A stretch of DNA of 64,000 nucleotides, taken from positions 1 to 64,000 of the forward strand of contig JAFLDV010000016.1 in NCBI GenBank assembly GCA_017302255.1. The letters are read 5' to 3'. Below the pieces are notes generated by a model. The model was not told the origin of the DNA. It made no database searches and saw nothing but the letters and a program-made list of their open reading frames with translations. Source of the stretch: Gammaproteobacteria bacterium. Its GTDB lineage: Bacteria > Pseudomonadota > Gammaproteobacteria > Enterobacterales > Alteromonadaceae. Shown here in pieces: positions 1-64,000 of this stretch. Numbering within the stretch: position 1 is the first letter of the stretch; each line of letters opens with the position of its first letter. A program made the translations under genes and the position numbers.

Positions 1-543
1 TACATCAAATGCCTTTGCAGAAAGTTTTTTTGAGTAGTCAGCAGGAAAATTATTTGAAGTTGAGTTGAGCTCGTTCAGATAATCTTTATACTGCTCTTTC
101 GAAACTAAAACATTAACACTTTTAAAATTCTTTGCGGCTTCGCGGATGAGCGTTACTCCGCCGATATCTATCTCTTCAATTATCTCCGCTTCACTTGAAC
201 CTTTTGCAACAGTTTCTTTGAACGGGTATAAATTCACAACAACTAAATCAATCGGCTCGATGTTATGTTTCTTTAGCTCTGCAAGATGTTCGTGATTGCT
301 TTTATCCGTCAGTATCGCTCCGGCAATTGAAGGGTGAAGAGTTTTTACTCTGCCGTTCAATATCTCCGGAAACTCAGTTACCTCTGCCACACTTTTTACA
401 GGAATATTTTCCTTTTGTAAAAGCGAATACGTTCCTCCCGTTGAAATAATCTCAATCCCTTTATCATTCAGCGCGCGGGCAAGTTCAACAATTCCTGTTT
501 TATCATAAACACTCAGTATAGCTCTTTTTATAACTAATGACAC
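1..543 (-). CDS. purH: Bifunctional AICAR formyltransferase/IMP cyclohydrolase, N-terminal part (runs off the left edge)
   Basis: The first 181 codons are present. The protein catalyses the last two steps of IMP synthesis. The visible part is the N-terminal IMP cyclohydrolase (MGS-like) domain. It opens with S-L-V-I-K-R-A-I-L-S-V-Y-D-K-T and continues with the STGGT motif (about residue 36) and the GRVKTLHP motif (about 65), both diagnostic for PurH. The start is GTG at 543-541, which shares one base with the purN stop codon, so the two genes are translationally coupled. Codon use is AT-rich and unlike the DNA beyond about 1660. It belongs to the Bacteroidota/Ignavibacteriota-like segment, not to the gammaproteobacterial remainder. 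Function is certain; the taxonomic source is inferred from composition and family resemblance. Confidence 0.93.
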   Translation of the reverse strand, partial: MSLVIKRAILSVYDKTGIVELARALNDKGIEIISTGGTYSLLQKENIPVKSVAEVTEFPEILNGRVKTLHPSIAGAILTDKSNHEHLAELKKHNIEPIDLVVVNLYPFKETVAKGSSEAEIIEEIDIGGVTLIREAAKNFKSVNVLVSKEQYKDYLNELNSTSNNFPADYSKKLSAKAFDV

Positions 544-1130
544 TATTCTAAAATTTGAACTTCGTTGTTGGAAATTTTTATTTTATCCTCTTCGAATTTT
601 TTTATTACGAAGGGATAACATTCGTGTTCAAGCTTATGGATCTTTTCAACCAAACTATTTTCATCGTCACTCTCATTCACATCTACTCTCTTCTGAAAAA
701 TTATTTTTCCTTCATCGTAATTTTCATTCACAAAATGAATTGTGATGCCGGAAAATTTTTCTTTGTTGCTTATTACTGCTTTATGAATATTCATTCCGTA
801 CATTCCCGCTCCGCCATAGGAAGGAAGGAGTGCCGGATGAATATTTATAATTCTGTCTTTGAATTCGTTAATAAAATTCCCGTCAAGTTTTTTTAAAAAA
901 CCTGCGAGAACAATAAAATTTACATTTAAATTTTTAAGAGAAGTAATTAAATCAGGGGCGTTGAAAGAAAAAGTTTTTATATTATTTTCTTTCGCAATTA
1001 ATTCTGCGCCGCAACTTTTTCTATCCGTTACAAATGCAACAACTTCAGATGATAATTCTTTTTTCTTTATCGCGTTTAATATTGATAAAAAATTCGAACC
1101 CTTACCGGAAGCAAATACACAAATATTCAA
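543..1130 (-). CDS. purN: Phosphoribosylglycinamide formyltransferase (GART)
   Basis: A 195-residue protein transferring a formyl group from 10-formyl-tetrahydrofolate to GAR in purine synthesis. It starts with a Rossmann-type strand followed by the phosphate-binding FASGKGSNF loop (residues 7-15). It has the catalytic N-I-H-P-A-L-L-P segment (about 96-103) and the D-E-G-K-I-I segment (about 139) that supplies the catalytic aspartate. Length is normal for the family. It lies directly upstream of purH on the same strand with a one-base overlap. Lysine- and asparagine-rich composition separates it from genes to the right of position 1660. Confidence 0.93.
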   Translation of the reverse strand: MNICVFASGKGSNFLSILNAIKKKELSSEVVAFVTDRKSCGAELIAKENNIKTFSFNAPDLITSLKNLNVNFIVLAGFLKKLDGNFINEFKDRIINIHPALLPSYGGAGMYGMNIHKAVISNKEKFSGITIHFVNENYDEGKIIFQKRVDVNESDDENSLVEKIHKLEHECYPFVIKKFEEDKIKISNNEVQILE

Positions 1131-1231
1131 TTTTTACTAATAATTACAAAAATACGCAGATTTTTATCGGAATTCAATGGATTTTCACGTAAAATTACAA
1201 AAATTTGATAATTTTTTCATAACCGGCGTAA

Positions 1232-1339
1232 TTGTGGGGCTCCGTCCCGATATAATCGGGACTAAACAGCTGACTGATTCCGCTTTTGCGGATTCAGTCA
1301 GGCTGTTTTCCGTCGCTACTGCGACGGGGAGCCCCACAA
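1232..1339. repeat. Cloverleaf-shaped nested inverted repeat (four-way junction potential)
   Basis: A perfect 12-bp outer stem pairs 1232-1243 (TTGTGGGGCTCC) with 1328-1339. It encloses three back-to-back hairpins. Arm 1 is 1244-1262: an 8-bp stem GTCCCGAT/ATCGGGAC with a 3-base loop. Arm 2 is 1264-1308: AAACAG/CTGTTT plus a 14-bp stem with one mismatch and a TTTT loop. Arm 3 is 1310-1327: a 7-bp stem CCGTCGC/GCGACGG with a TACT loop. Almost every base is paired. It begins 5 bases past the stop codon of the barrel-protein gene at 1345 and lies upstream of purN, so it may act as a 3'-end processing or termination structure. Its complexity exceeds an ordinary terminator and suggests a mobile or repeated palindromic element. 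The family is not recognised. Confidence 0.8.
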
Positions 1340-1344
1340 CCGCA

Positions 1345-1656
1345 TCAAAATCTTGCATTCACCCCTATCGTCGGCAGAATCGGAAACATACCAACCGTAT
1401 TTCTTTTTATCTGGTAATCACTCGTTAAATCATAATCATACGAGAGCACATTTTTCCTATTGTAAGCATTTATCACGTCTATATAAAACACCCAGTCAGC
1501 ATTCCAGAATTTAGTATACGCGCTGAAACGCACATCAAGCCTGTGATATGCAGGCCTTACCTGTGAAAATCTGTTCGCATCATCACCGAAATCTAAATTA
1601 AAAATCACCTGCTGCGTAAAAGGATTTACAACTAAGCTGTCGCGTGATACGCGGGG
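1345..1656 (-). CDS. Outer-membrane beta-barrel protein (TonB-dependent-receptor-like), C-terminal fragment
   Basis: Roughly the last 100 residues of a barrel protein. The alternating polar/aromatic strand pattern is clear: F-N-L-D-F-G, then Y-H-R-L-D-V-R-F-S, then [16 protein letters not shown]. It closes on P-T-I-G-V-N-A-R-F with the terminal phenylalanine typical of outer-membrane barrels. The D-V-x-N-x-Y-N-R-x-N motif is usual in Bacteroidota TonB-dependent receptors. The 5' part is missing because the sequence changes to transketolase at about 1650; the open frame continues past the join only by chance. Substrate cannot be predicted. Confidence 0.72.
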
Positions 1657-1660
1657 TGTA
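1641..1660. other. Abrupt join between two unrelated genomes (probable assembly chimera)
   Basis: Left of this point the minus strand encodes a barrel-protein C-terminus in an AT-rich background. Right of it the minus strand encodes transketolase in a different reading frame with gammaproteobacterial codon use. Both genes are cut in mid-domain. There is no transposase, tRNA, target-site duplication or recombinase gene at the join. The exact breakpoint cannot be fixed to better than about 20 bases. Confidence 0.8.
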
Positions 1661-2287
1661 GCCATAAGCAGCAAAACGGCCTGGCGTGTTGTCAGTAAAC
1701 CAACCTTCAACATGACCATCGATAGAAATGCCGTTGTCATCCCAGAAAGCAATCAACTTACCAAGACCTAAAGTACCTGCTAAAGAACAAGCCTCGTGGG
1801 ACACACCTTCCATTAAACAACCATCACCCAAAAACACATAGGTGTGGTGGTCGACAATGTCATGGCCAGGTTGGTTAAATTGTGCAGCTAAGGCTTTCTC
1901 AGCGATAGCCATACCCACTGCGTTGGTGATACCTTGGCCTAACGGACCTGTAGTCGTTTCAACACCTGGAGCGTAACCGTACTCAGGGTGACCTGGGGTA
2001 CGCGAGTGTAATTGGCGGAATTGTTTTAAATCGTCGATGGTTAAGTCGTAACCAGTTAAATGCAGCAACGAATATAACAACATAGAACCATGGCCGTTTG
2101 ACAGAACAAAACGGTCACGATTGGCAAAATTTGGATTCGCTGGATTGTGTTGTAAAAATTCACGCCATAACACTTCGGCGATATCCGCCATTCCCATTGG
2201 TGCACCTGGGTGGCCTGATTTGGCTTTTTGCACGGCATCCATACTTAAAGCGCGGATGGCGTTGGCGAGTTGTTTCCGAGACGGCAT
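1658..2287 (-). CDS. tkt: Transketolase, N-terminal fragment cut by the join
   Basis: About 210 N-terminal residues of a protein normally near 660. Transketolase moves two-carbon ketol units between sugar phosphates using thiamine diphosphate. Visible landmarks are [13 protein letters not shown] (about 22-34), L-S-N-G-H-G-S-M-L (about 62-70), the G-P-L-G-Q-G loop (about 114) and the ThDP/metal site G-D-G-C-L-M-E-G (about 154). Recognisable homology ends at A-A-Y-G-Y. The start is ATG at 2287-2285, 6 bases after an AGGAG ribosome-binding site; a longer in-frame start at 2323 lacks this support. It is divergent from metK, a common gammaproteobacterial arrangement. Confidence 0.9.
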
Positions 2288-2669
2288 GGTAACTCCTGCT
2301 AGTGTGGTCAGATTCTTATCCAATTGATTATCAGCCTACGCGATGGCTCTGACGGCCTTGTTTTAGAGCGTGGCAATTATTTTTACGTGTCACATCAAGG
2401 TGCGCTATTTTCCCAGAGCCACCCAAAGAGTGCAAATGATATGACATCTTTTGGCAAAGTTTTGATCCTCTCTGCCGATACAGCGTATAGTAATGGAAAG
2501 AAAGACGTCCGGGCGGCAGAAAATACTAGCCAAGCATTGTTGCTTTCACTAGAATACGCAGCCCAAAATTTCGACGCCCAGTTTTTGCGTTTGCGCTTAG
2601 TCGCATTGAGCATTTGCGCGATAGCGCATTAAACTGTGCAACACTAACCAACTTTGTGGAACACGTTAA
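2288..2669. other. tkt-metK divergent intergenic region
   Basis: These 382 bases separate divergent tkt and metK and must hold both promoters. An open frame on the plus strand (2324-2632) has no recognisable family and no good ribosome-binding site, so I do not call it a gene. AGACGTC at 2503-2509 resembles half of a MetJ operator but stands alone. No S-adenosylmethionine riboswitch architecture was found. Confidence 0.5.
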
Positions 2670-3821
2670 ATGGCACAACACATTTTTACCTCTGAATCTG
2701 TTTCTGAAGGACATCCGGATAAAATCGCTGACCAAATCTCTGATGCGGTATTGGATGCCATTTTGGAACAAGATCCAAAAGCTCGTGTCGCTTGCGAGAC
2801 CTTCGTGAAGACTGGCATGGTGCTGGTTGGTGGCGAAATCACTACTTCAGCATGGGTCGATATCGAAGAATTGACTCGTAGCACTATCCGCGAAATTGGT
2901 TATGTCCATTCAGATATGGGCTTTGATGCAAATTCTTGTGCAGTGTTAAGTGCAATTGGTAAACAATCTCCAGATATCAACCAAGGTGTTGATAAAAAAG
3001 ACCCACGCGATCAAGGCGCTGGTGACCAAGGTTTAATGTTTGGTTATGCAAGCAACGAAACAGACGTGTTGATGCCAGCACCAATTACTTATGCTCATCG
3101 TTTGGTGCAACAACAAGCGAAAGTGCGTAAAGATGGCACCTTGCCATGGTTACGTCCTGATGCCAAATCTCAATTGTCGTTCATTTATGAAAACGGCAAA
3201 CCAGTGGGTATCGACGCAGTTGTATTATCAACTCAACATTGCGACACAATTTCAACGCCTGATCTGCGTGAAGCAGTGATGGAACACATCATCAAGCCTG
3301 TGTTACCAGCAGATTGGTTACGTGAAAGCACCAAGTTCTTCATTAACCCAACTGGCCGCTTTGTAATTGGTGGCCCAATGGGCGACTGTGGTTTAACTGG
3401 TCGTAAGATTATCGTCGACAGCTACGGTGGTATGGCACGTCACGGTGGTGGTGCATTCTCTGGTAAAGATCCATCGAAAGTTGACCGTTCAGCTGCTTAT
3501 GCTGCGCGTTATGTGGCGAAAAACATCGTTGCAGCTGGTCTTGCTGAACGTTGTGAAATCCAAGTGTCATACGCTATCGGTGTTGCTGAACCAACCTCAA
3601 TTAGCGTTGAGACTTTCGGCACCAGTAAACTGTCTGAAGACCAATTAATTAAATTGGTTCGTGCGCACTTCGATTTACGCCCATACGGTTTGATTGAAAT
3701 GATGCAGTTAGAACGCCCAATTTACCGTGCCACTGCTGCTTACGGTCACTTTGGCCGTAACGAGTTCCCTTGGGAACAAACTGACAAGGCTGAAATGCTG
3801 CGTGCAGACGCTGGTTTATAA
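2670..3821 (+). CDS. metK: S-adenosylmethionine synthase
   Basis: A 383-residue cytoplasmic enzyme making S-adenosylmethionine from methionine and ATP. It has the three-domain MAT fold landmarks: E-G-H-P-D-K at 13-18 with the catalytic histidine and a metal-binding aspartate, [11 protein letters not shown] at about 113-123 (methionine/ATP site), and the glycine-rich loop [16 protein letters not shown] at about 259-274 (phosphate binding). Length matches E. coli MetK. It stands alone, followed by a strong terminator. Confidence 0.98.
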
Positions 3822-3845
3822 GCCTAATATCATTATTGAATGATG

Positions 3846-3871
3846 AAAAAAGGAGCCTAGGCTCCTTTTTT
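3846..3871. terminator. Bidirectional Rho-independent terminator between metK and the ABC exporter
   Basis: The perfect palindrome GGAGCCTAGGCTCC is flanked by A6 on the left and T6 on the right. It can terminate metK on the plus strand and the convergent ABC permease gene on the minus strand. Confidence 0.92.
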
Positions 3872-3921
3872 ATTACCCCAGTTTCGTGAAGTAATTTGTT
3901 TGTAACACGCAGTTGTTGCGC

Positions 3922-4941
3922 TTATCGCCCGTCGCCCTGCCAGCGAAACAACCATGCCCCTAAAGATAAAAATACTGCTGTCATCAGTGTTAACGCTGTT
4001 AAGTGGTAACTGATAGTCGAAAGGTCAGCACCATCAATCATTACAGCCCGCGCTGCAGCGACTAAGTGAGTCAATGGCAATACATCAGCAAAATACTGTA
4101 TTGCCTTAGGCGCGCCATCAAGGCTAAACCACACCCCAGATAAAATCATCATCGGCCAGCTCGCCATATTTAACAAGCCACCGGTAAGCTCTTCAGAGCG
4201 ACTACGACTGGCGATTAATAAACCTAATGAAATCATCGCTGAGGCGCCAAGTAAGGTCACTAGCAGCAAGTGCCAATAACTACCTAACATCATGAAATCA
4301 AACACGGCATTACACGCGAAATAGATTGAGCTCGCGATAACTAAGACAATTAACAGCCTTGAAACGACCTGAGCACTGACAAATTCAAAGGCCGATAATG
4401 GCGTCGCTTGTAAACGCTTTAACACGCTGCTTTTCCGATAACGCACTAACACATAACCGACGCCAAACAAGCACGAAAACATCATGTTCATGCCCAAGAT
4501 GCCTGGTAGCGCCCAATCGACATAGCGGATGCTTTCACCTGTTACCGCTAATTTGGTTGCATCGGACATTTGTGGTAATAAGATTTTTTCTACCAGATAG
4601 CCTTTGGCCGAACGTTCATTTTGCCAATAACGGTTTTGCTGAAGATCAATCACTAAATCAAGTTGATGGTGACGCAATTTTTCAAGCGCAGCAGCTTCAT
4701 CAGCAAAAGGCACAAAATCGAGATATTTAGTCGTAAGCAGCGTATTGCTGGTTTGATCGATAGCTGTGGCTTGTTGCAAAACGCCAATTTTGTATTCAGC
4801 TTTTGGATCGTTGGAAAAAACTAAAGCGAAACCGGCAACCAATAACACAGGGAAAATAAGGTTCCATGCGAGTGAACTACGGTCCCGCCAAAACTCTAAA
4901 TTACGGGCTTTTAACACAGCAAAAAAACGTTTGAAGTTCAT
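3922..4941 (-). CDS. ABC-2 type transporter permease
   Basis: A 339-residue inner-membrane protein. It has one N-terminal membrane segment (about 25-42), a periplasmic domain, then about five C-terminal segments, the layout of ABC-2 (YhhJ/DrrB-like) exporter permeases. The motif S-S-V-L-K-R-L-Q-A-T-P-L-S-A-F-E-F (about 172-188) is the conserved coupling region of the family. It overlaps the upstream ATPase gene by 4 bases (ATGA), so the two are made together. The exported substrate (drug, lipid or polysaccharide) cannot be told from sequence. Confidence 0.88.
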   Translation of the reverse strand: MNFKRFFAVLKARNLEFWRDRSSLAWNLIFPVLLVAGFALVFSNDPKAEYKIGVLQQATAIDQTSNTLLTTKYLDFVPFADEAAALEKLRHHQLDLVIDLQQNRYWQNERSAKGYLVEKILLPQMSDATKLAVTGESIRYVDWALPGILGMNMMFSCLFGVGYVLVRYRKSSVLKRLQATPLSAFEFVSAQVVSRLLIVLVIASSIYFACNAVFDFMMLGSYWHLLLVTLLGASAMISLGLLIASRSRSEELTGGLLNMASWPMMILSGVWFSLDGAPKAIQYFADVLPLTHLVAAARAVMIDGADLSTISYHLTALTLMTAVFLSLGAWLFRWQGDGR

Positions 4942-5831
4942 GCGACTTCCCCTACTTCCGAGAGTGACTGCCCAGTCAATTTCAAGAATAAATCATCAAG
5001 GTTTGCTGACTTGATGTACAGCCCCTCCAAGGAAAAGCCTTCGTTTAATAACTGACGAATACTGGCTTCGACATCTTGGCTATTAATATGCAAGAAGCCG
5101 TTACTCATATGCCATTGTGCTGCAGGCAATTGTGGTTGCATTCCTCGATCGGGCAGCCTTATTAAGGCGCCGCTAAAATGCTCTGCCAACAGCGCCTGCG
5201 GTGAATTTCGGGCGATGATTTGCCCTTTTGCCATAATCACAATTTCATCGCACAAAAATTCGGCTTCATCCATGTAATGGGTGGTCAAAATGATAGTTCT
5301 ACCCTGCTGTTTGATTTTGGCTATTAGTTGCCAGAAGTTTCGTCGGGCATGGGGATCTAGTCCGGTGGTCGGTTCATCCAAGAATAAAATTTTTGGTTGG
5401 TTCACAAGTGCCAACGCCAACAACAGTCTTTGGCGCTGGCCCCCGGATAATTTTCGATGATCTTGGGTCAAAAAATCACTGAGATCGCAGAGTTGAATTA
5501 ACTCTTCGATATCGGCTGGTTCCTCATAAAACGCGGCAAATAACTGCAAAGTCTCCCTGACAGTCAGAAAGTCCTGTAATGCCGTTTGCTGGAATTGCAC
5601 ACCGAGTTGCTGAAAATCGCTACGTTTTGCGATCCGGCCTTGATAGAGAATGTCGCCCGAGTCTGCACTGACCAACCCTTCTAACATCTCCATGGTGGTG
5701 GTTTTACCTGCACCATTTGGTCCCAACAAACCAAAACATTGGCCCTGCTGCACCACAAAACTGATGCCATTGACGGCGACAAGATCGCCATAGCTTTTTA
5801 TCAGATCGCGAACTTCTAACACAACGGCCAT
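4938..5831 (-). CDS. ABC transporter ATP-binding protein (DrrA/CcmA-like exporter class)
   Basis: A 297-residue nucleotide-binding subunit. Walker A is G-P-N-G-A-G-K-T-T (about 37-45), the Q-loop is at V-Q-F-Q-Q (about 78), the signature is L-S-G-G-Q-R-Q-R (about 128-135), Walker B is I-L-F-L-D-E-P (about 148-154) and the D-loop is T-G-L-D. The switch histidine is in L-T-T-H-Y. The last 70 residues form the C-terminal extension seen in ABC-2 exporter ATPases. It is the first gene of a two-gene operon with the permease. The substrate is unknown. Confidence 0.92.
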   Translation of the reverse strand: MAVVLEVRDLIKSYGDLVAVNGISFVVQQGQCFGLLGPNGAGKTTTMEMLEGLVSADSGDILYQGRIAKRSDFQQLGVQFQQTALQDFLTVRETLQLFAAFYEEPADIEELIQLCDLSDFLTQDHRKLSGGQRQRLLLALALVNQPKILFLDEPTTGLDPHARRNFWQLIAKIKQQGRTIILTTHYMDEAEFLCDEIVIMAKGQIIARNSPQALLAEHFSGALIRLPDRGMQPQLPAAQWHMSNGFLHINSQDVEASIRQLLNEGFSLEGLYIKSANLDDLFLKLTGQSLSEVGEVA

Positions 5832-5970
5832 AACGGCCTCCCTTGCTTGTTTAAATCGGAAAATAAGCTGTATAAATTAACGGCGGCTAGAATATTCGTA
5901 CCACATCGACAATACCCATCAGGCGTTGCAACTGCTACCATAAGTCTTTTTGTGGTCGGGAAAAAACAGC

Positions 5971-6720
5971 ATGCGAGTTCCTCGAATATATCAACAAGGC
6001 GCATTAATTGTTGGCCAAACCTGCTTTTTAGCTGACGATGCCGCTAATCATGTGGGCAGAGTGCTCAGGATGCAAGCCAATCAGGCCTTAGAATTATTTA
6101 ATGGTGATGGTAATAACTATCAAGCGTTAATCGTTGAAGTCGGGAAAAAATCTGTGACGGTCGCCATCAACGGCGTCACCGCAAATCCGGTTGAGTCGCC
6201 ATTGCGTATTCACTTGGGGCAAGGCATTTCGCGCGGCGATAGAATGGATTTTGCCATTCAAAAAGCAGTTGAACTAGGCGTTGCCGAAATTACGCCGTTA
6301 TTCACCGAGCGTTGCGGTGTTAAATTAGATGCTGAGCGCGCAGAGAAAAAACGCGAGCAATGGCAAAAAATTGTGATTAGTGCGTGCGAGCAAAGCGGTA
6401 GAAGCGTCGTCCCTATGGTCAATCCGCTGATAAACTTAGATAAATGGCTCGCACAAGAGACAAAAGAATTAAAACTGACCTTGGATCCTTGGGCCAAAGA
6501 CACCATTAAGACCTTAACCCAAGCGCAAGCTGTACGTTTAGTCATAGGCCCAGAAGGCGGTTTTAGTGACAAAGAAGTTCAACAAACTGAACAAGCAGGT
6601 TTTACCGCGGTACAGCTTGGACCTAGGGTATTACGCACCGAAACTGCAGCCTTAACGGCTATAGCCGCCTTGCAATTACAACTCGGTGATTTAGCGACTG
6701 CTAACTCAGCTGCAAACTAA
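5971..6720 (+). CDS. rsmE: 16S rRNA (uracil(1498)-N(3))-methyltransferase
   Basis: A 249-residue SPOUT methyltransferase that methylates N3 of U1498 in 16S rRNA. The start at 5971 gives M-R-V-P-R-I-Y, the usual RsmE N-terminus; an in-frame upstream ATG at 5950 would add an atypical extension. The SAM-binding trefoil knot is marked by V-I-G-P-E-G-G-F-S (about 188-196) and L-G-P-R-V-L-R-T-E-T-A (about 215-225). It starts the rsmE-gshB-yqgE-ruvX run, whose order is conserved in many gammaproteobacteria including E. coli. Confidence 0.95.
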   Translation: MRVPRIYQQGALIVGQTCFLADDAANHVGRVLRMQANQALELFNGDGNNYQALIVEVGKKSVTVAINGVTANPVESPLRIHLGQGISRGDRMDFAIQKAVELGVAEITPLFTERCGVKLDAERAEKKREQWQKIVISACEQSGRSVVPMVNPLINLDKWLAQETKELKLTLDPWAKDTIKTLTQAQAVRLVIGPEGGFSDKEVQQTEQAGFTAVQLGPRVLRTETAALTAIAALQLQLGDLATANSAAN

Positions 6721-6751
6721 TTTAATGCGATCTCAATTAAGGAGTAACCCT

Positions 6752-7708
6752 TTGATTAAACTAGGTATCGTGATGGACCCTATCAGTTCCATTAATATCA
6801 AAAAAGACTCTAGTTTTGCGATGTTAGAAGAAGCGCAACGTCGTGGTTACCAACTGCATTACATGGAAATGCAAGATCTCTATTTACTCGAAGGTGAAGC
6901 ACGTGCCAGTACCAAATTACTGACTGTGCAAAATGATGCGGCACATTGGTATGATTTTGGTGCAAGCCAAGATATTGCCCTCGCCGATTTAGATGTGGTG
7001 TTGATGCGCAAAGATCCACCATTTGATACCGAATTCATCTACGCAACCTACATTTTAGAACGCGCTGAAGATGCAGGGACACTCATCGTCAACAAGCCAC
7101 AAAGCTTACGTGATGCGAACGAGAAATTATTCACTAGTTGGTTTGCCGAGCACACGCCAAAAACGCTGGTGACGCGCGATGCCAAACGTCTGAAAGCCTT
7201 TTTCCAAGCAGAGCAAGATGTGATTTTAAAGCCGCTTGATGGCATGGGCGGCGCCTCAATATTCCGGTTAAAAGCCGGAGATCCGAACGTCAGCGTTATC
7301 ATTGAAACCTTAACTGCCCATGGCAGCCAATATGCAATGGCGCAAAAATATATCCCAGCAATTCTTGATGGTGATAAGCGAGTTCTCGTCGTTAACGGCG
7401 AACCTGTACCATACTGTTTAGCAAGGATCCCGGCATCGGGTGAAACCCGTGGCAACCTCGCTGCCGGCGGTCGGGGTGAAGCTCGTCCACTCACCGAAGC
7501 AGATTGGGCAATTGCGCGGGCCGTAGGACCGATTTTAAAAGCTAAAGGCCTTATTTTTGTTGGCCTAGACATTATCGGTGACCGTTTGACCGAGATTAAT
7601 GTCACGAGCCCAACCTGTATTCGGGAAATTGAAGCAGCGTTCCCAGTCAGTATCACCGGTATGTTATTCGACGCTATTGAGCAGATACGTTCCTCATCAA
7701 CAAACTGA
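6752..7708 (+). CDS. gshB: Glutathione synthetase
   Basis: An ATP-grasp ligase joining gamma-glutamylcysteine and glycine. The start is taken as TTG at 6752: AAGGAG at 6739-6744 lies 7 bases upstream, and translation then begins I-K-L-G-I-V-M-D-P, the normal GshB N-terminus, giving 318 residues as in the family. An ATG at 6725 would add nine unconserved residues and has no ribosome-binding site. Conserved parts include I-N-I-K-K-D-S-S-F-A-M (about 13-23), the ATP-grasp L-K-P-L-D-G-M-G-G loop and the C-terminal E-I-N-V-T-S-P-T metal site. It lies 31 bases after rsmE. Confidence 0.95.
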   Translation: MIKLGIVMDPISSINIKKDSSFAMLEEAQRRGYQLHYMEMQDLYLLEGEARASTKLLTVQNDAAHWYDFGASQDIALADLDVVLMRKDPPFDTEFIYATYILERAEDAGTLIVNKPQSLRDANEKLFTSWFAEHTPKTLVTRDAKRLKAFFQAEQDVILKPLDGMGGASIFRLKAGDPNVSVIIETLTAHGSQYAMAQKYIPAILDGDKRVLVVNGEPVPYCLARIPASGETRGNLAAGGRGEARPLTEADWAIARAVGPILKAKGLIFVGLDIIGDRLTEINVTSPTCIREIEAAFPVSITGMLFDAIEQIRSSSTN

Positions 7709-7715
7709 GGTGACC

Positions 7716-8273
7716 ATGGATACATTACAGAATCACATGTTAATCGCGATGCCGGGGTTAGACGATCCAAACTTCGGCCGCAGTGTCACTTATATTTTGG
7801 AACACAACGCCGAAGGCGCGATGGGAATTGTGGTTAACCACCCACTGCCACTTTGTGTGAGTGAGTTATTGGCGCAGTTAACTATCGAACATGACGCGGA
7901 CTCTTACGCAGCCCAAAGCCATGTCGTCGCTGGAGGCCCAGTACAGAGTGACCGCGGATTTGTGTTGCATACACCTCAACATGGTTATCAAAGTAGTTTG
8001 AAACTTAGCGATGATCTGATGGTGACAACTTCCAAGGACATTTTGGAGCAATTAACTTCCGAGCACGCGCCAGAAAAGTTTATTCTCGCGCTTGGATATG
8101 CTGGTTGGGGCGCAGGTCAACTTGAACAAGAAATTGCCGATAACAGCTGGCTAATTGTACCTGCGGATAATCGGATAATTTTTGATTTGGCCCATGGCGA
8201 GAAATGGCAAGGCGCGGCGGCCAAAATGGGCATATCACTCTGGCAACTTAGTCCACAAGCGGGGCACGCATGA
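7716..8273 (+). CDS. yqgE: YqgE/AlgH family protein (DUF179)
   Basis: A 185-residue protein of the UPF0301 family. It has N-terminal [16 protein letters not shown], then [10 protein letters not shown] and a central G-G-P-V motif. The start at 7716 follows an AGGTG ribosome-binding site and avoids the long extension of the maximal open frame (7599), which would overlap gshB. The molecular role is unsettled; AlgH was named for alginate regulation in Pseudomonas. It lies between gshB and ruvX, the conserved position, and overlaps ruvX by 4 bases. Confidence 0.93.
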
Positions 8274-8689
8274 GCGGCACAATCTTAGCCTTTGATTACG
8301 GCTTAAAAAGTATCGGCGTTGCCGTAGGTCAACAACTGACAGGCAGCGCCAGCACGTTAAAGGCGTTAAAAGCGCAAGACGGCACGCCAGATTGGCAACA
8401 AATTGAAAACTTGCTGAAAGAGTGGCAACCGGCATTTGTTGTCGTTGGTTTACCCTTGAATATGGATGGCACTGAGCAACCTTTTACTGCGCGGGTCCAT
8501 AAGTTCGTAAATCGCCTGCATGGGCGTTTTGGTATAAAAGTACTCACCCACGATGAGCGATTAACCACGGTGGAATCACGAGCAGACTTGTTTGCTCAAG
8601 GTGGTTTCAAGAAGTTAAGTAAAGATGCTGTGGATTGTTGGTCAGCCAAACTGATCCTTGAGAGCTATTTCGAAAATAATCCAAGCTAA
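8270..8689 (+). CDS. ruvX: Putative pre-16S rRNA nuclease (YqgF/RuvX)
   Basis: A 139-residue RNase H-fold protein. The first strand carries the catalytic aspartate in [12 protein letters not shown] (about 6-17). [11 protein letters not shown] is at about 58-68, and H-D-E-R-L-T-T with a second acidic residue at about 94-100. The family trims the 5' end of pre-16S rRNA in E. coli. The ATGA overlap with yqgE indicates coupled translation. Confidence 0.94.
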
Positions 8690-8698
8690 GGAATTTCC

Positions 8699-8974
8699 AT
8701 GTCTTTTGCTGCAGATCAGCAACAAGTCAGTGCACCAGTGTCGCCGCCACTTGGTTATTACCAACATTACAAAGGTCAGTTTTATTGGTTACAAGCAATA
8801 GCTACTCATAGCGAAGAACAGCAACCTTATGCGGTCTACCAAGCACTCTATGGTGAATTTGGCCTTTGGGTTCGTCCACTGTCGATGTTTACCGAACAAG
8901 TCAGTATTGATGGCCAATTACAACCGCGTTTTCGTTTTGTCGGTAACGAACTGCCTGACACAGTTCAACCCTGA
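8699..8974 (+). CDS. DUF1653 domain protein
   Basis: A 91-residue cytoplasmic protein. It contains the DUF1653 core: G-x-Y-Q-H-Y-K-G-x-F-Y, a conserved histidine and glutamate (A-T-H-S-E), Y-A-V-Y-Q-A-L-Y-G, then L-W-V-R-P-L-S-M-F and a final R-F-R-F. An AAGGA ribosome-binding site precedes the ATG. It sits 9 bases after ruvX and is probably cotranscribed. No biochemical function is known to me for the family. Confidence 0.85.
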   Translation: MSFAADQQQVSAPVSPPLGYYQHYKGQFYWLQAIATHSEEQQPYAVYQALYGEFGLWVRPLSMFTEQVSIDGQLQPRFRFVGNELPDTVQP

Positions 8975-9065
8975 ATTATTCAACTTGAACAACCTGGCAT
9001 CGCAGCCAGTTAGCCTGAAGTCGCAAATTCGACGGACGCTTAATTTAATCTAAACAGGACTTTGT

Positions 9066-10229
9066 ATGCAGTACCCGCATGGACGCGACAGTCAACTCGA
9101 CTTGATTCGAGGTGTCGCTATTCTTGGTATCGTGTTTTTAAACGTGTTCGGTTTTGCCATCCCTAGCTGGTACAGCTTTGATTTGCATTGGCATCAACAG
9201 GCTATCAGTGATTTAGATCTATGGTTATATGACCTGCAGCAACTGTTTTTACAAGGGCGCTTTCGCACTCTACTGACCTTGTTGTTTGGTGTGAGCTTAT
9301 GGTTAGTGGCAAACCCATCATTGCTAGAAAATAACGCAGACAAGATTGACCGCCAGCCACAAGTGCGGCGACGTTATCTAGGCTTAGCCCTCTTTGGTTT
9401 TTGCCACATCAGCTTTTTCTGGACCGGCGATATTACCCTTTGGTATGCCCTATCCGCTTTGTTATTACTAGCTTTTGGCTTTTTAAAATTACCTGCATTG
9501 TCGCAGTGGCGGTTAGGGATAACGCTGATTTTAATCACTGTGCTTTTCAATTATGCCGTCACTTGGGTCACCATGTTTGGCGATCCGAGCCTAAATGTAG
9601 GTCTTAGTGCAGAAGAGATCTTAGCCGAGCAAGAGTTTCAGCAAGGCCCAATTTTAGCGATTTGGCAGCAAATGCTGTCGGAAAACTTATTAGGTTTTGC
9701 CGGCTTTTGCTTTTATCTCGGCTGGCTAAACATTGGCACTATGTTGTTAGGCATCTCGCTATATCGCCAAGGTTTTTTCCAACGTGGCATGAAAAGATGG
9801 CAGGAAATATTGTTGTTCACCATCGCTCTAGGTTTGGATAGTTTTGGGTTGCTGGCTGATAGCGGACAAAATTTTGCGAACTTTTGGTACGACTTTTCAG
9901 CACTTTTGATGGCTTTGGTGTTCTGCAGTTGGCTGGTTAAATGGCGCTGTATCTGTCGACTGTCACTGTGGTTACAGTTAGCCGGTCAAATGGCCCTTAG
10001 CCTGTATTTTTTACAAACGCTACTGTTGTTGGTTTGGTTTTGGCTATTGCAGCCAGACTGGTATGCAAATTCTGAACGTTGGCAACTACTGCTTCTGGCA
10101 AGCGGCGTAGCAGTTTTCTCATTAAGTTTTGCGGTGATATGGCGAAACTTTTTTAAAATTGGGCCGCTTGAATGGTGTTGGCGGAAGTTTTATCAAACAC
10201 CGGCAAAACCAGAGCCTTTAATCGGATAA
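9066..10229 (+). CDS. DUF418 (YeiB-like) multi-pass membrane protein
   Basis: A 387-residue inner-membrane protein with about ten hydrophobic segments. The N-terminus R-D-S-Q-L-D-L-I-R-G-V-A-I-L-G-I (about 7-22) is the family's opening motif (typically R-x-x-x-L-D-x-x-R-G-x-A-x-x-G-I). The C-terminal DUF418 half includes L-Q-L-A-G-Q-M-A-L-S-L-Y-F-L-Q-T and the closing G-P-L-E-W-x-W-R. Members resemble acyltransferase-3-like membrane proteins, but no substrate is established. An AGGA site precedes the start. It is last in the rsmE run and convergent with pilU. Confidence 0.85.
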   Translation: MQYPHGRDSQLDLIRGVAILGIVFLNVFGFAIPSWYSFDLHWHQQAISDLDLWLYDLQQLFLQGRFRTLLTLLFGVSLWLVANPSLLENNADKIDRQPQVRRRYLGLALFGFCHISFFWTGDITLWYALSALLLLAFGFLKLPALSQWRLGITLILITVLFNYAVTWVTMFGDPSLNVGLSAEEILAEQEFQQGPILAIWQQMLSENLLGFAGFCFYLGWLNIGTMLLGISLYRQGFFQRGMKRWQEILLFTIALGLDSFGLLADSGQNFANFWYDFSALLMALVFCSWLVKWRCICRLSLWLQLAGQMALSLYFLQTLLLLVWFWLLQPDWYANSERWQLLLLASGVAVFSLSFAVIWRNFFKIGPLEWCWRKFYQTPAKPEPLIG

Positions 10230-10261
10230 AAAAATCCCCTTGCGGCAAGCGACAAGGGGAT
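10229..10261 (-). terminator. Rho-independent terminator for the pilT-pilU operon
   Basis: A 9-bp stem pairs ATCCCCTTG at 10234-10242 with its complement at 10253-10261. On the minus strand it is followed by a T-tract (the A-run at 10228-10234), so it terminates leftward transcription from pilU. No T-run follows on the plus strand. Confidence 0.85.
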
Positions 10262-10300
10262 CCGAGTTCTAACTAACATTTGCTGGCCACAGTCTGGCGA

Positions 10301-11422
10301 TTAAACCGGTTTTTCTAAACCATCGACAGTGACATTAGAAAGGAAACCAGCACCCGCAGTCTCGTTGTTACGCAGTTTAATCATCAGACGTAAGTCATTT
10401 GGCGAATCGGCGTGGTGCAAGGCGTCAGCGTAACTGATTTGATTGCGTTGATATAAATCGTAAAGTGCTTGGTCGAAGGTCTGCATCCCAAGTTCTTTTG
10501 ATTTACTCATCACCGCCTTCACTTCATCAATTTCACCGCGTTTTATTAAATCCGCCACTAACGGCGAGTTTAACAACACTTCAATCGCAGCAATACGACG
10601 AGAGCCATCTGGGGTCGGGATTAACTGTTGAGCGACAATGCCGCGTAAATTTAGTGCTAAATCGAACAATAACTTGCCATGCTTTTCTTTAGGGACCAAA
10701 TGCATGATCCGGTCAATTGCTTGGTTGGCGTTGTTCGCGTGCAAGGTCGCTATACATAGGTGGCCAGTTTCAGCAAATGACAGCGCATATTCCATGGTGT
10801 CTTGACTACGGATCTCACCGATAAGTATTACGTCAGGTGCTTGGCGCAACGAGCTCTTTAACGCAGCATCAAAAGATTCTGTATCAATGCCGACTTCCCG
10901 CTGCGTAATTAAGCTCTTAGCGTGGTCGTGGACGAATTCAATCGGATCTTCAATGGTCAGAATGTGACCACGCGCATTTTTATTGCGATAGCCAATCAGC
11001 GCCGCTAGTGAGGTTGATTTACCGGTACCGGTACCACCAACGAATAGCACCAAACCGCGCTTAGACATAATCAATTCTTTCAGGATCGGCGGTAAACCTA
11101 ACTCTTCAACGTTTGGAATGGTAGTGACAATCCGGCGCACCACCATACCTGCAGCGTCACGCTGAAAGAATGCAGAAACCCGGAAACGCCCCGCATCATT
11201 CGAAATTGCGAAGTTACATTCTTTGTGAGTCAAAAACTCATGCTTTTGCTTTTCTGACATCGCAGAAAGCACTAAAGCCAACGAACCTTCGGCATCCAAA
11301 ATTACATCGTCAATTGGTAGCATCTCGCCATTGATTTTGGCGGCAACCGGCATTCCTGCGGTTACGAACATATCGGATGCCTTGGCATCGACCATTTTTT
11401 GCAGTAACGCAATAAGTCCCAT
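10301..11422 (-). CDS. pilU: Type IV pilus retraction accessory ATPase PilU
   Basis: A 373-residue hexameric secretion ATPase of the PilT/PilU branch. It has an N-terminal PAS-like part with D-A-K-A-S-D-M-F-V-T-A-G, Walker A G-G-T-G-T-G-K-S-T (about 129-137), the Asp box I-L-T-I-E-D-P-I-E-F, Walker B D-V-I-L-I-G-E-I-R and the His box A-T-L-H-A-N-N-A-N-Q-A. The C-terminal extension beyond the PilT length and the second position after pilT identify it as PilU rather than PilT. It works with PilT in pilus retraction. It lies 11 bases downstream of pilT. Confidence 0.95.
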   Translation of the reverse strand: MGLIALLQKMVDAKASDMFVTAGMPVAAKINGEMLPIDDVILDAEGSLALVLSAMSEKQKHEFLTHKECNFAISNDAGRFRVSAFFQRDAAGMVVRRIVTTIPNVEELGLPPILKELIMSKRGLVLFVGGTGTGKSTSLAALIGYRNKNARGHILTIEDPIEFVHDHAKSLITQREVGIDTESFDAALKSSLRQAPDVILIGEIRSQDTMEYALSFAETGHLCIATLHANNANQAIDRIMHLVPKEKHGKLLFDLALNLRGIVAQQLIPTPDGSRRIAAIEVLLNSPLVADLIKRGEIDEVKAVMSKSKELGMQTFDQALYDLYQRNQISYADALHHADSPNDLRLMIKLRNNETAGAGFLSNVTVDGLEKPV

Positions 11423-11433
11423 GTTTACCGCTC

Positions 11434-12486
11434 CTAAATCCGACCCATTGCACCAAAGGCATTTTTGTCTTGGGCTTTAGCCATCGCATCTTGTTTAGTA
11501 ATGATGCCTCGGTTGACTAAGTTCAACAGACATTGGTCCATCGTCTGCATGCCATGCTGTGCGCCCGTTTGAATAACTGAGTACATCTGAGCAATTTTAT
11601 CTTCACGAATCAGGTTTCGGATCGCAGGCAAACCAACCATGATTTCATGCGCAGCAACTCGACCGCCGCCCACTTTCTTTAACAAGGTTTGCGAAATTAC
11701 TGCACGCAATGATTCCGATAACATTGACCGAACCATGGCTTTCTCTTCACCTGGGAACACGTCGATGATACGGTCGATAGTTTTTGGTGCTGAGGTGGTG
11801 TGCAAAGTACCAAACACTAAGTGGCCGGTTTCCGCTGCAGTCATCGCTAAGCGAATAGTTTCTAAGTCACGTAATTCACCGACCAGAATTACATCCGGGT
11901 CTTCACGCAGTGCCGAGCGCAGTGCGTTAGAGAAACTCAGAGTATCGCGGTGCACTTCACGTTGGTTAATCAACGATTGTTTGTTTTGATGCACGAATTC
12001 GATTGGATCTTCAATGGTAAGAATATGGTCGTGGCGATTGGCGTTGATATAGTCAACCATCGCGGCAAGCGTTGTGGATTTACCAGAACCCGTTGGCCCC
12101 GTAACTAACACCAAACCCCGTGGGTTATCGGAGATGGTTCGGAATACCTCTGGCGCGCCAAGATCATCTAACGACAACACTTCGCTTGGGATGGTACGAA
12201 ATACCGCTGCTGCACCGCGGTTTTGCACAAAGGCGTTAACCCGGAAACGTGCAAGGCCAGGAACTTCAAAGGAAAAATCCGATTCTAGGCGTTCTTCGTA
12301 CTCTTTACGCTGCTTATCAGTCATAATGTCATACACCAAGGCGTGCACGTCTTTATGGGTCAGCGGCGGAATATTTAAGCGACGAACGTCACCGTCCACC
12401 CGAATAAGCGGAGGAACACCAGCTGATAAGTGTAAATCCGAAGCTTTATGTTGTACGCTAAACGCTAATAATTCAGTAATATCCAT
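11434..12486 (-). CDS. pilT: Type IV pilus retraction ATPase PilT
   Basis: A 350-residue motor that depolymerises type IV pili, driving twitching motility and DNA uptake. Landmarks: K-A-S-D-L-H-L-S-A-G near the N-terminus, Walker A G-P-T-G-S-G-K-S-T (about 130-138), I-L-T-I-E-D-P-I-E-F (Asp box), D-V-I-L-V-G-E-L-R-D (Walker B), G-T-L-H-T-T-S-A (His box), and A-I-R-N-L-I-R-E (about 288), close to the AIRNLIRE motif needed for retraction. First gene of pilT-pilU; it shares a 58-bp divergent promoter region with yggS. Confidence 0.97.
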   Translation of the reverse strand: MDITELLAFSVQHKASDLHLSAGVPPLIRVDGDVRRLNIPPLTHKDVHALVYDIMTDKQRKEYEERLESDFSFEVPGLARFRVNAFVQNRGAAAVFRTIPSEVLSLDDLGAPEVFRTISDNPRGLVLVTGPTGSGKSTTLAAMVDYINANRHDHILTIEDPIEFVHQNKQSLINQREVHRDTLSFSNALRSALREDPDVILVGELRDLETIRLAMTAAETGHLVFGTLHTTSAPKTIDRIIDVFPGEEKAMVRSMLSESLRAVISQTLLKKVGGGRVAAHEIMVGLPAIRNLIREDKIAQMYSVIQTGAQHGMQTMDQCLLNLVNRGIITKQDAMAKAQDKNAFGAMGRI

Positions 12487-12544
12487 GACAAATAAACTCC
12501 TGTTTGCCGGAAAAAGTTGAATATCTTTGATGAGTCAGGTCCCA

Positions 12545-13246
12545 ATGCATAACAACATAGCAGAACGCTTAACTTCAGCCTACCAACAGATTGCAGAAAT
12601 TACTGCAAAATGTCAGCGTGAAGCCTCAACTGCTCAGTTAATCGCCGTTAGTAAAACCAAACCTGTTGCCGATATTAGTGAAGCCTATGCTGCTGGACAA
12701 CGCGCATTTGGTGAAAACTATGTGCAGGAATTAGTTGAAAAGGCTCAGTTTTTCGAAAATAGAACCGATATTCGGTGGCATTTTATCGGGCCAATTCAAT
12801 CCAATAAAACTCGTGACATCGCGGCATTTGCTGACGTGGTCCATAGCATTGAACGGGCAAAAATCGCCGAACGCTTAGCCGCTCAGCGCAAACCTAGTCA
12901 AGCACCATTGCAAGTGCTCATTCAAATCAATATTAGCGGTGAAGCGAGTAAGTCAGGTGTGTTGCCAACAGAAATGCTGGCGCTAGCAAAAGTCATTAAC
13001 GATTTACCTCAACTTGAATTAATCGGTTTGATGGCGATCCCGGAGCCGGCAGTTGCTGGCGATAATCCCCAAGCATTTCAGGCCATGGTGGACCTTTCAA
13101 AACAATTGACGACTATTTATCCGCAAGCAAATCAATTATCGATGGGCATGTCAGACGACTGGCAACAAGCCCTGACATTCGGTGCAACTATGATAAGATT
13201 AGGCACTGCCATTTTTGGCCATCGGGAAACTACTAAGCATGAATGA
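12545..13246 (+). CDS. yggS: Pyridoxal phosphate homeostasis protein (YggS/PROSC family)
   Basis: A PLP-binding alanine-racemase-fold protein of about 233 residues. The PLP lysine is in L-I-A-V-S-K-T-K-P (about 32-40), followed by G-E-N-Y-V-Q-E, W-H-F-I-G-x-I-Q-S-N-K-T, and the C-terminal M-S-D-D-W and G-T-A-I-F-G phosphate-binding residues. The start at 12545 follows a GTCAGG site; 12530 is an alternative adding five residues. Members buffer PLP and affect amino-acid pools. The pilT-yggS-proC-yggT-yggU neighbourhood is conserved in gammaproteobacteria. It overlaps proC by 8 bases. Confidence 0.93.
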   Translation: MHNNIAERLTSAYQQIAEITAKCQREASTAQLIAVSKTKPVADISEAYAAGQRAFGENYVQELVEKAQFFENRTDIRWHFIGPIQSNKTRDIAAFADVVHSIERAKIAERLAAQRKPSQAPLQVLIQINISGEASKSGVLPTEMLALAKVINDLPQLELIGLMAIPEPAVAGDNPQAFQAMVDLSKQLTTIYPQANQLSMGMSDDWQQALTFGATMIRLGTAIFGHRETTKHE

Positions 13247-14054
13247 CAATATGGTCGCCTTTATTGGCGCGGGCAATATGACACGCTGCATCATTGCAGG
13301 CATGATCAAAAACGGCTACCCAGCCGAGAACATTATTGCCGCAAACCCAAGCAAAGCGAAGCTTGATGCGCTCGCTGCTGATTTTGGCATCCAAATCACC
13401 CAAGACAATATTGTTGCCGTACAACAAGCTGACGTGATTGTGCTTGCGGTTAAACCGCAACTCATGGCCGATGTTTGTCAGCATATTCGCGAACAAGCCC
13501 CTGAAACTGTGGAAAAGTTATTTGTGACAGTTGCCGCTGGTTTGCCGGTCGCGCGTTATGAAAGTTGGCTTGGTGAAGTGCGCCTAGTGCGGACAATGCC
13601 AAATACTCCTGCATCCGTTGGTCTAGGTGTCACAGGGATTTTCGCCCATCGTTGCTCTAACTACGAAAAAGCCTTTGTGGATGGCCTGTTTAGCGGCATG
13701 GGTTTGACGGTATGGCTCGATGACGAAGCGCAAATTAATTCCATTATTGCGCTAACCGGCAGCGCTCCAGCGTACTTTTTCTATTTTATGCAGGCGATGC
13801 AACAAGTCGGTGAAAGCTTAGGCTTTAGCAGCGACGCAGCAAGAGCTATGGTGGTGCAAACCGCCTTAGGCGCAGCAACCATGACGGCGCAGTCAGATGC
13901 ACCTTTTGCCGATTTACGGGCGCAAGTAACCAGTAAAGGCGGTACAACCCATGAAGCGATTGAATCCATGCGGAATGCTGGGCTTGAAAATCTAGTAAAA
14001 GACGCCATGTCTGCCGCAATAGCTCGCGCAGAAGCGATGGCTAAGACTTTATAA
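13239..14054 (+). CDS. proC: Pyrroline-5-carboxylate reductase
   Basis: A 271-residue NAD(P)H-dependent enzyme for the last step of proline synthesis. The Rossmann motif is F-I-G-A-G-N-M-T-R-C-I (about 7-17), V-K-P-Q-L-M is at about 71, R-T-M-P-N-T-P-A is at about 114, and the C-terminal proline-binding G-S-x-P-A-Y-F and T-S-K-G-G-T-T-H-E-A segments are present. The start overlaps the yggS stop by 8 bases. An ATG four codons later (13251) is an alternative. Confidence 0.95.
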   Translation: MNDNMVAFIGAGNMTRCIIAGMIKNGYPAENIIAANPSKAKLDALAADFGIQITQDNIVAVQQADVIVLAVKPQLMADVCQHIREQAPETVEKLFVTVAAGLPVARYESWLGEVRLVRTMPNTPASVGLGVTGIFAHRCSNYEKAFVDGLFSGMGLTVWLDDEAQINSIIALTGSAPAYFFYFMQAMQQVGESLGFSSDAARAMVVQTALGAATMTAQSDAPFADLRAQVTSKGGTTHEAIESMRNAGLENLVKDAMSAAIARAEAMAKTL

Positions 14055-14075
14055 TTTTTTGGGAGACATCAATCG

Positions 14076-14621
14076 ATGGCTAATGCATTCTATTTTTTGG
14101 TAACGCTTGTATTCGACCTGATGCTATTTGTAGTGATTTTACGCTGGTGGTTACAATGGAACCGTGCTGATTTCTACAATCCAATGAGTCAGTTTGTGGT
14201 GAAAGTAACTAATCCGCTCGTTATTCCCTTGCGTCGACTGGTGCCTTCAATTGGCAAAATTGACAGTGCGACTGTGCTTGCTGCACTTCTAATTAGTCTA
14301 TTGAAAGTCGTTGTGGTCGCATTTTTGTTTACTGGGTACTCATCAATTGTCATGCTCGTGATGAAAGCCGGTCTTAACATTGTGCTGCAGGGTTTGTATT
14401 TACTGTTTTATATTCTGCTGGCCAGAGCGATTATGAGCTGGTTCAGTCAGGGTAGAACACCTCTTGAATACTTATTCTCTCAGCTCACTGAGCCTTTGTT
14501 GGCGCCAATTCGCCGTTTTGTACCACCAATTGGCATGCTCGATTTGTCGACAATGGTACTGGTCATTGCACTGATCTTTGTTCGCATCATTGTTGAAACT
14601 TACTATAACCAGATGCTCTGA
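14076..14621 (+). CDS. yggT: YggT family membrane protein
   Basis: A 181-residue inner-membrane protein formed of two tandem YggT repeats. Each has a hydrophobic helix pair and the motif N-P-x-x-x-x-(x)-P-L/R-R-x-x-P: once as [14 protein letters not shown] (about 45-58) and once as [14 protein letters not shown] (about 136-149). A GGGAGA site precedes the ATG. Some homologues affect osmotic or ion tolerance and cell division, but the mechanism is unknown. Conserved neighbour of proC and yggU. Confidence 0.92.
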
Positions 14622-14622
14622 G

Positions 14623-14934
14623 ATGTCGGATGTCGCGTGGCGTTGGCAAGACGCCGATCTAATTTTGCAGTTGTACGTACAACCTAAAGCGAGCAGGGAC
14701 CAATGGATGGGACTGCACGCTGGCGCCATTAAGCTTGCCATTACCGCCCCGCCGGTGGATGGCAAAGCAAACGCCCATATTCAGAAATTTTTGGCGAAAG
14801 CATTTGCGGTGGCAAAGTCACGGATTGATATAGCCAAAGGCGAATTAAGTCGAAACAAACAGGTTCGAATTTGCGCACCAGAACAAATCCCCGCTGAGCT
14901 GCAGGCGCTTGGCATCCAATTGGAGAATTCATGA
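14623..14934 (+). CDS. yggU: DUF167 family protein YggU
   Basis: A 103-residue protein of the UPF0235 family, recognised by L[11 protein letters not shown], then [17 protein letters not shown] and the helix [10 protein letters not shown]. The start is 1 base after the yggT stop; a longer in-frame start at 14578 would lie inside yggT. The gene overlaps the next one by 4 bases. Function unknown. Confidence 0.9.
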
Positions 14935-15371
14935 TGAAATTATTCACCAGCAAACATGTGTTTATGGCACTTGTACTTTCTTGGCTAGCGTTCATTCCTG
15001 CACAGGCCGAACAGAAGAAACAACTAGGTGTATGGGATGTTCATTACATTGCACTACCAACGACTTTGCTAGATCCAACAATTGCCAGCCAATACAAGAT
15101 CGAACGCAGCAAATACAATGGCTTAGTAAATATCTCAGTATTAAACAGCAAGGATCAAGTTGCTCAACAAGTGCAGATCAGCGGCGAAGCAAAAACCTTA
15201 ATAGGGAAAATAAAGCCACTGACTTTTGTCGAAGTCAAAGAAGGTGCAGCGGTGTATTACATTGCCCAATATGGCTATCAAACCGAACAAATGGTTTCTT
15301 TTACAATTCAAATAAGCCAAGGCTCTCAAAGCCAAGAATTGAAGTTTAATCACACTTTTTATCCAGATTAA
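14931..15371 (+). CDS. DUF4426 secreted protein
   Basis: A 146-residue protein with a signal peptide (hydrophobic residues about 9-24, cleavage likely after A-Q-A). The mature part has the DUF4426 pattern: [34 protein letters not shown], and a C-terminal beta-rich region. It is probably periplasmic. In related gammaproteobacteria this gene sits between yggU and rdgB, as here. No function is known. Confidence 0.82.
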
Positions 15372-15523
15372 TCCTCTACTCAAGCAATTTGTGCAGCACC
15401 AATGCCAATTTCATTGGCGCTGCGGCTGGGCGACTATAGTTTGCCTACAGCATCAGCGCACTCGATGCGATTGGTCAGCAAACTCAAAGGGAACAACCCG
15501 AATTTATAGACATAAGGGCATTT

Positions 15524-16126
15524 ATGCAGAAGATTGTTTTAGCAACGGGTAATCGTGGCAAAGTTGCCGAGCTTGGCGCTATGCTTGCGCCCTTCGCGCT
15601 TGACGTAGTACCACAAACCGAGTTTTCGGTGCCTGATGCCGATGAAACTGGTTTAACTTTTATCGAAAATGCCATTATTAAAGCCAGACATGCAGCCAAG
15701 CTGACTGGGCTTTGTGCTATCGCAGATGACTCTGGTTTGGCGGTTGATGCGCTAAAAGGCGCGCCTGGTATTTATTCTGCCCGCTTTGCTGGCGAGGGTG
15801 CCACCGATGCGAAAAATATCATCAAGCTGCTTGATGCGATGCGCGATGTTCCCAAAGAACTGAGACAGGCACAATTTCATTGTGTGCTGGTGCTGATGCG
15901 CCATGCTGAAGATCCAACGCCATTAGTGGCTCACGGCATCTGGCACGGTGAAATTACCCTCGCACCAGTTGGTGATGGCGGTTTTGGTTACGACCCGGTG
16001 TTTTATATCCCAGAGCTTAACTGCACTTCAGCTGAGCTTAGTAAAGCTGAAAAAGCCCAAATGTCACATCGCGGAAAAGCTTTGCAACAATTGATGGCGC
16101 AATTGCCTGAGTGGGCGCGCGGTTAA
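15524..16126 (+). CDS. rdgB: dITP/XTP pyrophosphatase
   Basis: A 200-residue house-cleaning nucleotidase hydrolysing dITP and XTP to monophosphates. It begins [15 protein letters not shown] (about 3-17), has the acidic metal site [11 protein letters not shown] (about 67-77), [14 protein letters not shown] and the C-terminal M-S-H-R-G-K-A. It overlaps the hemW start by one base (TAATG). Confidence 0.96.
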
Positions 16127-17334
16127 TGACAAGTATTTCTAACGCCGGTCAAGCAATGACGCTTAATCTTGAGCTGCCACCACTTGCGCTTTACATCCAT
16201 ATCCCATGGTGTGTGCAAAAGTGCCCTTATTGCGATTTTAACTCTCATGCGATCAAGCAAGGCATTCCCGAACAAGAATACATTGCGCATTTAATTGCCG
16301 ACTTACAGCAAGACTTGCACTATGTGCAAGGCCGCGAATTAAGCACTATTTTCATCGGCGGTGGCACGCCTAGTGTGTTTAGCAGTGAAGGCATCGCTAG
16401 CCTATTAACTGCCGTTGCAACACTGATCCCGTTTGCTGCTGACATCGAAATCACCATGGAAGCCAATCCAGGTACTGTGGAAGCCGCACGGTTTACTGGC
16501 TACGTTGCCGCCGGCGTCAACCGATTCTCAATTGGTGTGCAAAGTTTTGCCGAAGATCAGCTAAAACGACTGGGGCGTATTCATAACCCAGCTGAAGCCT
16601 GCAAAGCAGCTGAACTCGCCAAGGGCTTATTAAACACAACCACAGTGGCAGAGGGTAAAGTCCTCAATAGCTTTAACTTAGATTTAATGCACGGCCTGCC
16701 TGAACAAACTCTTGAGGCTGCACTTGCTGATTTGAACCAAGCAATTTCTTTGCAACCACCACATCTTTCTTGGTATCAACTGACCATTGAGCCGAACACA
16801 GTATTCGCCTCAAAACCGCCAGTACTGCCTGAAGATGAACTGCTGTGGGATATTCAAGAACATGGCCATGCGTTACTCACCGAAAAAGGTTATCAACAAT
16901 ATGAAACCTCGGCCTATTGCCGTGAGGGTTTTCAGTGTCGACACAACCTCAACTATTGGCGTTTTGGAGATTATTTAGGTATCGGTTGTGGCGCGCATGG
17001 CAAAATTACTTTGCCCTTTGAGCAACAAATTGTGCGAACAGTCAAAATCAAGCATCCGAAAGGTTACATGGATATCAGCAGAGGCTATATCGATAGCATC
17101 AATGCAATTGACCATGACGACTTAGCCTTTGAATTTTTTATGAATCGCTTTCGATTGCTAGAAGCCTGCCCGCATGCGGAGTTTGCCGCATATACCGGTC
17201 TTTCTATCGAATCAGTCAGTCCTATTCTTGCACGGGCAGAGCAATTAGGATTAGTTAGTGTCCATCAGCATAGCTGGCAAATTACCCCTCGCGGGGTGCG
17301 TTATCTCAACGAGTTATTACAGCTTTTCCTATAA
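16126..17334 (+). CDS. hemW: Radical SAM heme chaperone HemW
   Basis: A radical SAM protein related to HemN that carries heme to target proteins. The cluster motif is C-V-Q-K-C-P-Y-C, within Y-I-H-I-P-W-C. G-G-G-T-P-S, E-A-N-P-G-T, G-V-N-R-F-S-I-G-V-Q-S-F and the HemW C-terminal domain follow. The four-cysteine HemN pattern is not complete, as expected for HemW. I use ATG 16126, which overlaps the rdgB stop; ATG 16156 (M-T-L-N-L) is an equally plausible start with a family-like N-terminus. Confidence 0.93.
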   Translation: MTSISNAGQAMTLNLELPPLALYIHIPWCVQKCPYCDFNSHAIKQGIPEQEYIAHLIADLQQDLHYVQGRELSTIFIGGGTPSVFSSEGIASLLTAVATLIPFAADIEITMEANPGTVEAARFTGYVAAGVNRFSIGVQSFAEDQLKRLGRIHNPAEACKAAELAKGLLNTTTVAEGKVLNSFNLDLMHGLPEQTLEAALADLNQAISLQPPHLSWYQLTIEPNTVFASKPPVLPEDELLWDIQEHGHALLTEKGYQQYETSAYCREGFQCRHNLNYWRFGDYLGIGCGAHGKITLPFEQQIVRTVKIKHPKGYMDISRGYIDSINAIDHDDLAFEFFMNRFRLLEACPHAEFAAYTGLSIESVSPILARAEQLGLVSVHQHSWQITPRGVRYLNELLQLFL

Positions 17335-17356
17335 CTACTAAATATGAAGGGAACTT

Positions 17357-19204
17357 ATGAAGATGAAATCTACGCCAATAGCACTCGCCGTCGCGCTTGC
17401 GCTGTTGACAGCTTGCACACCTGAGCCAACAACAACGACCACAGCTCCGGAAGTAGCAAAGACTGAGACGCCAGCCACAGCCCAAAGCGAGAGCGATAAA
17501 GCCAACGCATATTTTGAACAAGTGTTTATGGACCAAGTTAATATGAGTCCTGAATCCTTAACCCAATTAGGCATCAAACAAAAGTATGACCAATGGGATG
17601 CTTTTACTGATGAAGCTGCCGACGCGATGCTGGCACTGCAAAAGCAACAATTAGCGGGTTTAGCTGCGTTTGACGTCAGTAAATTAGATGCACAAACTGC
17701 GCTCAGTCATCGCTTGCTCAAACAGCAACTTGAAGAAGAAATTGCCGATGACCGCTGGCGCTTATACAACTACCCTGTGAATCAAATGTATGGCTACCAT
17801 TCGAATGTGCCATCGCTTTTAATCAACCAACACATGATTGATGATGAAAGTGATGCCAAGGCTTATATCGCCCGATTAAACGGTATCCCAGCGCTGTTTA
17901 CCCAAGTGCAGCAGCAATTAGATAAACGGGCCGCACTTGGCATTATTCCGCCTAAGTTTGTGTTCCCGCTGGCGATTTCAGCGAGCAAAAACATCATCCA
18001 GGGTGCGCCGTTTACCGAAGGCGCCGATAGCACTTTGCTGGAAGACTTCAGCAAAAAAGTTAACGCGCTGAAAATTGACGATGCAGCTAAAGCGATGTTG
18101 ATAAAAGAAGCCAATATCGCCTTGGTCAGTTCAGTCAAACCTGCCTATGAAAGTTTAATCGCGTACTTAACCAAGCAAGAACAAACAGCTGGCACAGACG
18201 ATGGTGTTTGGCGCTTTAAAGATGGTGAAGCCTTCTACAACACGGCCCTAGCCCGCACAACTACAACCACCATGACGGCTGAAGAAATTCACCAATTGGG
18301 TTTAACTGAAGTCGCGCGTATTCATAGCGAAATGCAAGCGATCATGACTCAGGTAGGCTTTAAAGGCTCGTTGCAAGAGTTCTTTACCTTTCTGCGTGAT
18401 GATGCGCAGTTCTACTACCCAGATACTGCTGAAGGCAAAGCTGCGTATTTGGCTGAAGCAACACGCATTATCGACACGATGAAAGGCAAGCTCGACGAGT
18501 TGTTTTTGGTAAAGCCAAAAGCCGACATGATTGTTAAAGCAGTAGAGCCGTTTCGTGAAGAATCAGCAGGCAAAGCGTTTTACTCACAACCGTCAATGGA
18601 CGGCAAACGCCCTGGCACTTATTACGCCAATCTGCATAACATGAAAGATATGCCGAAATATCAAATGGAAGCGCTAGCGTACCATGAAGGGATCCCTGGC
18701 CATCACATGCAAATTGCTATTTCGCAAGAGCTAGAAAATGTGCCTAAATTCCGTAAGTTTGGTGGTTACACCGCGTACATCGAAGGTTGGGGTTTATACA
18801 CTGAGTTACTGCCAAAAGAGATCGGTTTTTATCAAGATCCGTACTCAGACTTTGGTCGGTTAGCGATGGAATTATGGCGCGCTTGTCGCTTGGTGGTTGA
18901 TACCGGTATTCACGCGAAAAAATGGACTCGCGAACAAGCGATCCAGTACCTGGTCGATAACACGCCAAACGCCAAAACTGAAGCTGTGAATGCTATTGAA
19001 CGTTATATCGTGATGCCTTCACAAGCCACTGCATACAAAATTGGCATGATTAAGCTGGTGCAACTGCGCGAAAAAGCCCGCCAAGCCCTTGGCGAGAAAT
19101 TTGATATTCGCGAATACCACGATGTTGTGTTGAAAAATGGTGCGGTACCGCTGGATGTGCTTGAACAGTTAGTTGACGATTATATCAAGTCGAAAAAAGG
19201 CTGA
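17357..19204 (+). CDS. DUF885 family lipoprotein (putative metallopeptidase-like)
   Basis: A 615-residue protein with a lipoprotein signal: hydrophobic A-L-A-V-A-L-A-L-L followed by lipobox L-T-A-C (cysteine at about 21), then a Thr/Pro-rich linker. The rest is the all-helical DUF885 domain. The segment A-Y-H-E-G-I-P-G-H-H-M-Q (about 441-452) supplies an H-E-x4-H-H zinc-site-like motif, with Y-I-E-G-W-G-L-Y-T-E about 35 residues on. It is likely a surface or periplasmic zinc peptidase, but the substrate is unknown. An AAGGGA site precedes the ATG and a strong terminator follows. Confidence 0.88.
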   Translation: MKMKSTPIALAVALALLTACTPEPTTTTTAPEVAKTETPATAQSESDKANAYFEQVFMDQVNMSPESLTQLGIKQKYDQWDAFTDEAADAMLALQKQQLAGLAAFDVSKLDAQTALSHRLLKQQLEEEIADDRWRLYNYPVNQMYGYHSNVPSLLINQHMIDDESDAKAYIARLNGIPALFTQVQQQLDKRAALGIIPPKFVFPLAISASKNIIQGAPFTEGADSTLLEDFSKKVNALKIDDAAKAMLIKEANIALVSSVKPAYESLIAYLTKQEQTAGTDDGVWRFKDGEAFYNTALARTTTTTMTAEEIHQLGLTEVARIHSEMQAIMTQVGFKGSLQEFFTFLRDDAQFYYPDTAEGKAAYLAEATRIIDTMKGKLDELFLVKPKADMIVKAVEPFREESAGKAFYSQPSMDGKRPGTYYANLHNMKDMPKYQMEALAYHEGIPGHHMQIAISQELENVPKFRKFGGYTAYIEGWGLYTELLPKEIGFYQDPYSDFGRLAMELWRACRLVVDTGIHAKKWTREQAIQYLVDNTPNAKTEAVNAIERYIVMPSQATAYKIGMIKLVQLREKARQALGEKFDIREYHDVVLKNGAVPLDVLEQLVDDYIKSKKG

Positions 19205-19262
19205 TTATGCGGCACCTGCAGTGGCGTTTTCCCGCTGCAAACACCGTTTAGCCAGCAAATTT

Positions 19263-19294
19263 AGGCTGCAACTTGTTGCAGCCTTTGTTTTTTT
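19263..19294 (+). terminator. Rho-independent terminator after the DUF885 gene
   Basis: A perfect 10-bp stem AGGCTGCAAC/GTTGCAGCCT (19263-19272 with 19275-19284) has a two-base loop closed by flexible pairs. A T-rich tract (19285-19294) follows on the plus strand. Confidence 0.9.
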
Positions 19295-19401
19295 AAGTTA
19301 TTGATCTGCAATACTGAGAAATCGATACCCGTTCAACAATTTTTTATCGGTGCTGGCTATCCTTGCTAGGATCAGTATCGTAAAAACCGAAACGAGCCTT
19401 T

Positions 19402-20367
19402 ATGTTACAACTGCATATTTTTGATCCAGAAAGTGCGCGTTGGCGTCAGATTGATGCCGACACTTTGCGCTACCCGCTAAACGGTGATGAAAAAATCTGG
19501 GCCGACCTTTCCACGGCGACTCTAGTTGAACAACAAAATCTATTGCAAAAACTGTCAATTCACCCGGTCATCGCCGAAGACTTTTTACGAGAACGCCATC
19601 CACCAAAACTTGAAGCGACGGCTGAATTCACCCTACTGATTTTGCGCGCCTTTGCCGGCAAGAATTTCATCGACTATCCAGGGCATGCGCAAATTAGTTT
19701 ATTGTTTTCCGGCAATATCTTATTGTACAAATGCCAACAGATGGCTTTTGACTTTGCCCTGTTAATCCCATCATTCGACCCAAGCAAAGTTCATATGGCG
19801 ATGAAAGATTGGGTGAAACAGTACATTCATAGTGTGTCTGCGAGCTACCTAGAAAAGCTGATTAATTTTGAAGATGAGCTCGGCGATTTTGAAGACTTGA
19901 TGCTAACTCATGGTGATGATCACAAAATGGCCACTATCATGCGTTATCGCTCCGTGTTTAGAAAACTCGAACGTAACCTCGCCTACCAAAAAGAAATGTT
20001 CGCAGACTTATTAACGCCTGAAGACGACCATCCTTTTGTTGCACAGTTTCAGACGGTCGAGCTGCGTGATTTTTATGAAAAATTCGAACGACTGCATAGC
20101 ATGACACAAATGTACTATGACCAACTCGGTGATTTAGTCAGTGCTTATATGTCAACATCATCACACCAAATCAACGAGCGGATGAAGGTATTGACCATGG
20201 TGTCGACGATTTTTATCCCATTAACCTTTATCGTTGGCATTTATGGGATGAATTTTGACAATATGCCAGAATTACATCTAGCCAGCGGCTATTATTGGAC
20301 ATTAATAGGCATGGGCGCGTTAGCGATTGGGATGTTGGTCGGCTTTAAAGTCAAACGCTGGTGGTAG
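19402..20367 (+). CDS. corA: CorA-family magnesium/metal transporter
   Basis: A 321-residue pentameric channel protein. A cytoplasmic alpha/beta funnel is followed by a long helix (about 140-255) and two C-terminal membrane helices. The first, V-S-T-I-F-I-P-L-T-F-I-V-G-I-Y, ends in the signature Y-G-M-N (about 287-290). The protein ends with the basic K-V-K-R-W-W tail typical of the family. The GMN motif is intact. ZntB-like zinc transport cannot be excluded, but the E/D-rich loop after GMN (F-D-N-M-P-E-L) fits CorA. It is followed at once by mgtE, so this is a magnesium-transport pair. Confidence 0.9.
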   Translation: MLQLHIFDPESARWRQIDADTLRYPLNGDEKIWADLSTATLVEQQNLLQKLSIHPVIAEDFLRERHPPKLEATAEFTLLILRAFAGKNFIDYPGHAQISLLFSGNILLYKCQQMAFDFALLIPSFDPSKVHMAMKDWVKQYIHSVSASYLEKLINFEDELGDFEDLMLTHGDDHKMATIMRYRSVFRKLERNLAYQKEMFADLLTPEDDHPFVAQFQTVELRDFYEKFERLHSMTQMYYDQLGDLVSAYMSTSSHQINERMKVLTMVSTIFIPLTFIVGIYGMNFDNMPELHLASGYYWTLIGMGALAIGMLVGFKVKRWW

Positions 20368-20418
20368 CAAAATAATCGCAAAATCATGTTGAATTGACTA
20401 TAAAAATGTTGTCTAGCT

Positions 20419-20467
20419 GCGGTATTATCCGCACCGATTTGGCATGGGAGTCAAAACCGAGTTTTGA
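20419..20467 (+). promoter_or_regulatory. Structured leader upstream of mgtE
   Basis: Two short hairpins can form: GCGG/CCGC with a six-base loop (20419-20432) and a perfect 7-bp stem TCAAAAC/GTTTTGA (20451-20467). They lie 34-82 bases before the start codon. They do not match the M-box or mgtA-type magnesium riboswitch as I know them. Regulatory function is only suggested by position upstream of a magnesium transporter. Confidence 0.3.
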
Positions 20468-20500
20468 TTCAGGGGTTGGACCTCAAAAAGGACAACAGTG

Positions 20501-21850
20501 ATGGTTGAGAAAGAACTTCTGGATATCGAAGAGATAGTCCGCGATAGTTTCGACGAAGAAGAAGTCGAACAACTCGGGGTTAAACTCAGCCAGCTTGAGC
20601 CGGAAGAAATTGCCGTTGCGCTCGAAGCCATGCCATTGGAACAGCGGATCAGTACTTGGCAGAGCCTTGACGCCGACGAACAAATCCATGCGCTGAATTA
20701 CATGCGGGAAGATGCCCGCAAAAACATCTTTAAACAACTCGATGAACATGAACTCACTACTTTAGTGGAGCGCATGGATGTTGATGATTTAATTGAAATG
20801 CTTGATGAACTGCCGACTGCAGTCTATCAAGCTGCCTGCTTAAAATTAGATGCCAGTGAAAAATTATGGCTGGCGACTGCTCTCGCTTACACCGACGACC
20901 AATGCGGTCGTTATGCAGACCACGATGTTCTGACCATAACCAAAAACGCGAAAGTGCGTGATGCTGTTCGTTTATTTAAAAAGCTCAAAGAAGATTCCGA
21001 GTACCACGACGCTTTGATGGTGGTCGACCGCACAGGTCGTTACGTCGGACTTTTGCATGGCACCACCCTCCTTGGTGAGCCAAGCCACCTGCCAGTTTTT
21101 GAGTTTCTCGATGAACAAGCACCTGTGGTTGAAGGTGATATGGATCTTGATACAGGTTCAGATTTAGTCTCGCGTTCAGGTTACACCGCACTGGCGGTAG
21201 TTGACGCCGAGGGTAAATTATTAGGCCGGATCTCTATCGGCGAAGCGTTAGAAAACGTGCGTCGTAGTTTAGAAAGTCAATTCATGCACACCGCAGGTCT
21301 CGATGAAAATGAAGACTTATTCGCACCAGTTATCGCCAGCGCCAAAAGCCGCGCACTTTGGCTGGGTATCAATTTACTCACGGCGTTTTTAGCGAGCTGG
21401 ACCATAGGTTTGTTTGAAGCAACACTAGAGCAAGTGGTTGCACTTGCTGTGTTAATGCCGATTGTCGCTAGTATGGGTGGTATCGCCGGTAGCCAAACTC
21501 TAACGCTGATTATTCGTGGTTTAGCACTTGGGCAGATAACCCCACAAACCTATTTCACCTTAATGCGCAAAGAGCTCAGCATCGGTCTTATCAATGGTTT
21601 GCTCTGGGCGCTGGTTATTTTCGGCGTGACCTATTTATGGTTTGGTGATGTCATCATCGGCACAGTGATAGCGTTGGCGATTGTGATTAATATTTGTGTC
21701 GCCGCGTTATCTGGCGTGGTGATCCCAGTTTGGCTAGAAAAAGCCAAGATCGATCCAGCGCTGTCTGGCTCAGTGATCCTAACAACCATCACTGATGTCA
21801 TCGGCTTTTTTGTCTTTTTAGGCTTAGGCTCATTGTTGCTGTTGCCCTAG
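20501..21850 (+). CDS. mgtE: Magnesium transporter MgtE
   Basis: A 449-residue transporter. The cytoplasmic N domain has helical repeats with L-E-A-M-P-L-E-Q-R and L-D-E-L-P motifs (residues about 20-130). Tandem CBS domains follow (about 140-255). Five membrane helices begin at about 285 with the conserved R-A-L-W-L-G-I-N-L-L-T-A-F-L-A-S. The pore motif region A-S-M-G-G-I-A-G-S-Q-T-L-T is at about 326-338, and D-V-I-G-F-F-V-F-L-G-L-G lies near the end. CBS domains normally gate the channel in response to cytosolic magnesium. AAGGA lies 8 bases upstream of ATG 20501; a GTG directly before it could also be used. Confidence 0.95.
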   Translation: MVEKELLDIEEIVRDSFDEEEVEQLGVKLSQLEPEEIAVALEAMPLEQRISTWQSLDADEQIHALNYMREDARKNIFKQLDEHELTTLVERMDVDDLIEMLDELPTAVYQAACLKLDASEKLWLATALAYTDDQCGRYADHDVLTITKNAKVRDAVRLFKKLKEDSEYHDALMVVDRTGRYVGLLHGTTLLGEPSHLPVFEFLDEQAPVVEGDMDLDTGSDLVSRSGYTALAVVDAEGKLLGRISIGEALENVRRSLESQFMHTAGLDENEDLFAPVIASAKSRALWLGINLLTAFLASWTIGLFEATLEQVVALAVLMPIVASMGGIAGSQTLTLIIRGLALGQITPQTYFTLMRKELSIGLINGLLWALVIFGVTYLWFGDVIIGTVIALAIVINICVAALSGVVIPVWLEKAKIDPALSGSVILTTITDVIGFFVFLGLGSLLLLP

Positions 21851-21963
21851 CTCGCGTATTTCGCGTTAGCAAATATCTGAAAATTAACCTACTTACTGCA
21901 AATTACTCAAAAGACTGACTACAATCAGCGATAAGAATGACGCAGTCAGACACCGGAGTCTGC

Positions 21964-22869
21964 ATGAAAATTGCCGTGTTATCCCGCAATGCCGAACTTT
22001 ACTCAACCAAACGCATCGTTGAAACCGCTGAAGCGCGCGGCCATCAGGTCGAAGTCATAGATCCGACCTTGTGTTATATGAACATCAATCACAACGCGTT
22101 ATCAGTTCACTTTCGTGGCCAAGCGCTTGATGATATTGACGCAGTGATCCCAAGAATTGGCGCATCAATCACCTTTTACGGCAGTGCCGTTTTACGACAA
22201 TTTGAAATGATGGGTGTCTATTGCCTGAATGAATCAGCCGCCATTGGTCGAGCACGCGATAAGCTAAATTCACTGCAACTGCTGGCTCGCGATGGTATCG
22301 GCTTGCCAGTGACTGGTTTTGCCGATAAACCTGGTGATATCCCTGATCTCATTGAAATGGTCGGCGGCGCGCCGTTAGTCATTAAACTTTTAGAAGGCAC
22401 CCAAGGTATTGGTGTGGTCCTTGCGGAAACCCGAACTGCTGCCGAAAGTGTTATTGAAGCTTTTATGGGGCTAAATGCCAATATTCTGGTACAAGAATAC
22501 ATTCGAGAAGCCAATGGTGCAGACATCCGCTGTTTTGTGGTTGGCAATAAAGTTGTTGCCGCGATGAAACGTCAAGCGAAGCCCGGTGAATTTCGCTCGA
22601 ATTTACACCGCGGTGGCACTGCGACCAAAATCAAATTATCTAAAGCAGAGCGACAAACTGCCATCAAAGCCGCGCGCTGTATGGGATTAAACGTGGCTGG
22701 CGTAGATATTTTACGGGCGAACCAAGGTCCTGTGGTGATGGAAGTTAATAGCTCACCTGGACTTGAAGGTATTGAAGGCGCCAGTGAAGTTGATGTCACT
22801 GCAGCGATGATTGAATATGTCGAACAAGAAGTGTTAAAACATCAGGCCAAAATGCGGAGTAAGCAATGA
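21964..22869 (+). CDS. rimK: Ribosomal protein S6-L-glutamate ligase RimK
   Basis: A 301-residue ATP-grasp ligase that adds glutamates to the C-terminus of ribosomal protein S6. The start at 21964 gives [14 protein letters not shown], the family N-terminus, after a GGAG site; the longer frame from 21937 adds nine residues without support. ATP-grasp landmarks are [14 protein letters not shown] (about 139-152), [12 protein letters not shown] and [11 protein letters not shown] (about 259-269). Length equals E. coli RimK. It overlaps the next gene by 4 bases. Confidence 0.95.
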
Positions 22870-23978
22870 GCGAACAACAAACTAGCGGCCCAGTCGTCGA
22901 CCCTGATGAAATCAAAACAGTGCCGGTCGCCGAAGAACATCTGCCGTTTACCCTAGGGAATAGCTCAATTGCGCCAGGAACTCGCGCAGTCGTCGATATC
23001 CCTTTTGGTAAACTCTACACTCACACTGAACTTAACATCGGCGCCCATGTTGTCCATGGCAAAAGACCTGGTCCAGTATTACTCATCACCGCAGCCTTAC
23101 ATGGCGATGAAATCAATGGCGTTGAAATTTGTCGACGCTTGTTACGACTGCCAAAAATCAATAGCCTCAAAGGCACCTTGGTGGTGGTCCCTATCGTCAA
23201 CACTTATGGTTTTGTCCAACAAAGTCGATATTTACCGGATAGACGCGATCTAAACCGTAGCTTCCCAGGCAGTGAAAAGGGCTCTTTGGGTAGTCGGATG
23301 GCATGGCAATTCACTGATCGCATTTTGAAAAAATGTACGCATGTCATTGATTTACATACAGGTGCCATCCATCGCAGTAACCTGCCCCAAGTTCGAGCAA
23401 CCTCTCGCGATAAAGTATCGCTTAAAATGGCGGAGAGTTTTAACGCGCCAATTATCATCAAAGCTGCGAGTCGCGACGGCACCATGCGCGGAACCGCGAA
23501 CAATATGGGTATCCCGATTATTCTGTACGAAGCCGGTGAAGCACTGCGATTTGACGAACACGCCATTAAAATTGGTGTTCGTGGCATTATGAATGTAATG
23601 CACAGTTTGGGCATGCTCAGAAGTGTCAAGCGCCCAGAGAAAACCCGCTCGTTATTTTCCAAGAAAAGTAGTTGGATCCGTGCCGAGCATGATGGTATTG
23701 CTCGTTATTACTTCGGCCTTGGTCAAAAAGTTGATCAAGGCGATATCCTCGCGCATATCTACTCACCCTACAGTGATTTTGAAGTCGCGGTGCAGGCTTC
23801 ATTTTCTGGAATTATCATCGGTCGCAACAACTTACCATTAATTAATGAAGGCGAAGCCTTGTTCCATATTGCCGAAGTCAGCGAATTGGAAGAAGCAGAA
23901 AAGACCATTGATGCTATCAGCGATGAAGTCGACAACGCCATGCCTGCAGTACTAGGTGGCGATTACGGCGTAGTATAG
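22866..23978 (+). CDS. Succinylglutamate desuccinylase/aspartoacylase family zinc hydrolase
   Basis: A 370-residue M14-like amidohydrolase. Zinc ligands are in [10 protein letters not shown] (about 77-86, His and Glu) and I-D-L-H-T-G-A (about 160-166, His). The substrate-binding [11 protein letters not shown] segment is at about 124-134. A C-terminal beta domain (about 270-350) resembles a barrel-sandwich fold. Translation is coupled to rimK (ATGA). Desuccinylases of arginine catabolism lie in ast operons, which this one does not. The pairing suggests an enzyme acting on glutamylated or N-acyl amino-acid products linked to RimK; this is inference. Confidence 0.87.
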
Positions 23979-23999
23979 CTACTGGCATCTTGTCTAAGG

Positions 24000-24025
24000 T
24001 GGTGCCGCTTAAAACGGCACCATTT
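24000..24025 (+). terminator. Probable terminator after the rimK operon
   Basis: An 8-bp perfect stem TGGTGCCG/CGGCACCA (24000-24007 with 24015-24022) with a 7-base loop. It is followed by only three T residues, so termination may be incomplete. Confidence 0.6.
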
Positions 24026-24179
24026 GTCAGTAACTGCTGGGGAAACTTCAATTCTAAGCGATATTGCAAAGCTCAAGTGCCGACTTCATGAACCTGTGAG
24101 ATGTTAGCGAGAGCCGTTTCCTTGGCGACCAAACCTTGTTAGACTTTTCTTAACCGCTGAGAACTAGGCTAAGCGCTTG

Positions 24180-25625
24180 ATGCAAGACGATAATCTCATA
24201 CCATTATTTGTCGATTTGGATGGAACATACAGCAAAGCTGACTTGCTGTTTGAGAGTTTTGTTGACGCCTGTAAGCGCAACCCGCTGGTGCTAATTTATT
24301 GCTGCTTCTGGCTGGCTCGTGGCGTAGCCTATCTAAAATTTCGTTTAGCTGCGGCGGCGCAAGTTAACGTTGACCTATTGCCACTTAATCCAGAATTTCT
24401 AAAGTTTCTGCGCGCGGAAAAAGCCAAAGGTCGGGTCATTTATTTGGCTACCGCCGCCAGCGAGCAATACGCACAGCAAATCATTGCGCATTCCAATATT
24501 TTTCATGGCTACCTTGCCAGTGACCAACAGCTTAACTTAACTGCAGAGGCCAAATTACGGAAAATACAGGAGATTTCGGCAGATTTCGCCTACGCAGGTA
24601 ATGATGTCATCGATTTTGTGTTGTTTGCCCATGCCAAACACAGCTACCTAGTAAACCCAAGTCGCAAAGTGCGTTTGGCACTTGGTCGTCAATCCGTCGA
24701 TGCCTGCAACTTTAGCCAAACTTTTGATATTACTACCAGCCCTCCAGCACACAAACTGTGGCTTCAACAATTACGCATTCATCAGTGGCTGAAGAACTTG
24801 TTGCTGTTTGTCCCTTTGTTAGTCTCAGGTTTATTCACCGATGTTTCAAAAATTGCCTTGTTGTTTATCGCTTTTATTGCTTTTGGCGCAATGGCTTCAG
24901 CGACTTATATCATCAACGATTTGGTCGACTTACAGTCAGATCGGTGTCATCGCGTAAAATGCCATCGACCACTCGCCGCTGGACTCATCAGTATTCACAG
25001 TGCATTGTTGGTAAGTCTGATTCTGATTGTTTTCGCTGTTGCTCTCGCCACATTGGTGAATGCCGAATTCTTGCAACTACTTTTGCTTTATCTTGGGATC
25101 ACGCTGATTTATTCGCTAGCAATAAAACGTTTTGTGGCGATTGATGTGCTGACGTTGGCAGCGCTATACACTCTCCGAATAGTCGCTGGTGCGGCCGCGA
25201 TATCAGTCATAGTATCGGGTTGGTTGTTAGCATTTTCAGTCAGTATTTTCCTGAGCTTGGCACTTGTCAAACGTTGCGCTGAAGTGCAAAACCTGCAATC
25301 TGGCGATGTCCAACAACTGATTGGCCGCGGATATCGACTTACCCACTATAAGCTACTCTCGTTTTTTGGCATTATCGCGGCGACGTTAGCGGTGCTGATG
25401 TTAGGTTTTTACGTGGATCATAATATCGCTAGCAAACAATACCCCCACGCCCAACTACTATGGCTGTTACTGCCGCTATTGAGTTATTGGCTGATGTTTG
25501 TTTGGCGAGCAACCAAGCGCGGAGATATGCACGATGACCCACTGGTATTTGCCATGCAAAACAAAGTAAGCCTCGGTATTATCAGCATTTGCGTCGCAAC
25601 CACAGTATTGGCGCAAATCGGATGA
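24180..25625 (+). CDS. HAD phosphatase-UbiA prenyltransferase fusion (polyprenyl-phosphate sugar transferase type)
   Basis: A 481-residue two-domain membrane enzyme. Residues about 1-180 form a HAD-like domain with nucleophile motif F-V-D-L-D-G-T (D12, D14). The rest is an UbiA-type prenyltransferase with about eight membrane helices. Its first aspartate-rich motif is I-N-D-L-V-D-L-Q-S-D-R (about 244-254), followed by K-C-H-R-P-L-A-A-G. This fusion resembles proteins annotated as decaprenyl-phosphate phosphoribosyltransferases: the UbiA part would load a phosphosugar onto polyprenyl phosphate and the HAD part remove a phosphate. The start ATG lacks a good ribosome-binding site. It overlaps the next gene by 4 bases. 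Confidence 0.82.
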   Translation: MQDDNLIPLFVDLDGTYSKADLLFESFVDACKRNPLVLIYCCFWLARGVAYLKFRLAAAAQVNVDLLPLNPEFLKFLRAEKAKGRVIYLATAASEQYAQQIIAHSNIFHGYLASDQQLNLTAEAKLRKIQEISADFAYAGNDVIDFVLFAHAKHSYLVNPSRKVRLALGRQSVDACNFSQTFDITTSPPAHKLWLQQLRIHQWLKNLLLFVPLLVSGLFTDVSKIALLFIAFIAFGAMASATYIINDLVDLQSDRCHRVKCHRPLAAGLISIHSALLVSLILIVFAVALATLVNAEFLQLLLLYLGITLIYSLAIKRFVAIDVLTLAALYTLRIVAGAAAISVIVSGWLLAFSVSIFLSLALVKRCAEVQNLQSGDVQQLIGRGYRLTHYKLLSFFGIIAATLAVLMLGFYVDHNIASKQYPHAQLLWLLLPLLSYWLMFVWRATKRGDMHDDPLVFAMQNKVSLGIISICVATTVLAQIG

Positions 25626-27151
25626 ATAGTTGGATGCTGCGCCATAGATTTGGCATTTTGCTGTTTTTACTGCTGTTTGCCGGTAATTCCTTGTGGTTGT
25701 ATAGCACGCGCAGCATTCCAATCACGGATGATGATATTTGGGGCGCAACTGCAGTATTGGGTACTCCAATCGAGGTGGTGATTTTCACCTTACGCTGGGA
25801 TCTACATCCACCTTTATATTATTTACTGCTTGATTGCTGGGCAATTTTCGGCAAATCAGATCTGTGGCTCTCGATGAGCTCGTGTTTTATTCATGCGCTG
25901 ATATCAACTGTGGCATTTAACTATGTTTATCGCCGCCACGGTGCAGTCGCGGCATTGTGCTCCACCGCCTTGGTATTCTGTAGTCCGTTGTTGCTCGAGC
26001 AAAGCGTCAAAATCCGAATGTATCCGTTTTTGGCATTGCTGTCGCTTTGCATATTTTATCTGATTGAAAAATATAAAGAAGCTGATAAAAAATCACTGCT
26101 AGTGAGCATAGCTGCATTGGGTGTCGCGCTAATCTATAGTCATGCCATTGGCGTAATTCTATTGTTTTTCCATTTTTGTTATGGCTTCTTAAGCCTACAA
26201 GCTAGACAGCGGCGAGTCTGGATTGTTATGCATATGCTTGTAGCGCTGACCGCTTTGCCAGTCATCGCCAACTCGATGATCCGAAAGCTTGGCCATGCGT
26301 TAACACCAGCTGCAGCGCAAATCTGGCAATTATTCCAAGATTTATTGGTTGGCACTGCCACGAACCACTCAGCGACAACCCAACAACTTGGCGCGACTTT
26401 TAATTCCACTAATCTGCTTGAATTTGTTATTGCTCTGCTACTGGTGCTGCAATGCCTGTTAATGCTGTACGCAAGCCGCGATAAAACAACCCGCAATATC
26501 TTGCTTTGCTACCTTGTACTGCCAGTGCTGGTCTTTGTTTTGCTGTCATATATCGTTAAACCGCTATGGCTAGAACGAAACTTCATTTTTGCCCTGCCGA
26601 TCCTCAGCATCATGTTTGGGATCTGTTTGGCAAAGATGCCAACGCCAAATTGGCTAAAACTAACGTTAGTCTTTGCCATCGTCGGCATCAACTTGAGCCA
26701 AAGCGCAATGCAAAACAGGCGTCATCCAACGGAAAATTCATTTGCGCAGGTCATCGAATTTTTACAGAACGAAAAACAAACCAAGGCAAAAATCTGTGTC
26801 GTAGCACCCAATCACGTCAGTACTTTTTGGTCATTACAACGTTATTTGATGCACACTGAGTGGGGAAATCCAACAGATATTCAACCACCATTAGGTGAGC
26901 GTTGGCTGCAAATTCGCGAACAACTGCCCGAATCGTTGGTTAAGCTACTAAAACTGCGAGCACCATCACATTTTTCTGAAAGTACTGATTTGGTTATTGC
27001 CTCAACTACAGTCGAGAGGTGTCAACTAGCAGATATCACATCGCGGTATTTGGTCATTGAAACTCGACCATTTGATACGCTAAATCCGGCCTACCCACTG
27101 ATTTTTGCTAACGACCACTATCAGATTTTTGGTCAAGAGCAAAATCAGTGA
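25622..27151 (+). CDS. GT-C fold glycosyltransferase (family 39/ArnT-like)
   Basis: A 509-residue integral membrane protein with about 10-12 helices and a C-terminal soluble part (about 380-509). The first periplasmic loop holds the acidic cluster I-T-D-D-D-I-W-G (D36-D38), the usual catalytic site of GT-C enzymes. It is followed by R-W-D-L-H-P-P-L-Y-Y-L-L (about 58-69), a motif of lipid-linked sugar transferases. Translation is coupled to the HAD-UbiA gene. The pair probably makes a polyprenyl-linked pentose or similar sugar and transfers it to a periplasmic acceptor. The acceptor (lipid A, pilin or other glycan) is unknown. Confidence 0.8.
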   Translation: MNSWMLRHRFGILLFLLLFAGNSLWLYSTRSIPITDDDIWGATAVLGTPIEVVIFTLRWDLHPPLYYLLLDCWAIFGKSDLWLSMSSCFIHALISTVAFNYVYRRHGAVAALCSTALVFCSPLLLEQSVKIRMYPFLALLSLCIFYLIEKYKEADKKSLLVSIAALGVALIYSHAIGVILLFFHFCYGFLSLQARQRRVWIVMHMLVALTALPVIANSMIRKLGHALTPAAAQIWQLFQDLLVGTATNHSATTQQLGATFNSTNLLEFVIALLLVLQCLLMLYASRDKTTRNILLCYLVLPVLVFVLLSYIVKPLWLERNFIFALPILSIMFGICLAKMPTPNWLKLTLVFAIVGINLSQSAMQNRRHPTENSFAQVIEFLQNEKQTKAKICVVAPNHVSTFWSLQRYLMHTEWGNPTDIQPPLGERWLQIREQLPESLVKLLKLRAPSHFSESTDLVIASTTVERCQLADITSRYLVIETRPFDTLNPAYPLIFANDHYQIFGQEQNQ

Positions 27152-27164
27152 GCAGCACAAATCG

Positions 27165-28358
27165 TTAATTCTCCGGTTCAAAAGTACTACGACATAACGC
27201 GGCGCCACGTTGTACTAGCATCCGACCTTTGGCGATCACAGTGTCTAACTGCATGTCTTCACGACGGATCAATAAGACATCCGCATCAAGTCCAGCGCTA
27301 ATTTGCCCCTTTTGTTTCAAACCAAGAATTGCCGCTGGCGCGGCAGTGACGCTGGTCAGTGCATTTGCCAAAGGCACCTGATGCTGAACCACCGCCTCAC
27401 GGAAACTCTGATAGAGGCTTTGCACTTGGCCAACCTGCAGACCTTGCAGCTCGCCATCATCGTTATACAGCGGCAAACTCGCATTACCATCAGAACTCAG
27501 GGTAAGCTGCATCGCTGAGACGCCAAGATATAACGCTTCAGCCAAAGCAGCAGCCGCCGCGACTTCGCCGTGACGTAAATCGTAGGCTGTGGTGCTTGTG
27601 GTAAAGTCAATCACACCGCCTTTTTTAGTGAATTCGATACCCGCTTCAAACACTCGGCGATTTCGATTCATATGGGTCGGATAAAATTGTTTAACCCGAA
27701 GTTCAGTGCCACTTACCGCTTGGTAGAGTGGTTGCAAGATCCGCTCGCCTGCACCAACATGCACACTGACTACCCCGCCTTTGCCAGCTAACATGCCACC
27801 AACCCTTGCTGCTGCCGCAACTTTCCTCAGCTCATCGGTCGTAGGTTGTGATGAGCGGTGATCACTGATGGCAATTTCACCAACCCCAATAAACTTATCA
27901 ATTAAAATAAGATCATCGGTAATGCTGCCGGTTAAGGTTCGACAAGGAATTTCATAAGAGCCTGTGTGACAATAAGTACTGATCCCTTCGATTTCCAGCG
28001 CATGGGCTTTGGCCAACAGATTCGTTAAAGTTCGAGTAGTAGCATCAGTACCAAGCACACCTATTGCGGTGGTAACACCGGCTAGTGTCGCGTCGGTAAG
28101 CTGCATTTCTGGAGTTCTAGTGGCAAAACCGCCCTCACCACCACCACCGATAAAGTGCACCAGCGAATCGACAAATCCTGGAGTGAGGTAGTAGTCAGTA
28201 CAGTCCAGCACTGTCACCGGCAAATTGCTACTTGCGAGGTTAAAATCCTCACCAATAGCGGCGATGGTGCGACCAGCAATAACTAAATCCTGGCGCCCCA
28301 AACTTGTTGGAGCAAAAATTTCAGCATTTTTTAAAAGAATAATCGAATTCACAAGCAA
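27165..28358 (-). CDS. iadA: Isoaspartyl dipeptidase (beta-aspartyl peptidase), Glu-bridged type
   Basis: A 397-residue amidohydrolase (M38) that cleaves beta-aspartyl dipeptides. It aligns with E. coli IadA throughout: P-G-F-V-D (60-64), G-G-G-G-E-G-G, T-R-T-P-E, H-T-G-S-Y, S-D-H-R-S, P-T-H-M-N-R and L-S-S-D-G-N-A-S. Two differences at the zinc site are visible. The first histidine of the H-x-H motif is Leu66 (L-V-H). The bridging carbamylated lysine of E. coli (I-G-V-K) is replaced by G-V-G-E (Glu161), as in the Glu-type IadA described from Colwellia. The gene lies 6 bases downstream of the yfcC-like carrier and is surely cotranscribed with it. Confidence 0.92.
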   Translation of the reverse strand: MLVNSIILLKNAEIFAPTSLGRQDLVIAGRTIAAIGEDFNLASSNLPVTVLDCTDYYLTPGFVDSLVHFIGGGGEGGFATRTPEMQLTDATLAGVTTAIGVLGTDATTRTLTNLLAKAHALEIEGISTYCHTGSYEIPCRTLTGSITDDLILIDKFIGVGEIAISDHRSSQPTTDELRKVAAAARVGGMLAGKGGVVSVHVGAGERILQPLYQAVSGTELRVKQFYPTHMNRNRRVFEAGIEFTKKGGVIDFTTSTTAYDLRHGEVAAAAALAEALYLGVSAMQLTLSSDGNASLPLYNDDGELQGLQVGQVQSLYQSFREAVVQHQVPLANALTSVTAAPAAILGLKQKGQISAGLDADVLLIRREDMQLDTVIAKGRMLVQRGAALCRSTFEPEN

Positions 28359-28364
28359 CTCCTT

Positions 28365-29855
28365 TTACTGGTAATCGATTGCAACAGCAACCAACATAAA
28401 CATGCTGGCAAGCGCAAATAAATAGAGTTGCAAGCGCCACACAAATTTCAGCCAAATCGCCCAATCCAGACGGACGGCACCTAAGCAGCCAATTAGCGCA
28501 GCTGACGTTGGAATAATACAATTGGTTAAACCATCACCCAATTGGAAGGCTAGCACCGCGGTTTGTCGAGAAAGCCCAATCAAATCTGACAATGGTGCAA
28601 TCAATGGCATAGTCAATGCCGCTTGCCCCGACCCCGATGACACAAAGAAATTGATCACCGATTGCACAACTAGCATCAGCCAAGCAGAAAGGTAATTAGG
28701 TAAGTCTTGCAGAGACTGCGCCGAGTAAAACAATAGGGTATTGAGCACAGACGGATTTTCTGGATTGTCACCACCAAGCAGCAACACTATCCCTTTCGCC
28801 ATACCGACAATCAATGAGGCCGGCAGTAAGTCTGCTGCGCCTTGTTTAAAGCCGTCGGCGACGTCGTTAACCCGAAGCCGACCACCAATGACGGCGGCAA
28901 AACCAATAACTACACCAATGGTGAAAAATTGGCTGGCGATTTCAGGAATGAAATATTGGCGAGCAGTCACCCCCCAAATGATCCAAGCAAGACCTGCAAA
29001 GAACAACGCGAGAATCACCGAATCTAAAAAAGAGTAGCTGGAAGATACCTGACTATTTTGTACAGCACGCACTCGTTGATCTGATTGATAACTTACTGAT
29101 GATTCTGGGTTTTGTTTGACTCTTGCGGCATAACGCATGGTAAAAACCATACCGAAAATGGTGAACACTAACCACATAGCCATTCTGAGTTCTTGCCCTG
29201 AAAACAATGGAATTTCGGCGATCCCCTGCGCTATCGCTACATTAAACGGGTTCATCCATGAGGTGGCAAAACCGATTTGAGTGGCCACGTAAGTAACCAG
29301 AACTGTAGTAATGGCATCATAACCAAGCGCCAACATTAGCGGGAGTAGCACGATACAAAAGGCAATCGCTTCCTCACCCATACCGAAAACTGCACCGCCC
29401 AAAGAAAACAGCGCGAACAAAATCGGAATAAACAAAAATTGTAAGTTTCGGGTGCGATCAATTAACGCTAAAATGCCGTTATGAATAGCCCCAGTTTTCA
29501 TCAAGATCCCAAAGGCTCCGCCGGTGATGAGGATAAACATCACAACACCAACCGCAGATCCCCATTTGTTGCCTGAGACTAAGCCCTCAAAAGCGTAATT
29601 GAAAAAACCCACGGCACCGCCTTCAGCAAATAGCGGCACGCCTGGGTCTGCTTGCTCGGCAAAATGGAAACTATTCGGATCAAGTTTACCTTTTACTTTT
29701 GCGGCACCTTCTGCAACCGGTGCAGGTTCTAGTAGTTGAAATGAGCCCGCAGGCACCAGATGCGAAGCGATTGCCGCTAGCACCATGATAAAAAATAGTA
29801 TGACTAACGCATCCGGCATGCTCGCCGTATTTGTTTGTTTTTGTTCATGCGACAT
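28365..29855 (-). CDS. yfcC: YfcC-family (C4-dicarboxylate/basic amino-acid) membrane carrier
   Basis: An inner-membrane transporter of about 496 residues with roughly 12 hydrophobic segments. P-D-A-L-V-I-L-F opens the first helix. Family landmarks include G-G-A-F-G-I-L-M-K-T-G-A-I, G-M-G-E-E-A-I-A-F (about 160-168), A-T-S-W-M-N-P-F-N-V-A-I-A-Q (about 200-213), S-S-G-S-G-Q-A-A-L-T-M-P (about 411) and G-L-T-N-x-I-x-P-T-S near the end. I chose ATG 29855; 29867 is possible, and neither has a strong ribosome-binding site. Paired with iadA it most likely imports beta-aspartyl dipeptides or amino acids; the substrate is inferred only from the neighbour. Confidence 0.87.
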   Translation of the reverse strand: MSHEQKQTNTASMPDALVILFFIMVLAAIASHLVPAGSFQLLEPAPVAEGAAKVKGKLDPNSFHFAEQADPGVPLFAEGGAVGFFNYAFEGLVSGNKWGSAVGVVMFILITGGAFGILMKTGAIHNGILALIDRTRNLQFLFIPILFALFSLGGAVFGMGEEAIAFCIVLLPLMLALGYDAITTVLVTYVATQIGFATSWMNPFNVAIAQGIAEIPLFSGQELRMAMWLVFTIFGMVFTMRYAARVKQNPESSVSYQSDQRVRAVQNSQVSSSYSFLDSVILALFFAGLAWIIWGVTARQYFIPEIASQFFTIGVVIGFAAVIGGRLRVNDVADGFKQGAADLLPASLIVGMAKGIVLLLGGDNPENPSVLNTLLFYSAQSLQDLPNYLSAWLMLVVQSVINFFVSSGSGQAALTMPLIAPLSDLIGLSRQTAVLAFQLGDGLTNCIIPTSAALIGCLGAVRLDWAIWLKFVWRLQLYLFALASMFMLVAVAIDYQ

Positions 29856-30028
29856 GACAATAACCATCTGAATATACGCGTAAATCTTACAAATGCTCGC
29901 ACAAGCGCTTAGTTAGAATTTACGATTTTAACTGGAGTTTTCGTTGCTGCAGACAACAATAAATCAGCGCAAGAATGCGAGATAATTTTGAAGTAATTAG
30001 CAATGCAACGAAGATGGAGGTGGCAACA

Positions 30029-30064
30029 ATAGCGCCAACCAGACACTGGGTGTCTGGCGACTAT
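30029..30064 (-). promoter_or_regulatory. Hairpin directly after the minus-strand micropeptide stop codon
   Basis: A perfect 8-bp stem pairs 30039-30046 (CCAGACAC) with 30050-30057 around a 3-base loop. A competing longer form pairs 30029-30036 with 30056-30064 with one bulged base and keeps six of the inner pairs. The structure abuts the TAG stop at 30067-30065 and has no T-tract after it on the minus strand. A ribosome at the end of the peptide frame would cover part of it, so folding and translation are likely coupled. Confidence 0.65.
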
Positions 30065-30139
30065 CTACTCGTTAAACCACTCTGACAAGTAGTAAGACGA
30101 ATAGTGATATGTGCTTAAATAAATTGCATTTTTCAGCAT
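30065..30139 (-). CDS. 24-residue aromatic-rich micropeptide upstream of yfcC-iadA (copy 1)
   Basis: ATG at 30139-30137, TAG at 30067-30065. It shares 15 of 24 residues, without gaps, with a second frame on the opposite strand at 30489-30563. Common positions are M-x-K-x-A-x-x-L at 1-8 and Y-x-Y-S-x-Y-Y-L-S-E-W-F-N at 11-23. Of 13 identical codons other than Met/Trp, six are written differently in the two copies, so the peptide rather than the DNA is conserved. Ribosome-binding site is weak (TGGTAGCG). It has no signal peptide or membrane segment. Aromatic density suggests a leader peptide sensing translation; a secreted or signalling peptide is possible. It points toward yfcC-iadA. Confidence 0.72.
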   Translation of the reverse strand: MLKNAIYLSTYHYSSYYLSEWFNE

Positions 30140-30210
30140 ATCGCTACCATGAAGAAGACGGATTTTGCACAGAAAAGCTAAATTGCCGTGCTGAATTCTA
30201 TTTTAGAAAT

Positions 30211-30237
30211 ACTGATTTTAAGCAGTTAAGTCAAGCG
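30211..30237 (-). promoter_or_regulatory. Upstream box pair of micropeptide copy 1
   Basis: On the minus strand CGCTTGAC (30237-30230) is followed after 12 bases by AATCAGT (30217-30211). The same two boxes, 11 bases apart, lie before copy 2. TTGACT inside the first box resembles a -35 element; a TATTTC -10 would be 17 bases on. The distance to the peptide start is about 98 bases. The matched spacing in both copies argues for a promoter or operator shared by the two units. Confidence 0.5.
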
Positions 30238-30377
30238 AACTCAGCTAAAAATCTGAGATGCTATTTTGAGTCACCTATCAGCGCTGTTTTTCTTCCTGAT
30301 GGTTTTCGTTCTAATTTTTCCTCCCGCAAAATGCTTCACTTGGCAGATCAAGCTTTTAGCGATAGGTTAAAAAAAAA

Positions 30378-30403
30378 CGCTTGACAGAATTTTGCAAATC
30401 AGT
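30378..30403 (+). promoter_or_regulatory. Upstream box pair of micropeptide copy 2
   Basis: CGCTTGAC (30378-30385) is followed after 11 bases by AATCAGT (30397-30403), mirroring the boxes before copy 1. It contains a perfect -35 hexamer TTGACA (30381-30386). A convincing -10 at the usual distance is absent; TTTTAA lies 20 bases downstream. The peptide start is 103 bases past the -35. Confidence 0.5.
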
Positions 30404-30488
30404 GAGTTTTAAAGCTCAGCCGATTTTCCGGTTCAATCAAACGCCTTATCGTCATCACGATATCGCCAAATTTATAGGAGGGGGGGTC

Positions 30489-30563
30489 ATGCAAAAATGC
30501 GCAGTTAATCTTGGCAGTTATTACTACTCTCCCTACTACCTTTCCGAGTGGTTTAATAATTAG
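30489..30563 (+). CDS. 24-residue aromatic-rich micropeptide upstream of the TonB-dependent receptor (copy 2)
   Basis: ATG at 30489, TAG at 30561-30563. A very strong ribosome-binding site (TAGGAGGGGGGG) ends 2 bases before the ATG, which decides this start over a longer in-frame TTG start at 30381. The length is exactly that of copy 1, with the same end motif Y-Y-L-S-E-W-F-N. Seven of the 24 residues are aromatic (five Tyr, one Trp, one Phe), five of them within residues 11-17. It points toward the receptor gene, whose start lies 228 bases downstream. It could be a leader peptide controlling that gene, or a functional micropeptide. Confidence 0.8.
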   Translation: MQKCAVNLGSYYYSPYYLSEWFNN

Positions 30564-30567
30564 ATCA

Positions 30568-30588
30568 CCCTCTGCTTTACGCAGAGGG
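30568..30588 (+). promoter_or_regulatory. Hairpin just after the plus-strand micropeptide stop codon
   Basis: A perfect 8-bp stem CCCTCTGC/GCAGAGGG (30568-30575 with 30581-30588) has the loop TTTAC. It begins 4 bases past the TAG stop. No T-tract follows. The right arm could alternatively pair with CCCTCTCTGC at 30702-30711 close to the receptor gene, so two exclusive folds are possible. Confidence 0.6.
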
Positions 30589-30619
30589 GCGCTTCAAAAT
30601 CCCGTTGCTTTGGCATAGA

Positions 30620-30658
30620 TATGTCAACATCCGCGCACTCCCCGCTCGATGTTGATAT
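30620..30658 (+). promoter_or_regulatory. Second stem-loop in the receptor leader
   Basis: TCAACATC (30624-30631) pairs with GATGTTGA (30648-30655). The stem can be extended by flanking ATAT/TAT around one bulged G. A moderately T-rich stretch follows. It could act as a weak terminator in an attenuation scheme, but this rests on inspection only. Confidence 0.4.
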
Positions 30659-30791
30659 TTGCCTAGCTATTTGAGCGTGTCACTCCGGTTCTGCTTTGCA
30701 GCCCTCTCTGCATCCCTTTACTCGTTGATTTAACAAACCAGATTGCCTGAAGGCAACAAAATCTAGCGCGATTTTATCCTGAGGAATGCAC

Positions 30792-33431
30792 ATGAACACA
30801 ACACAATCACCAGCAACCTTGTTGCAAAAAAATCTAAAGAAAACAGCTATCTGCAGTGCAATTTTATTCGCATTTTCTGCTTCAGCACAACAAACTGCCG
30901 CCCCTGAAGAACCGGCAGCAGATAAGAAAATTGAAAAGATTGAAGTGACAGGGTCTCGCTTGAAGGGCGTAGACATGGAAGGTGCCAATCCGCTAGAGAT
31001 TTTTACCGCCGAAGACTTAATGGACAAAGGCTATGACAGCGTTGCAAGTTTCCTGCGAGATTTGCCGCAAGCCGCAAGCGCTGGAACTTTCACAGAAAAC
31101 GGCAACGTTGCAGGCTCTGATGGCACGCCACCAGGAGCTGCAGGTGTTAGTTTACGTGGCTTGGGCTCAAGCTCAACACTGGTTTTAGTAAACGGCCGTC
31201 GGGTTGCTGTCGACTCGTTCTCGAATGGTTTTGACTCATTCGTCAACGTCAACGCCATCCCAATGACTGCGATTGAACGCATTGAAGTGCTGACCGACGG
31301 TGCAGCTTCGGTGTATGGCTCTGACGCTATTGCCGGTGTTATCAACTTCATCATGAAGAAAAATTATGAAGGCCATGAAGTTAGTGCCATGACTGGCGAC
31401 GACTCAGCGAAAGGTGATTTCGGTCGTTATAACTTTACCTACACCGGCGGTTTTGCGACTGACAACTCAAATACCACTGTGGTATTAGATTATTTCAAAC
31501 GCGATGAATTGATGAATGAAGACCGTCCTATTGACGTGACCTTCTTATCGTCTACTCGCGTCACTATCGACGGTCGTGACTACGCAGAACCTTGGTGTGG
31601 CACTAAGACCAGCAACGGCGGTACTCGTTGTCAGTATGATTATGTCAATGAACGCGCTATCCAACCAGATACGAAAAACCTTGGTGCAACCCTCAACCAT
31701 ATTTACCGTTTAGGTGATGAAAAAGAGTTGTTTGTTGAAGCAATGTATCAAAAAAATACCGGTCACTCTTACGACTCTGCTGGTTCTTTTGACCTGCGCT
31801 TACCAGGCAATGCAGCCGCAGTTCCGCAATGGGTTCGCACTATTGACGCACAAAATGGTTCGGTCGGCACTATCCGCGTGCGTTCGCGCTTCCCAGAGCG
31901 CCGGATGCAAGAATATGACAGCAATAGCTATCGTTTACTCGCTGGTATTCGCGGGGAAACTAATATTTTTGGTTCAAGTGAAACTTGGCGCTACGAAACT
32001 GCTGCCACTTTAGGTAAATCCGACAACGAAGTACTGCATGTCAGCGGATACTACAATTTAGACCGTCTCTCTGCAGCGATCGGCAACGGCCAATTTAATC
32101 CTTTCAATTTAGGCCGTGATACGCCTGCGGACGTTATTGCCGGTCTTCGTGAATTAGCCCCACGTGTCGGTGAGTCTGATGTGAAGTCATGGGATTTCAA
32201 CATCAGCGGGAATATCGCTGAATTACCAGCAGGCCCTGTCAGCGCGGTATTTGGCGGTGAATGGCGCAGTGAAGATATTTTCGATACTCCAGCGTTAGTT
32301 GCACAACAAGGACTCGTCAGCACATTAGGCGCAAGTGATGCGGCTGCAGATCGCACCCAGTATGCCGGTTACGCTGAGTTTAACTTGCCTATCACTGAAA
32401 AATTCGATGTCATCTCTGCACTTCGTTACGACCATTACAGTGATTTTGGTGGCGATGCCAACCCGAAAGTGTCATTACGTTACCGTGCAACCGACGACTT
32501 AATCCTGCGCGCCAGCTGGAGCACAGGTTTCCGTGCACCTTCATTGTCTGAACTAGGTGCGGGCACTTCTTTGGGTTCTAACTACATCGACTGTGGTACT
32601 GGTAAACCATACAACGCATTGTGCGGTAGTTTTGGTGCCCAAGCCGGCGAACTCGAATATGATCAAGAAACATTAGGTAACCGTGATTTAGATGCAGAAA
32701 GTTCTGAAGCCTTTAATACCGGTATTTCTTGGAACTTAACCGATGATCTGAATATGACCATCGACTACTGGCGCTATGAGCATACCGATATCGTTGATGT
32801 TGATGCCAACACCACGTTAAAAGCTTGTATCGCAGGCACTGCACCAACGGTTGCCGATGCTGCAGCACTGAATGGCGCCTTCGGTTGTGTGAAAGACAGC
32901 GGCGGTGACTTAACGTTCTTACGTACTGGCTTCTTTAACGTTGGTGCGCAAGAGACTGACGGTATCGATGCCAAAATCAAATATGGCTTTGATACCAGTG
33001 TTGGCCGCTTTAAAGCAACCTTAGCTGGCACCCGGACCTTGAGTTATGAGCGTCAGTTGACTGCAGATGATCCAGCAGAAGATTTGCTTGGCAAGTTAAG
33101 CGGCGCTAGCGAAATCGCCCGCCCAGAATTTGTTGGCGACGCCAGTATCGATTGGAAACTACAAGATTGGAACGCTAGCCTCAGTGCGCATTATGTAAGC
33201 TCACTTGGTGACGGCGACTTCAAATTTGATAATGAAACAGTGAAATCGTGGCTGACCATGAACGCGAGTGTTGGTTATAACATCACTAACGATCAAGATG
33301 TGCAGTTCGCGGTACGTAACTTAACCGACAAAGAGCCACCATACGCGTCATCACCAACTAATGGTTATGCGAGCTCGGTGCACGACTGGTTAGGTCGAGT
33401 ATGGACAGTACGTTACACTGTAAAATTCTAA
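30792..33431 (+). CDS. TonB-dependent receptor
   Basis: An 879-residue outer-membrane receptor. A signal peptide ends near A-S-A-Q-Q (about 33), the TonB box is in I-E-K-I-E-V-T-G-S-R, and the plug domain carries V-L-V-N-G-R-R-V-A-V, I-E-R-I-E-V-L-T-D-G-A-A-S-V-Y-G-S-D-A-I-A-G-V-I-N. The barrel ends in W-T-V-R-Y-T-V-K-F with terminal Phe. The start at 30792 lies 6 bases after GAGGA; the ATG at 30786 is too close. Receptors of this proteobacterial class import peptides or oligosaccharides rather than siderophores. Being divergent from yfcC-iadA, it may import beta-aspartyl dipeptides or a polymer containing them (inference). Confidence 0.92.
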   Translation: MNTTQSPATLLQKNLKKTAICSAILFAFSASAQQTAAPEEPAADKKIEKIEVTGSRLKGVDMEGANPLEIFTAEDLMDKGYDSVASFLRDLPQAASAGTFTENGNVAGSDGTPPGAAGVSLRGLGSSSTLVLVNGRRVAVDSFSNGFDSFVNVNAIPMTAIERIEVLTDGAASVYGSDAIAGVINFIMKKNYEGHEVSAMTGDDSAKGDFGRYNFTYTGGFATDNSNTTVVLDYFKRDELMNEDRPIDVTFLSSTRVTIDGRDYAEPWCGTKTSNGGTRCQYDYVNERAIQPDTKNLGATLNHIYRLGDEKELFVEAMYQKNTGHSYDSAGSFDLRLPGNAAAVPQWVRTIDAQNGSVGTIRVRSRFPERRMQEYDSNSYRLLAGIRGETNIFGSSETWRYETAATLGKSDNEVLHVSGYYNLDRLSAAIGNGQFNPFNLGRDTPADVIAGLRELAPRVGESDVKSWDFNISGNIAELPAGPVSAVFGGEWRSEDIFDTPALVAQQGLVSTLGASDAAADRTQYAGYAEFNLPITEKFDVISALRYDHYSDFGGDANPKVSLRYRATDDLILRASWSTGFRAPSLSELGAGTSLGSNYIDCGTGKPYNALCGSFGAQAGELEYDQETLGNRDLDAESSEAFNTGISWNLTDDLNMTIDYWRYEHTDIVDVDANTTLKACIAGTAPTVADAAALNGAFGCVKDSGGDLTFLRTGFFNVGAQETDGIDAKIKYGFDTSVGRFKATLAGTRTLSYERQLTADDPAEDLLGKLSGASEIARPEFVGDASIDWKLQDWNASLSAHYVSSLGDGDFKFDNETVKSWLTMNASVGYNITNDQDVQFAVRNLTDKEPPYASSPTNGYASSVHDWLGRVWTVRYTVKF

Positions 33432-33505
33432 TAAATTACTGTTTGGCCTAAGCAAAACAGCAAACTGAAGCAAGAATAAGAAGTGGTCAAAAGGCCCGAG
33501 AACAC

Positions 33506-33538
33506 AAAAGGAGAAAGTGAACTACTTTCTCCTTTTTT
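33506..33538 (+). terminator. Rho-independent terminator after the TonB-dependent receptor
   Basis: A 13-bp stem AAAAGGAGAAAGT (33506-33518) pairs with 33524-33536 around a 5-base loop, ending in a T-run to 33538. The A-rich 5' arm makes it potentially active in both directions. Confidence 0.9.
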
Positions 33539-33594
33539 ATTGGTATTTACGACTAAATAGAATTTACCGGTGGCAAACGAGGGGCTGCTGTCGA

Positions 33595-34374
33595 TTATTT
33601 TTCCACGACAACGTCATACGCCAACAATGTTGGGATGCGCTTTTGTAATTGGCTTTCTATTTGATCGAGTTCTTTTAATCGCGCACAGAACAGCACTGAT
33701 TTCGCTTCAAGCTCTTCGGCTTTGCTATCTAAACCCAAGTTAATTTTCGACACTAATTGCTCTACTGATTGCCAATCTTGTCGCTCTGGACGTTCGAAAT
33801 CATCATCTGTTTGCTGCAATGCATCACGTAATGCTTCCCAAACTGCCCCAACAGTATTTTTTGCCAAAGCAGTTAGGTTATTTTTCAACTCACCATGAAG
33901 AAATGCATCCATTTCCTTTAGACTTTGTGGCGCCAAATAAAAATGTTCTCCGCTACGGACGAAGCGAGACATGATTTGATAGGTTGTTTCACGAACTAAT
34001 GCTTGCCACTCTTCTTGTTGTGATGCGTTACCAACGCCAAGTAACATATTTTCAATTGCAGAGAGCCCCATCTCGACTGAATCCACGGCAATAGCCACAA
34101 CTTCAGGCACTAACTTCCGCATGCCTTGGCTATATTGCGCCAAGACTTCAATGTCTTGTGGTGTCAGCTTTTGCATATCACCCAGAATAAACAACTGCTG
34201 ATCACGATTGATTTGGTACACAGTTCGGTCGTCTGTAAGCACGCGAATTTGCTCAGGAGAAATTAAGATCCCGTGGGCAAAAGCCATTTGGCATTCACTG
34301 GCAAAAGCTGTCGACAAGGGCATCAACCAAATGAATGGGAGTAAACGCCACTTTTGTTTAAAGTTAAAATTCAT
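33595..34374 (-). CDS. DUF2884 (YggN-like) exported protein
   Basis: A protein of about 259 residues with signal peptide (hydrophobic L-L-P-F-I-W-L-M-P-L, cleavage near A-F-A-S). The mature N-terminus has E-C-Q-M-A-F-A-H-G-I-L-I-S-P-E-Q-I-R-V, then Y-Q-I-N-R-D-Q-Q-L-F-I-x-G, as in YggN. A helical C-terminal half carries a conserved cysteine (F-C-A-R-L). It is predicted periplasmic. The start at 34374 gives a normal signal peptide; the longer frame from 34410 places charged and polar residues in front of it. No function is known to me. It is transcribed alone, convergent with the receptor gene. Confidence 0.8.
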   Translation of the reverse strand: MNFNFKQKWRLLPFIWLMPLSTAFASECQMAFAHGILISPEQIRVLTDDRTVYQINRDQQLFILGDMQKLTPQDIEVLAQYSQGMRKLVPEVVAIAVDSVEMGLSAIENMLLGVGNASQQEEWQALVRETTYQIMSRFVRSGEHFYLAPQSLKEMDAFLHGELKNNLTALAKNTVGAVWEALRDALQQTDDDFERPERQDWQSVEQLVSKINLGLDSKAEELEAKSVLFCARLKELDQIESQLQKRIPTLLAYDVVVEK

Positions 34375-34574
34375 TGAACTGTTGATCCAGTAACCAGATG
34401 GCTTAAGCATACCGAAAATCTAATGGTTTGGCGCTGCCGCATATCGCAGCGCTATGATAATTAATCCTGTTTATCGGGTTATTTATAACGGATTTGGCTT
34501 GTGATGCGGTATAGCGTCGATCGAGAAAAGTAATTTTCCGACTGGCAATCGACGCTTGCAGTTAACAAACATAC

Positions 34575-36239
34575 CTAAACTAGCGGGTCGAGTTTAATTT
34601 GCCCGTCGGCATAACTAATCTTGGTCGCGCCATAGTCACGCTTGATTGGGATTGATTCGCTACCGATCCGAATATCAACACCAGCGTGAATATGCTGCTT
34701 CACGATGATCACCGTTTCATCAAGCAATTGTTGCCGCTCGACTTCTAAAGCTTTGACATCGGTCATCATGGCAAGCGCTATCGCTTTTTGCGCTTCAAAA
34801 TCTTCGATGAACATTTTGATTTGTTGCTGAATCGCCGCGTTTTGATCTTGGCTTTTCATTTGCTCAATCATGCCGCGAATTTCTTCCATTTCACGCTTAA
34901 TTGCTTGGATGTTGTCGCGAAGTGCTTGTTGTTTCTCTACCACTGGCAATACCCGGCGATTGAGATCAACAATCAAGGTACTCTCAGAGGGTGACCCGAG
35001 CACGCCTGCTTTGAGTCCAAGCTCAAGCAAATAGTGGCCACCGACAATTTTGCCGGTAAGTTTGTCCGCCTGCCCTGCCAGAACGCTTCGAGCATTAACA
35101 TCACAGTGATTAAGTTGTTTCATCACTTGTAAATCACCACCGCATTCAAAGCGAGCGTATTGCGCCAAATTGCATTTGACATCACCTTTCGCTCTGATAA
35201 CGGTACTAAAAGTTTCGCCGTCAGCGGTCGGAGCCATCTGGTGTCCTATTACGGCACCACCAATGCTGATCTCGCCACCAGATTCAATTAACGAACCGTC
35301 GACTAAACCTTTAATAAAGATATTACCTCCGGCTATTACTTTCATGCTTTCAGTGACGTCGCCGTTTACTATAACTGCGCCCTTAAATTGCACATGGCCG
35401 GTTGATAAATCGACTTTATTAATTGCGTAAACTTCGTCAACAGAGGCGCCGGCATCCAACAACCTTGGCATACCGTCACGCGCAGCCACAAGTAAATCTG
35501 GATCTATAGAACTAACCTCAACGCCCTCACCAAGTTGCCATTCGGTATTTTGTCCAGGTTGAGCTGGGGTAATTTCACCACGCACAGAGACACCGTCGAC
35601 ACCATTCGTTGGCGGTAGCCGTCTAACTACGCCCTCACCTTGATGAACAGAAGGGATAACACCGAAATCACGCAGATCGATGCGCTCTTCTTCATGAGCC
35701 ATCGGCTTGTTCAAACGAACCGTCATGCCTTCGACGAGAGGTTCAAAACTGGCATTTTGTCCCGGTTGCATAGTGCGGCCTACCGCTATTATCGCCGAAG
35801 TAAGCACACCAGGTTCAGCTCGACTTGCTGCCGCAACTAAATTAATTATTCTTTCTTTTTGAAAACCGAAGCTAACGCCCTGCTCTTGTGCCATTTTGAC
35901 CAGGTCATTGGCAGAGACTGGTTGACCACCCCAAGCGCCAGAAATTTCTGCAGAAACGCTCATATTATCCGCAGCGATGGAGATTTTAAGTTCAGCATTA
36001 CGACGCACCGCGATACGTCGACTAATTTTTTGGCCCGCAGGCAATTTGTTCAAACGAATGTCAGACTGAATGACTTCGTAATCGGCGATCAAGTTAGTCA
36101 CCTGATCACCAATCACTTGACAGCGTCCGAAGCCTGCCTCATTCAATCCATCGCGAATTTGTTGCAAAGTAATTGGCAGGTCATTTACTGAGACCTGAAC
36201 CTCGATTAAATCGTCATGTCGAACAAATTGCATTGGCAT
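34575..36239 (-). CDS. DUF342/FapA family polymer-forming protein
   Basis: A 554-residue cytoplasmic protein. The N-terminal half (about 1-200) is the FapA N-terminal domain. The central part (about 255-420) is a right-handed beta-helix of short repeats: V-Q-F-K-G-A-V-I-V-N-G-D-V, V-I-A-G-G-N-I-F-I-K-G-L-V-D-G, G-G-E-I-S-I-G-G-A-V-I-G. The tail is a coiled coil (about 430-510) ending in a small beta domain. Related proteins are annotated flagellar assembly protein A in Vibrio. Here it is not next to flagellar structural genes, though pomAB is 18 kb away. It may scaffold a polar or membrane complex. Confidence 0.82.
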   Translation of the reverse strand: MPMQFVRHDDLIEVQVSVNDLPITLQQIRDGLNEAGFGRCQVIGDQVTNLIADYEVIQSDIRLNKLPAGQKISRRIAVRRNAELKISIAADNMSVSAEISGAWGGQPVSANDLVKMAQEQGVSFGFQKERIINLVAAASRAEPGVLTSAIIAVGRTMQPGQNASFEPLVEGMTVRLNKPMAHEEERIDLRDFGVIPSVHQGEGVVRRLPPTNGVDGVSVRGEITPAQPGQNTEWQLGEGVEVSSIDPDLLVAARDGMPRLLDAGASVDEVYAINKVDLSTGHVQFKGAVIVNGDVTESMKVIAGGNIFIKGLVDGSLIESGGEISIGGAVIGHQMAPTADGETFSTVIRAKGDVKCNLAQYARFECGGDLQVMKQLNHCDVNARSVLAGQADKLTGKIVGGHYLLELGLKAGVLGSPSESTLIVDLNRRVLPVVEKQQALRDNIQAIKREMEEIRGMIEQMKSQDQNAAIQQQIKMFIEDFEAQKAIALAMMTDVKALEVERQQLLDETVIIVKQHIHAGVDIRIGSESIPIKRDYGATKISYADGQIKLDPLV

Positions 36240-36293
36240 AGGGTATTCACAACATCAGTAGCAGGCGGAAACATAGCAGGTAGGAACATGGAC

Positions 36294-36321
36294 TAAAGGA
36301 GCCAGCACAGTTACTGACTCC
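36294..36321 (-). terminator. Probable terminator of the 36335-36670 gene
   Basis: Reading leftward, an 8-bp stem (GGAGTCAG with CTGGCTCC, one G-T wobble; 36314-36321 with 36298-36305) is followed by three T residues. This is a moderate-quality terminator. Confidence 0.5.
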
Positions 36322-36334
36322 TCATCACCAAAAA

Positions 36335-36670
36335 TCAAATGTAGTTTTCTTGGTGAACTCGCAAAAATAAGTCCGTACCCACTTTGCTATAATCTATTTT
36401 GTATTCTTTACCATTTAGCGCCTGCACAAACAGTAAAGTTTTCGTCTCGCCAAACACATCAACACTGCCAATATCGACCAGATCCAAATAGCGTTCTTTG
36501 GCTTCAACACGATTCGTTGGCACTTCTTCGGTAAAAATTTTTACGCCTGTCCTAGACACCACAACAACTGGATCCGTATCGTTGTTAACTATTACCAAAT
36601 CTAATTTTTTTTGTTTATGGATGATGGTATTACGGCCACTTACCAGGAACGGTCTTTCGTATGTACTCAT
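36335..36670 (-). CDS. Conserved-looking hypothetical protein, 111 residues
   Basis: I do not recognise a family. It has no signal peptide or membrane segment. It is predicted beta-rich, with alternating hydrophobic stretches such as L-D-L-V-I-V-N-N, P-V-V-V-V-S-R-T-G-V-K-I-F and T-L-L-F-V-Q-A-L-N-G-K-E-Y-K-I-D-Y, suggesting a small beta-barrel or PilZ-like fold. Codon use matches neighbours and a terminator follows, so it is a real gene. It lies 60 bases downstream of the DUF2982-like gene and could be cotranscribed with it. Confidence 0.62.
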   Translation of the reverse strand: MSTYERPFLVSGRNTIIHKQKKLDLVIVNNDTDPVVVVSRTGVKIFTEEVPTNRVEAKERYLDLVDIGSVDVFGETKTLLFVQALNGKEYKIDYSKVGTDLFLRVHQENYI

Positions 36671-36730
36671 TATTTTTCACCAGTCGTTGGTCAGACATAT
36701 CCGCATTATGATACAGCATCAGCAGAGTGT

Positions 36731-37393
36731 CTAGCCGCCCTTTATAATCAAAGACTTCAGCCGTTGTTGATTGATTAAACGACAAAAATCTTCTGCTGCG
36801 TACCCGACAACATCGGCGGGTATTAAAATGTCGAGCTGTAACAAAGTTCGAAAATGGTCCATGCGTTGAGCAAACAATCCCAGTACTCCACGATAGCTAA
36901 CGCCATTGTGCTTAAACTCAGCTAACTGTTCAAGCATTGTCGTGGGACACCTGCCGTCCCTGCAACCAGCGCCTAAGGCTGCAACCAGCAACGGTCGTTG
37001 CTCTATCAGCAAACGCAGCGCTAATCGAATCGTTATGCATGCTAAAAACTCATTATAGCTGCTGAGCCTAAATCCGACAAAATTAAGGGTTTTCCCTTCG
37101 ATTTCGACAACTTTAGCGTAAGCCAAGTCATGCCATGGTAAACGCCAACTGCCGTATTTGTGGAAAAAAACTATCCCTCGGTCATCCAGCTGCAGCATCA
37201 CCGCTGGTTCTTTTAACTTACTGTAACCGACAAAAGCGGCAAGCCCTAATAAGATAAATATCAATAACCAAGCTTGCTGTGGACCGACATCGGGCCAAAG
37301 CGAAAAAGCCAGCACTGCAATCAGCATCGCCAAAAGCGCTGAGAGCAATAAGCCACCGCCTCCTTGCGCACTTGCAGCCTTAAATTGCAGCAT
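36731..37393 (-). CDS. DUF2982-like membrane protein
   Basis: A 220-residue protein with two N-terminal membrane helices (about 14-32 and 40-58) and a cytoplasmic domain. The cytoplasmic part starts with a PH-like strand pattern (V-M-L-Q-L-D-D-R-G-I-V-F-F-H-K-Y-G-S-W-R-L-P-W) and ends with I-L-I-P-A-D-V-V-G-Y and N-Q-Q-R. This resembles DUF2982 proteins of Shewanella and Vibrio as I recall them. It lies 4 bases after a 34-residue CxxC microprotein gene, so the two form one unit. Function unknown. Confidence 0.6.
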   Translation of the reverse strand: MLQFKAASAQGGGGLLLSALLAMLIAVLAFSLWPDVGPQQAWLLIFILLGLAAFVGYSKLKEPAVMLQLDDRGIVFFHKYGSWRLPWHDLAYAKVVEIEGKTLNFVGFRLSSYNEFLACITIRLALRLLIEQRPLLVAALGAGCRDGRCPTTMLEQLAEFKHNGVSYRGVLGLFAQRMDHFRTLLQLDILIPADVVGYAAEDFCRLINQQRLKSLIIKGG

Positions 37394-37397
37394 GAGG

Positions 37398-37502
37398 CTA
37401 GCCTAAAGACTCTAAATAGAAATACATCAAAACGCTCATCAGAATAGTCCACACTAAGTAGAATCTAATCATTCGACAACGCTCACAAGGTTTTTCTGCC
37501 AT
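37398..37502 (-). CDS. 34-residue CxxC membrane microprotein
   Basis: ATG at 37502-37500, TAG at 37400-37398. It has an N-terminal C-E-R-C-R motif at residues 6-10, then one hydrophobic helix (about 12-30) starting I-R-F-Y-L-V-W-T-I-L-M, and a short L-E-S-L-G tail. A GGAGA ribosome-binding site lies 5 bases upstream, and the stop is 4 bases before the start of the DUF2982-like gene. The single-span layout with a cytoplasmic two-cysteine knuckle suggests a small regulatory or metal-binding membrane protein. Family not recognised. Confidence 0.72.
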   Translation of the reverse strand: MAEKPCERCRMIRFYLVWTILMSVLMYFYLESLG

Positions 37503-37616
37503 ATTATTCTCCGGATTACGACCAACGCCCGCTGAGTTGCGATAACCCTAGCCTAATGTTGCCAAGCTTTTCCTTACAATACATCAGATTTTTATAAACT
37601 GAAGGTCGGAGTTCAA

Positions 37617-38669
37617 GTGCCTGTTAAACATTCACGCCTAATCACCATTATTTTAGCCAGTTTGCTGTTGTTTTTAGCCTTTTTACTGATCCCGGTAAAA
37701 ACGAACGATGCCGGAAAACGTAAAGGTGATACTGCCACCACAGTAAAAACCCAAAAAGTCGCACTCGCGACCTTAAAGCGGGAAGTTAAAGCATTAGGCA
37801 CTGCACTAGCGTTTGACTCGACAAAAATCGTTAGTTCATCAAATGATTACCTGACAGTATTAAACATCGACGAGGGGCAACCGGTTCGTAAGGGCACAGT
37901 TTTAGCGCAATTTAATGATTTAGAAGAAAAAGCACGTGTCGCTGAATTAACTGCGTTATTAAGTGAACAAAAGCGACAATTGGCTCGGTTAAAGAACTTA
38001 ACAAATTCAAAAGCAAGCGCGCAGTCCATGTTTGATGAACAACAAGCCAAAGTAAACGCCACCACTGCGCAACTTGACGCCGCTCAATCTCGATTACAAG
38101 ACATGGTTATCAAGGCTCCTTTTGACGGTGTGCTGGGTTTACGCCAAGTCAGTAACGGTGCATTTTTATCAGCTGGCACGACGCTAACCACACTCGATGA
38201 TATTTCCAAAATTCGGGTTGAATTTAATGCTGCTGAGCATTATTTGGCAGAATTACAGCCTGGGATGAACCTCAGCATCACCAACGTCGCCTTTGCGGAT
38301 GCGTCCTTCAAAGGCAGCTTAACCGCATTAGACCCACGGATCGACCCTATCACTCGCTCGGTAAAAGGCCACGGCCTTATCGATAATGCTGATTTCAAAT
38401 TAAAACCAGGGATGTTGCTCAATGTCACTATTGAGCTTGCAATCACTCAAGCTTTGCAAATCCCAGAAAAAGCCATTGTCCCGCTGCAAAACAAACATTT
38501 TGTTTATGTGGTCGATGCCAATAATCAAGTGGCACAACGCGAGGTCAGTTTAGGTTTGCGTACGCCGGGACTGGTTGAAGTGCGCTCGGGGCTTGCAGTC
38601 GGCGATGAAATTGTCACTGAAGGCACGCAAAAGCTGCGCTCCGGCCTCACTATAACAAAAGCGGAGTAA
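37617..38669 (+). CDS. RND efflux periplasmic adaptor (membrane fusion protein)
   Basis: A 350-residue HlyD-family adaptor. An N-terminal membrane anchor (about 9-22) is followed by the lipoyl half-motif V-L-N-I-D-E-G-Q-P-V-R-K-G-T-V-L-A, an alpha-hairpin coiled coil (about 97-160), the second lipoyl half I-K-A-P-F-D-G-V-L-G-L-R, then beta-barrel and membrane-proximal domains ending G-D-E-I-V-T-E-G-T-Q-K-L. The start is GTG, 5 bases after GGAG. It pairs with the RND pump 3 bases downstream. No outer-membrane factor gene follows, so a TolC-like protein elsewhere must complete the pump. Confidence 0.92.
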   Translation: MPVKHSRLITIILASLLLFLAFLLIPVKTNDAGKRKGDTATTVKTQKVALATLKREVKALGTALAFDSTKIVSSSNDYLTVLNIDEGQPVRKGTVLAQFNDLEEKARVAELTALLSEQKRQLARLKNLTNSKASAQSMFDEQQAKVNATTAQLDAAQSRLQDMVIKAPFDGVLGLRQVSNGAFLSAGTTLTTLDDISKIRVEFNAAEHYLAELQPGMNLSITNVAFADASFKGSLTALDPRIDPITRSVKGHGLIDNADFKLKPGMLLNVTIELAITQALQIPEKAIVPLQNKHFVYVVDANNQVAQREVSLGLRTPGLVEVRSGLAVGDEIVTEGTQKLRSGLTITKAE

Positions 38670-38672
38670 CCC

Positions 38673-41600
38673 ATGCTTCTTTCCGATCTTTCGGTTAAAC
38701 GTCCGGTATTCGCCACTGTTATCAATTTGGTGTTAGTAATTTTTGGGATTGTTTGTTTTTCGATGCTACCACTTCGGGAATTTCCGGATATTGATTCACC
38801 AGTAGTCACCATTAGCACAGACTATCCTGGCGCCTCTGCAGAAATTGTCGAATCAAAAATCACCCAGCCGATTGAGGATATGATCAGTGGGGTCGAAGGG
38901 ATTAAAAACGTTAGCTCGAATAGCCGTGTAGGCCGATCTAACGTCACCATCGAATTTAATATTAATCGCGATATTGATGCGGCAGCGAATGATGTGCGTG
39001 AGCGGGTCTCTCGAGTCATGGATAACCTTCCCGACCAAGCTCGAGCACCAGAAGTGTTTAAAGCCAATAGTGACGATGACACTATCGCGTGGTTCTTATT
39101 AAGCAGTGAGACCATGACGACGTTGGAGCTGACTGATTATGCAGATCGTTACATCGTCGAACGCTTCTCCGTTGTGGATGGTGTTGCTCGTCTGCAAATT
39201 GGTGGCGAACGCAAATATGCAATGCGGATGTGGTTAGATAAAAATGCCATGGCTTCGCGTGGCGTGACGGTTCAAGACATTGAAAACGTATTACGCAACG
39301 AGAACGTCGAATTGCCCGCCGGCAATGTCAAATCTACCGACCGCGACTTTATAGTCCGAGTGGTACGAACCTACAAAACTCAAGATGACTTTCGCCGGTT
39401 AGTGGTGAAAAAAGGCGACAACGGCTATTTGGTTCGCCTTGGTGAAGTGGCTGATGTCGTACTTGCTTCCGAAAACGAAGAAAGTGACTTTCGCAGTGAT
39501 GGCAAAAATGTGCTCGGTATCGGCATTATCAAGCAGTCCAAAGCAAACACTTTAGATGTAGTTCGCAATGCTAGAGCCGAGATGGAGCGGATTAAACCGA
39601 CTTTACCTAAAGGCACAACCATTTTCTCCGGTTACGATTCTTCATTATTCATCGCTGAGTCCATTCACGAAGTTTACGTGACACTCGGCATTGCCATGGT
39701 CTTGGTTGTCTTGGTGATCTACTTATTCCTTGGCAATTTGCGAGCGACTTTCATCCCTGCAGTGACGGTTCCTGTTGCTTTGATTGCGGCAGTGACAGTG
39801 TTATATGCGCTTGGCTTTTCGATTAACTTATTGACCTTGCTCGCCATGGTGCTCGCGATCGGTTTGGTTGTTGATGACTCCATTGTTGTTTTAGAAAATA
39901 TCTATCGAAGAATTGAACACGGCGAGCATCCACTATTGGCAGCTTATAACGGCAGCCGTGAAGTCGGTTTTGCGGTCATTGCCACAACATTAGTGCTGAT
40001 TGCTGTGTTTGTGCCTTTGGTGTTTATGCAGGGCGATTTAGGCAAGTTATTCACAGAATTTGCCTTAGCCGTTGCCGCCGCAGTGGCATTTTCAGCAATC
40101 ACTGCACTGACCTTATCGCCAATGCTTTGCTCGAAAATGCTAAAACAACAGCCGAGTAAAACCGGACTTAGTCGCTTTATTCAGCACAGTTTTGAGAAAA
40201 TTGAGCAAGGCTATTTAAAACAACTGCAGCTAGTGACGAAAAAGCGCTGGCCAAGTTTCTTAGTGCTGTTGTGCTGCGGCGTTATCAGCGTAATTTTAGT
40301 GCGGACTTTACCCTCAGAATTAGCACCACCAGAAGACCGCGGCACCTTTTTTGTGATGATGAGCCCTGCTGAAGGTGCAAGTTTTCAAAGCAATATGAAA
40401 AACATGCGCCTTATCGAGGATTTGTTACTGCCGTACTATCAAAAAGGTGAAGTGAATCGGTTGTTGATCCGCGTGCCTGGCTTTGGTAATTCCGGCGGCA
40501 TGGCGGTCGTGAGCAGTGAGAACTGGCACAACGACCAGCGAAAAACCCCAGAACTCATGCAAGAAATCGGGCAAAAACTCAATGCTCTGCCTGACGTCCG
40601 AGCTTTCCCCAATATGCGCAGTGGTTTAAGTGGTGGCCGCGGTGGCGGTGGACGGCCAGTGCAATTTGTCATGCAAGGGAACACCTATGAAGAACTGGCA
40701 AAGTGGCGCGATATTGTTCTGGCAAAAGCGCAACAAAACCCCAAATTGCAAATGCTTGACCACGACTACAAAGAAACCGTACCACAAGTCTTAGTCGAAA
40801 TTAACGCTGAACGGGCTGCCGATTTAGGCATTTCTGTAGGTGTCGTCGGCAGAGCCTTAGAAGCCATGCTTGGTGGGCGCCGAGTTACCACTTTCCTCGA
40901 CCGCGGCAAAGAGTACGATTTAATTATCGAAGGCAGTGATGATGACTTTACCAAGCCAGGCAGCATTACCAATGTTTATGTGCGCTCGACCAATTCAGAC
41001 ACTTTGATCCCATTGGATAACCTTGTGACGTTAAAAGAGGAAGCAACGTCATCAACACTCAACCGCTACAACCGGATGCGCGCCATTACCATTTCTGCCA
41101 ACTTAGCCCCCGGATATAGCCTCGGTGAAGCGCTGGAGTTTTTAGAAGACACGGTAAAAACCGAAATTGATGATGTCGTTGGTATCGAGTACAAAGGCGA
41201 GTCCATGATGTTTAAAGACAGTGGTGAGTCCACTGTGCTCATTTTTGCCTTGGCGCTAATCATCACCTTCTTAGTTCTAGCCGCCCAATTTGAAAGCTTT
41301 ATTCATCCGTTGGTGATTATGTTGACCGTACCGCTTGGGATGGCTGGCGCGCTTGGCGGCCTGTATCTGGCTGATATGACGCTCAACATTTACAGTCAAA
41401 TCGGTTTGGTAATGATTATTGGCTTGGTCGCTAAAAATGGTATTTTGATTGTTGAATTCGCCAACCAACTGCGGGACGCCGGTGTTGAATTTACCACGGC
41501 AATCCATCAAGCGGCGGTACAACGTTTGCGACCAATCACCATGACTGCGTTCACCACGGTAATGAGCGGTATTCCACTGATTGTGACTTCAGGGCCAGGC

Positions 41601-41783
41601 TCTGAAAGTCGCATGGTGATCGGTATGGTGATTTGCGCAGGTGTAGGCTTTGCAACCTTGCTCACGCTCTACATTGTGCCTGTGGCTTATGTTGCGTTGG
41701 CAAAACATACCGGTTCACCTAAAGATATTGAAAAACAATTACAGACACTGAGTGAAGAAGCTGACACAAAAGCAGCCAAATAG
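38673..41783 (+). CDS. RND-family efflux pump permease (HAE1/MexB-like)
   Basis: A 1036-residue trimeric proton-driven pump with 12 membrane helices and two large periplasmic loops. It starts L-S-V-K-R-P-V-F-A-T-V-I-N. The proton-relay aspartate pair is in A-I-G-L-V-V-D-D-S-I-V-V-L-E-N-I (about 391-406), and the relay lysine is in G-L-V-A-K-N-G-I-L-I-V-E-F-A-N (about 914-928). A glycine-rich loop (G-G-R-G-G-G-G) lies at about 653. Length and motifs fit multidrug pumps rather than heavy-metal CzcA. Substrates cannot be predicted. Confidence 0.94.
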   Translation: MLLSDLSVKRPVFATVINLVLVIFGIVCFSMLPLREFPDIDSPVVTISTDYPGASAEIVESKITQPIEDMISGVEGIKNVSSNSRVGRSNVTIEFNINRDIDAAANDVRERVSRVMDNLPDQARAPEVFKANSDDDTIAWFLLSSETMTTLELTDYADRYIVERFSVVDGVARLQIGGERKYAMRMWLDKNAMASRGVTVQDIENVLRNENVELPAGNVKSTDRDFIVRVVRTYKTQDDFRRLVVKKGDNGYLVRLGEVADVVLASENEESDFRSDGKNVLGIGIIKQSKANTLDVVRNARAEMERIKPTLPKGTTIFSGYDSSLFIAESIHEVYVTLGIAMVLVVLVIYLFLGNLRATFIPAVTVPVALIAAVTVLYALGFSINLLTLLAMVLAIGLVVDDSIVVLENIYRRIEHGEHPLLAAYNGSREVGFAVIATTLVLIAVFVPLVFMQGDLGKLFTEFALAVAAAVAFSAITALTLSPMLCSKMLKQQPSKTGLSRFIQHSFEKIEQGYLKQLQLVTKKRWPSFLVLLCCGVISVILVRTLPSELAPPEDRGTFFVMMSPAEGASFQSNMKNMRLIEDLLLPYYQKGEVNRLLIRVPGFGNSGGMAVVSSENWHNDQRKTPELMQEIGQKLNALPDVRAFPNMRSGLSGGRGGGGRPVQFVMQGNTYEELAKWRDIVLAKAQQNPKLQMLDHDYKETVPQVLVEINAERAADLGISVGVVGRALEAMLGGRRVTTFLDRGKEYDLIIEGSDDDFTKPGSITNVYVRSTNSDTLIPLDNLVTLKEEATSSTLNRYNRMRAITISANLAPGYSLGEALEFLEDTVKTEIDDVVGIEYKGESMMFKDSGESTVLIFALALIITFLVLAAQFESFIHPLVIMLTVPLGMAGALGGLYLADMTLNIYSQIGLVMIIGLVAKNGILIVEFANQLRDAGVEFTTAIHQAAVQRLRPITMTAFTTVMSGIPLIVTSGPGSESRMVIGMVICAGVGFATLLTLYIVPVAYVALAKHTGSPKDIEKQLQTLSEEADTKAAK

Positions 41784-41810
41784 CGCTTTGCGTTTAGTTC
41801 GTGCAGAAAA

Positions 41811-41835
41811 AAACCGACATTCATGTCGGTTTTTT
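41811..41835 (+). terminator. Rho-independent terminator after the RND operon
   Basis: A 10-bp perfect stem AAACCGACAT/ATGTCGGTTT (41811-41820 with 41823-41832) continues into a T-run ending at 41835. Confidence 0.93.
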
Positions 41836-41933
41836 ATTGGCGAAGCCTTTGCTCGGCACAAACGTATGCAGCATCGACGCCTTCTTGCTACAATCGGCAC
41901 ATACTTTTTTGCTGAATAACTACAGATAAATCA

Positions 41934-42731
41934 ATGACGAGCCAAGCTGGGACTTTAGCAGTTCAAAATTTGAGTTGGAGTATTAACCAACGGCAAATTT
42001 TGCAGCCAATGACATGGTCACTTGGCGCAGGTGAACGCTTGGGGATCATTGGCCCAAATGGCGCAGGAAAATCTACTTTATTAAAACTTCTTGCCGGGCT
42101 TATTGCCCCGACCAGCGGCGAAGTTTTGCTAAATCAACACGCCATTTTAACCATCAGTAGTAAATTTCGCGCCCAGCAAATTGCCTTGTTAACTCAGGAA
42201 ATAGACCCAGCAAGCACCGATACTGTTTGGCAATTAGTCGCTTTAGGCCGTCTGCCCTACCAACACTGGTATCAATCATTGGCGGATGTCGATTGCGAGC
42301 TTATAAGTGAGGCTTTGCACCATACCGATTTAGCAGACCGGGCAATGTCTCGACTTTCCGAATTATCAGGTGGTGAATTACAACGGGCGCATTTAGCTCG
42401 CGTGCTGGTTCAACAAACTGGGGTTTTATTGTTAGATGAACCGACTAACCATTTAGACGTGCAACATCAGCATCAATTAATGGCGTTAACTCGAAAGCAT
42501 GCGCTTAAACGGGATCTGACTTTAGTGGCAAGTTTTCATGATCTAAATCTGGCGGCTAGTTATTGTGACAAACTGCTGTTACTTGACCAAGGCAAGTTTA
42601 TTGCACTGGCATCTCCCCAAGAAGTGCTGACCAGCGCCACACTAGAGCAAGTCTATCAACGTCCTTGTTTGGTCGATAACAATCCATTTGATGGTTCACC
42701 ACGCGTAACTTTCGCGCCGGAGCTGGCATGA
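41934..42731 (+). CDS. btuD: Vitamin B12 ABC importer, ATP-binding protein
   Basis: A 265-residue nucleotide-binding subunit of an iron/B12-type importer. Walker A is G-P-N-G-A-G-K-S-T (about 39-47), the Q-loop is in L-L-T-Q-E, the signature is L-S-G-G-E-L-Q-R-A (about 143-151), Walker B is V-L-L-L-D-E-P-T-N-H-L-D and the switch histidine is in S-F-H-D-L-N-L-A. The B12 rather than heme or siderophore assignment rests on the following btuC, cobO and btuF genes. It overlaps btuC by 4 bases. No cobalamin riboswitch precedes this operon. Confidence 0.88.
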   Translation: MTSQAGTLAVQNLSWSINQRQILQPMTWSLGAGERLGIIGPNGAGKSTLLKLLAGLIAPTSGEVLLNQHAILTISSKFRAQQIALLTQEIDPASTDTVWQLVALGRLPYQHWYQSLADVDCELISEALHHTDLADRAMSRLSELSGGELQRAHLARVLVQQTGVLLLDEPTNHLDVQHQHQLMALTRKHALKRDLTLVASFHDLNLAASYCDKLLLLDQGKFIALASPQEVLTSATLEQVYQRPCLVDNNPFDGSPRVTFAPELA

Positions 42732-43696
42732 GTATACGGCTAAAACTGCTACTACTGCTGTTCGGATTACTGGTTAGCCTGATGGTATGTCTACAGATCG
42801 GCGCTGTGCCGCTGTCATGGAGCGCGTTAGTTGAGCCCAAGCTTGATGGTGGCATGTCCCAGCAGATTTTCTTTGAATTGCGTTTACCACGGTTATTGCT
42901 TGGTGTTTTAGCTGGTGCCAGCCTCGCCTTATGTGGCGGCTTGCTGCAAGACCTCAGCCGCAACCAATTAGCAGATCCGTATTTGTTTGGCATAGTTGCA
43001 GGTGCAGCTTTTGGTGCGACTATCGTCACTGTATGGCTGCCGAATCTTAGCATTGCCTTACCTATCGCTGCTTTTATTGGCGCTTTGCTGGCCATTAGCC
43101 TAGTTATTGCTTTTGTCAGCGTAAATCGGCGAAACCAACTTGAACATTGGGTCTTGGCAGGGGTTGCCGTGTCCTTTTTGCTAAGTTCGCTCGGGTCGGC
43201 ATTTTTGTATATGGGCGACGCCTTTGCCGCCAATCGGATCATGTTCTGGTTAATGGGCAGTCTGGCGAGAGCACAAATAACAGCGGTTTGGGTAATTGCG
43301 CCTGTGCTCTTCATGACTCTTGCGATCATTATATTCTGGCGACGTGAGATAGCAGCGCTGCATTTTGCTGACGCCACAGCCAAGAGCTTGGGGGTTGCCG
43401 TGAATAAAGTTCGACTTGGCCTTCTGCTGTGCTCTGCTGCACTGACCGCAGTTGTTGTTTCTTATTGCGGCGGAATTGGCTTTGTTGGGTTACTAGTACC
43501 GCATCTCATCAGATTCTGGCTTGGCAATTCACCACTGCCAATGTTATTCGGTAGCGCGCTTGCAGGCGCAATTTTATTGATCTGGGTTGATGCTGCAGCC
43601 CGTACTTTGCTACCAAGCCAAGAAATCCCGCTTGGGGTATTAACCTCAGCCATTGGCAGCATGTTCTTTTTATTGTTATTAGCTCGGCGTCGTTAA
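42728..43696 (+). CDS. btuC: Vitamin B12 ABC importer permease
   Basis: A 322-residue FecCD-family permease with about ten membrane helices. Landmarks: F-F-E-L-R-L-P-R-L-L-L-G-V-L-A-G-A-S-L-A near the N-terminus, G-L-L-Q-D-L-S-R-N-Q-L-A-D-P-Y-L-F-G-I, and the ATPase-coupling and C-terminal G-G-I-G-F-V-G-L-L-V-P-H-L-I-R (about 240-254) and I-P-L-G-V-L-T-S-A-I-G. The canonical NPL motif reads R-N-Q-L-A-D-P. Coupled to btuD by ATGA. Confidence 0.9.
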   Translation: MSIRLKLLLLLFGLLVSLMVCLQIGAVPLSWSALVEPKLDGGMSQQIFFELRLPRLLLGVLAGASLALCGGLLQDLSRNQLADPYLFGIVAGAAFGATIVTVWLPNLSIALPIAAFIGALLAISLVIAFVSVNRRNQLEHWVLAGVAVSFLLSSLGSAFLYMGDAFAANRIMFWLMGSLARAQITAVWVIAPVLFMTLAIIIFWRREIAALHFADATAKSLGVAVNKVRLGLLLCSAALTAVVVSYCGGIGFVGLLVPHLIRFWLGNSPLPMLFGSALAGAILLIWVDAAARTLLPSQEIPLGVLTSAIGSMFFLLLLARRR

Positions 43697-43751
43697 TCGA
43701 CTTGATGTCAGCAATCAAGATTAGCGTAACCAATAATCATGTGGAACAACA

Positions 43752-44387
43752 GTGACTAATATAGAGCCAAACCAGCCTGAAATTATTGACGACAACACTA
43801 ATGCAGAGCGTCATCAAAAGCGCCAACAACGACTCAAAGCCAAGGTCGACGAACGAATTGCCGCAGCAACTGCAGATAAAGGCTTAGTTCTGGTGATTAC
43901 CGGCAATGGCAAGGGCAAATCGACTGCGGGTTTTGGCATTGTCACCAGAGCGGTAGGACATGGCCTTACCGCAGCTGTCGCCCAATTTATCAAGGGCACT
44001 TGGGAGTGTGGCGAGCGCAATCTGTTGCAAAAACACGGCGTGCCGTTTTCAGTCATGGCGACAGGATTTACTTGGGAAACCCAAGATCGAGCGCTTGATA
44101 TCGCTGCAGCGACTCAAGTCTGGGAAGATTGTGCGGCATATTTGCAAGATCCCAACATCGATGTAGTGCTGCTGGATGAGCTGACTTATATGCTGAGTTA
44201 CGATTATCTCGACTTAGCCACTGTGTTAGGTGCCATTCAAAACCGTCCCGCACACCAGCATGTAGTGATCACCGGCCGCGGAGCTCATCGACAACTTATT
44301 GATATAGCCGATACCGTCAGTGAAGTTCAATCGGTAAAGCATGCGTTTGATGCGGGGATCAAAGTGCAAAAAGGAATCGATTGGTGA
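43752..44387 (+). CDS. cobO: Cob(I)yrinic acid a,c-diamide adenosyltransferase
   Basis: A 211-residue CobA/CobO/BtuR-type enzyme that adenosylates corrinoids. The P-loop is I-T-G-N-G-K-G-K-S-T-A (about 51-61). F-I-K-G-T-W-E-C-G-E-R-N, V-L-L-D-E-L-T-Y-M-L (Walker B) and V-I-T-G-R-G-A-H follow. The N-terminus holds R-H-Q-K-R-Q-Q-R-L-K-A-K-V-D, usual in BtuR. The start is GTG with a weak GGA site. It converts imported cobalamin to the coenzyme form. It overlaps btuF by 4 bases. Confidence 0.94.
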   Translation: MTNIEPNQPEIIDDNTNAERHQKRQQRLKAKVDERIAAATADKGLVLVITGNGKGKSTAGFGIVTRAVGHGLTAAVAQFIKGTWECGERNLLQKHGVPFSVMATGFTWETQDRALDIAAATQVWEDCAAYLQDPNIDVVLLDELTYMLSYDYLDLATVLGAIQNRPAHQHVVITGRGAHRQLIDIADTVSEVQSVKHAFDAGIKVQKGIDW

Positions 44388-45364
44388 AGCTACTTTTGCC
44401 TGCCTTGGGTCGCTGGTTTAGCTTGTTCGCCGTCGGCGTTTGTTGCTTAGCCCAAACTCCAGCGGCATTCTCAAAACAAACTGAAGAGCAAACTGCAGAG
44501 CAAGCTGCTCCACAAACTGCGAGCACGCCCCCGCCTACTCGATTGATAGTATTAGCGCCCAATTTGGTGGAATTATTATTTAGCATAGGTGCAGGCGAGC
44601 AAATCATAGCGACAAGTGAGCATGCCGACTACCCAACAGCTGCCAGCGCAATTCCTAGAGTCGGTAACTACGCTGGTTTGCAGCTGGAAAAAATTGTCGC
44701 ATTAAAACCCGATCTAATTTTGTTGTGGCGAAGTGGCACCCCTGCGGCGGACATCGAACGTTTATCCCAGCTTGGTTTTCACCTTGAATTATTCGAGCCA
44801 ACACAATTGGACGATGTTGCGAGCGATTTGGAACGTCTTGGCCGTATCAGCGGCCACGTTGACGAAGCCAATCAACAAGCCAAGCAATATCGGCAAACGT
44901 TAGCCGCACTGCGACAACAATATAGTTCGCAAAGCCCAGTTTCGGTGTTCTACGAGCTTTGGGATAGTCCATTGTCGAGTATCGGAACATCGGCATGGCC
45001 CAATCAGCATTTACAAGTTTGTGGTGCCCAAAATGTGTTAGCCAGCAGTACTGTCGCCTACCCACAACTGAGTGTCGAACAAGTGTTAGTGTTAGATCCA
45101 CAGCTGATTATTCAGCCAGTTTCGGCAAATGAACCCAGAGGTTTACTCAACTGGCAACAATACCCACAGTTGCAAGCAGTGCGTAATTCTCAAATTATTA
45201 GGCCAAACAGTGATTTATTACACAGGGCAAGTATAAGAGCCTTAACTGCAACAAAAGATCTCTGTGAACAAGTGGCAAAAACTCGCCACTTTTATCGACA
45301 GCAAGCGGACAGTGGCGAAAAAAACACCTATACTGGCAAGACACCAAGCGCTCCGAGGAACTAG
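44384..45364 (+). CDS. btuF: Vitamin B12-binding periplasmic protein
   Basis: A 326-residue solute-binding protein (helical-backbone class III). Signal peptide about 1-29, then a Gln/Thr/Pro linker. The first lobe starts R-L-I-V-L-A-P-N-L-V-E-L-L-F-S-I-G-A-G (about 53-71), and V-G-N-Y-A-G-L-Q-L-E-K-I-V-A-L-K-P-D-L-I-L and the second-lobe S-V-F-Y-E-L-W-D-S-P-L follow. The W-D-S-P-L-S-S-I-G region is typical of BtuF. The start is GTG 8 bases after AAGGA, overlapping cobO. The substrate assignment comes from family and operon. Confidence 0.88.
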   Translation: MKLLLPALGRWFSLFAVGVCCLAQTPAAFSKQTEEQTAEQAAPQTASTPPPTRLIVLAPNLVELLFSIGAGEQIIATSEHADYPTAASAIPRVGNYAGLQLEKIVALKPDLILLWRSGTPAADIERLSQLGFHLELFEPTQLDDVASDLERLGRISGHVDEANQQAKQYRQTLAALRQQYSSQSPVSVFYELWDSPLSSIGTSAWPNQHLQVCGAQNVLASSTVAYPQLSVEQVLVLDPQLIIQPVSANEPRGLLNWQQYPQLQAVRNSQIIRPNSDLLHRASIRALTATKDLCEQVAKTRHFYRQQADSGEKNTYTGKTPSAPRN

Positions 45365-45366
45365 TT

Positions 45367-46023
45367 ATGTCAATTGCAGCCACTACCAACAACACCAGTA
45401 CTGACGCAGTTAATGTTGCGGCAAACAACACCAAAACAGCAGCCACTGAGACGCAATCGAAAAAAGAGTTAACTGCTTATCAAGCGTCATTACAAAATCG
45501 CCAAGCGCTTAACAGCCAAATTTTAAGCTCGAGTTTGAATATCAGTCTGAAGTCTGATAACCAGTCGATGAGCTTGTTGTTTAAAACTGCTTTGGAAAAA
45601 GTCCAAGCCGAATTTTCCAGTAGCAGCGAAAAAATAACCGCTGAAGCAACTGCTAAAACTGAAAGCAAAGCTTATGAGACAGAAGTTGATAACTCACCCA
45701 AGGCAACTTCAGAGCGTATTGTCGGGATGGCTGCAGGCTTCTATCAAAAATTTAAAGAACGAAATCCGAACGATACTGAAGCATTAACCAAATTCATGGA
45801 TAAATTTAGCCAAGGGATTGAAAAGGGTTTTGCTGATGCCAAAGATATTCTGAAAAGCCTCGATAAGCTCAATGGCAAGGTGGCAACGGATATCGACGAG
45901 ACCTATGGTTTGGTTCAAAAAGGCTTAAAAACCTTCCAAGAAAAAGTTGCGGAAGAAGAGAAAACTGCGAAAAATTCACCAACTAGCAGCACTACTAATG
46001 CTAAAACTAGCAATGCCGCCTAA
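45367..46023 (+). CDS. DUF5610-like hypothetical protein
   Basis: A 218-residue soluble, Ser/Thr/Ala/Lys-rich protein with low-complexity ends. The ordered core (about 118-195) reads E-R-I-V-G-M-A-A-G-F-Y-Q-K-F-K-E-R-N-P, then F-M-D-K-F-S-Q-G-I-E-K-G-F-A-D-A-K-D-I-L, a helical pattern that I associate with DUF5610. It starts 2 bases after the btuF stop and may share its transcript, but nothing ties it to cobalamin. No signal peptide. Function unknown. Confidence 0.6.
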   Translation: MSIAATTNNTSTDAVNVAANNTKTAATETQSKKELTAYQASLQNRQALNSQILSSSLNISLKSDNQSMSLLFKTALEKVQAEFSSSSEKITAEATAKTESKAYETEVDNSPKATSERIVGMAAGFYQKFKERNPNDTEALTKFMDKFSQGIEKGFADAKDILKSLDKLNGKVATDIDETYGLVQKGLKTFQEKVAEEEKTAKNSPTSSTTNAKTSNAA

Positions 46024-46044
46024 CCACTTAAACTATCACTAACA

Positions 46045-46079
46045 AATCGATGAGCTTGGCATTTGCAGGCTCATCGATT
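46045..46079. terminator. Inverted repeat between convergent genes (possible bidirectional terminator)
   Basis: A perfect 11-bp stem AATCGATGAGC/GCTCATCGATT (46045-46055 with 46069-46079) has a 13-base loop. It sits between the convergent DUF5610-like and PH-domain genes. T-tracts are poor on both sides, so termination is plausible but not assured. Confidence 0.55.
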
Positions 46080-46093
46080 GTTCTAATGATGCC

Positions 46094-46471
46094 CTACCGA
46101 CAGCTATAAGTTGCCAGCGCTTTTTGCACAGACATGATATTGCCATCTTTGCTAAAGGTCTTTTTGATTGGCAATTCACTGCCAGAGAGCCAAATCGACA
46201 ACTCTGATTCAATATCAAAATGCCCTTTCGTTTCAGCAGAAAACCTGACAATTGAGCGATAAGGGATCGACATGTATTCTTTCTTCGACCCAGTGATCCC
46301 TTGTTTATCAATTAAAATCAGCCGGCGGTTGGTGAAGACAATCATGTCGCGAATCAGCTTGAACACCTGTTCAAGTTTTTCACCATCAGCCAATATCGCC
46401 GACAGCTCTTCTTCAACGTCCGCTAAATCCACTTCACCAGCATTGCCGAGTAAGCCACTAAACAACCCCAT
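46094..46471 (-). CDS. Bacterial PH-domain protein
   Basis: A 125-residue cytoplasmic protein. A short helical N-terminus is followed by a bPH-type beta sandwich: I-R-D-M-I-V-F-T-N-R-R-L-I-L-I-D-K-Q-G-I-T-G-S-K-K-E-Y-x-S-I-P-Y, then I-V-R-F-S-A-E-T-K-G and the closing helix. The V-F-T-N-R-R-L-I-x-x-D motif is the hallmark of this family. Role unknown. It is the lone gene between a convergent neighbour and the FAD oxidoreductase upstream. Confidence 0.87.
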   Translation of the reverse strand: MGLFSGLLGNAGEVDLADVEEELSAILADGEKLEQVFKLIRDMIVFTNRRLILIDKQGITGSKKEYMSIPYRSIVRFSAETKGHFDIESELSIWLSGSELPIKKTFSKDGNIMSVQKALATYSCR

Positions 46472-46512
46472 TTGCTATTCCTTGTTGGTTGATGAATCAC
46501 TACGTTAACTGG

Positions 46513-47523
46513 TTATTTAGTGCTGCCGCAAGCACTTTGCCAAATTTGCTCGGCGGCTTGGCGTCCAGCTAACCACGCATTTTCAATCCGGCCGCCAAAA
46601 CTCCAATCGCCGGCCAACCAAATCGGCAGTTCGGTTATATTCAGGATCCCTGGCGATTGTTGTTCTGCATCGACAGTGGCAAACAGCCAGCGATGACAAA
46701 TACTTTCACTGATTTCAATTGAGCAACTCAGTATTCGTTCAAGCTCAGTGACGGCAATACCAGCCAAGGTTTCTAAAGACTCAGTGAGATGGGCTTTGGT
46801 AAACTCTGCAGAAAAATGCACAAGCCAGCGAGTCGTTGCAGCTCGCTCAGGTTTGTCCTGTAACTGGCATGCCCAGCGCACACTGCCAGTTTGCACAAAG
46901 ATGCCCTTAGCCGGATGAATTGATTCGAAATCTTCAGTTTGTGAACTTTTAACCGTTAACACCACCGCCCAACAGGGCCGTAAAATGGTGTCAGGTATTA
47001 GGTTTCTAAGCTCGGGAAACTCTTGTACTAACGCGGCAGCTTGCACTGGTGGCGTTGTGACAAGCACATGGGTAAAACCGGAAAACTCACGGCCATCTTC
47101 CGCGCTTAAATGCCAACTGCTTTGTTCATCTTGATAAATGCTTTGGATTCGGCATGAAGTGGTGACCGCGACGTCGGCGAGTAACTGCTTGATTGGCTGT
47201 TGCATTGACGGCACACCGACGAACCGCCGTTCTTGATCTGCTGATATTTGCAACTTGTCGTTAAAAACGTATGGCGTGAACGACCAAGGCGCAACTACCC
47301 CAGCATTTTGCCAATCCGCTACCAATGCCGTAAATGCCGGATCGCGAGCTGTGAAATATTGTGCGCCCATATCCAGATAATGCTGTTCATCAAGGCGCTT
47401 TGAGCTCATGCGGCCGCCTACAGAGCGGCCTTTATCAAAGACTTCAACCTCAGCACCTGCCGCCACTAACCAAGCGGCGGCGCTTGCACCAGCCATCCCT
47501 GCCCCAATAATTGCAACCTTCAC
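46513..47523 (-). CDS. FAD/NAD(P)-dependent amine-oxidase-like oxidoreductase
   Basis: A 336-residue flavoprotein. The dinucleotide-binding motif V-A-I-I-G-A-G-M-A-G-A-S-A-A is at 3-16. Next come the ribose-binding V-F-D-K-G-R-S-V-G-G-R-M-S-S (about 33-46) and the D-M-G-A-Q-Y-F-T-A-R-D-P motif (about 52-63), typical of renalase-like NAD(P)/FAD proteins. W-L-A-G-D-W-S-F-G-G-R-I-E-N-A-W near the end closes the FAD site. The substrate is not predictable. It is divergent from msrA. Confidence 0.88.
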   Translation of the reverse strand: MKVAIIGAGMAGASAAAWLVAAGAEVEVFDKGRSVGGRMSSKRLDEQHYLDMGAQYFTARDPAFTALVADWQNAGVVAPWSFTPYVFNDKLQISADQERRFVGVPSMQQPIKQLLADVAVTTSCRIQSIYQDEQSSWHLSAEDGREFSGFTHVLVTTPPVQAAALVQEFPELRNLIPDTILRPCWAVVLTVKSSQTEDFESIHPAKGIFVQTGSVRWACQLQDKPERAATTRWLVHFSAEFTKAHLTESLETLAGIAVTELERILSCSIEISESICHRWLFATVDAEQQSPGILNITELPIWLAGDWSFGGRIENAWLAGRQAAEQIWQSACGSTK

Positions 47524-47613
47524 GCTGATCTCCTCGACAATACTGCTCGTAATCTTTAACTGTACGGTACAATTCTATCAATAGACCAATCAATAGATGA
47601 GTAAGGACAGAAC

Positions 47614-48153
47614 ATGGCATTACAACAGTTGACGCTTGGCGGCGGATGTTTTTGGTGTATCGAAGCCGCTTTTTCCCAAGTCATTGGTGTTCAGAGTGCC
47701 ATCAGCGGTTACATGGGCGGGCATTTACTTAATCCGAGTTACCAGCAAATTTGCAGCGGAAACACAGGCCATGCTGAAGTAGTACAAATCAGCTTTGAGG
47801 ATAATGAAGTCGACATCGTTGAACTACTGCAGATCTTTTTTACCCTACATAACCCAACCGAACTTAATCGCCAAGGACATGACGTTGGAACACAATATCG
47901 GTCGGTATTATTTTATGAAAGTGCCGAGCAGCAACAACTATTCACTCAATATATTGCCGAATTAACCAAAGCCGGTATTTTCGACCAGCCGATTGTGACG
48001 ACACTTGAACCACTCGCACAGTTTTACCCGGCCGAAGACTACCATCAAGGCTACTTTTTTGAGAACCCGCAGCAGATGTACTGCCAAGTTGTGGTTAAAC
48101 CTAAACTGCTGAAATTTGCCAATACTTTTGCCAAACATTTGCGCAAATCTTGA
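47614..48153 (+). CDS. msrA: Peptide methionine sulfoxide reductase MsrA
   Basis: A 179-residue enzyme reducing the S-isomer of methionine sulfoxide. The catalytic motif G-G-C-F-W-C-I-E-A is at 10-18 (catalytic Cys12). G-Y-M-G-G, G-H-A-E-V-V, H-D-V-G-T-Q-Y-R-S and the closing A-E-D-Y-H-Q-G-Y-F follow. It lacks the extra C-terminal cysteine pair of E. coli MsrA, so recycling may use the second cysteine at Cys15 or a different route. Single gene followed by a terminator. Confidence 0.95.
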   Translation: MALQQLTLGGGCFWCIEAAFSQVIGVQSAISGYMGGHLLNPSYQQICSGNTGHAEVVQISFEDNEVDIVELLQIFFTLHNPTELNRQGHDVGTQYRSVLFYESAEQQQLFTQYIAELTKAGIFDQPIVTTLEPLAQFYPAEDYHQGYFFENPQQMYCQVVVKPKLLKFANTFAKHLRKS

Positions 48154-48180
48154 GGCTTAACCCCGAATAATTGCCGAAAA

Positions 48181-48211
48181 AAAAGCCGGTGAGTGCAACT
48201 CCCGGCTTTTT
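48181..48211. terminator. Terminator between convergent msrA and btuB
   Basis: A 9-bp stem AAAAGCCGG/CCGGCTTTT (48181-48189 with 48202-48210) has a 12-base loop. A-run and T-run flanks allow termination in both directions. Confidence 0.88.
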
Positions 48212-48247
48212 ACCTTTCAAAATGCCTACTTAGCCATAGTAATCCGT

Positions 48248-50008
48248 TTAGAATTCGGTAACCTGCACTGACAAGCCAAACTCAACACCGGCCTGCTGAT
48301 ACCCAAGATTGGTTTGATAGGACTTATCAAAAAGATTGTCTACTTTGGCGCGGAACGTCAGGCCTTGCTGCCACTGATGACTGGCGCCAATTCCCCACAC
48401 CACAAAGCTACCAAGTTCAGCGGTGCTTGGATAACTCACCGAATACGCTTCACTTTGATACTGTGCGGTCAAGCCCACTTCTGTATCTTGCCATTGCCGA
48501 GCGATCTGCCATGCCAATTTATTGGCAGGACGGTTGGTCAAATCAGTGCCCGCCTTCTCATTTTTACCATCTAAATAAGTGTAAGTGGCGCCGCTTTGCC
48601 AAGCTTCACCTTGCCATGCGACTGTCAGCTCTGCACCTTTTACTGTGGCGAGCAACACGTTCTCTAAACTGTCGCCCACTTTCTGAATATGGTTAGTTAA
48701 GTCACGGTCAAAACCCGTTAGGTTCAGAGTCCAAGCGCCTTGTTGATAATCAAAACCTAACTCACGTGAGCGAGAAAGTTCAGGTTTTAACAAAGGGTTA
48801 CCATATTGCGGCCAATACAATTCGTTGAACGTCGGAACTTTAAAACCAGTGCCCTGACTTAAGCGCAACGTCAAAGCATCAGTTAACTGATAACCACCGC
48901 TTAATTGATAAGTTTGTTCAGCACCATAGCCGGTGATAGAGTCACGCCTTACTGCACTGTCAAACAACCATTGCTGCCATTGATAACTAACACCGGTGAA
49001 TACACTTTGGTTAGTCCGCTGCGCTTGACTGTAATTTGGTGCATCTTTTTGCACTGACTCTTGATACCAGTTACTGCCGACTAACCAAGTTAAATCACGC
49101 GCTAAGTCATAACTTAATTGGTAATCAACCTCGTCGCGGTCGGTACGAAACAAGCTTCTCGCAACGTCATCACCAAAACTAGTGTCCTCATCAACACTTC
49201 GGGACACCCGCAGTTGCTGTGTGGTCCCCAACACATCGCCTTGCCAACTTAACTGGTGCGAGTCTTGTTGTGTGTCAGCTTGGTCACCGCCCCAGCTTGT
49301 ATCAAATTCGTAGAAACCGTTGTTGATATTTGATTGCCAGCCAAAATCACCAAATTTTGTTTGGTAATCTGCGCCAAGTTTTAGATAGTGCTGGGAAAAT
49401 CCATCGCGATCCGGATCGCCTTTGGTAGTTGCAGAAAAACCATCACCATGCGCACTGCCAACTGAAGCAAACAACCGCAAATCATCGCGTTTGACGCTGC
49501 CCCCGATACTGGCTTCCGCTTGCCCAAAGCTACCGAGGCTGACGTTAAGTTCTGTACGTTCATCTTTTCGCGTGGTGATGGCGATAACGCCAGCCAATGC
49601 ATCAGAGCCATACCACGCAGCTTTAGGGCCACGAATGATTTCAATTTTTTCGATTTGTTCCAGCGGCACTAGTGCCAAAGATTGGTAACCCAAAGTGGCT
49701 GAACCAATCCGAACGCCATCAAGCAAAATCAAGGTATGGCCGGAATTACCGCCGCGTACAAATACACTGGATAATTGACCGCGACCGCCACTGCGCGAAA
49801 CACTAACTCCGGCAACCAGATTCAGTAACGCAGGTAAATCCCGAACTTGGCTTTTTAAGATTTGTTCGCGATCAAGTACCGTTAAACTGGTCAGGGTTTC
49901 GTTTACAGGTTGGCTTTGACGGTTGGCGTAAACACTAATGTGCTCGATATCATCAGCAATAGCATAGCTACTGACCATTGCTATAGTCAGCATTGAAAAT
50001 TTCAACAT
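48248..50008 (-). CDS. btuB: Vitamin B12 outer-membrane receptor
   Basis: A 586-residue TonB-dependent receptor. Signal peptide M-L-K-F-S-M-L-T-I-A-M to A-I-A, TonB box region I-E-H-I-S-V-Y-A-N-R. The plug has F-V-R-G-G-N-S-G-H-T-L-I-L-L-D-G-V-R-I and I-E-I-I-R-G-P-K-A-A-W-Y-G-S-D-A-L-A-G-V-I. The compact 22-strand barrel has BtuB length. The start at 50008 lies 5 bases after GGAG; the longer frame from 50026 is less likely. Identity as BtuB is strongly supported by the cobalamin riboswitch immediately upstream. Confidence 0.94.
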   Translation of the reverse strand: MLKFSMLTIAMVSSYAIADDIEHISVYANRQSQPVNETLTSLTVLDREQILKSQVRDLPALLNLVAGVSVSRSGGRGQLSSVFVRGGNSGHTLILLDGVRIGSATLGYQSLALVPLEQIEKIEIIRGPKAAWYGSDALAGVIAITTRKDERTELNVSLGSFGQAEASIGGSVKRDDLRLFASVGSAHGDGFSATTKGDPDRDGFSQHYLKLGADYQTKFGDFGWQSNINNGFYEFDTSWGGDQADTQQDSHQLSWQGDVLGTTQQLRVSRSVDEDTSFGDDVARSLFRTDRDEVDYQLSYDLARDLTWLVGSNWYQESVQKDAPNYSQAQRTNQSVFTGVSYQWQQWLFDSAVRRDSITGYGAEQTYQLSGGYQLTDALTLRLSQGTGFKVPTFNELYWPQYGNPLLKPELSRSRELGFDYQQGAWTLNLTGFDRDLTNHIQKVGDSLENVLLATVKGAELTVAWQGEAWQSGATYTYLDGKNEKAGTDLTNRPANKLAWQIARQWQDTEVGLTAQYQSEAYSVSYPSTAELGSFVVWGIGASHQWQQGLTFRAKVDNLFDKSYQTNLGYQQAGVEFGLSVQVTEF

Positions 50009-50058
50009 ATGAACTCCGTAAAACACGCCCTCCGCGTGCTGTGGGTGAAAGAAATTTT

Positions 50059-50285
50059 CAGGCCGGTCTCCGGGCTGACAATACCGAAAATGCTTGGAAA
50101 AGCGCTTTCGTTGGGTGAAACCTTCCCATCATCAGACAGTGGTCATTCACCCAAGGCCTTAGGCCATATCGTTTTACCGTTGCGGGGGCAGCACTGGACT
50201 ATGCAAGCAATTCGACTTCACTAAACTCAAATCACTGCAGTCACCAGTTTCCCGTTTCACCAAGCTGTCGCCTGGCACCTGAAAA
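50059..50285 (-). promoter_or_regulatory. Cobalamin riboswitch controlling btuB
   Basis: Reading leftward it has all expected blocks in order: opening TTTTCAGGTGCC near 50284-50273, GGTGAAACGGGAA near 50261-50249, AGTGCTGCCCCCGCAACGG near 50198-50180, CCACTG and GGGAAGG near 50144-50123, and the B12 box GTCAGCCCGGAGACCGGCC at 50079-50061. It ends about 50 bases before the btuB start. Without a clear terminator, control is probably by masking the ribosome-binding site or by an undetected expression platform. Cobalamin excess should repress btuB. Confidence 0.95.
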
Positions 50286-50313
50286 CAAAAGCGGCCACAG
50301 TTTAGCGGCCGCT
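50284..50313 (-). terminator. Rho-independent terminator of yajQ
   Basis: Reading leftward, AGCGGCC (50313-50307) pairs with GGCCGCT (50296-50290), followed by TTTGTTTT. The T-tract runs directly into the first bases of the cobalamin riboswitch. Confidence 0.85.
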
Positions 50314-50326
50314 GATAAATTGTCAA
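50299..50326 (-). promoter_or_regulatory. Candidate btuB promoter embedded in the yajQ terminator
   Basis: On the minus strand a perfect -35 TTGACA (50326-50321) is separated by 16 bases from TAAACT (50304-50299), a 4/6 match to the -10 consensus. Transcription would begin near 50292, just ahead of the riboswitch. The spacer and -10 overlap the terminator hairpin. Confidence 0.55.
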
Positions 50327-50352
50327 TAGAAATCTAGATGTCTAAAACTCAG

Positions 50353-50835
50353 CTATTCGCGGAAATTTTGATATTGGAATGGTTGGCCTAAGTCGCTTTG
50401 TCGCAGCAATGCAATAACTTCCTGCAGCTCGTCGCGCTTTTTGCCGGTCACTCGAACTTCGTCACCCTGAATAGCCGCTTGTACTTTGATTTTACTTTCT
50501 TTAATCAAAGCGACCACTTTTCGCGACATATCTTTGTCGATGCCTTGTTTTAATTTCAGCACCTGACTGTAAGTTTTGCCGGAGTGCACTACTTTTTCTT
50601 CTTCAAATGAACGCACGTCCAACCCACGTTTAACGGCTTTGGCTAAGAAAATCTCACGCATTTGCTGCAGTTGAAACTCAGCTTCAGCTTTCATGGTGAT
50701 GGCTTCGTCTTTTAACTCAAATTCAACTTTGATGCCGCGGAAATCAAAGCGAGTGGTTAGCTCACGGTTAGAGTTTTCAACAGCGTTCAGAACTTCCTGT
50801 TGTTCAACCTTGGATACGATATCAAAAGAAGGCAT
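50353..50835 (-). CDS. yajQ: YajQ family cyclic-di-GMP-binding protein (DUF520)
   Basis: A 160-residue cytoplasmic protein of two ferredoxin-like domains. It opens [10 protein letters not shown], with R-F-D-F-R-G (about 31-36), [12 protein letters not shown] (about 93-104) and the ending D-L-G-Q-P-F-Q-Y-x-N-F-R-E, all typical. Some homologues bind cyclic-di-GMP and act with transcription factors. A cyclic-di-GMP-making enzyme is encoded at 58975-62022, but no direct link is shown. Confidence 0.95.
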
Positions 50836-50925
50836 TATGGGCTCCTATATGTGCACTAATGCAATTGATTATACTGAAGAACGCCCTATAATCCGAGCCA
50901 AATTTCAGAAAGAAGTAAGCGATTT

Positions 50926-51312
50926 ATGCCACAAATCATCCAACAATTGCTCCAACCTAAGTACTGCCAGCCACTGTTCTACATTGTCTTGTTTGTTTGC
51001 AGTTTTGGATTTATGAAGGATGTCAGCGGCATTCCTTCGACCTGGATGCCAAATGACAAAGTCATGCATCACTTAATATTCCTAACATTAATGCTGCTGT
51101 GGCAAGCCAGTTACCCGAAAAAAACAGTTTTGGGTACCTTGCTGTTGGTCATCTATGGTGGCGCCGTGGAAATAGCCCAAGCGACTTTTACTAATAGAAT
51201 GGGTGATTGGTGGGATTGGGCGGCAGATAACTCTGGAATTATGCTAGGTTTACTACTTTGGAAATTGTTGATAACGCCTTATTTCGCCACAGAGTCTAAA
51301 CTAACCAAATAG
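50926..51312 (+). CDS. VanZ-like membrane protein
   Basis: A 128-residue protein with about four membrane segments. The VanZ-type signature is present: W-M-P-N-D-K-V-M-H-H-L-I-F-L-T-L-M (about 40-56, with the D-K-x-x-H motif), then G-A-V-E-I-A-Q-A-T-F-T-N-R-M-G-D-W-W-D-W-A-A-D-N-S-G-I (about 85-111). The name derives from teicoplanin resistance, but most single-gene homologues have no known role. It lies 32 bases upstream of panE. Confidence 0.87.
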   Translation: MPQIIQQLLQPKYCQPLFYIVLFVCSFGFMKDVSGIPSTWMPNDKVMHHLIFLTLMLLWQASYPKKTVLGTLLLVIYGGAVEIAQATFTNRMGDWWDWAADNSGIMLGLLLWKLLITPYFATESKLTK

Positions 51313-51344
51313 CCTAGCAGTTTTTGAAGTCCGAGGATTTTGTT

Positions 51345-52373
51345 ATGCACATCACCCAAAATGCCGCCATCGCTGACAGCGCAGATTTGGCGTTGAATAC
51401 AGCTGAACAAACTACTTGGACTATTGTCGGCAGCGGCGCAATTGGACTGCTTGCGGCAAGTAATGCGGCATTAAAAGGCTCACCTAAAGTGCAATTGGCA
51501 CTTAGACCTCAAAACAACGTAGGCACTAGCTTTGCTTTTAGTTTTTGTGCTGGCCAGCAAGAATATCCAATTTTGCTGAGCAGCATAACCAAGACAACAC
51601 CGATCCAGGCCTTATTGCTACCGGTCAAGGCTTATGCGGTTGCTGATGCGTTGAAAGCATATCTGCCAAACTTAACTAAAAATGCGCAAATCGTGCTTTG
51701 TCACAATGGCATGGGAACCATCGAACAGGTACTACCGCTACTTAGCGCTGAGCAAGGATTATGGTTTGCCAGTACCACTCACGGTGCATACAAATCGACA
51801 CCACTTCGCGTTGTCCACTCAGGACAAGGCAAAACCATCCTGGGCGCTGTAAACCAAGTTGCTAAGTCCATGCTTGCATCCGAAAAGTCCGTCGCAAAGA
51901 ATGAAAAGGGCGAAAAAAACGAAAAGGAAACTATAAGTTCTGCCATCGCCCAAATGCTTGGGCCATGTGAAGTTGTCGACGATATCCTGCCGTTTTTATG
52001 GCAGAAATTGGCAATCAACCTAGTCATCAATTCATTAACTGCGATCCACAATGTCCGCAACGGTGCACTGGCAGGCGCAGATTATCAAGCCGTGATCGGC
52101 AAGTTAGTCAGCGAATTTGTCGAAGTAGCAAAGCAATCAGGCCAAATTTTTACGTCGGAACAATTGCAGCAACAAATTGCTCAGGTTATTACTGCGACTG
52201 CAGAAAATTATTCTTCGATGCTGCAAGATGTAAAAAACGGCCGCCAGCTGGAAGCCGCTTATATCAGCGGATATTTGCTCGAACAGGGCGTGAAACACCT
52301 GCTTGATTTGCCAACAATTCGACAAATCAATCAAGAGCTTAACTCACTAAACCCAGCAAAACTAGCGAAGTAG
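51345..52373 (+). CDS. panE: 2-dehydropantoate 2-reductase
   Basis: A 342-residue ketopantoate reductase family enzyme of the pantothenate/CoA pathway. The NADPH-binding motif W-T-I-V-G-S-G-A-I-G-L-L-A-A-S is at about 25-39. The catalytic lysine region L-P-V-K-A-Y-A-V-A is at about 92-100. The second domain has L-W-Q-K-L-A-I-N-L-V-I-N-S-L-T-A. The start at 51345 lies 7 bases after GAGGA. An unusual Lys/Glu-rich insert (about 185-205) follows A-V-N-Q-V-A-K and makes the protein longer than the usual 300 residues. Other substrates within the family are possible. Confidence 0.86.
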   Translation: MHITQNAAIADSADLALNTAEQTTWTIVGSGAIGLLAASNAALKGSPKVQLALRPQNNVGTSFAFSFCAGQQEYPILLSSITKTTPIQALLLPVKAYAVADALKAYLPNLTKNAQIVLCHNGMGTIEQVLPLLSAEQGLWFASTTHGAYKSTPLRVVHSGQGKTILGAVNQVAKSMLASEKSVAKNEKGEKNEKETISSAIAQMLGPCEVVDDILPFLWQKLAINLVINSLTAIHNVRNGALAGADYQAVIGKLVSEFVEVAKQSGQIFTSEQLQQQIAQVITATAENYSSMLQDVKNGRQLEAAYISGYLLEQGVKHLLDLPTIRQINQELNSLNPAKLAK

Positions 52374-52399
52374 ATCGTCGTAACCGAACCGCACGGCGA

Positions 52400-53860
52400 T
52401 TAGGACTTTTTATACACACCAACGTTTTGATAGCCCTGCTCTGCCAGTAATAAAGCCTGCAGTCGGCTCATAACACCACGCTCACAATACAAAAAGTACT
52501 GTTGCTGTTGGTCAAGCTCAGCAAAACCTTTGGCCAATTTAAAGAATGGCAGTTCGACAATCTGATGGGTATGCAACTGCAGTGGTTTATCTTCCACTTC
52601 ATCGCTCGCCCGAATATCAATGACCACAGCACCTGCTGGCAGCACGGATTCGGTTTGCACTGTTGCAACTTGTTGATCTGCTTGATACTCAACAGTGCGA
52701 ATATCCAGAACTTTGGCCGCTTCGCTGACTTGTTTTAAAATTTCAAAATCAAATCGAGCTTCTGCTGCTTCCACATCCGCCATCACGGCATTGATAGTTG
52801 GACTTTTCGAAATAACGCCGCAGTATTCCGGCATGCTTTTCGCTAAATCCTCAGTGCCGATGGCACGCGCCATATCGATAATTTCTTGTTTATCTTGGTA
52901 AATTAACGGGCGCAATATCAGCATGTCGGTGACACGGTCGATGGCATTTAAGTTGGCGATAGTTTGGCTGGCAACTTGACCAATACTTTCACCAGTAACC
53001 ACCGCTTTGATGTTCAGACTTTCAGCAACTGTGGTTGCTGCGCGCATCATCATGCGTTTTAGCACAACTCCCATCAGGCCAGAGTCAATCTTGGTCAATA
53101 TTTCTGTGACTACAGGGGCAAAATCTACCGACACAAATTTTACCTTGTGTGACAAACTAAATTTTTGCCACAAGTAAAACGACATTTGCCGAACACCAGT
53201 TTCGTGCGCTGCACCGCCCAAATTGAAAAACAAATAATGAGTACGCAGGCCTTTTCTAATCATCAAGTAGCTGGCCACCGCAGAGTCAAAACCACCTGAA
53301 ATCAATGACAACACATCCCCTTGGCTTGGCAATGGAAACCCACCCATACCTTGGTAAATATTGGTTTTCATAATGAGTTGTTCTTTGCGAATTTCCAATT
53401 GCACAGTGACGTCAGGTTTGTGTAATTGAACTTTGGCGGACGCAATATGCTGATTTAGACCGCCGCCGATGTAGCGCTCGGCTTCGGTTGAAGTAAATGG
53501 ATGATTGCCTTGTCGACGCACTCGCACACAAAACGATTTATGCTCTAGTTGCGGACGGTAGAGCGCGAGCACCTGCTCAAAAATGTCATGGAGATCGGTA
53601 AAAGTGGCAGACTCCATCTGCGCAAACTGGACAATACCCGGAATACATTGCAGATGCTCGACCATTTGGTCGCGTAAAGTTAGATCATTCTTATCAAGAC
53701 GAACGGTCAGATGATCAAACAGATTGTGCACTTCAACCGCTGGGTCAATTCTCAGCAAAATCGTTTTGATATTTTGCTCAAGCAGCATGGTCTGGCGCTT
53801 ACGCACCGACTTACTTTTAATAGAGATCTCAGGGTGGAGCTTAACAATAAATTCGATCAT
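52400..53860 (-). CDS. thiI: tRNA 4-thiouridine synthetase ThiI (with rhodanese domain)
   Basis: A 486-residue sulfurtransferase that makes 4-thiouridine-8 in tRNA and can supply sulfur for thiamine thiazole. Order: ferredoxin-like/THUMP domain (about 1-165), PP-loop ATP pyrophosphatase L-I-S-G-G-F-D-S-A-V-A (about 188-198), the M-P-E-Y-C-G-V-I-S region (cysteine near 344), and a C-terminal rhodanese domain (about 400-486) whose persulfide cysteine is in F-L-Y-C-E-R-G (about 456-462). It is the long enterobacterial-type ThiI with both cysteines. Transcribed alone, convergent with panE. Confidence 0.96.
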   Translation of the reverse strand: MIEFIVKLHPEISIKSKSVRKRQTMLLEQNIKTILLRIDPAVEVHNLFDHLTVRLDKNDLTLRDQMVEHLQCIPGIVQFAQMESATFTDLHDIFEQVLALYRPQLEHKSFCVRVRRQGNHPFTSTEAERYIGGGLNQHIASAKVQLHKPDVTVQLEIRKEQLIMKTNIYQGMGGFPLPSQGDVLSLISGGFDSAVASYLMIRKGLRTHYLFFNLGGAAHETGVRQMSFYLWQKFSLSHKVKFVSVDFAPVVTEILTKIDSGLMGVVLKRMMMRAATTVAESLNIKAVVTGESIGQVASQTIANLNAIDRVTDMLILRPLIYQDKQEIIDMARAIGTEDLAKSMPEYCGVISKSPTINAVMADVEAAEARFDFEILKQVSEAAKVLDIRTVEYQADQQVATVQTESVLPAGAVVIDIRASDEVEDKPLQLHTHQIVELPFFKLAKGFAELDQQQQYFLYCERGVMSRLQALLLAEQGYQNVGVYKKS

Positions 53861-53929
53861 GGCACTGACTTATCAAAAAAACGGGCGCTGATTATACAGC
53901 GCCCGTAAAATTTAATCGACCAAACAAAC

Positions 53930-54865
53930 TTAATTACCGCCTGGTTGCCGCAGTTCGATTGGATCTGACTCCTTCGCCTTACCTTGCATTATCGAAATCT
54001 CAACACGACGATTGCGACGGCGATTTTGTTCGGTATTGTTTGGCACTATCGGCCGAGTATCGGCATGGCCAACTACCACTAAACGATTTTTATCAAGGCC
54101 AGTACCGGACATCAACTCAACTGCCACAGAGACCGCGCGTTTAGCGGATAACTCCCAATTGTTGCTATTAAGTTCATCCGACACTTGGTCATTATCGGTG
54201 TGACCTGTCACGGTAATTTCACCGGGAATATCTTTAAGGATCGCACCAATTTGTTGAATGATTGGTTTAAATCTTGGTTGTAGAAACGTTGAACCCGATG
54301 GAAAAGAACCATTTTCGCGGATCCGAATAATAATTTGCTGACCCAGAGCTTCCAACTCAATGGCACCGTCTTGAATTTGCTCTTGCATTTGTTCAGCAAT
54401 TTTCTTCAGCATGTCATTGGTTTGTTCCTGCATCTGTGCAGTTTGCGCTTCCGTCGGCGTTGAGGAACTATCATCGGTGCTATCACTTGCGCCGCCCGTC
54501 TTATCTTCACGTTGCTCTTGTCGACCGCCCTGAGAATCTTCTTCACCCGCTTGGAACTCTAAAGTCTGCTGGGTCATGTCCATAGTTTGCTGTTGAATAG
54601 TATCAATAGGGGTCGGATCAGGACGTCCTGGGCGGAACTCCATGGCGATAACACTGGTACCTTTCGGAATATCTTTAACTTCAATTTTATTCTGCACACC
54701 AAAAGCAAACGCCATTGAACCGGCAATTTGCTTAAATTTTTGCACGTCCATTTCCGAAAACGATAGCAGCAATACGAAGAAACACATCAACAGCGACATT
54801 AAGTCTGCAAATGTGCCCATGTACGCGGGTAGCCCTGGCGGCGGGCACTTAGGACATTTAGCCAT
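53930..54865 (-). CDS. pomB: Flagellar motor stator protein PomB (MotB family)
   Basis: A 311-residue stator subunit. One N-terminal membrane helix carries the ion-binding aspartate in F-A-D-L-M-S-L-L-M-C-F-F-V-L-L (D21). A flexible, Gln/Asp/Thr-rich linker (about 90-160) follows, then an OmpA-like peptidoglycan-binding domain with V-T-G-H-T-D-N and N-R-R-R-N-R-R-V-E-I (about 283-292). The pairing with pomA and the PomB-like N-terminus point to a sodium-driven motor; this is inferred from family. It lies 3 bases after pomA. Confidence 0.93.
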   Translation of the reverse strand: MAKCPKCPPPGLPAYMGTFADLMSLLMCFFVLLLSFSEMDVQKFKQIAGSMAFAFGVQNKIEVKDIPKGTSVIAMEFRPGRPDPTPIDTIQQQTMDMTQQTLEFQAGEEDSQGGRQEQREDKTGGASDSTDDSSSTPTEAQTAQMQEQTNDMLKKIAEQMQEQIQDGAIELEALGQQIIIRIRENGSFPSGSTFLQPRFKPIIQQIGAILKDIPGEITVTGHTDNDQVSDELNSNNWELSAKRAVSVAVELMSGTGLDKNRLVVVGHADTRPIVPNNTEQNRRRNRRVEISIMQGKAKESDPIELRQPGGN

Positions 54866-54868
54866 GGG

Positions 54869-55639
54869 CTATTCCCCTTCCGTTTTAACTTCGCGTTTTT
54901 TCGCCATTAAGTAGTTACGGAGCATACCTTCAATAACTTTCGGGTTTTGACCATCTTGGATCCCCATGATTGCGTCAAGAATCAGTAAGTTATTACTTTT
55001 TTCTTCTTCATTGCGGATAGACATCTTGTCGGCAAGCGGCATAAACAAACAGTTCGCTTGCAGAGCACCATAGAGCGTTGTTAACAGTGCCACCGCCATT
55101 GCCGGACCTATAGCTTTTGGATCCGACATATTCGCTAACATCGCAACCAAACCAATTAATGTTCCGATCATGCCCATTGCCGGACCTAAGTCACCAAGTT
55201 GTTTAAACACCCCAACATAGATGCCATGACGCTCGTATGTTAGATCGATGTCTTTTTCTAAAGTACCGCGAACCACATCAGCATCGTGCCCATCAACTAG
55301 CATATTGATGCCTTTTTGCATAAACGCATTTGGAATTTCTGCTTCTTCCAAAGCTAAAAAACCACCTTTACGCGCAGAATCAGCAAGTTGCACTGCTTTT
55401 TCAATAAGCTCTTCTGGTGACTCCATCTTAAACATAAAGGCTTTGCCGAGCGCTTTACCCGAGCCAAGCAGCTGAGCCAGGGTGAACTTCATAAATACCA
55501 CAGTAAAACTGCCGCCGAAAACGATAACTATCGACACGAAGTCGTAGAACATGACAAGGTTACCGGCGGAGCTTAAATACATCGCCCAGACCATCATACC
55601 GATAGTCGCGACCAAACCAATGACGGTTGCTAAATCCAC
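54869..55639 (-). CDS. pomA: Flagellar motor stator protein PomA (MotA family)
   Basis: A 256-residue four-helix membrane protein. The N-terminus L-A-T-V-I-G-L-V-A-T-I-G-M-M-V-W opens the first helix. The cytoplasmic loop between helices 2 and 3 holds the rotor-interacting charged residues. Helix 3 is in G-D-L-G-P-A-M-G-M-I-G-T-L-I-G-L-V-A-M-L and helix 4 in G-P-A-M-A-V-A-L-L-T-T-L-Y-G-A. These motifs are conserved in PomA. Coupled to pomB; the flagellar structural genes are not in this window. Confidence 0.94.
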   Translation of the reverse strand: MDLATVIGLVATIGMMVWAMYLSSAGNLVMFYDFVSIVIVFGGSFTVVFMKFTLAQLLGSGKALGKAFMFKMESPEELIEKAVQLADSARKGGFLALEEAEIPNAFMQKGINMLVDGHDADVVRGTLEKDIDLTYERHGIYVGVFKQLGDLGPAMGMIGTLIGLVAMLANMSDPKAIGPAMAVALLTTLYGALQANCLFMPLADKMSIRNEEEKSNNLLILDAIMGIQDGQNPKVIEGMLRNYLMAKKREVKTEGE

Positions 55640-55828
55640 AATTTATCTCCTGCTGTTACCACAATGCTTGGCACTTTTAGCTTAGCTTACCGAGAGTTAT
55701 CGACCAACGTCTTTTTTTAGTTAATTTTTTTTCAAGCTGAATGGTTTTTTCTACAGGGTAACGGCAATCTGATTGACCCATAGCGCTAGCTGAGGTAACT
55801 TTGCGCACAAAAGCGCACGAGGCCCACT

Positions 55829-56074
55829 ATGAGCAAAAAGCAGCCAGAACCCCAGCAATTTGAGCAAAATCTCCGCGAACTCGAGAATATCGTGCAACAG
55901 CTGGAGCAAGGCGACTTATCGCTTGATCAAGCCTTGCTGCAATTTGAACGTGGTGTTCAGCTTTCGCGACTAAGTCAGCAACAGCTGCAAAGTGCAGAGC
56001 AAAAAGTACAAATCTTGCTGCAACAGCCGAGCGGCGAACAACTTCAGCCATTTAGCCAAACTCAGGACGAATAA
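55829..56074 (+). CDS. xseB: Exodeoxyribonuclease VII small subunit
   Basis: An 81-residue helical protein. It carries the XseB core [22 protein letters not shown], split over residues about 12-33, followed by F-E-R-G-V-Q-L-S-R. It partners XseA, which is not in the window, in degrading single-stranded DNA. First gene of the xseB-ispA-dxs operon, a conserved gammaproteobacterial arrangement. Confidence 0.94.
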
Positions 56075-56075
56075 A

Positions 56076-56960
56076 TTGCTGGCCAGTCTTCCACAATGCC
56101 AACAACGTGTTGAACAGTTCATGACGGATGCCCTAGCAGTCCGTTCAATCACTGACGACAAACTTTTAGCCGCCATGCGTTATAGTTTGTTGCTCGGCGG
56201 CAAACGGGTGCGTCCATTTTTGGTTTACAGCGTCGGTCAAATGCTCGGAGCTAATCCTGCCGATTTGGATGGTCCTGCGGCAGCCATTGAATGCCTGCAC
56301 ACCTATTCGTTAATCCATGATGATTTACCCGCAATGGATGATGATGACTTACGTCGTGGCAAACCAACCTGTCACAAGGCCTTTGATGAAGCGACAGCGA
56401 TTTTAGCTGGTGACGCCTTGCAAGCCCTTGCCTTTGAACTGTTATGTAGTCATCCATATCAACAAGTTAACTTAGCTTCACAGCTTGAGTTAGTGAAGCA
56501 ACTTGCTTTGCACTCTGGTTACAACGGCATGTGTGGCGGTCAAGCGATCGATTTAGCGCATACTGACAAAGCGATGACTTTGGCTGCGCTGGAAAATATG
56601 CACCAACTAAAAACTGGCGCGTTAATTGAAACTTCTGTCAGATTTGGTTGGTTGTGCAGTGGCAAAACCGATGAGAACGAACTTACCGCGTTAATCACTT
56701 ACGCACGAGCACTTGGGTTAGCTTTTCAAGTTCAAGACGATATTCTTGATATTGAGGGAGATACCGCAACTCTTGGCAAACCTCAAGGCTCAGATCTGGA
56801 AGCAAATAAAGCCACTTACCCCAAATTATTAGGGCTGGAAGCAGCAAAAGCTAAAGCTCAAATGTTGTTAGCAGAAGCCAAAGATGCACTTTCTGTGCTA
56901 CCTTATGACACTTCTGAGTTGAGCGCTTTTGCTCATTACGTAATTGCCCGCAGTTTTTGA
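56076..56960 (+). CDS. ispA: Farnesyl diphosphate synthase
   Basis: A polyprenyl synthase making farnesyl diphosphate for ubiquinone and undecaprenyl phosphate. I choose TTG at 56076, 1 base after the xseB stop and 8 bases past AGGA, giving 294 residues, close to E. coli IspA. The long upstream in-frame extension (from 55992) lies inside xseB, and ATG 56121 would be short. First aspartate motif D-D-L-P-A-M-D-D-D-D (about 84-93), G-G-K-R-V-R-P-F substrate loop (about 44-51), second motif F-Q-V-Q-D-D-I-L-D (about 218-226). Confidence 0.93.
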   Translation: MLASLPQCQQRVEQFMTDALAVRSITDDKLLAAMRYSLLLGGKRVRPFLVYSVGQMLGANPADLDGPAAAIECLHTYSLIHDDLPAMDDDDLRRGKPTCHKAFDEATAILAGDALQALAFELLCSHPYQQVNLASQLELVKQLALHSGYNGMCGGQAIDLAHTDKAMTLAALENMHQLKTGALIETSVRFGWLCSGKTDENELTALITYARALGLAFQVQDDILDIEGDTATLGKPQGSDLEANKATYPKLLGLEAAKAKAQMLLAEAKDALSVLPYDTSELSAFAHYVIARSF

Positions 56961-56974
56961 CCAAGGTTTAGACA

Positions 56975-58840
56975 ATGGCGCTCGATATTTCTGATTACCC
57001 TTTATTAGCCAAAGCCAATCTTCCGGCTGAATTACGCCAATTGCCGCAAGAGCAACTGCCTAAATTAAGCGATGAGCTACGTACCTATTTATTGCAATGT
57101 GTGAGTCAGAGCAGTGGCCATTTTGCGTCTGGTCTTGGCACCATTGAGCTCACTGTCGCGCTGCATTATGTGTATAACACGCCATTTGACCGACTGATTT
57201 GGGATGTGGGTCATCAAGCTTACCCGCATAAAATTTTGACCGGCCGTCGCGAAAAAATGCCAACAATTCGGCAATTAGATGGCCTTCACCCTTTTCCATG
57301 TCGCGAAGAAAGTGAATACGATACACTGACAGTCGGCCATTCGAGCACGTCAATTAGTGCAGCTCTCGGCATGGCGATTGCCGCTCGTCAAGAACAAGCC
57401 AATCGCAAAGTCGTTGCAGTAATTGGTGATGGTGCTATCACCGCTGGTATGGCTTTTGAAGCAATGAACCACGCTGGTGAAGTGCGTCCTGACATGCTGG
57501 TTATCTTAAATGACAACGAAATGTCGATTTCTGAAAACGTTGGTGCGCTGAATCGTTATTTTGCACGGATCCTCTCGGGTAACTTCTACACCAGCTTGCG
57601 TGAAGGCGGGAAACGTATTTTAAGTGGGGTGCCACCGCTACACGAATTAGCCAGCCGCGCGGAAGAACACTTTAAAGGCATGGTAACACCTGGTACTTTC
57701 TTTGAAGAATTAGGCTTCAATTACATAGGCCCAATCGATGGGCATGATGTAGTGAACTTGGTCGATACAATTCGTAATATGCGGCAGTTGAAAGGTCCAC
57801 AGTTGTTGCATGTCGTGACCAAGAAAGGCAAAGGCTATGCCCCAGCTGAACAAGATCCTATCGGTTACCATGCCGTCAGTAAGTTTGACCCAGCATCACA
57901 AGCACAACCCGCGAAAAAAGCCGGACGTCCGAGTTTCTCCAATATTTTCGGTCAATGGATTTGTGACATGGCTGCGCAGGACCCAAAACTGCAAGGCATT
58001 ACCCCAGCAATGCGCGAGGGTTCGGATTTAGTTCAATTTTCCAAAGCCTATCCAGAGCGCTATTTTGATGTAGCCATCGCAGAACAACATGCAGTGACTT
58101 TAGCTGCAGGTTTGGCGATTGAAGGCTTAAAACCTGTGGTAGCGATTTACTCAAGCTTCTTACAGCGCGGTTATGATCAAGTGATCCACGATGTCGCGTT
58201 GCAGAACTTAGATGTGTTATTTGCCGTAGATCGCGCAGGACTAGTCGGTGCTGATGGTGCCACCCACCAAGGCGCCTTTGACTTAAGTTACCTGCGTTGT
58301 ATTCCAAACATGCTTATTATGGCGCCATCGGATGAAAACGAATGCCGTCAGATGCTATTTACCGGCTATCAACACAAAGGCCCTGCCGTTGTGCGTTATC
58401 CGCGCGGTAGCGCAACCGGAGTTGCGCCTGAGCAGCAAATGTCAGCTCTGCCTATTGGTCGTGCTAGAGTCGTTCGTGAAGGCAATTCTGTCGCCATTCT
58501 GGCCTTTGGTACTTTATTACAACAAGCCATTCCAGTTGCTGAAGCACTAGGTGCTACTTTGGTGGATATGCGTTTTGTGAAACCGTTAGATTTAGCGCTG
58601 TTACAGCAGCTGCAAGCTGAGCATCAGCTGATAGTGACATTGGAAGATAACGCTATCGCCGGCGGTGCGGGTTCAGCAGTAAATGAAGCGATTGCAGCAC
58701 TACAATTAAACTATCGCGTGCTGAATTTGGGCTTACCTGATCATTTTATTCGTCATGGCACTCAAGATGAGCTGTATGCAGAACTTGGCCTCGATAGCGC
58801 GGGCATTAGCCGCCAGATTGCTCAGTTTAATGCAAAATAA
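56975..58840 (+). CDS. dxs: 1-deoxy-D-xylulose-5-phosphate synthase
   Basis: A 621-residue thiamine-diphosphate enzyme, first step of the non-mevalonate isoprenoid pathway. [13 protein letters not shown] is at about 48-60, [10 protein letters not shown] at about 76, ThDP site [15 protein letters not shown] at about 151-165, the transketolase pyrimidine-domain [15 protein letters not shown] at about 418-432, and the C-terminal domain follows. It lies 14 bases after ispA, so both supply isoprenoid precursors. A strong terminator follows. Confidence 0.97.
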
Positions 58841-58860
58841 ACTCTAGTTATGATGCATTT

Positions 58861-58889
58861 AAAAATCCCAGCACATGCTGGGATTTTTT
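58861..58889 (+). terminator. Rho-independent terminator of xseB-ispA-dxs
   Basis: A 13-bp perfect stem pairs AAAAATCCCAGCA (58861-58873) with TGCTGGGATTTTT (58876-58888). Its arms form the flanking A- and T-runs, so it can work in both directions. Confidence 0.94.
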
Positions 58890-58974
58890 ATGGTGATTGC
58901 CTTTATCCGTCATCATTCACTGATTTACCGATAAGCAATGACAACATAAACCAGCAACCCATAAAGAAGTCAGC

Positions 58975-61900
58975 CTACTGCGGCTCTTTACGCATTCGTG
59001 TTAACTCGAACCAAGCCACACCGTCAGCCAAGAATTTCTCAACCTGCGCTTCGATATGATTCGAATCTTCAAACTCGAACGCGTCAACTTGTTGGTCAAA
59101 CGCAATTGTAGCAACGCCATTACGACCATTATGCTTCACATGGAATAATGCAAGTTCCGCCAACTGCAACGACACTTCCCAACTAATCAGCTGCCCGCCT
59201 AATAGTTCTAGCGGATACACCGAGTAGCCCACAGAGCAGTTAACTGGCACTACCCGCCCGTCTGGTAGCATAAAGCTGTCGCCGCTAATCAGTTCGTTCA
59301 GGCGAACGGCAAATTCACGAACCAGATCTTGGGGCACGTCACGTAATACCAACATGAATTCCTCGCCGGCATACCGAACCACATAGTCCGAGCCACGAGT
59401 TTCGCGAATGAGTAAACCACTGATTTGCTGCAATAAACTATCGCCAGCACTGTTGCCGTATTTATCATTAATGCCTTTAAAGTTATCCAAATCAAGATGA
59501 ATAAGCGCAATACATTTATTCTGCGCGAGCATAGATTCGCGGTTACGCTGGTAATGTTCGATATCTTTGGGTAACTGTTCAAACATAAAGCGACGGTTAC
59601 GTAAGCCAGTGAGCGTATCCTTCAGGGTTAAATGCGAGAGCTGTTCATTTAGCTCATTTAACCGAATATTTGAATTTTCTAGCTCCAATGTCCGTTGCTT
59701 CACCAACTTGGTCAATTCATATTCGCGACTTTGGTTGTTGCGGCGTAACAGCCAAACAATGCCATATAAAACAAACATTGCTAACAGCAGCCAGAGACCG
59801 CGATAAATAACGGTTTCATCGAAACGCCGCGGCACTACGATTTCTAAACTACTTTGCCCTGCAACTTCCCAGTTTTGGTTGTAGCTACGGCTTTGTAAAA
59901 CGAACTGGAAGGTTCCTGGTGGTAAATTGGTATAAATGGCTTCGCGTCTTGAGCCTACTTGATGCCAGGTGGTATCAAAGCCTTGCAGTTGATAGCGAAA
60001 CTCTAACGACAATGGTTTCAGAAAGTCGATCTCTGTGTAGTGAATGCTAAAGTTTCGCTCGCCGGTTTCTAACACCAGTCGTGTTTGCTCTGGCAACACA
60101 GCATAAACTTGATTCGTCACAACCTGTTGGATCAATGGAATATTATGTTCATCCCGATTTACTTTAAGCGAGACGGGAACCGACACCAAGCCTTTTAATG
60201 TCGGGTACCACAACTGATTTTGCCAGAATGCAACTTTGCTATGACCTGAGCCATTACAGCAACGACCTGGCGCAGTACCGAGCTGGCGATCGTAAGGCGT
60301 TAGCACTTGCTCAAACACCGACTGATTGTTTTCACCATGGCGAATATCTGCAGGATGAAAACGAAAGATGCCTTTTAAGGTACTGGCCCAGACATAACCG
60401 CTTTGCTCGTGATGATAAAGAGTAACTATAGGTTCAAATGGCAAGCCGTTGGCGGTATCGATATCCGTCCATTGCCCACTAAAATGTCTGACAAATAAAC
60501 CATCATCAACGGTCGCCACCAATAAAGTGCCATCTTTTAATTCCAACATGGCGCTGATAAAACCATTGGAAAGCGGTGTGCCAAGTCCTAATCTCGTTAA
60601 ACGTCCTTGAGCAAATTGGTAAGCACCTCTAGTGGTGCCGATTAGCAATTTATCTTCTTTTTCATCAACATATGTGACAACTGTCGATTCAAATTCGCTA
60701 TTAAGTGCAAAAGGTTTTAGCACTGAATTCGCGTACTCGTATAAACCTAGATTGGTTGCTATCCAATAACCGCCCTGACGTTTAGGTTTAATGACTTTGG
60801 TTTTTACACCAATTAATTCTTCCACTAACGGCAGCAAAGTACCCGTGGTGGCGTTATAGCGATATGGCCCGCTATCACTGGCTAAGAGCCATTCATCACC
60901 GACTTGTTGTAAGTCCTGAATAGTGCCAAGCGCCAAGGTTTTATCCAGCGGCAACTCGCGGTATTGAAATTGTTTATCGAGTAAGCCAATTCGTCCGGTG
61001 GTGGTCAAAATCAAATCGCCACCAGAGCTCGCAGCTAGACTTCGCACCATCATTTCTTGATTTTGTTGCCCCAACACCCGTTTGATTTTCCCGCGCGATG
61101 CACGGTAAAGACCATCGCTAAAGCTGCCTAACCAGACGTTTTGACGGTTGTCTTCGAAAATGTCACTAAATCGAGTCGAGCTTCCCAATTCATCGCGTGA
61201 AATGATTTGCCAATCTTGGCCTTGATGACGGTGATACAACTTGTCGTAACCTGAAGCCCAGTCGCCACCTTGTTTATCGTGATGTAATTGATAAATGGCA
61301 TGGCCTGGTTCTGATGGTAAATCACAACGTTTGACTTCACCTTTGGCATTTACATGAAAATAGCCTTGTTCACTGGCTAAATGAATGCTGCCATCTTCCC
61401 ACTGCAAATCATAAATCGGGTGCTGCGCAATATCCGAAGCCAACGGCAGCTTTTCTAAATGGCCGTTATGATCAAGTTTGTATAAAAATTTGTTGCTAGT
61501 AACCCAAATATGTTCCGGGGTAACCAGAATTTGACTGACCGGCTCTTTGATTTCTTCAACACGGCTTACGATGTTGTCTTTGACGCGGAATAGGTTATCT
61601 GCGGCGACCCAAATCTCATGTTCACTCACTTGAGCAATATCAGTGACTTCACCGAGGATTGGAAAACGGTCAAACTTCAGGGTTGCCGGATTGAGACCAG
61701 ACAAACCCGACATAGTGCCGACCCATATGTAGTCGTGGCGGTCGGTAAACAAATGGGTGATTGCATTACCAATCAACTGCTTATTTTGTTTGGTCGAGAA
61801 ATTTTCAAAGCGTTGACCATCAAACCGGTTGAGGCCTTCCAAAGTACCGACCCACAAATAGCCTAAACGATCTTGGGTGATAGCTCGGACCGAGTTATTG

Positions 61901-62022
61901 GACAAACCATCGACGGCTGTCCATTGCTTGATATCGTAATCGTAGATTGATTGGGGACTTTGCGAGTATGCGCTGCCAGCGAACAGCATGAAGGATGTGA
62001 TGAATAACAGGACCTTGCGCAT
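58975..62022 (-). CDS. Two-component-regulator propeller diguanylate cyclase
   Basis: A 1015-residue transmembrane signalling protein. Signal peptide about 1-20. A periplasmic beta-propeller of Reg_prop repeats (about 30-680) has recurring L-G-Y-L-W-V-G-T-L-E-G-L-N-R-F-D-type units. A Y_Y_Y domain follows (about 690-750), then one membrane helix (about 758-780), a coiled coil, and a GGDEF domain (about 815-975) with D-T-L-T-G-L-R-N-R-R and active-site loop R-Y-A-G-E-E-F. AGEEF is a known active variant. R-G-S-D five residues earlier matches the product-inhibition I-site. No response-regulator domain, so ligand sensing by the propeller probably controls cyclic-di-GMP synthesis directly. Confidence 0.94.
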   Translation of the reverse strand: MRKVLLFITSFMLFAGSAYSQSPQSIYDYDIKQWTAVDGLSNNSVRAITQDRLGYLWVGTLEGLNRFDGQRFENFSTKQNKQLIGNAITHLFTDRHDYIWVGTMSGLSGLNPATLKFDRFPILGEVTDIAQVSEHEIWVAADNLFRVKDNIVSRVEEIKEPVSQILVTPEHIWVTSNKFLYKLDHNGHLEKLPLASDIAQHPIYDLQWEDGSIHLASEQGYFHVNAKGEVKRCDLPSEPGHAIYQLHHDKQGGDWASGYDKLYHRHQGQDWQIISRDELGSSTRFSDIFEDNRQNVWLGSFSDGLYRASRGKIKRVLGQQNQEMMVRSLAASSGGDLILTTTGRIGLLDKQFQYRELPLDKTLALGTIQDLQQVGDEWLLASDSGPYRYNATTGTLLPLVEELIGVKTKVIKPKRQGGYWIATNLGLYEYANSVLKPFALNSEFESTVVTYVDEKEDKLLIGTTRGAYQFAQGRLTRLGLGTPLSNGFISAMLELKDGTLLVATVDDGLFVRHFSGQWTDIDTANGLPFEPIVTLYHHEQSGYVWASTLKGIFRFHPADIRHGENNQSVFEQVLTPYDRQLGTAPGRCCNGSGHSKVAFWQNQLWYPTLKGLVSVPVSLKVNRDEHNIPLIQQVVTNQVYAVLPEQTRLVLETGERNFSIHYTEIDFLKPLSLEFRYQLQGFDTTWHQVGSRREAIYTNLPPGTFQFVLQSRSYNQNWEVAGQSSLEIVVPRRFDETVIYRGLWLLLAMFVLYGIVWLLRRNNQSREYELTKLVKQRTLELENSNIRLNELNEQLSHLTLKDTLTGLRNRRFMFEQLPKDIEHYQRNRESMLAQNKCIALIHLDLDNFKGINDKYGNSAGDSLLQQISGLLIRETRGSDYVVRYAGEEFMLVLRDVPQDLVREFAVRLNELISGDSFMLPDGRVVPVNCSVGYSVYPLELLGGQLISWEVSLQLAELALFHVKHNGRNGVATIAFDQQVDAFEFEDSNHIEAQVEKFLADGVAWFELTRMRKEPQ

Positions 62023-62046
62023 AAAAACCTGCTGAGAAGAAATTGA

Positions 62047-62523
62047 TCAGTGAATAAAAGGTAACCATACACTATGCAAGACAGCACAAGCCAGTATACC
62101 AGCGACAATGTCATCTAACATGATGCCAAGACCGCCATGAATATTGCGATCGAACCAGCGAATTGGCCAAGGTTTTACAATATCAAACAAGCGAAAAAGC
62201 GCAAAACCAACACAAAGATCGATAAAATCTAATGGAACTGCCCACATCGTTATCGCAAAGCCGACCACTTCGTCGATGACGATAGAGCCATGATCCTCGA
62301 CACCAATGTCGTTGGTCACGACCTGACACACGTACACCGAAAGTACCGAAAGCGCCAATAAAAAGCCAATCACTACCCAAGATGAAAAGAAGCTCAGGAT
62401 AACCACTAAAGGCACTGCGGCTAAAGTACCGAAAGTGCCCGGCGCTTTTGGCGCAAGACCAGAGCCAAGACCTAAAGCCAACCAATGTTGCCACTTTGCG
62501 AGGTTAAACGGATGTGTAGCCAT
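62047..62523 (-). CDS. pgpA: Phosphatidylglycerophosphatase A
   Basis: A 158-residue membrane enzyme removing phosphate from phosphatidylglycerol phosphate. It carries G-S-G-L-A-P-K-A-P-G-T-F-G-T-L (about 20-34), I-V-I-D-E-V-V-G (about 80-87), R-L-F-D-I-V-K-P-W-P-I and G-G-L-G-I-M-L-D-D-I-V-A-G (about 130-142), the acidic metal sites of the family. Its ATG shares one base with the thiL stop. Conserved nusB-thiL-pgpA order. Confidence 0.95.
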   Translation of the reverse strand: MATHPFNLAKWQHWLALGLGSGLAPKAPGTFGTLAAVPLVVILSFFSSWVVIGFLLALSVLSVYVCQVVTNDIGVEDHGSIVIDEVVGFAITMWAVPLDFIDLCVGFALFRLFDIVKPWPIRWFDRNIHGGLGIMLDDIVAGILACAVLHSVWLPFIH

Positions 62524-63482
62524 TAGAAATGTTCATAACCTTGATGTTGGTAGACAAACGGCTGGTCAAGATGGCGAAGTTCAAGTTTACCTGCTGCGCC
62601 TGTGATCCGACCGATACAAGTGACCGGCACACCATAAGGCGATAATAGCACCTCAAGCGAGCCGCGCTTGTTTTCAGGAACAGTGAACAATAACTCGTAG
62701 TCTTCACCGCCCGACAGTGCACATTGCAACGCAGCCTGCCAATCACAGCTATCTTTGAGCGCCTGCGACATCGGGATTTTTGCCACATCCACGATAGCAC
62801 CCACTTTAGAGCGCGCCAGAATATGCGGTAAATCGCCACATAAGCCATCAGAAATATCCATGGCACTGCTCGCAATATTGCGAAGCGCCTGACCAATTGC
62901 GACTCGCGCAGTTGGATAATGGAATCTTTGTAAAATATGGGCACGATGCTTTTTGCTGACATCGACTTGCTCTTGCACCAGTTTTAAACCTAGTGCCGCA
63001 TCGCCTAAAGTCCCGGTCACGTATATATAGTCACCGACTTTGGCATTACTGCGGGTCAGTGCTTTGCCCCGCGGCACAATCCCTTTGGCACTCAGTGTCA
63101 AAGTTAACGGACCGCGCGTGGTATCGCCACCGACTAATTGGCAGTTGTAGTAATCAGCGGTTTCACTAAGGCCTTCAGCAAATGCTTGTAACCAAGGAGT
63201 ATCCACCTTTGGCAAGGTCAAGGCTAACGATAGCCAACAAGGCTCAGCACCCATCGCCGCTAGATCACTGACATTGACCGCAACTAATTTGTGGCCTAGA
63301 GCTCGTGGATCGACATCTGGGAAAAAATGAACGCCTTCCACCATGGTATCGGTGGTCACGACAAGATCAAAACCATCGCGGACTTGGATCACAGCGCCAT
63401 CATCGCCAACACCAATAGGCACGTCCGTGCGAGCACGGCCGGATTGGCTGAAACATTGAGCAATCAGTTCAAATTCGTGCAT
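62523..63482 (-). CDS. thiL: Thiamine-monophosphate kinase
   Basis: A 319-residue kinase making thiamine diphosphate. The start at 63482 gives M-H-E-F-E-L-I-A-Q-C-F, the usual N-terminus. The longer frame from 63584 overlaps nusB and is rejected. G-V-G-D-D-G-A-V-I (about 26-34), T-D-T-M-V-E-G-V-H-F (about 47-56), N-V-S-D-L-A-A-M-G-A, G-G-D-T-T and D-I-S-D-G-L (about 210-215) are conserved metal and ATP residues. The start codon follows a hairpin and T-run rather than a normal ribosome-binding site (see findings). The product feeds thiamine diphosphate to enzymes such as Dxs and transketolase. Confidence 0.95.
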   Translation of the reverse strand: MHEFELIAQCFSQSGRARTDVPIGVGDDGAVIQVRDGFDLVVTTDTMVEGVHFFPDVDPRALGHKLVAVNVSDLAAMGAEPCWLSLALTLPKVDTPWLQAFAEGLSETADYYNCQLVGGDTTRGPLTLTLSAKGIVPRGKALTRSNAKVGDYIYVTGTLGDAALGLKLVQEQVDVSKKHRAHILQRFHYPTARVAIGQALRNIASSAMDISDGLCGDLPHILARSKVGAIVDVAKIPMSQALKDSCDWQAALQCALSGGEDYELLFTVPENKRGSLEVLLSPYGVPVTCIGRITGAAGKLELRHLDQPFVYQHQGYEHF

Positions 63483-63487
63483 AAAAA

Positions 63488-63509
63488 AGCCGACTTTCGC
63501 CGGCTCTCC
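63488..63509 (-). promoter_or_regulatory. Hairpin between nusB and thiL separating GGAG from the thiL start
   Basis: Reading leftward: GGAG (63509-63506), then AGCCG (63505-63501) pairing with CGGCT (63492-63488), a T-run of six and ATG at 63482. The structure resembles a terminator, yet lies at the tight nusB-thiL junction. If folded, it brings GGAG to about 5-6 bases from the ATG. It may attenuate thiL or shape its translation. Confidence 0.5.
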
Positions 63510-63510
63510 A

Positions 63511-63924
63511 TCAATTTGGCCGCAGTAGTTTGACTGCTTTATCGAGGATGCCGTTGACAAATTTGTGACTGTCATCGGCGGCAAAGGCTTTTGCCAATTC
63601 GATGGCTTCGTTGATCACCACCTTGTACGGCACGTCCAAACGGAATTTCAGCTCGTAAGCAGAAACGCGCAGGATAGCCTTTTCAACTAAATCGATTTCT
63701 TCAAATGGACGGTCGATAAATGGTTTTACCGCTTCATCAAGCACTGCATAATTTACAGCGACACCACGCAAAATATCTTGGAAATAACCAACATCTAAGT
63801 GCTTAGTGTTTTGCTCAAGCAATAACTGTTGTTCGATATCGCCAATAGGGTTTTTGCTGACTTGCCAGCTATAAACCCCTTGTACTGCCAGTGAGCGTGA
63901 CTGGCGACGTGCGTTTGGTTTCAT
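63511..63924 (-). CDS. nusB: Transcription antitermination factor NusB
   Basis: A 137-residue all-helical RNA-binding protein acting with NusE (S10) on boxA RNA in rRNA antitermination. N-terminal [16 protein letters not shown] (about 4-19), a central V-D-E/F-I-D-R-P region, and the C-terminal [22 protein letters not shown] and F-V-N-G-I-L-D-K motifs are all present. It lies 9 bases after ribH, the conserved ribH-nusB order. Confidence 0.96.
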
Positions 63925-63933
63925 GCAAAAATC

Positions 63934-64000
63934 CTAAAGTTGTGCCAGAACATTAACCATTTCAAGGGTAGACATAGCAGCTTCGCCGCCTTTGTTGCCC
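63934..64000 (-). CDS. ribH: 6,7-dimethyl-8-ribityllumazine synthase, C-terminal end (runs off the right edge)
   Basis: The last 21 codons are visible. They read G-N-K-G-G-E-A-A-M-S-T-L-E-M-V-N-V-L then A-Q-L and stop, matching the RibH C-terminus (G-N-K-G-x-E-A-A-x-x-x-L-E-M). The enzyme forms the lumazine precursor of riboflavin. It is upstream of nusB on the same strand, as in E. coli. Confidence 0.9.
   Translation of the reverse strand, partial: GNKGGEAAMSTLEMVNVLAQL

Follow-up and report, generated by a model that had tools for sequence, protein, structure and literature searches.

Two open reading frames of exactly 24 codons, here called leaders A and B, lie on opposite strands in the gap between a gene for a DcuC/YfcC-type transporter and a gene for a TonB-dependent receptor (Table 1). 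They belong to a 64,000-nt stretch of DNA that was analysed as a whole and is referred to below as the window. Positions, strands and TAG stops of both frames agree with a preliminary description of this DNA, and matches of the neighbouring proteins to family models bear out its placing of leader A before yfcC-iadA and of leader B before the TonB receptor. The first start codon of the yfcC frame is found ~198 nt past the stop of leader A, and the receptor gene starts 222 nt past that of leader B. The two peptides have 15 of 24 residues in common without gaps. Leaving Met and Trp aside, 13 residues are identical, and the codon is the same in seven of these and different in six, again as described before. 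Synonymous differences between the two frames amount to 9.5 per 12.7 sites and non-synonymous ones to 13.5 per 59.3. The two stretches also form a 77-nt inverted repeat with 70% complementarity. An E-ending and an N-ending form of the leader are found side by side in the window, each before different genes. The same genome has two cyanophycinase-like genes, both on contigs other than that of the leaders.

Neither window peptide matches a family in Pfam or NCBIfam at E up to 1, and a search of window positions 29800-30900 against Rfam gave no match at the gathering score, the best being RF01697 with 23.7 bits against the 45 required. The string YLSEW, shared by both peptides, occurs in no paper among the open-licence PubMed Central papers, an absence that counts as weak evidence.

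Table 1. Leaders A and B and neighbouring features in the window
Feature	Position	Strand	Remarks
Leader A, MLKNAIYLSTYHYSSYYLSEWFNE, 24 codons, stop TAG	30065..30139	minus	before yfcC-iadA
Post-stop hairpin of leader A	30034..30058	minus	begins 6 nt past stop
yfcC, DcuC/YfcC-type transporter	28365..29867	minus	NF008611, 702 bits vs cut-off 500
iadA, beta-aspartyl (isoaspartyl) dipeptidase	27165..28358	minus	TIGR01975, 487 bits vs cut-off 331
Ribosome-binding site of leader B, AGGAGG-type	30476..30486	plus	read from sequence
Leader B, MQKCAVNLGSYYYSPYYLSEWFNN, 24 codons, stop TAG (FNN form)	30489..30563	plus	before TonB-dependent receptor
Post-stop hairpin of leader B, CCCTCTGC-TTTAC-GCAGAGGG	30568..30588	plus	begins 4 nt past stop
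TonB-dependent receptor, 881 aa	30786..33431	plus	PF00593, PF07715

Distribution and sequence of the leader peptides

A profile of the two window peptides was searched against 60 genomes. Of 22 genomes of the genus, among them that of the window, 21 gave full-length 24-aa matches and 19 have two leader matches; the single miss (G018) is a draft of ~620 contigs. Another genome of this genus, G003, contains 4 kb that are identical to DNA of Rheinheimera texasensis DSM 17496, which places the window in Rheinheimera or in a member of its genus. Outside the genus, full-length matches are present in six of 14 other genomes of the taxonomic family and in two of 24 from the order's other families, with best E-values across these eight genomes ranging from 7.6e-7 to 6.8e-13. 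The likeness between leaders A and B is more than chance. The homologous short frames that the preliminary description had proposed to look for in relatives are found in many genera, where they lie on the coding strand and closely precede one limited group of genes.

A second profile, made from 16 peptides, matched 41 of 394 genomes of the order. Forty of these matches were taken as true, and the one in G342 was considered spurious, having an in-frame TAA. One genome (G395) carries three leaders. A pattern scan of named genomes, in which TAA or TAG was demanded, returned at least 120 stretches, and the 80 titled matches listed are all from Gammaproteobacteria by name. Among the matches listed are the genera Rheinheimera, Arsukibacterium, Alkalimonas, Alteromonas, Thalassotalea, Colwellia, Idiomarina, Shewanella, Aeromonas, Halomonas, Billgrantia, Vreelandella, Microbulbifer, Saccharospirillum, Aliikangiella, Wenzhouxiangella, Lysobacter, Silanimonas and Arenimonas. 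The distribution is patchy, with the leader present in 20 of 151 genomes of a Halomonadaceae sample and in 11 of 149 of a Lysobacteraceae sample. When the pattern was run without a stop on 369 genomes across the class, nine matched, and members of the leader family were recognized only in the window's genome and in G065. In total, we collected 161 non-redundant copies, which comprise 122 distinct peptides.

The peptides are 19-37 aa long (24 aa in 120 of the 161 copies), and their C-terminus, [YFWH]-YLSEW-[FW]-[DN]-[EN], abuts the stop codon directly. The constancy of this end is partly a matter of selection, since the 161 copies were chosen for YLSEW, any residue, N or D, any residue and a stop. 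Profile searches made no demand for YLSEW, yet the profiles had been trained on YLSEW-bearing peptides; all 52 loci brought in by profile search have it. Three positions were free to vary: the residue before YLSEW is Y in 78 copies, F in 70, W in 10 and H in three, the residue after it is F in 136 and W in 25, and the last residue is E in 139 and N in 22. As for codons, this final N is AAT in 22 of 22 cases, and Asp at position -2 is GAC in 95 of 98. The N-terminus varies in both sequence and length, being Tyr-rich in Alteromonadales and quite different in Lysobacteraceae (MPKPRNHIRHIARTFYLSEWWDE) and Halomonadaceae (MINNGGFVESFYLSEWFDE).

Six codons are in use for Ser at -6 and six for Leu at -7. 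Across 108 distinct 24-codon ORFs, pN/pS is 0.35 in frame versus 1.26 and 1.22 in the shifted frames; it is 0.53 for codons 2-16, on which copies were not selected, and 0.12 for codons 17-24, the latter value being partly due to that choice. Since pN/pS is low in the annotated frame only, selection acts on the peptide, as had been suggested from the window pair.

Initiation is a weak point of the mechanism favoured below. A Shine-Dalgarno-like word precedes 35% of 121 leaders compared with 17% in a control stretch, and by group it is found in 92% of FNN leaders and in few of the FNE (the group of leader A; 8%) and WDE (5%) leaders.

Stop codons and RNA behind the stop

The first scan had demanded TAA or TAG, and the stops were therefore counted again without a stop in the search pattern. 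In the 102 loci found in this way, TAG ends 71 leaders, TAA 31 and TGA none. TAG and TAA account for 53 and 18 leaders, respectively, in the order and genus sets, for 10 each in Halomonadaceae and for eight and three in Lysobacteraceae. Two pattern matches (L219 and L220), which run into sense codons and lie in unrelated contexts, were left out of the count. For the background, the collected loci were scanned for mechanical ORFs of 200 aa or more, some of which are spurious in G+C-rich DNA; their stops are TAA in 379, TGA in 223 and TAG in 121 cases, and in loci with a G+C content of at least 0.58 TGA ends 126 of 219. The naive P value for the absence of TGA is 8e-17 for all 102 loci and 3e-12 for the 31 loci of the two G+C-rich families, shared ancestry being ignored in both values. 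UAG and UAA are the codons read by RF1. A constant end that abuts a restricted stop points to termination arrest by the finished chain.

Compared with dinucleotide shuffles, the 45 nt past the stop are more strongly folded (mean z -2.03, n = 121); the corresponding values are -0.57 for a control stretch 60-105 nt further downstream and -0.20 for one ahead of the start. Within the frame, the final 45 nt have a mean z of -1.53, so that structure is not confined to the post-stop stretch. The first ten positions after the stop are C-rich and mostly G-poor. CCAC, which could pair with GUGG in the frame, follows the stop in 20 of 121 leaders, compared with a mean of 6.3 and a maximum of 13 in shuffles. 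In the window, the stretch of leader A (30010-30160, minus strand) folds far better than its shuffles (z -5.12), and the fold of the whole leader B stretch is not unusual (z -0.95). In the leader A transcript, the start region pairs with the stretch behind the post-stop hairpin.

Seven groups of leaders were examined for a consensus fold. The 20 FNN sequences have a 7-pair hairpin with 132 of 140 cells paired and four compensated pairs, for which the column-shuffle control was degenerate, all shuffles being at zero energy. In Shewanella (five sequences) there is an 11-pair hairpin with 53 of 55 cells paired and two compensated pairs. No consensus fold was found in FNE (37 sequences), FDE of Alteromonadaceae (30), FDE of Halomonas and others (34), Lysobacteraceae WWDE (14) or the rest (13). 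An intrinsic terminator is not supported as a general feature, because at least five T within the 8 nt after the hairpin are seen in only 21 of 121 leaders; the underlying hairpin search always returns some hairpin and has no control, and the controlled test is that of the shuffle z scores.

Genes next to the leaders

A gene for a TonB receptor, YfcC, an arginine-type binding protein or a cyanophycinase-like protein lies downstream on the same strand in 155 of the 156 loci with at least 600 nt of downstream sequence, the remaining five of the 161 being shorter. By tblastn over the 161 loci, the first downstream pathway gene is the TonB receptor in 113, the arginine-type binding protein in 24, YfcC in 11 and the cyanophycinase-like gene in seven; its match starts within 400 nt of the leader in 152 of 155, and no locus has an antisense pathway gene first. 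The references for tblastn came from the loci themselves, and those for the TonB receptor match TonB receptors in general. In Billgrantia saliphila (L117), a leader is followed by 1527 nt without a pathway gene, and ORFs for an ABC permease and a binding protein lie upstream on the same strand; this leader is perhaps a remnant.

In relatives, the genes are usually arranged as TonB receptor, YfcC, IadA, and a cyanophycinase-like gene is divergent upstream in 80 of 161 loci. Both YfcC (NF008611) and IadA (TIGR01975) score above their cut-offs. The binding protein of Aeromonas (L079) passes the cut-off of the Lys/Arg/Orn binding protein model TIGR01096, which that of Vreelandella (L096) does not reach. 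For the cyanophycinase-like proteins, cyanophycinase TIGR02069 is the best family at E ~1e-27 with a score below the curated cut-off; hence we call them '-like', and cyanophycin is their probable substrate. One member (L094) of a second cyanophycinase-like set has no family match. According to PMC10206079, where the term 'cyanophycin utilization locus' is also used, beta-Asp-Arg is the product of cyanophycinase and is cleaved by isoaspartyl dipeptidases such as IadA. The genes behind or beside the leaders are of the same kind: cyanophycinase-like, isoaspartyl dipeptidase and transporter genes are found together in relatives, and the window leaders adjoin those for IadA, YfcC and the TonB receptor. 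PMC3400609 reports a cyanophycinase gene that has a TonB receptor as its neighbour. The 'neighbouring transport genes' of the preliminary description are not generic ones: together with IadA and, in relatives, the divergent cyanophycinase-like gene, YfcC and the TonB receptor make up a cyanophycin/beta-aspartyl-dipeptide scavenging locus. The word 'leader' is absent from the main text of PMC10206079, and no description of a leader peptide for cyanophycin loci was found in open-licence PubMed Central papers, which is weak evidence.

The gene content differs between leader groups. A cyanophycin-type gene is present in 43 of 44 non-FNN loci with full flanks and in four of 11 FNN loci, one of which, in Rheinheimera texasensis (L033), has the FNN receptor adjoining the cyanophycinase-like gene. 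The other seven of the 11 have only a TonB receptor of ~860-910 aa, with a psrA-type regulator divergent. The single non-FNN exception is an FDE copy in G395 (L085), which precedes a 1130-aa TonB receptor without cyanophycin-type genes. Of the other leaders in that genome (L084 and L086), one stands before TonB receptor-YfcC-IadA and one before a second cyanophycinase-like gene.

Among the 394 genomes of the order, 32 have both the leader and a cyanophycinase-like gene, eight the leader only, nine the gene only and 345 neither (odds ratio 153, P 2e-31, ancestry ignored). All eight leader-only genomes belong to genus g59, and their leader is identical to that of named Aeromonas; in the g59 loci read with flanks (L079 and L080), it precedes the binding protein, and IadA was called next in one. 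The leader motif is missing from ten regions in which a cyanophycinase-like gene has no known leader beside it; five of them are from five of the nine gene-only genomes and five from genomes with a leader elsewhere. The window genome's two cyanophycinase-like genes are among these ten. Seven regions have no other pathway gene near, and three have YfcC and IadA near without a TonB receptor. Thus, the leader marks one type of locus only. In L289 (contig C39 of the window genome), L291 and L292, genes for the cyanophycinase-like protein, YfcC and IadA are co-directional, and neither a TonB receptor nor a leader of this family is present.

Proposed arrest at termination and competing explanations

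That both frames are leaders is strongly supported. As in leaders of the termination-arrest kind, their position is upstream and co-directional (155 of 156 loci), their sequence bears a coding signature and their conserved C-terminus abuts a restricted stop. The earlier proposal of leader or arrest peptides holds for its first part, given the upstream, co-directional homologues and the coding signature; arrest by the leader chain is plausible. On balance, we favour the explanation that both frames are probably cis-acting leaders of operons for scavenging cyanophycin or beta-Asp-Arg and would act by ligand-responsive ribosome arrest at UAG or UAA. From the sequences we infer translation in the cell, the arrest, its RF1 specificity, the ligand and a readout through Rho or a hairpin.

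In such a mechanism, mRNAs of genes that scavenge cyanophycin, or the beta-Asp-Arg produced from it, would carry the leaders as translated frames at their 5' end, and the presence of a pathway product, with arginine and the dipeptide beta-Asp-Arg as the likeliest candidates, would be the signal. Once complete, the chain would have YLSEW[FW][DN][EN] in the upper part of the exit tunnel and block release by RF1 at UAG or UAA. The ribosome would then park at the stop, where, to judge from the usual ribosome footprint, it would cover the C-rich stretch together with the hairpin base. The parked ribosome may prevent Rho loading or the formation of an inhibitory structure, and transcription would continue into the gene for the TonB receptor, YfcC-IadA, the arginine-type binding protein or the cyanophycinase-like protein. 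Without the product, the ribosome would leave and the operon would be attenuated.

The closest model is termination arrest as in TnaC and SpeFL. PMC8429421 describes TnaC as 24 aa long with a UGA stop, RF2 and a rut site right behind the stop, and SpeFL as blocking RF1 with ornithine as ligand and an N-terminal sensor part. In the E. coli sequence, tnaC ends in TGA 220 nt before tnaA, and speFL in TAG 257 nt before speF. The leaders resemble TnaC in having 24 codons, in a chain end at the stop that would be decisive, in a catabolic operon with a transporter behind, in a C-rich stretch after the stop (the Rho site in TnaC) and in similar spacing (220 nt in TnaC). Unlike TnaC, which uses UGA and RF2 and senses Trp, they have only UAG or UAA (TGA in 0 of 102), and their candidate ligand is arginine or beta-Asp-Arg. 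With SpeFL they share the TAG stop, a putative block of RF1, a probable ligand of the arginine/ornithine family and, in SpeFL at 257 nt, the spacing; SpeFL differs in its 34 codons and N-terminal sensor, whereas in the present leaders constancy is limited to the last eight or nine residues and the N-terminus varies. Leader A gave no local alignment with E. coli TnaC or with E. coli SpeFL at E up to 100. The word WFN, common to TnaC and the leaders, is in another place and was taken as chance. HIRH is found about ten residues before the end in Lysobacteraceae leaders (L098, L120, L125, L297, L317-L319 and others), and E. coli SpeFL has HIRRTTH, a likeness that is possibly chance; HIRRTTH is presumably part of the ornithine sensor of SpeFL. 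We file the leaders as a new family inside the known kind of arrest leaders, separate from both TnaC and SpeFL.

An arrest peptide with another input, one that stalls without a ligand or senses something else than a cyanophycin product, e.g. release-factor capacity or translation rate, is unlikely but deserves the most attention among the alternatives. The ligand of the arrest is one that we infer, the short constant part at the stop and the avoidance of TGA would equally suit a ligand-free block of RF1, and seven of the 11 full-flank FNN loci offer a TonB receptor only. The gene set of a single pathway in nearly all non-FNN full-flank loci (43 of 44) suits a pathway-specific signal better, as does the way the leader tracks the cyanophycinase-like gene over the 394 genomes.

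We regard as improbable a small peptide acting in trans, be it a signal, a receptor ligand or the precursor of a modified peptide. The sequence is under strong selection and many copies lie beside a TonB receptor (113 of 161), which would agree with it, but the position just upstream on the same strand is fixed, which also disfavours the free signal or receptor ligand considered in the preliminary description. Moreover, a released peptide would not need a constant part that ends at a constrained stop codon, no export signal was noticed by eye, and no peptide-modifying enzyme was found among the representative neighbour proteins run against family libraries.

Still less probable is classical attenuation, in which scarce charged Tyr, Trp or Phe tRNA would be sensed at clustered codons, as had also been proposed. 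Both window peptides and most of those from Alteromonadales are indeed Tyr-rich, and Trp is always present, though YLSEW was required in selection. Among the 121 distinct peptides, however, a single Tyr occurs in 11 and two in 23; leaders of Lysobacteraceae and Halomonadaceae contain one or two and lack the Tyr-rich half altogether, so that a readout of Tyr, Trp or Phe codons does not fit and was rejected. What is kept is the end at the stop: the constant aromatic codons are within the last nine, the stop is constrained, and the genes concern Asp and Arg compounds. Finally, an RNA element in which the open frame is incidental has next to nothing to recommend it and was rejected, for despite a conserved hairpin behind the frame in two groups and the inverted repeat of the window pair, pN/pS is below 1 in the annotated frame only, Ser and Leu codons are freely exchanged and no Rfam family reaches its threshold.

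Returning to ligand-responsive arrest, we tentatively propose, as a possibility somewhat short of even, a new class of arrest peptide in which arginine or beta-Asp-Arg is captured in the exit tunnel by the last eight or nine residues, with RF1 blocked at UAG or UAA and with E and N forms in one genome. To our knowledge, few metabolite-sensing arrest leader peptides have been characterized, TnaC and SpeFL among them. The 122 distinct natural variants, with their short constant end and strict choice of stop, are data on how a nascent chain may block RF1, and loci of this type can be recognized in unannotated genomes by YLSEW[FW][DN][EN]-stop. The leaders also provide a proposal, with candidate ligands, for how many aquatic Gammaproteobacteria may switch on the scavenging of cyanophycin. 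If the proposal is true, there would be a ribosomal sensor for a cyanobacterial storage polymer that is widespread in Gammaproteobacteria, and the E and N forms may set different thresholds for uptake through the TonB receptor and for YfcC-IadA.
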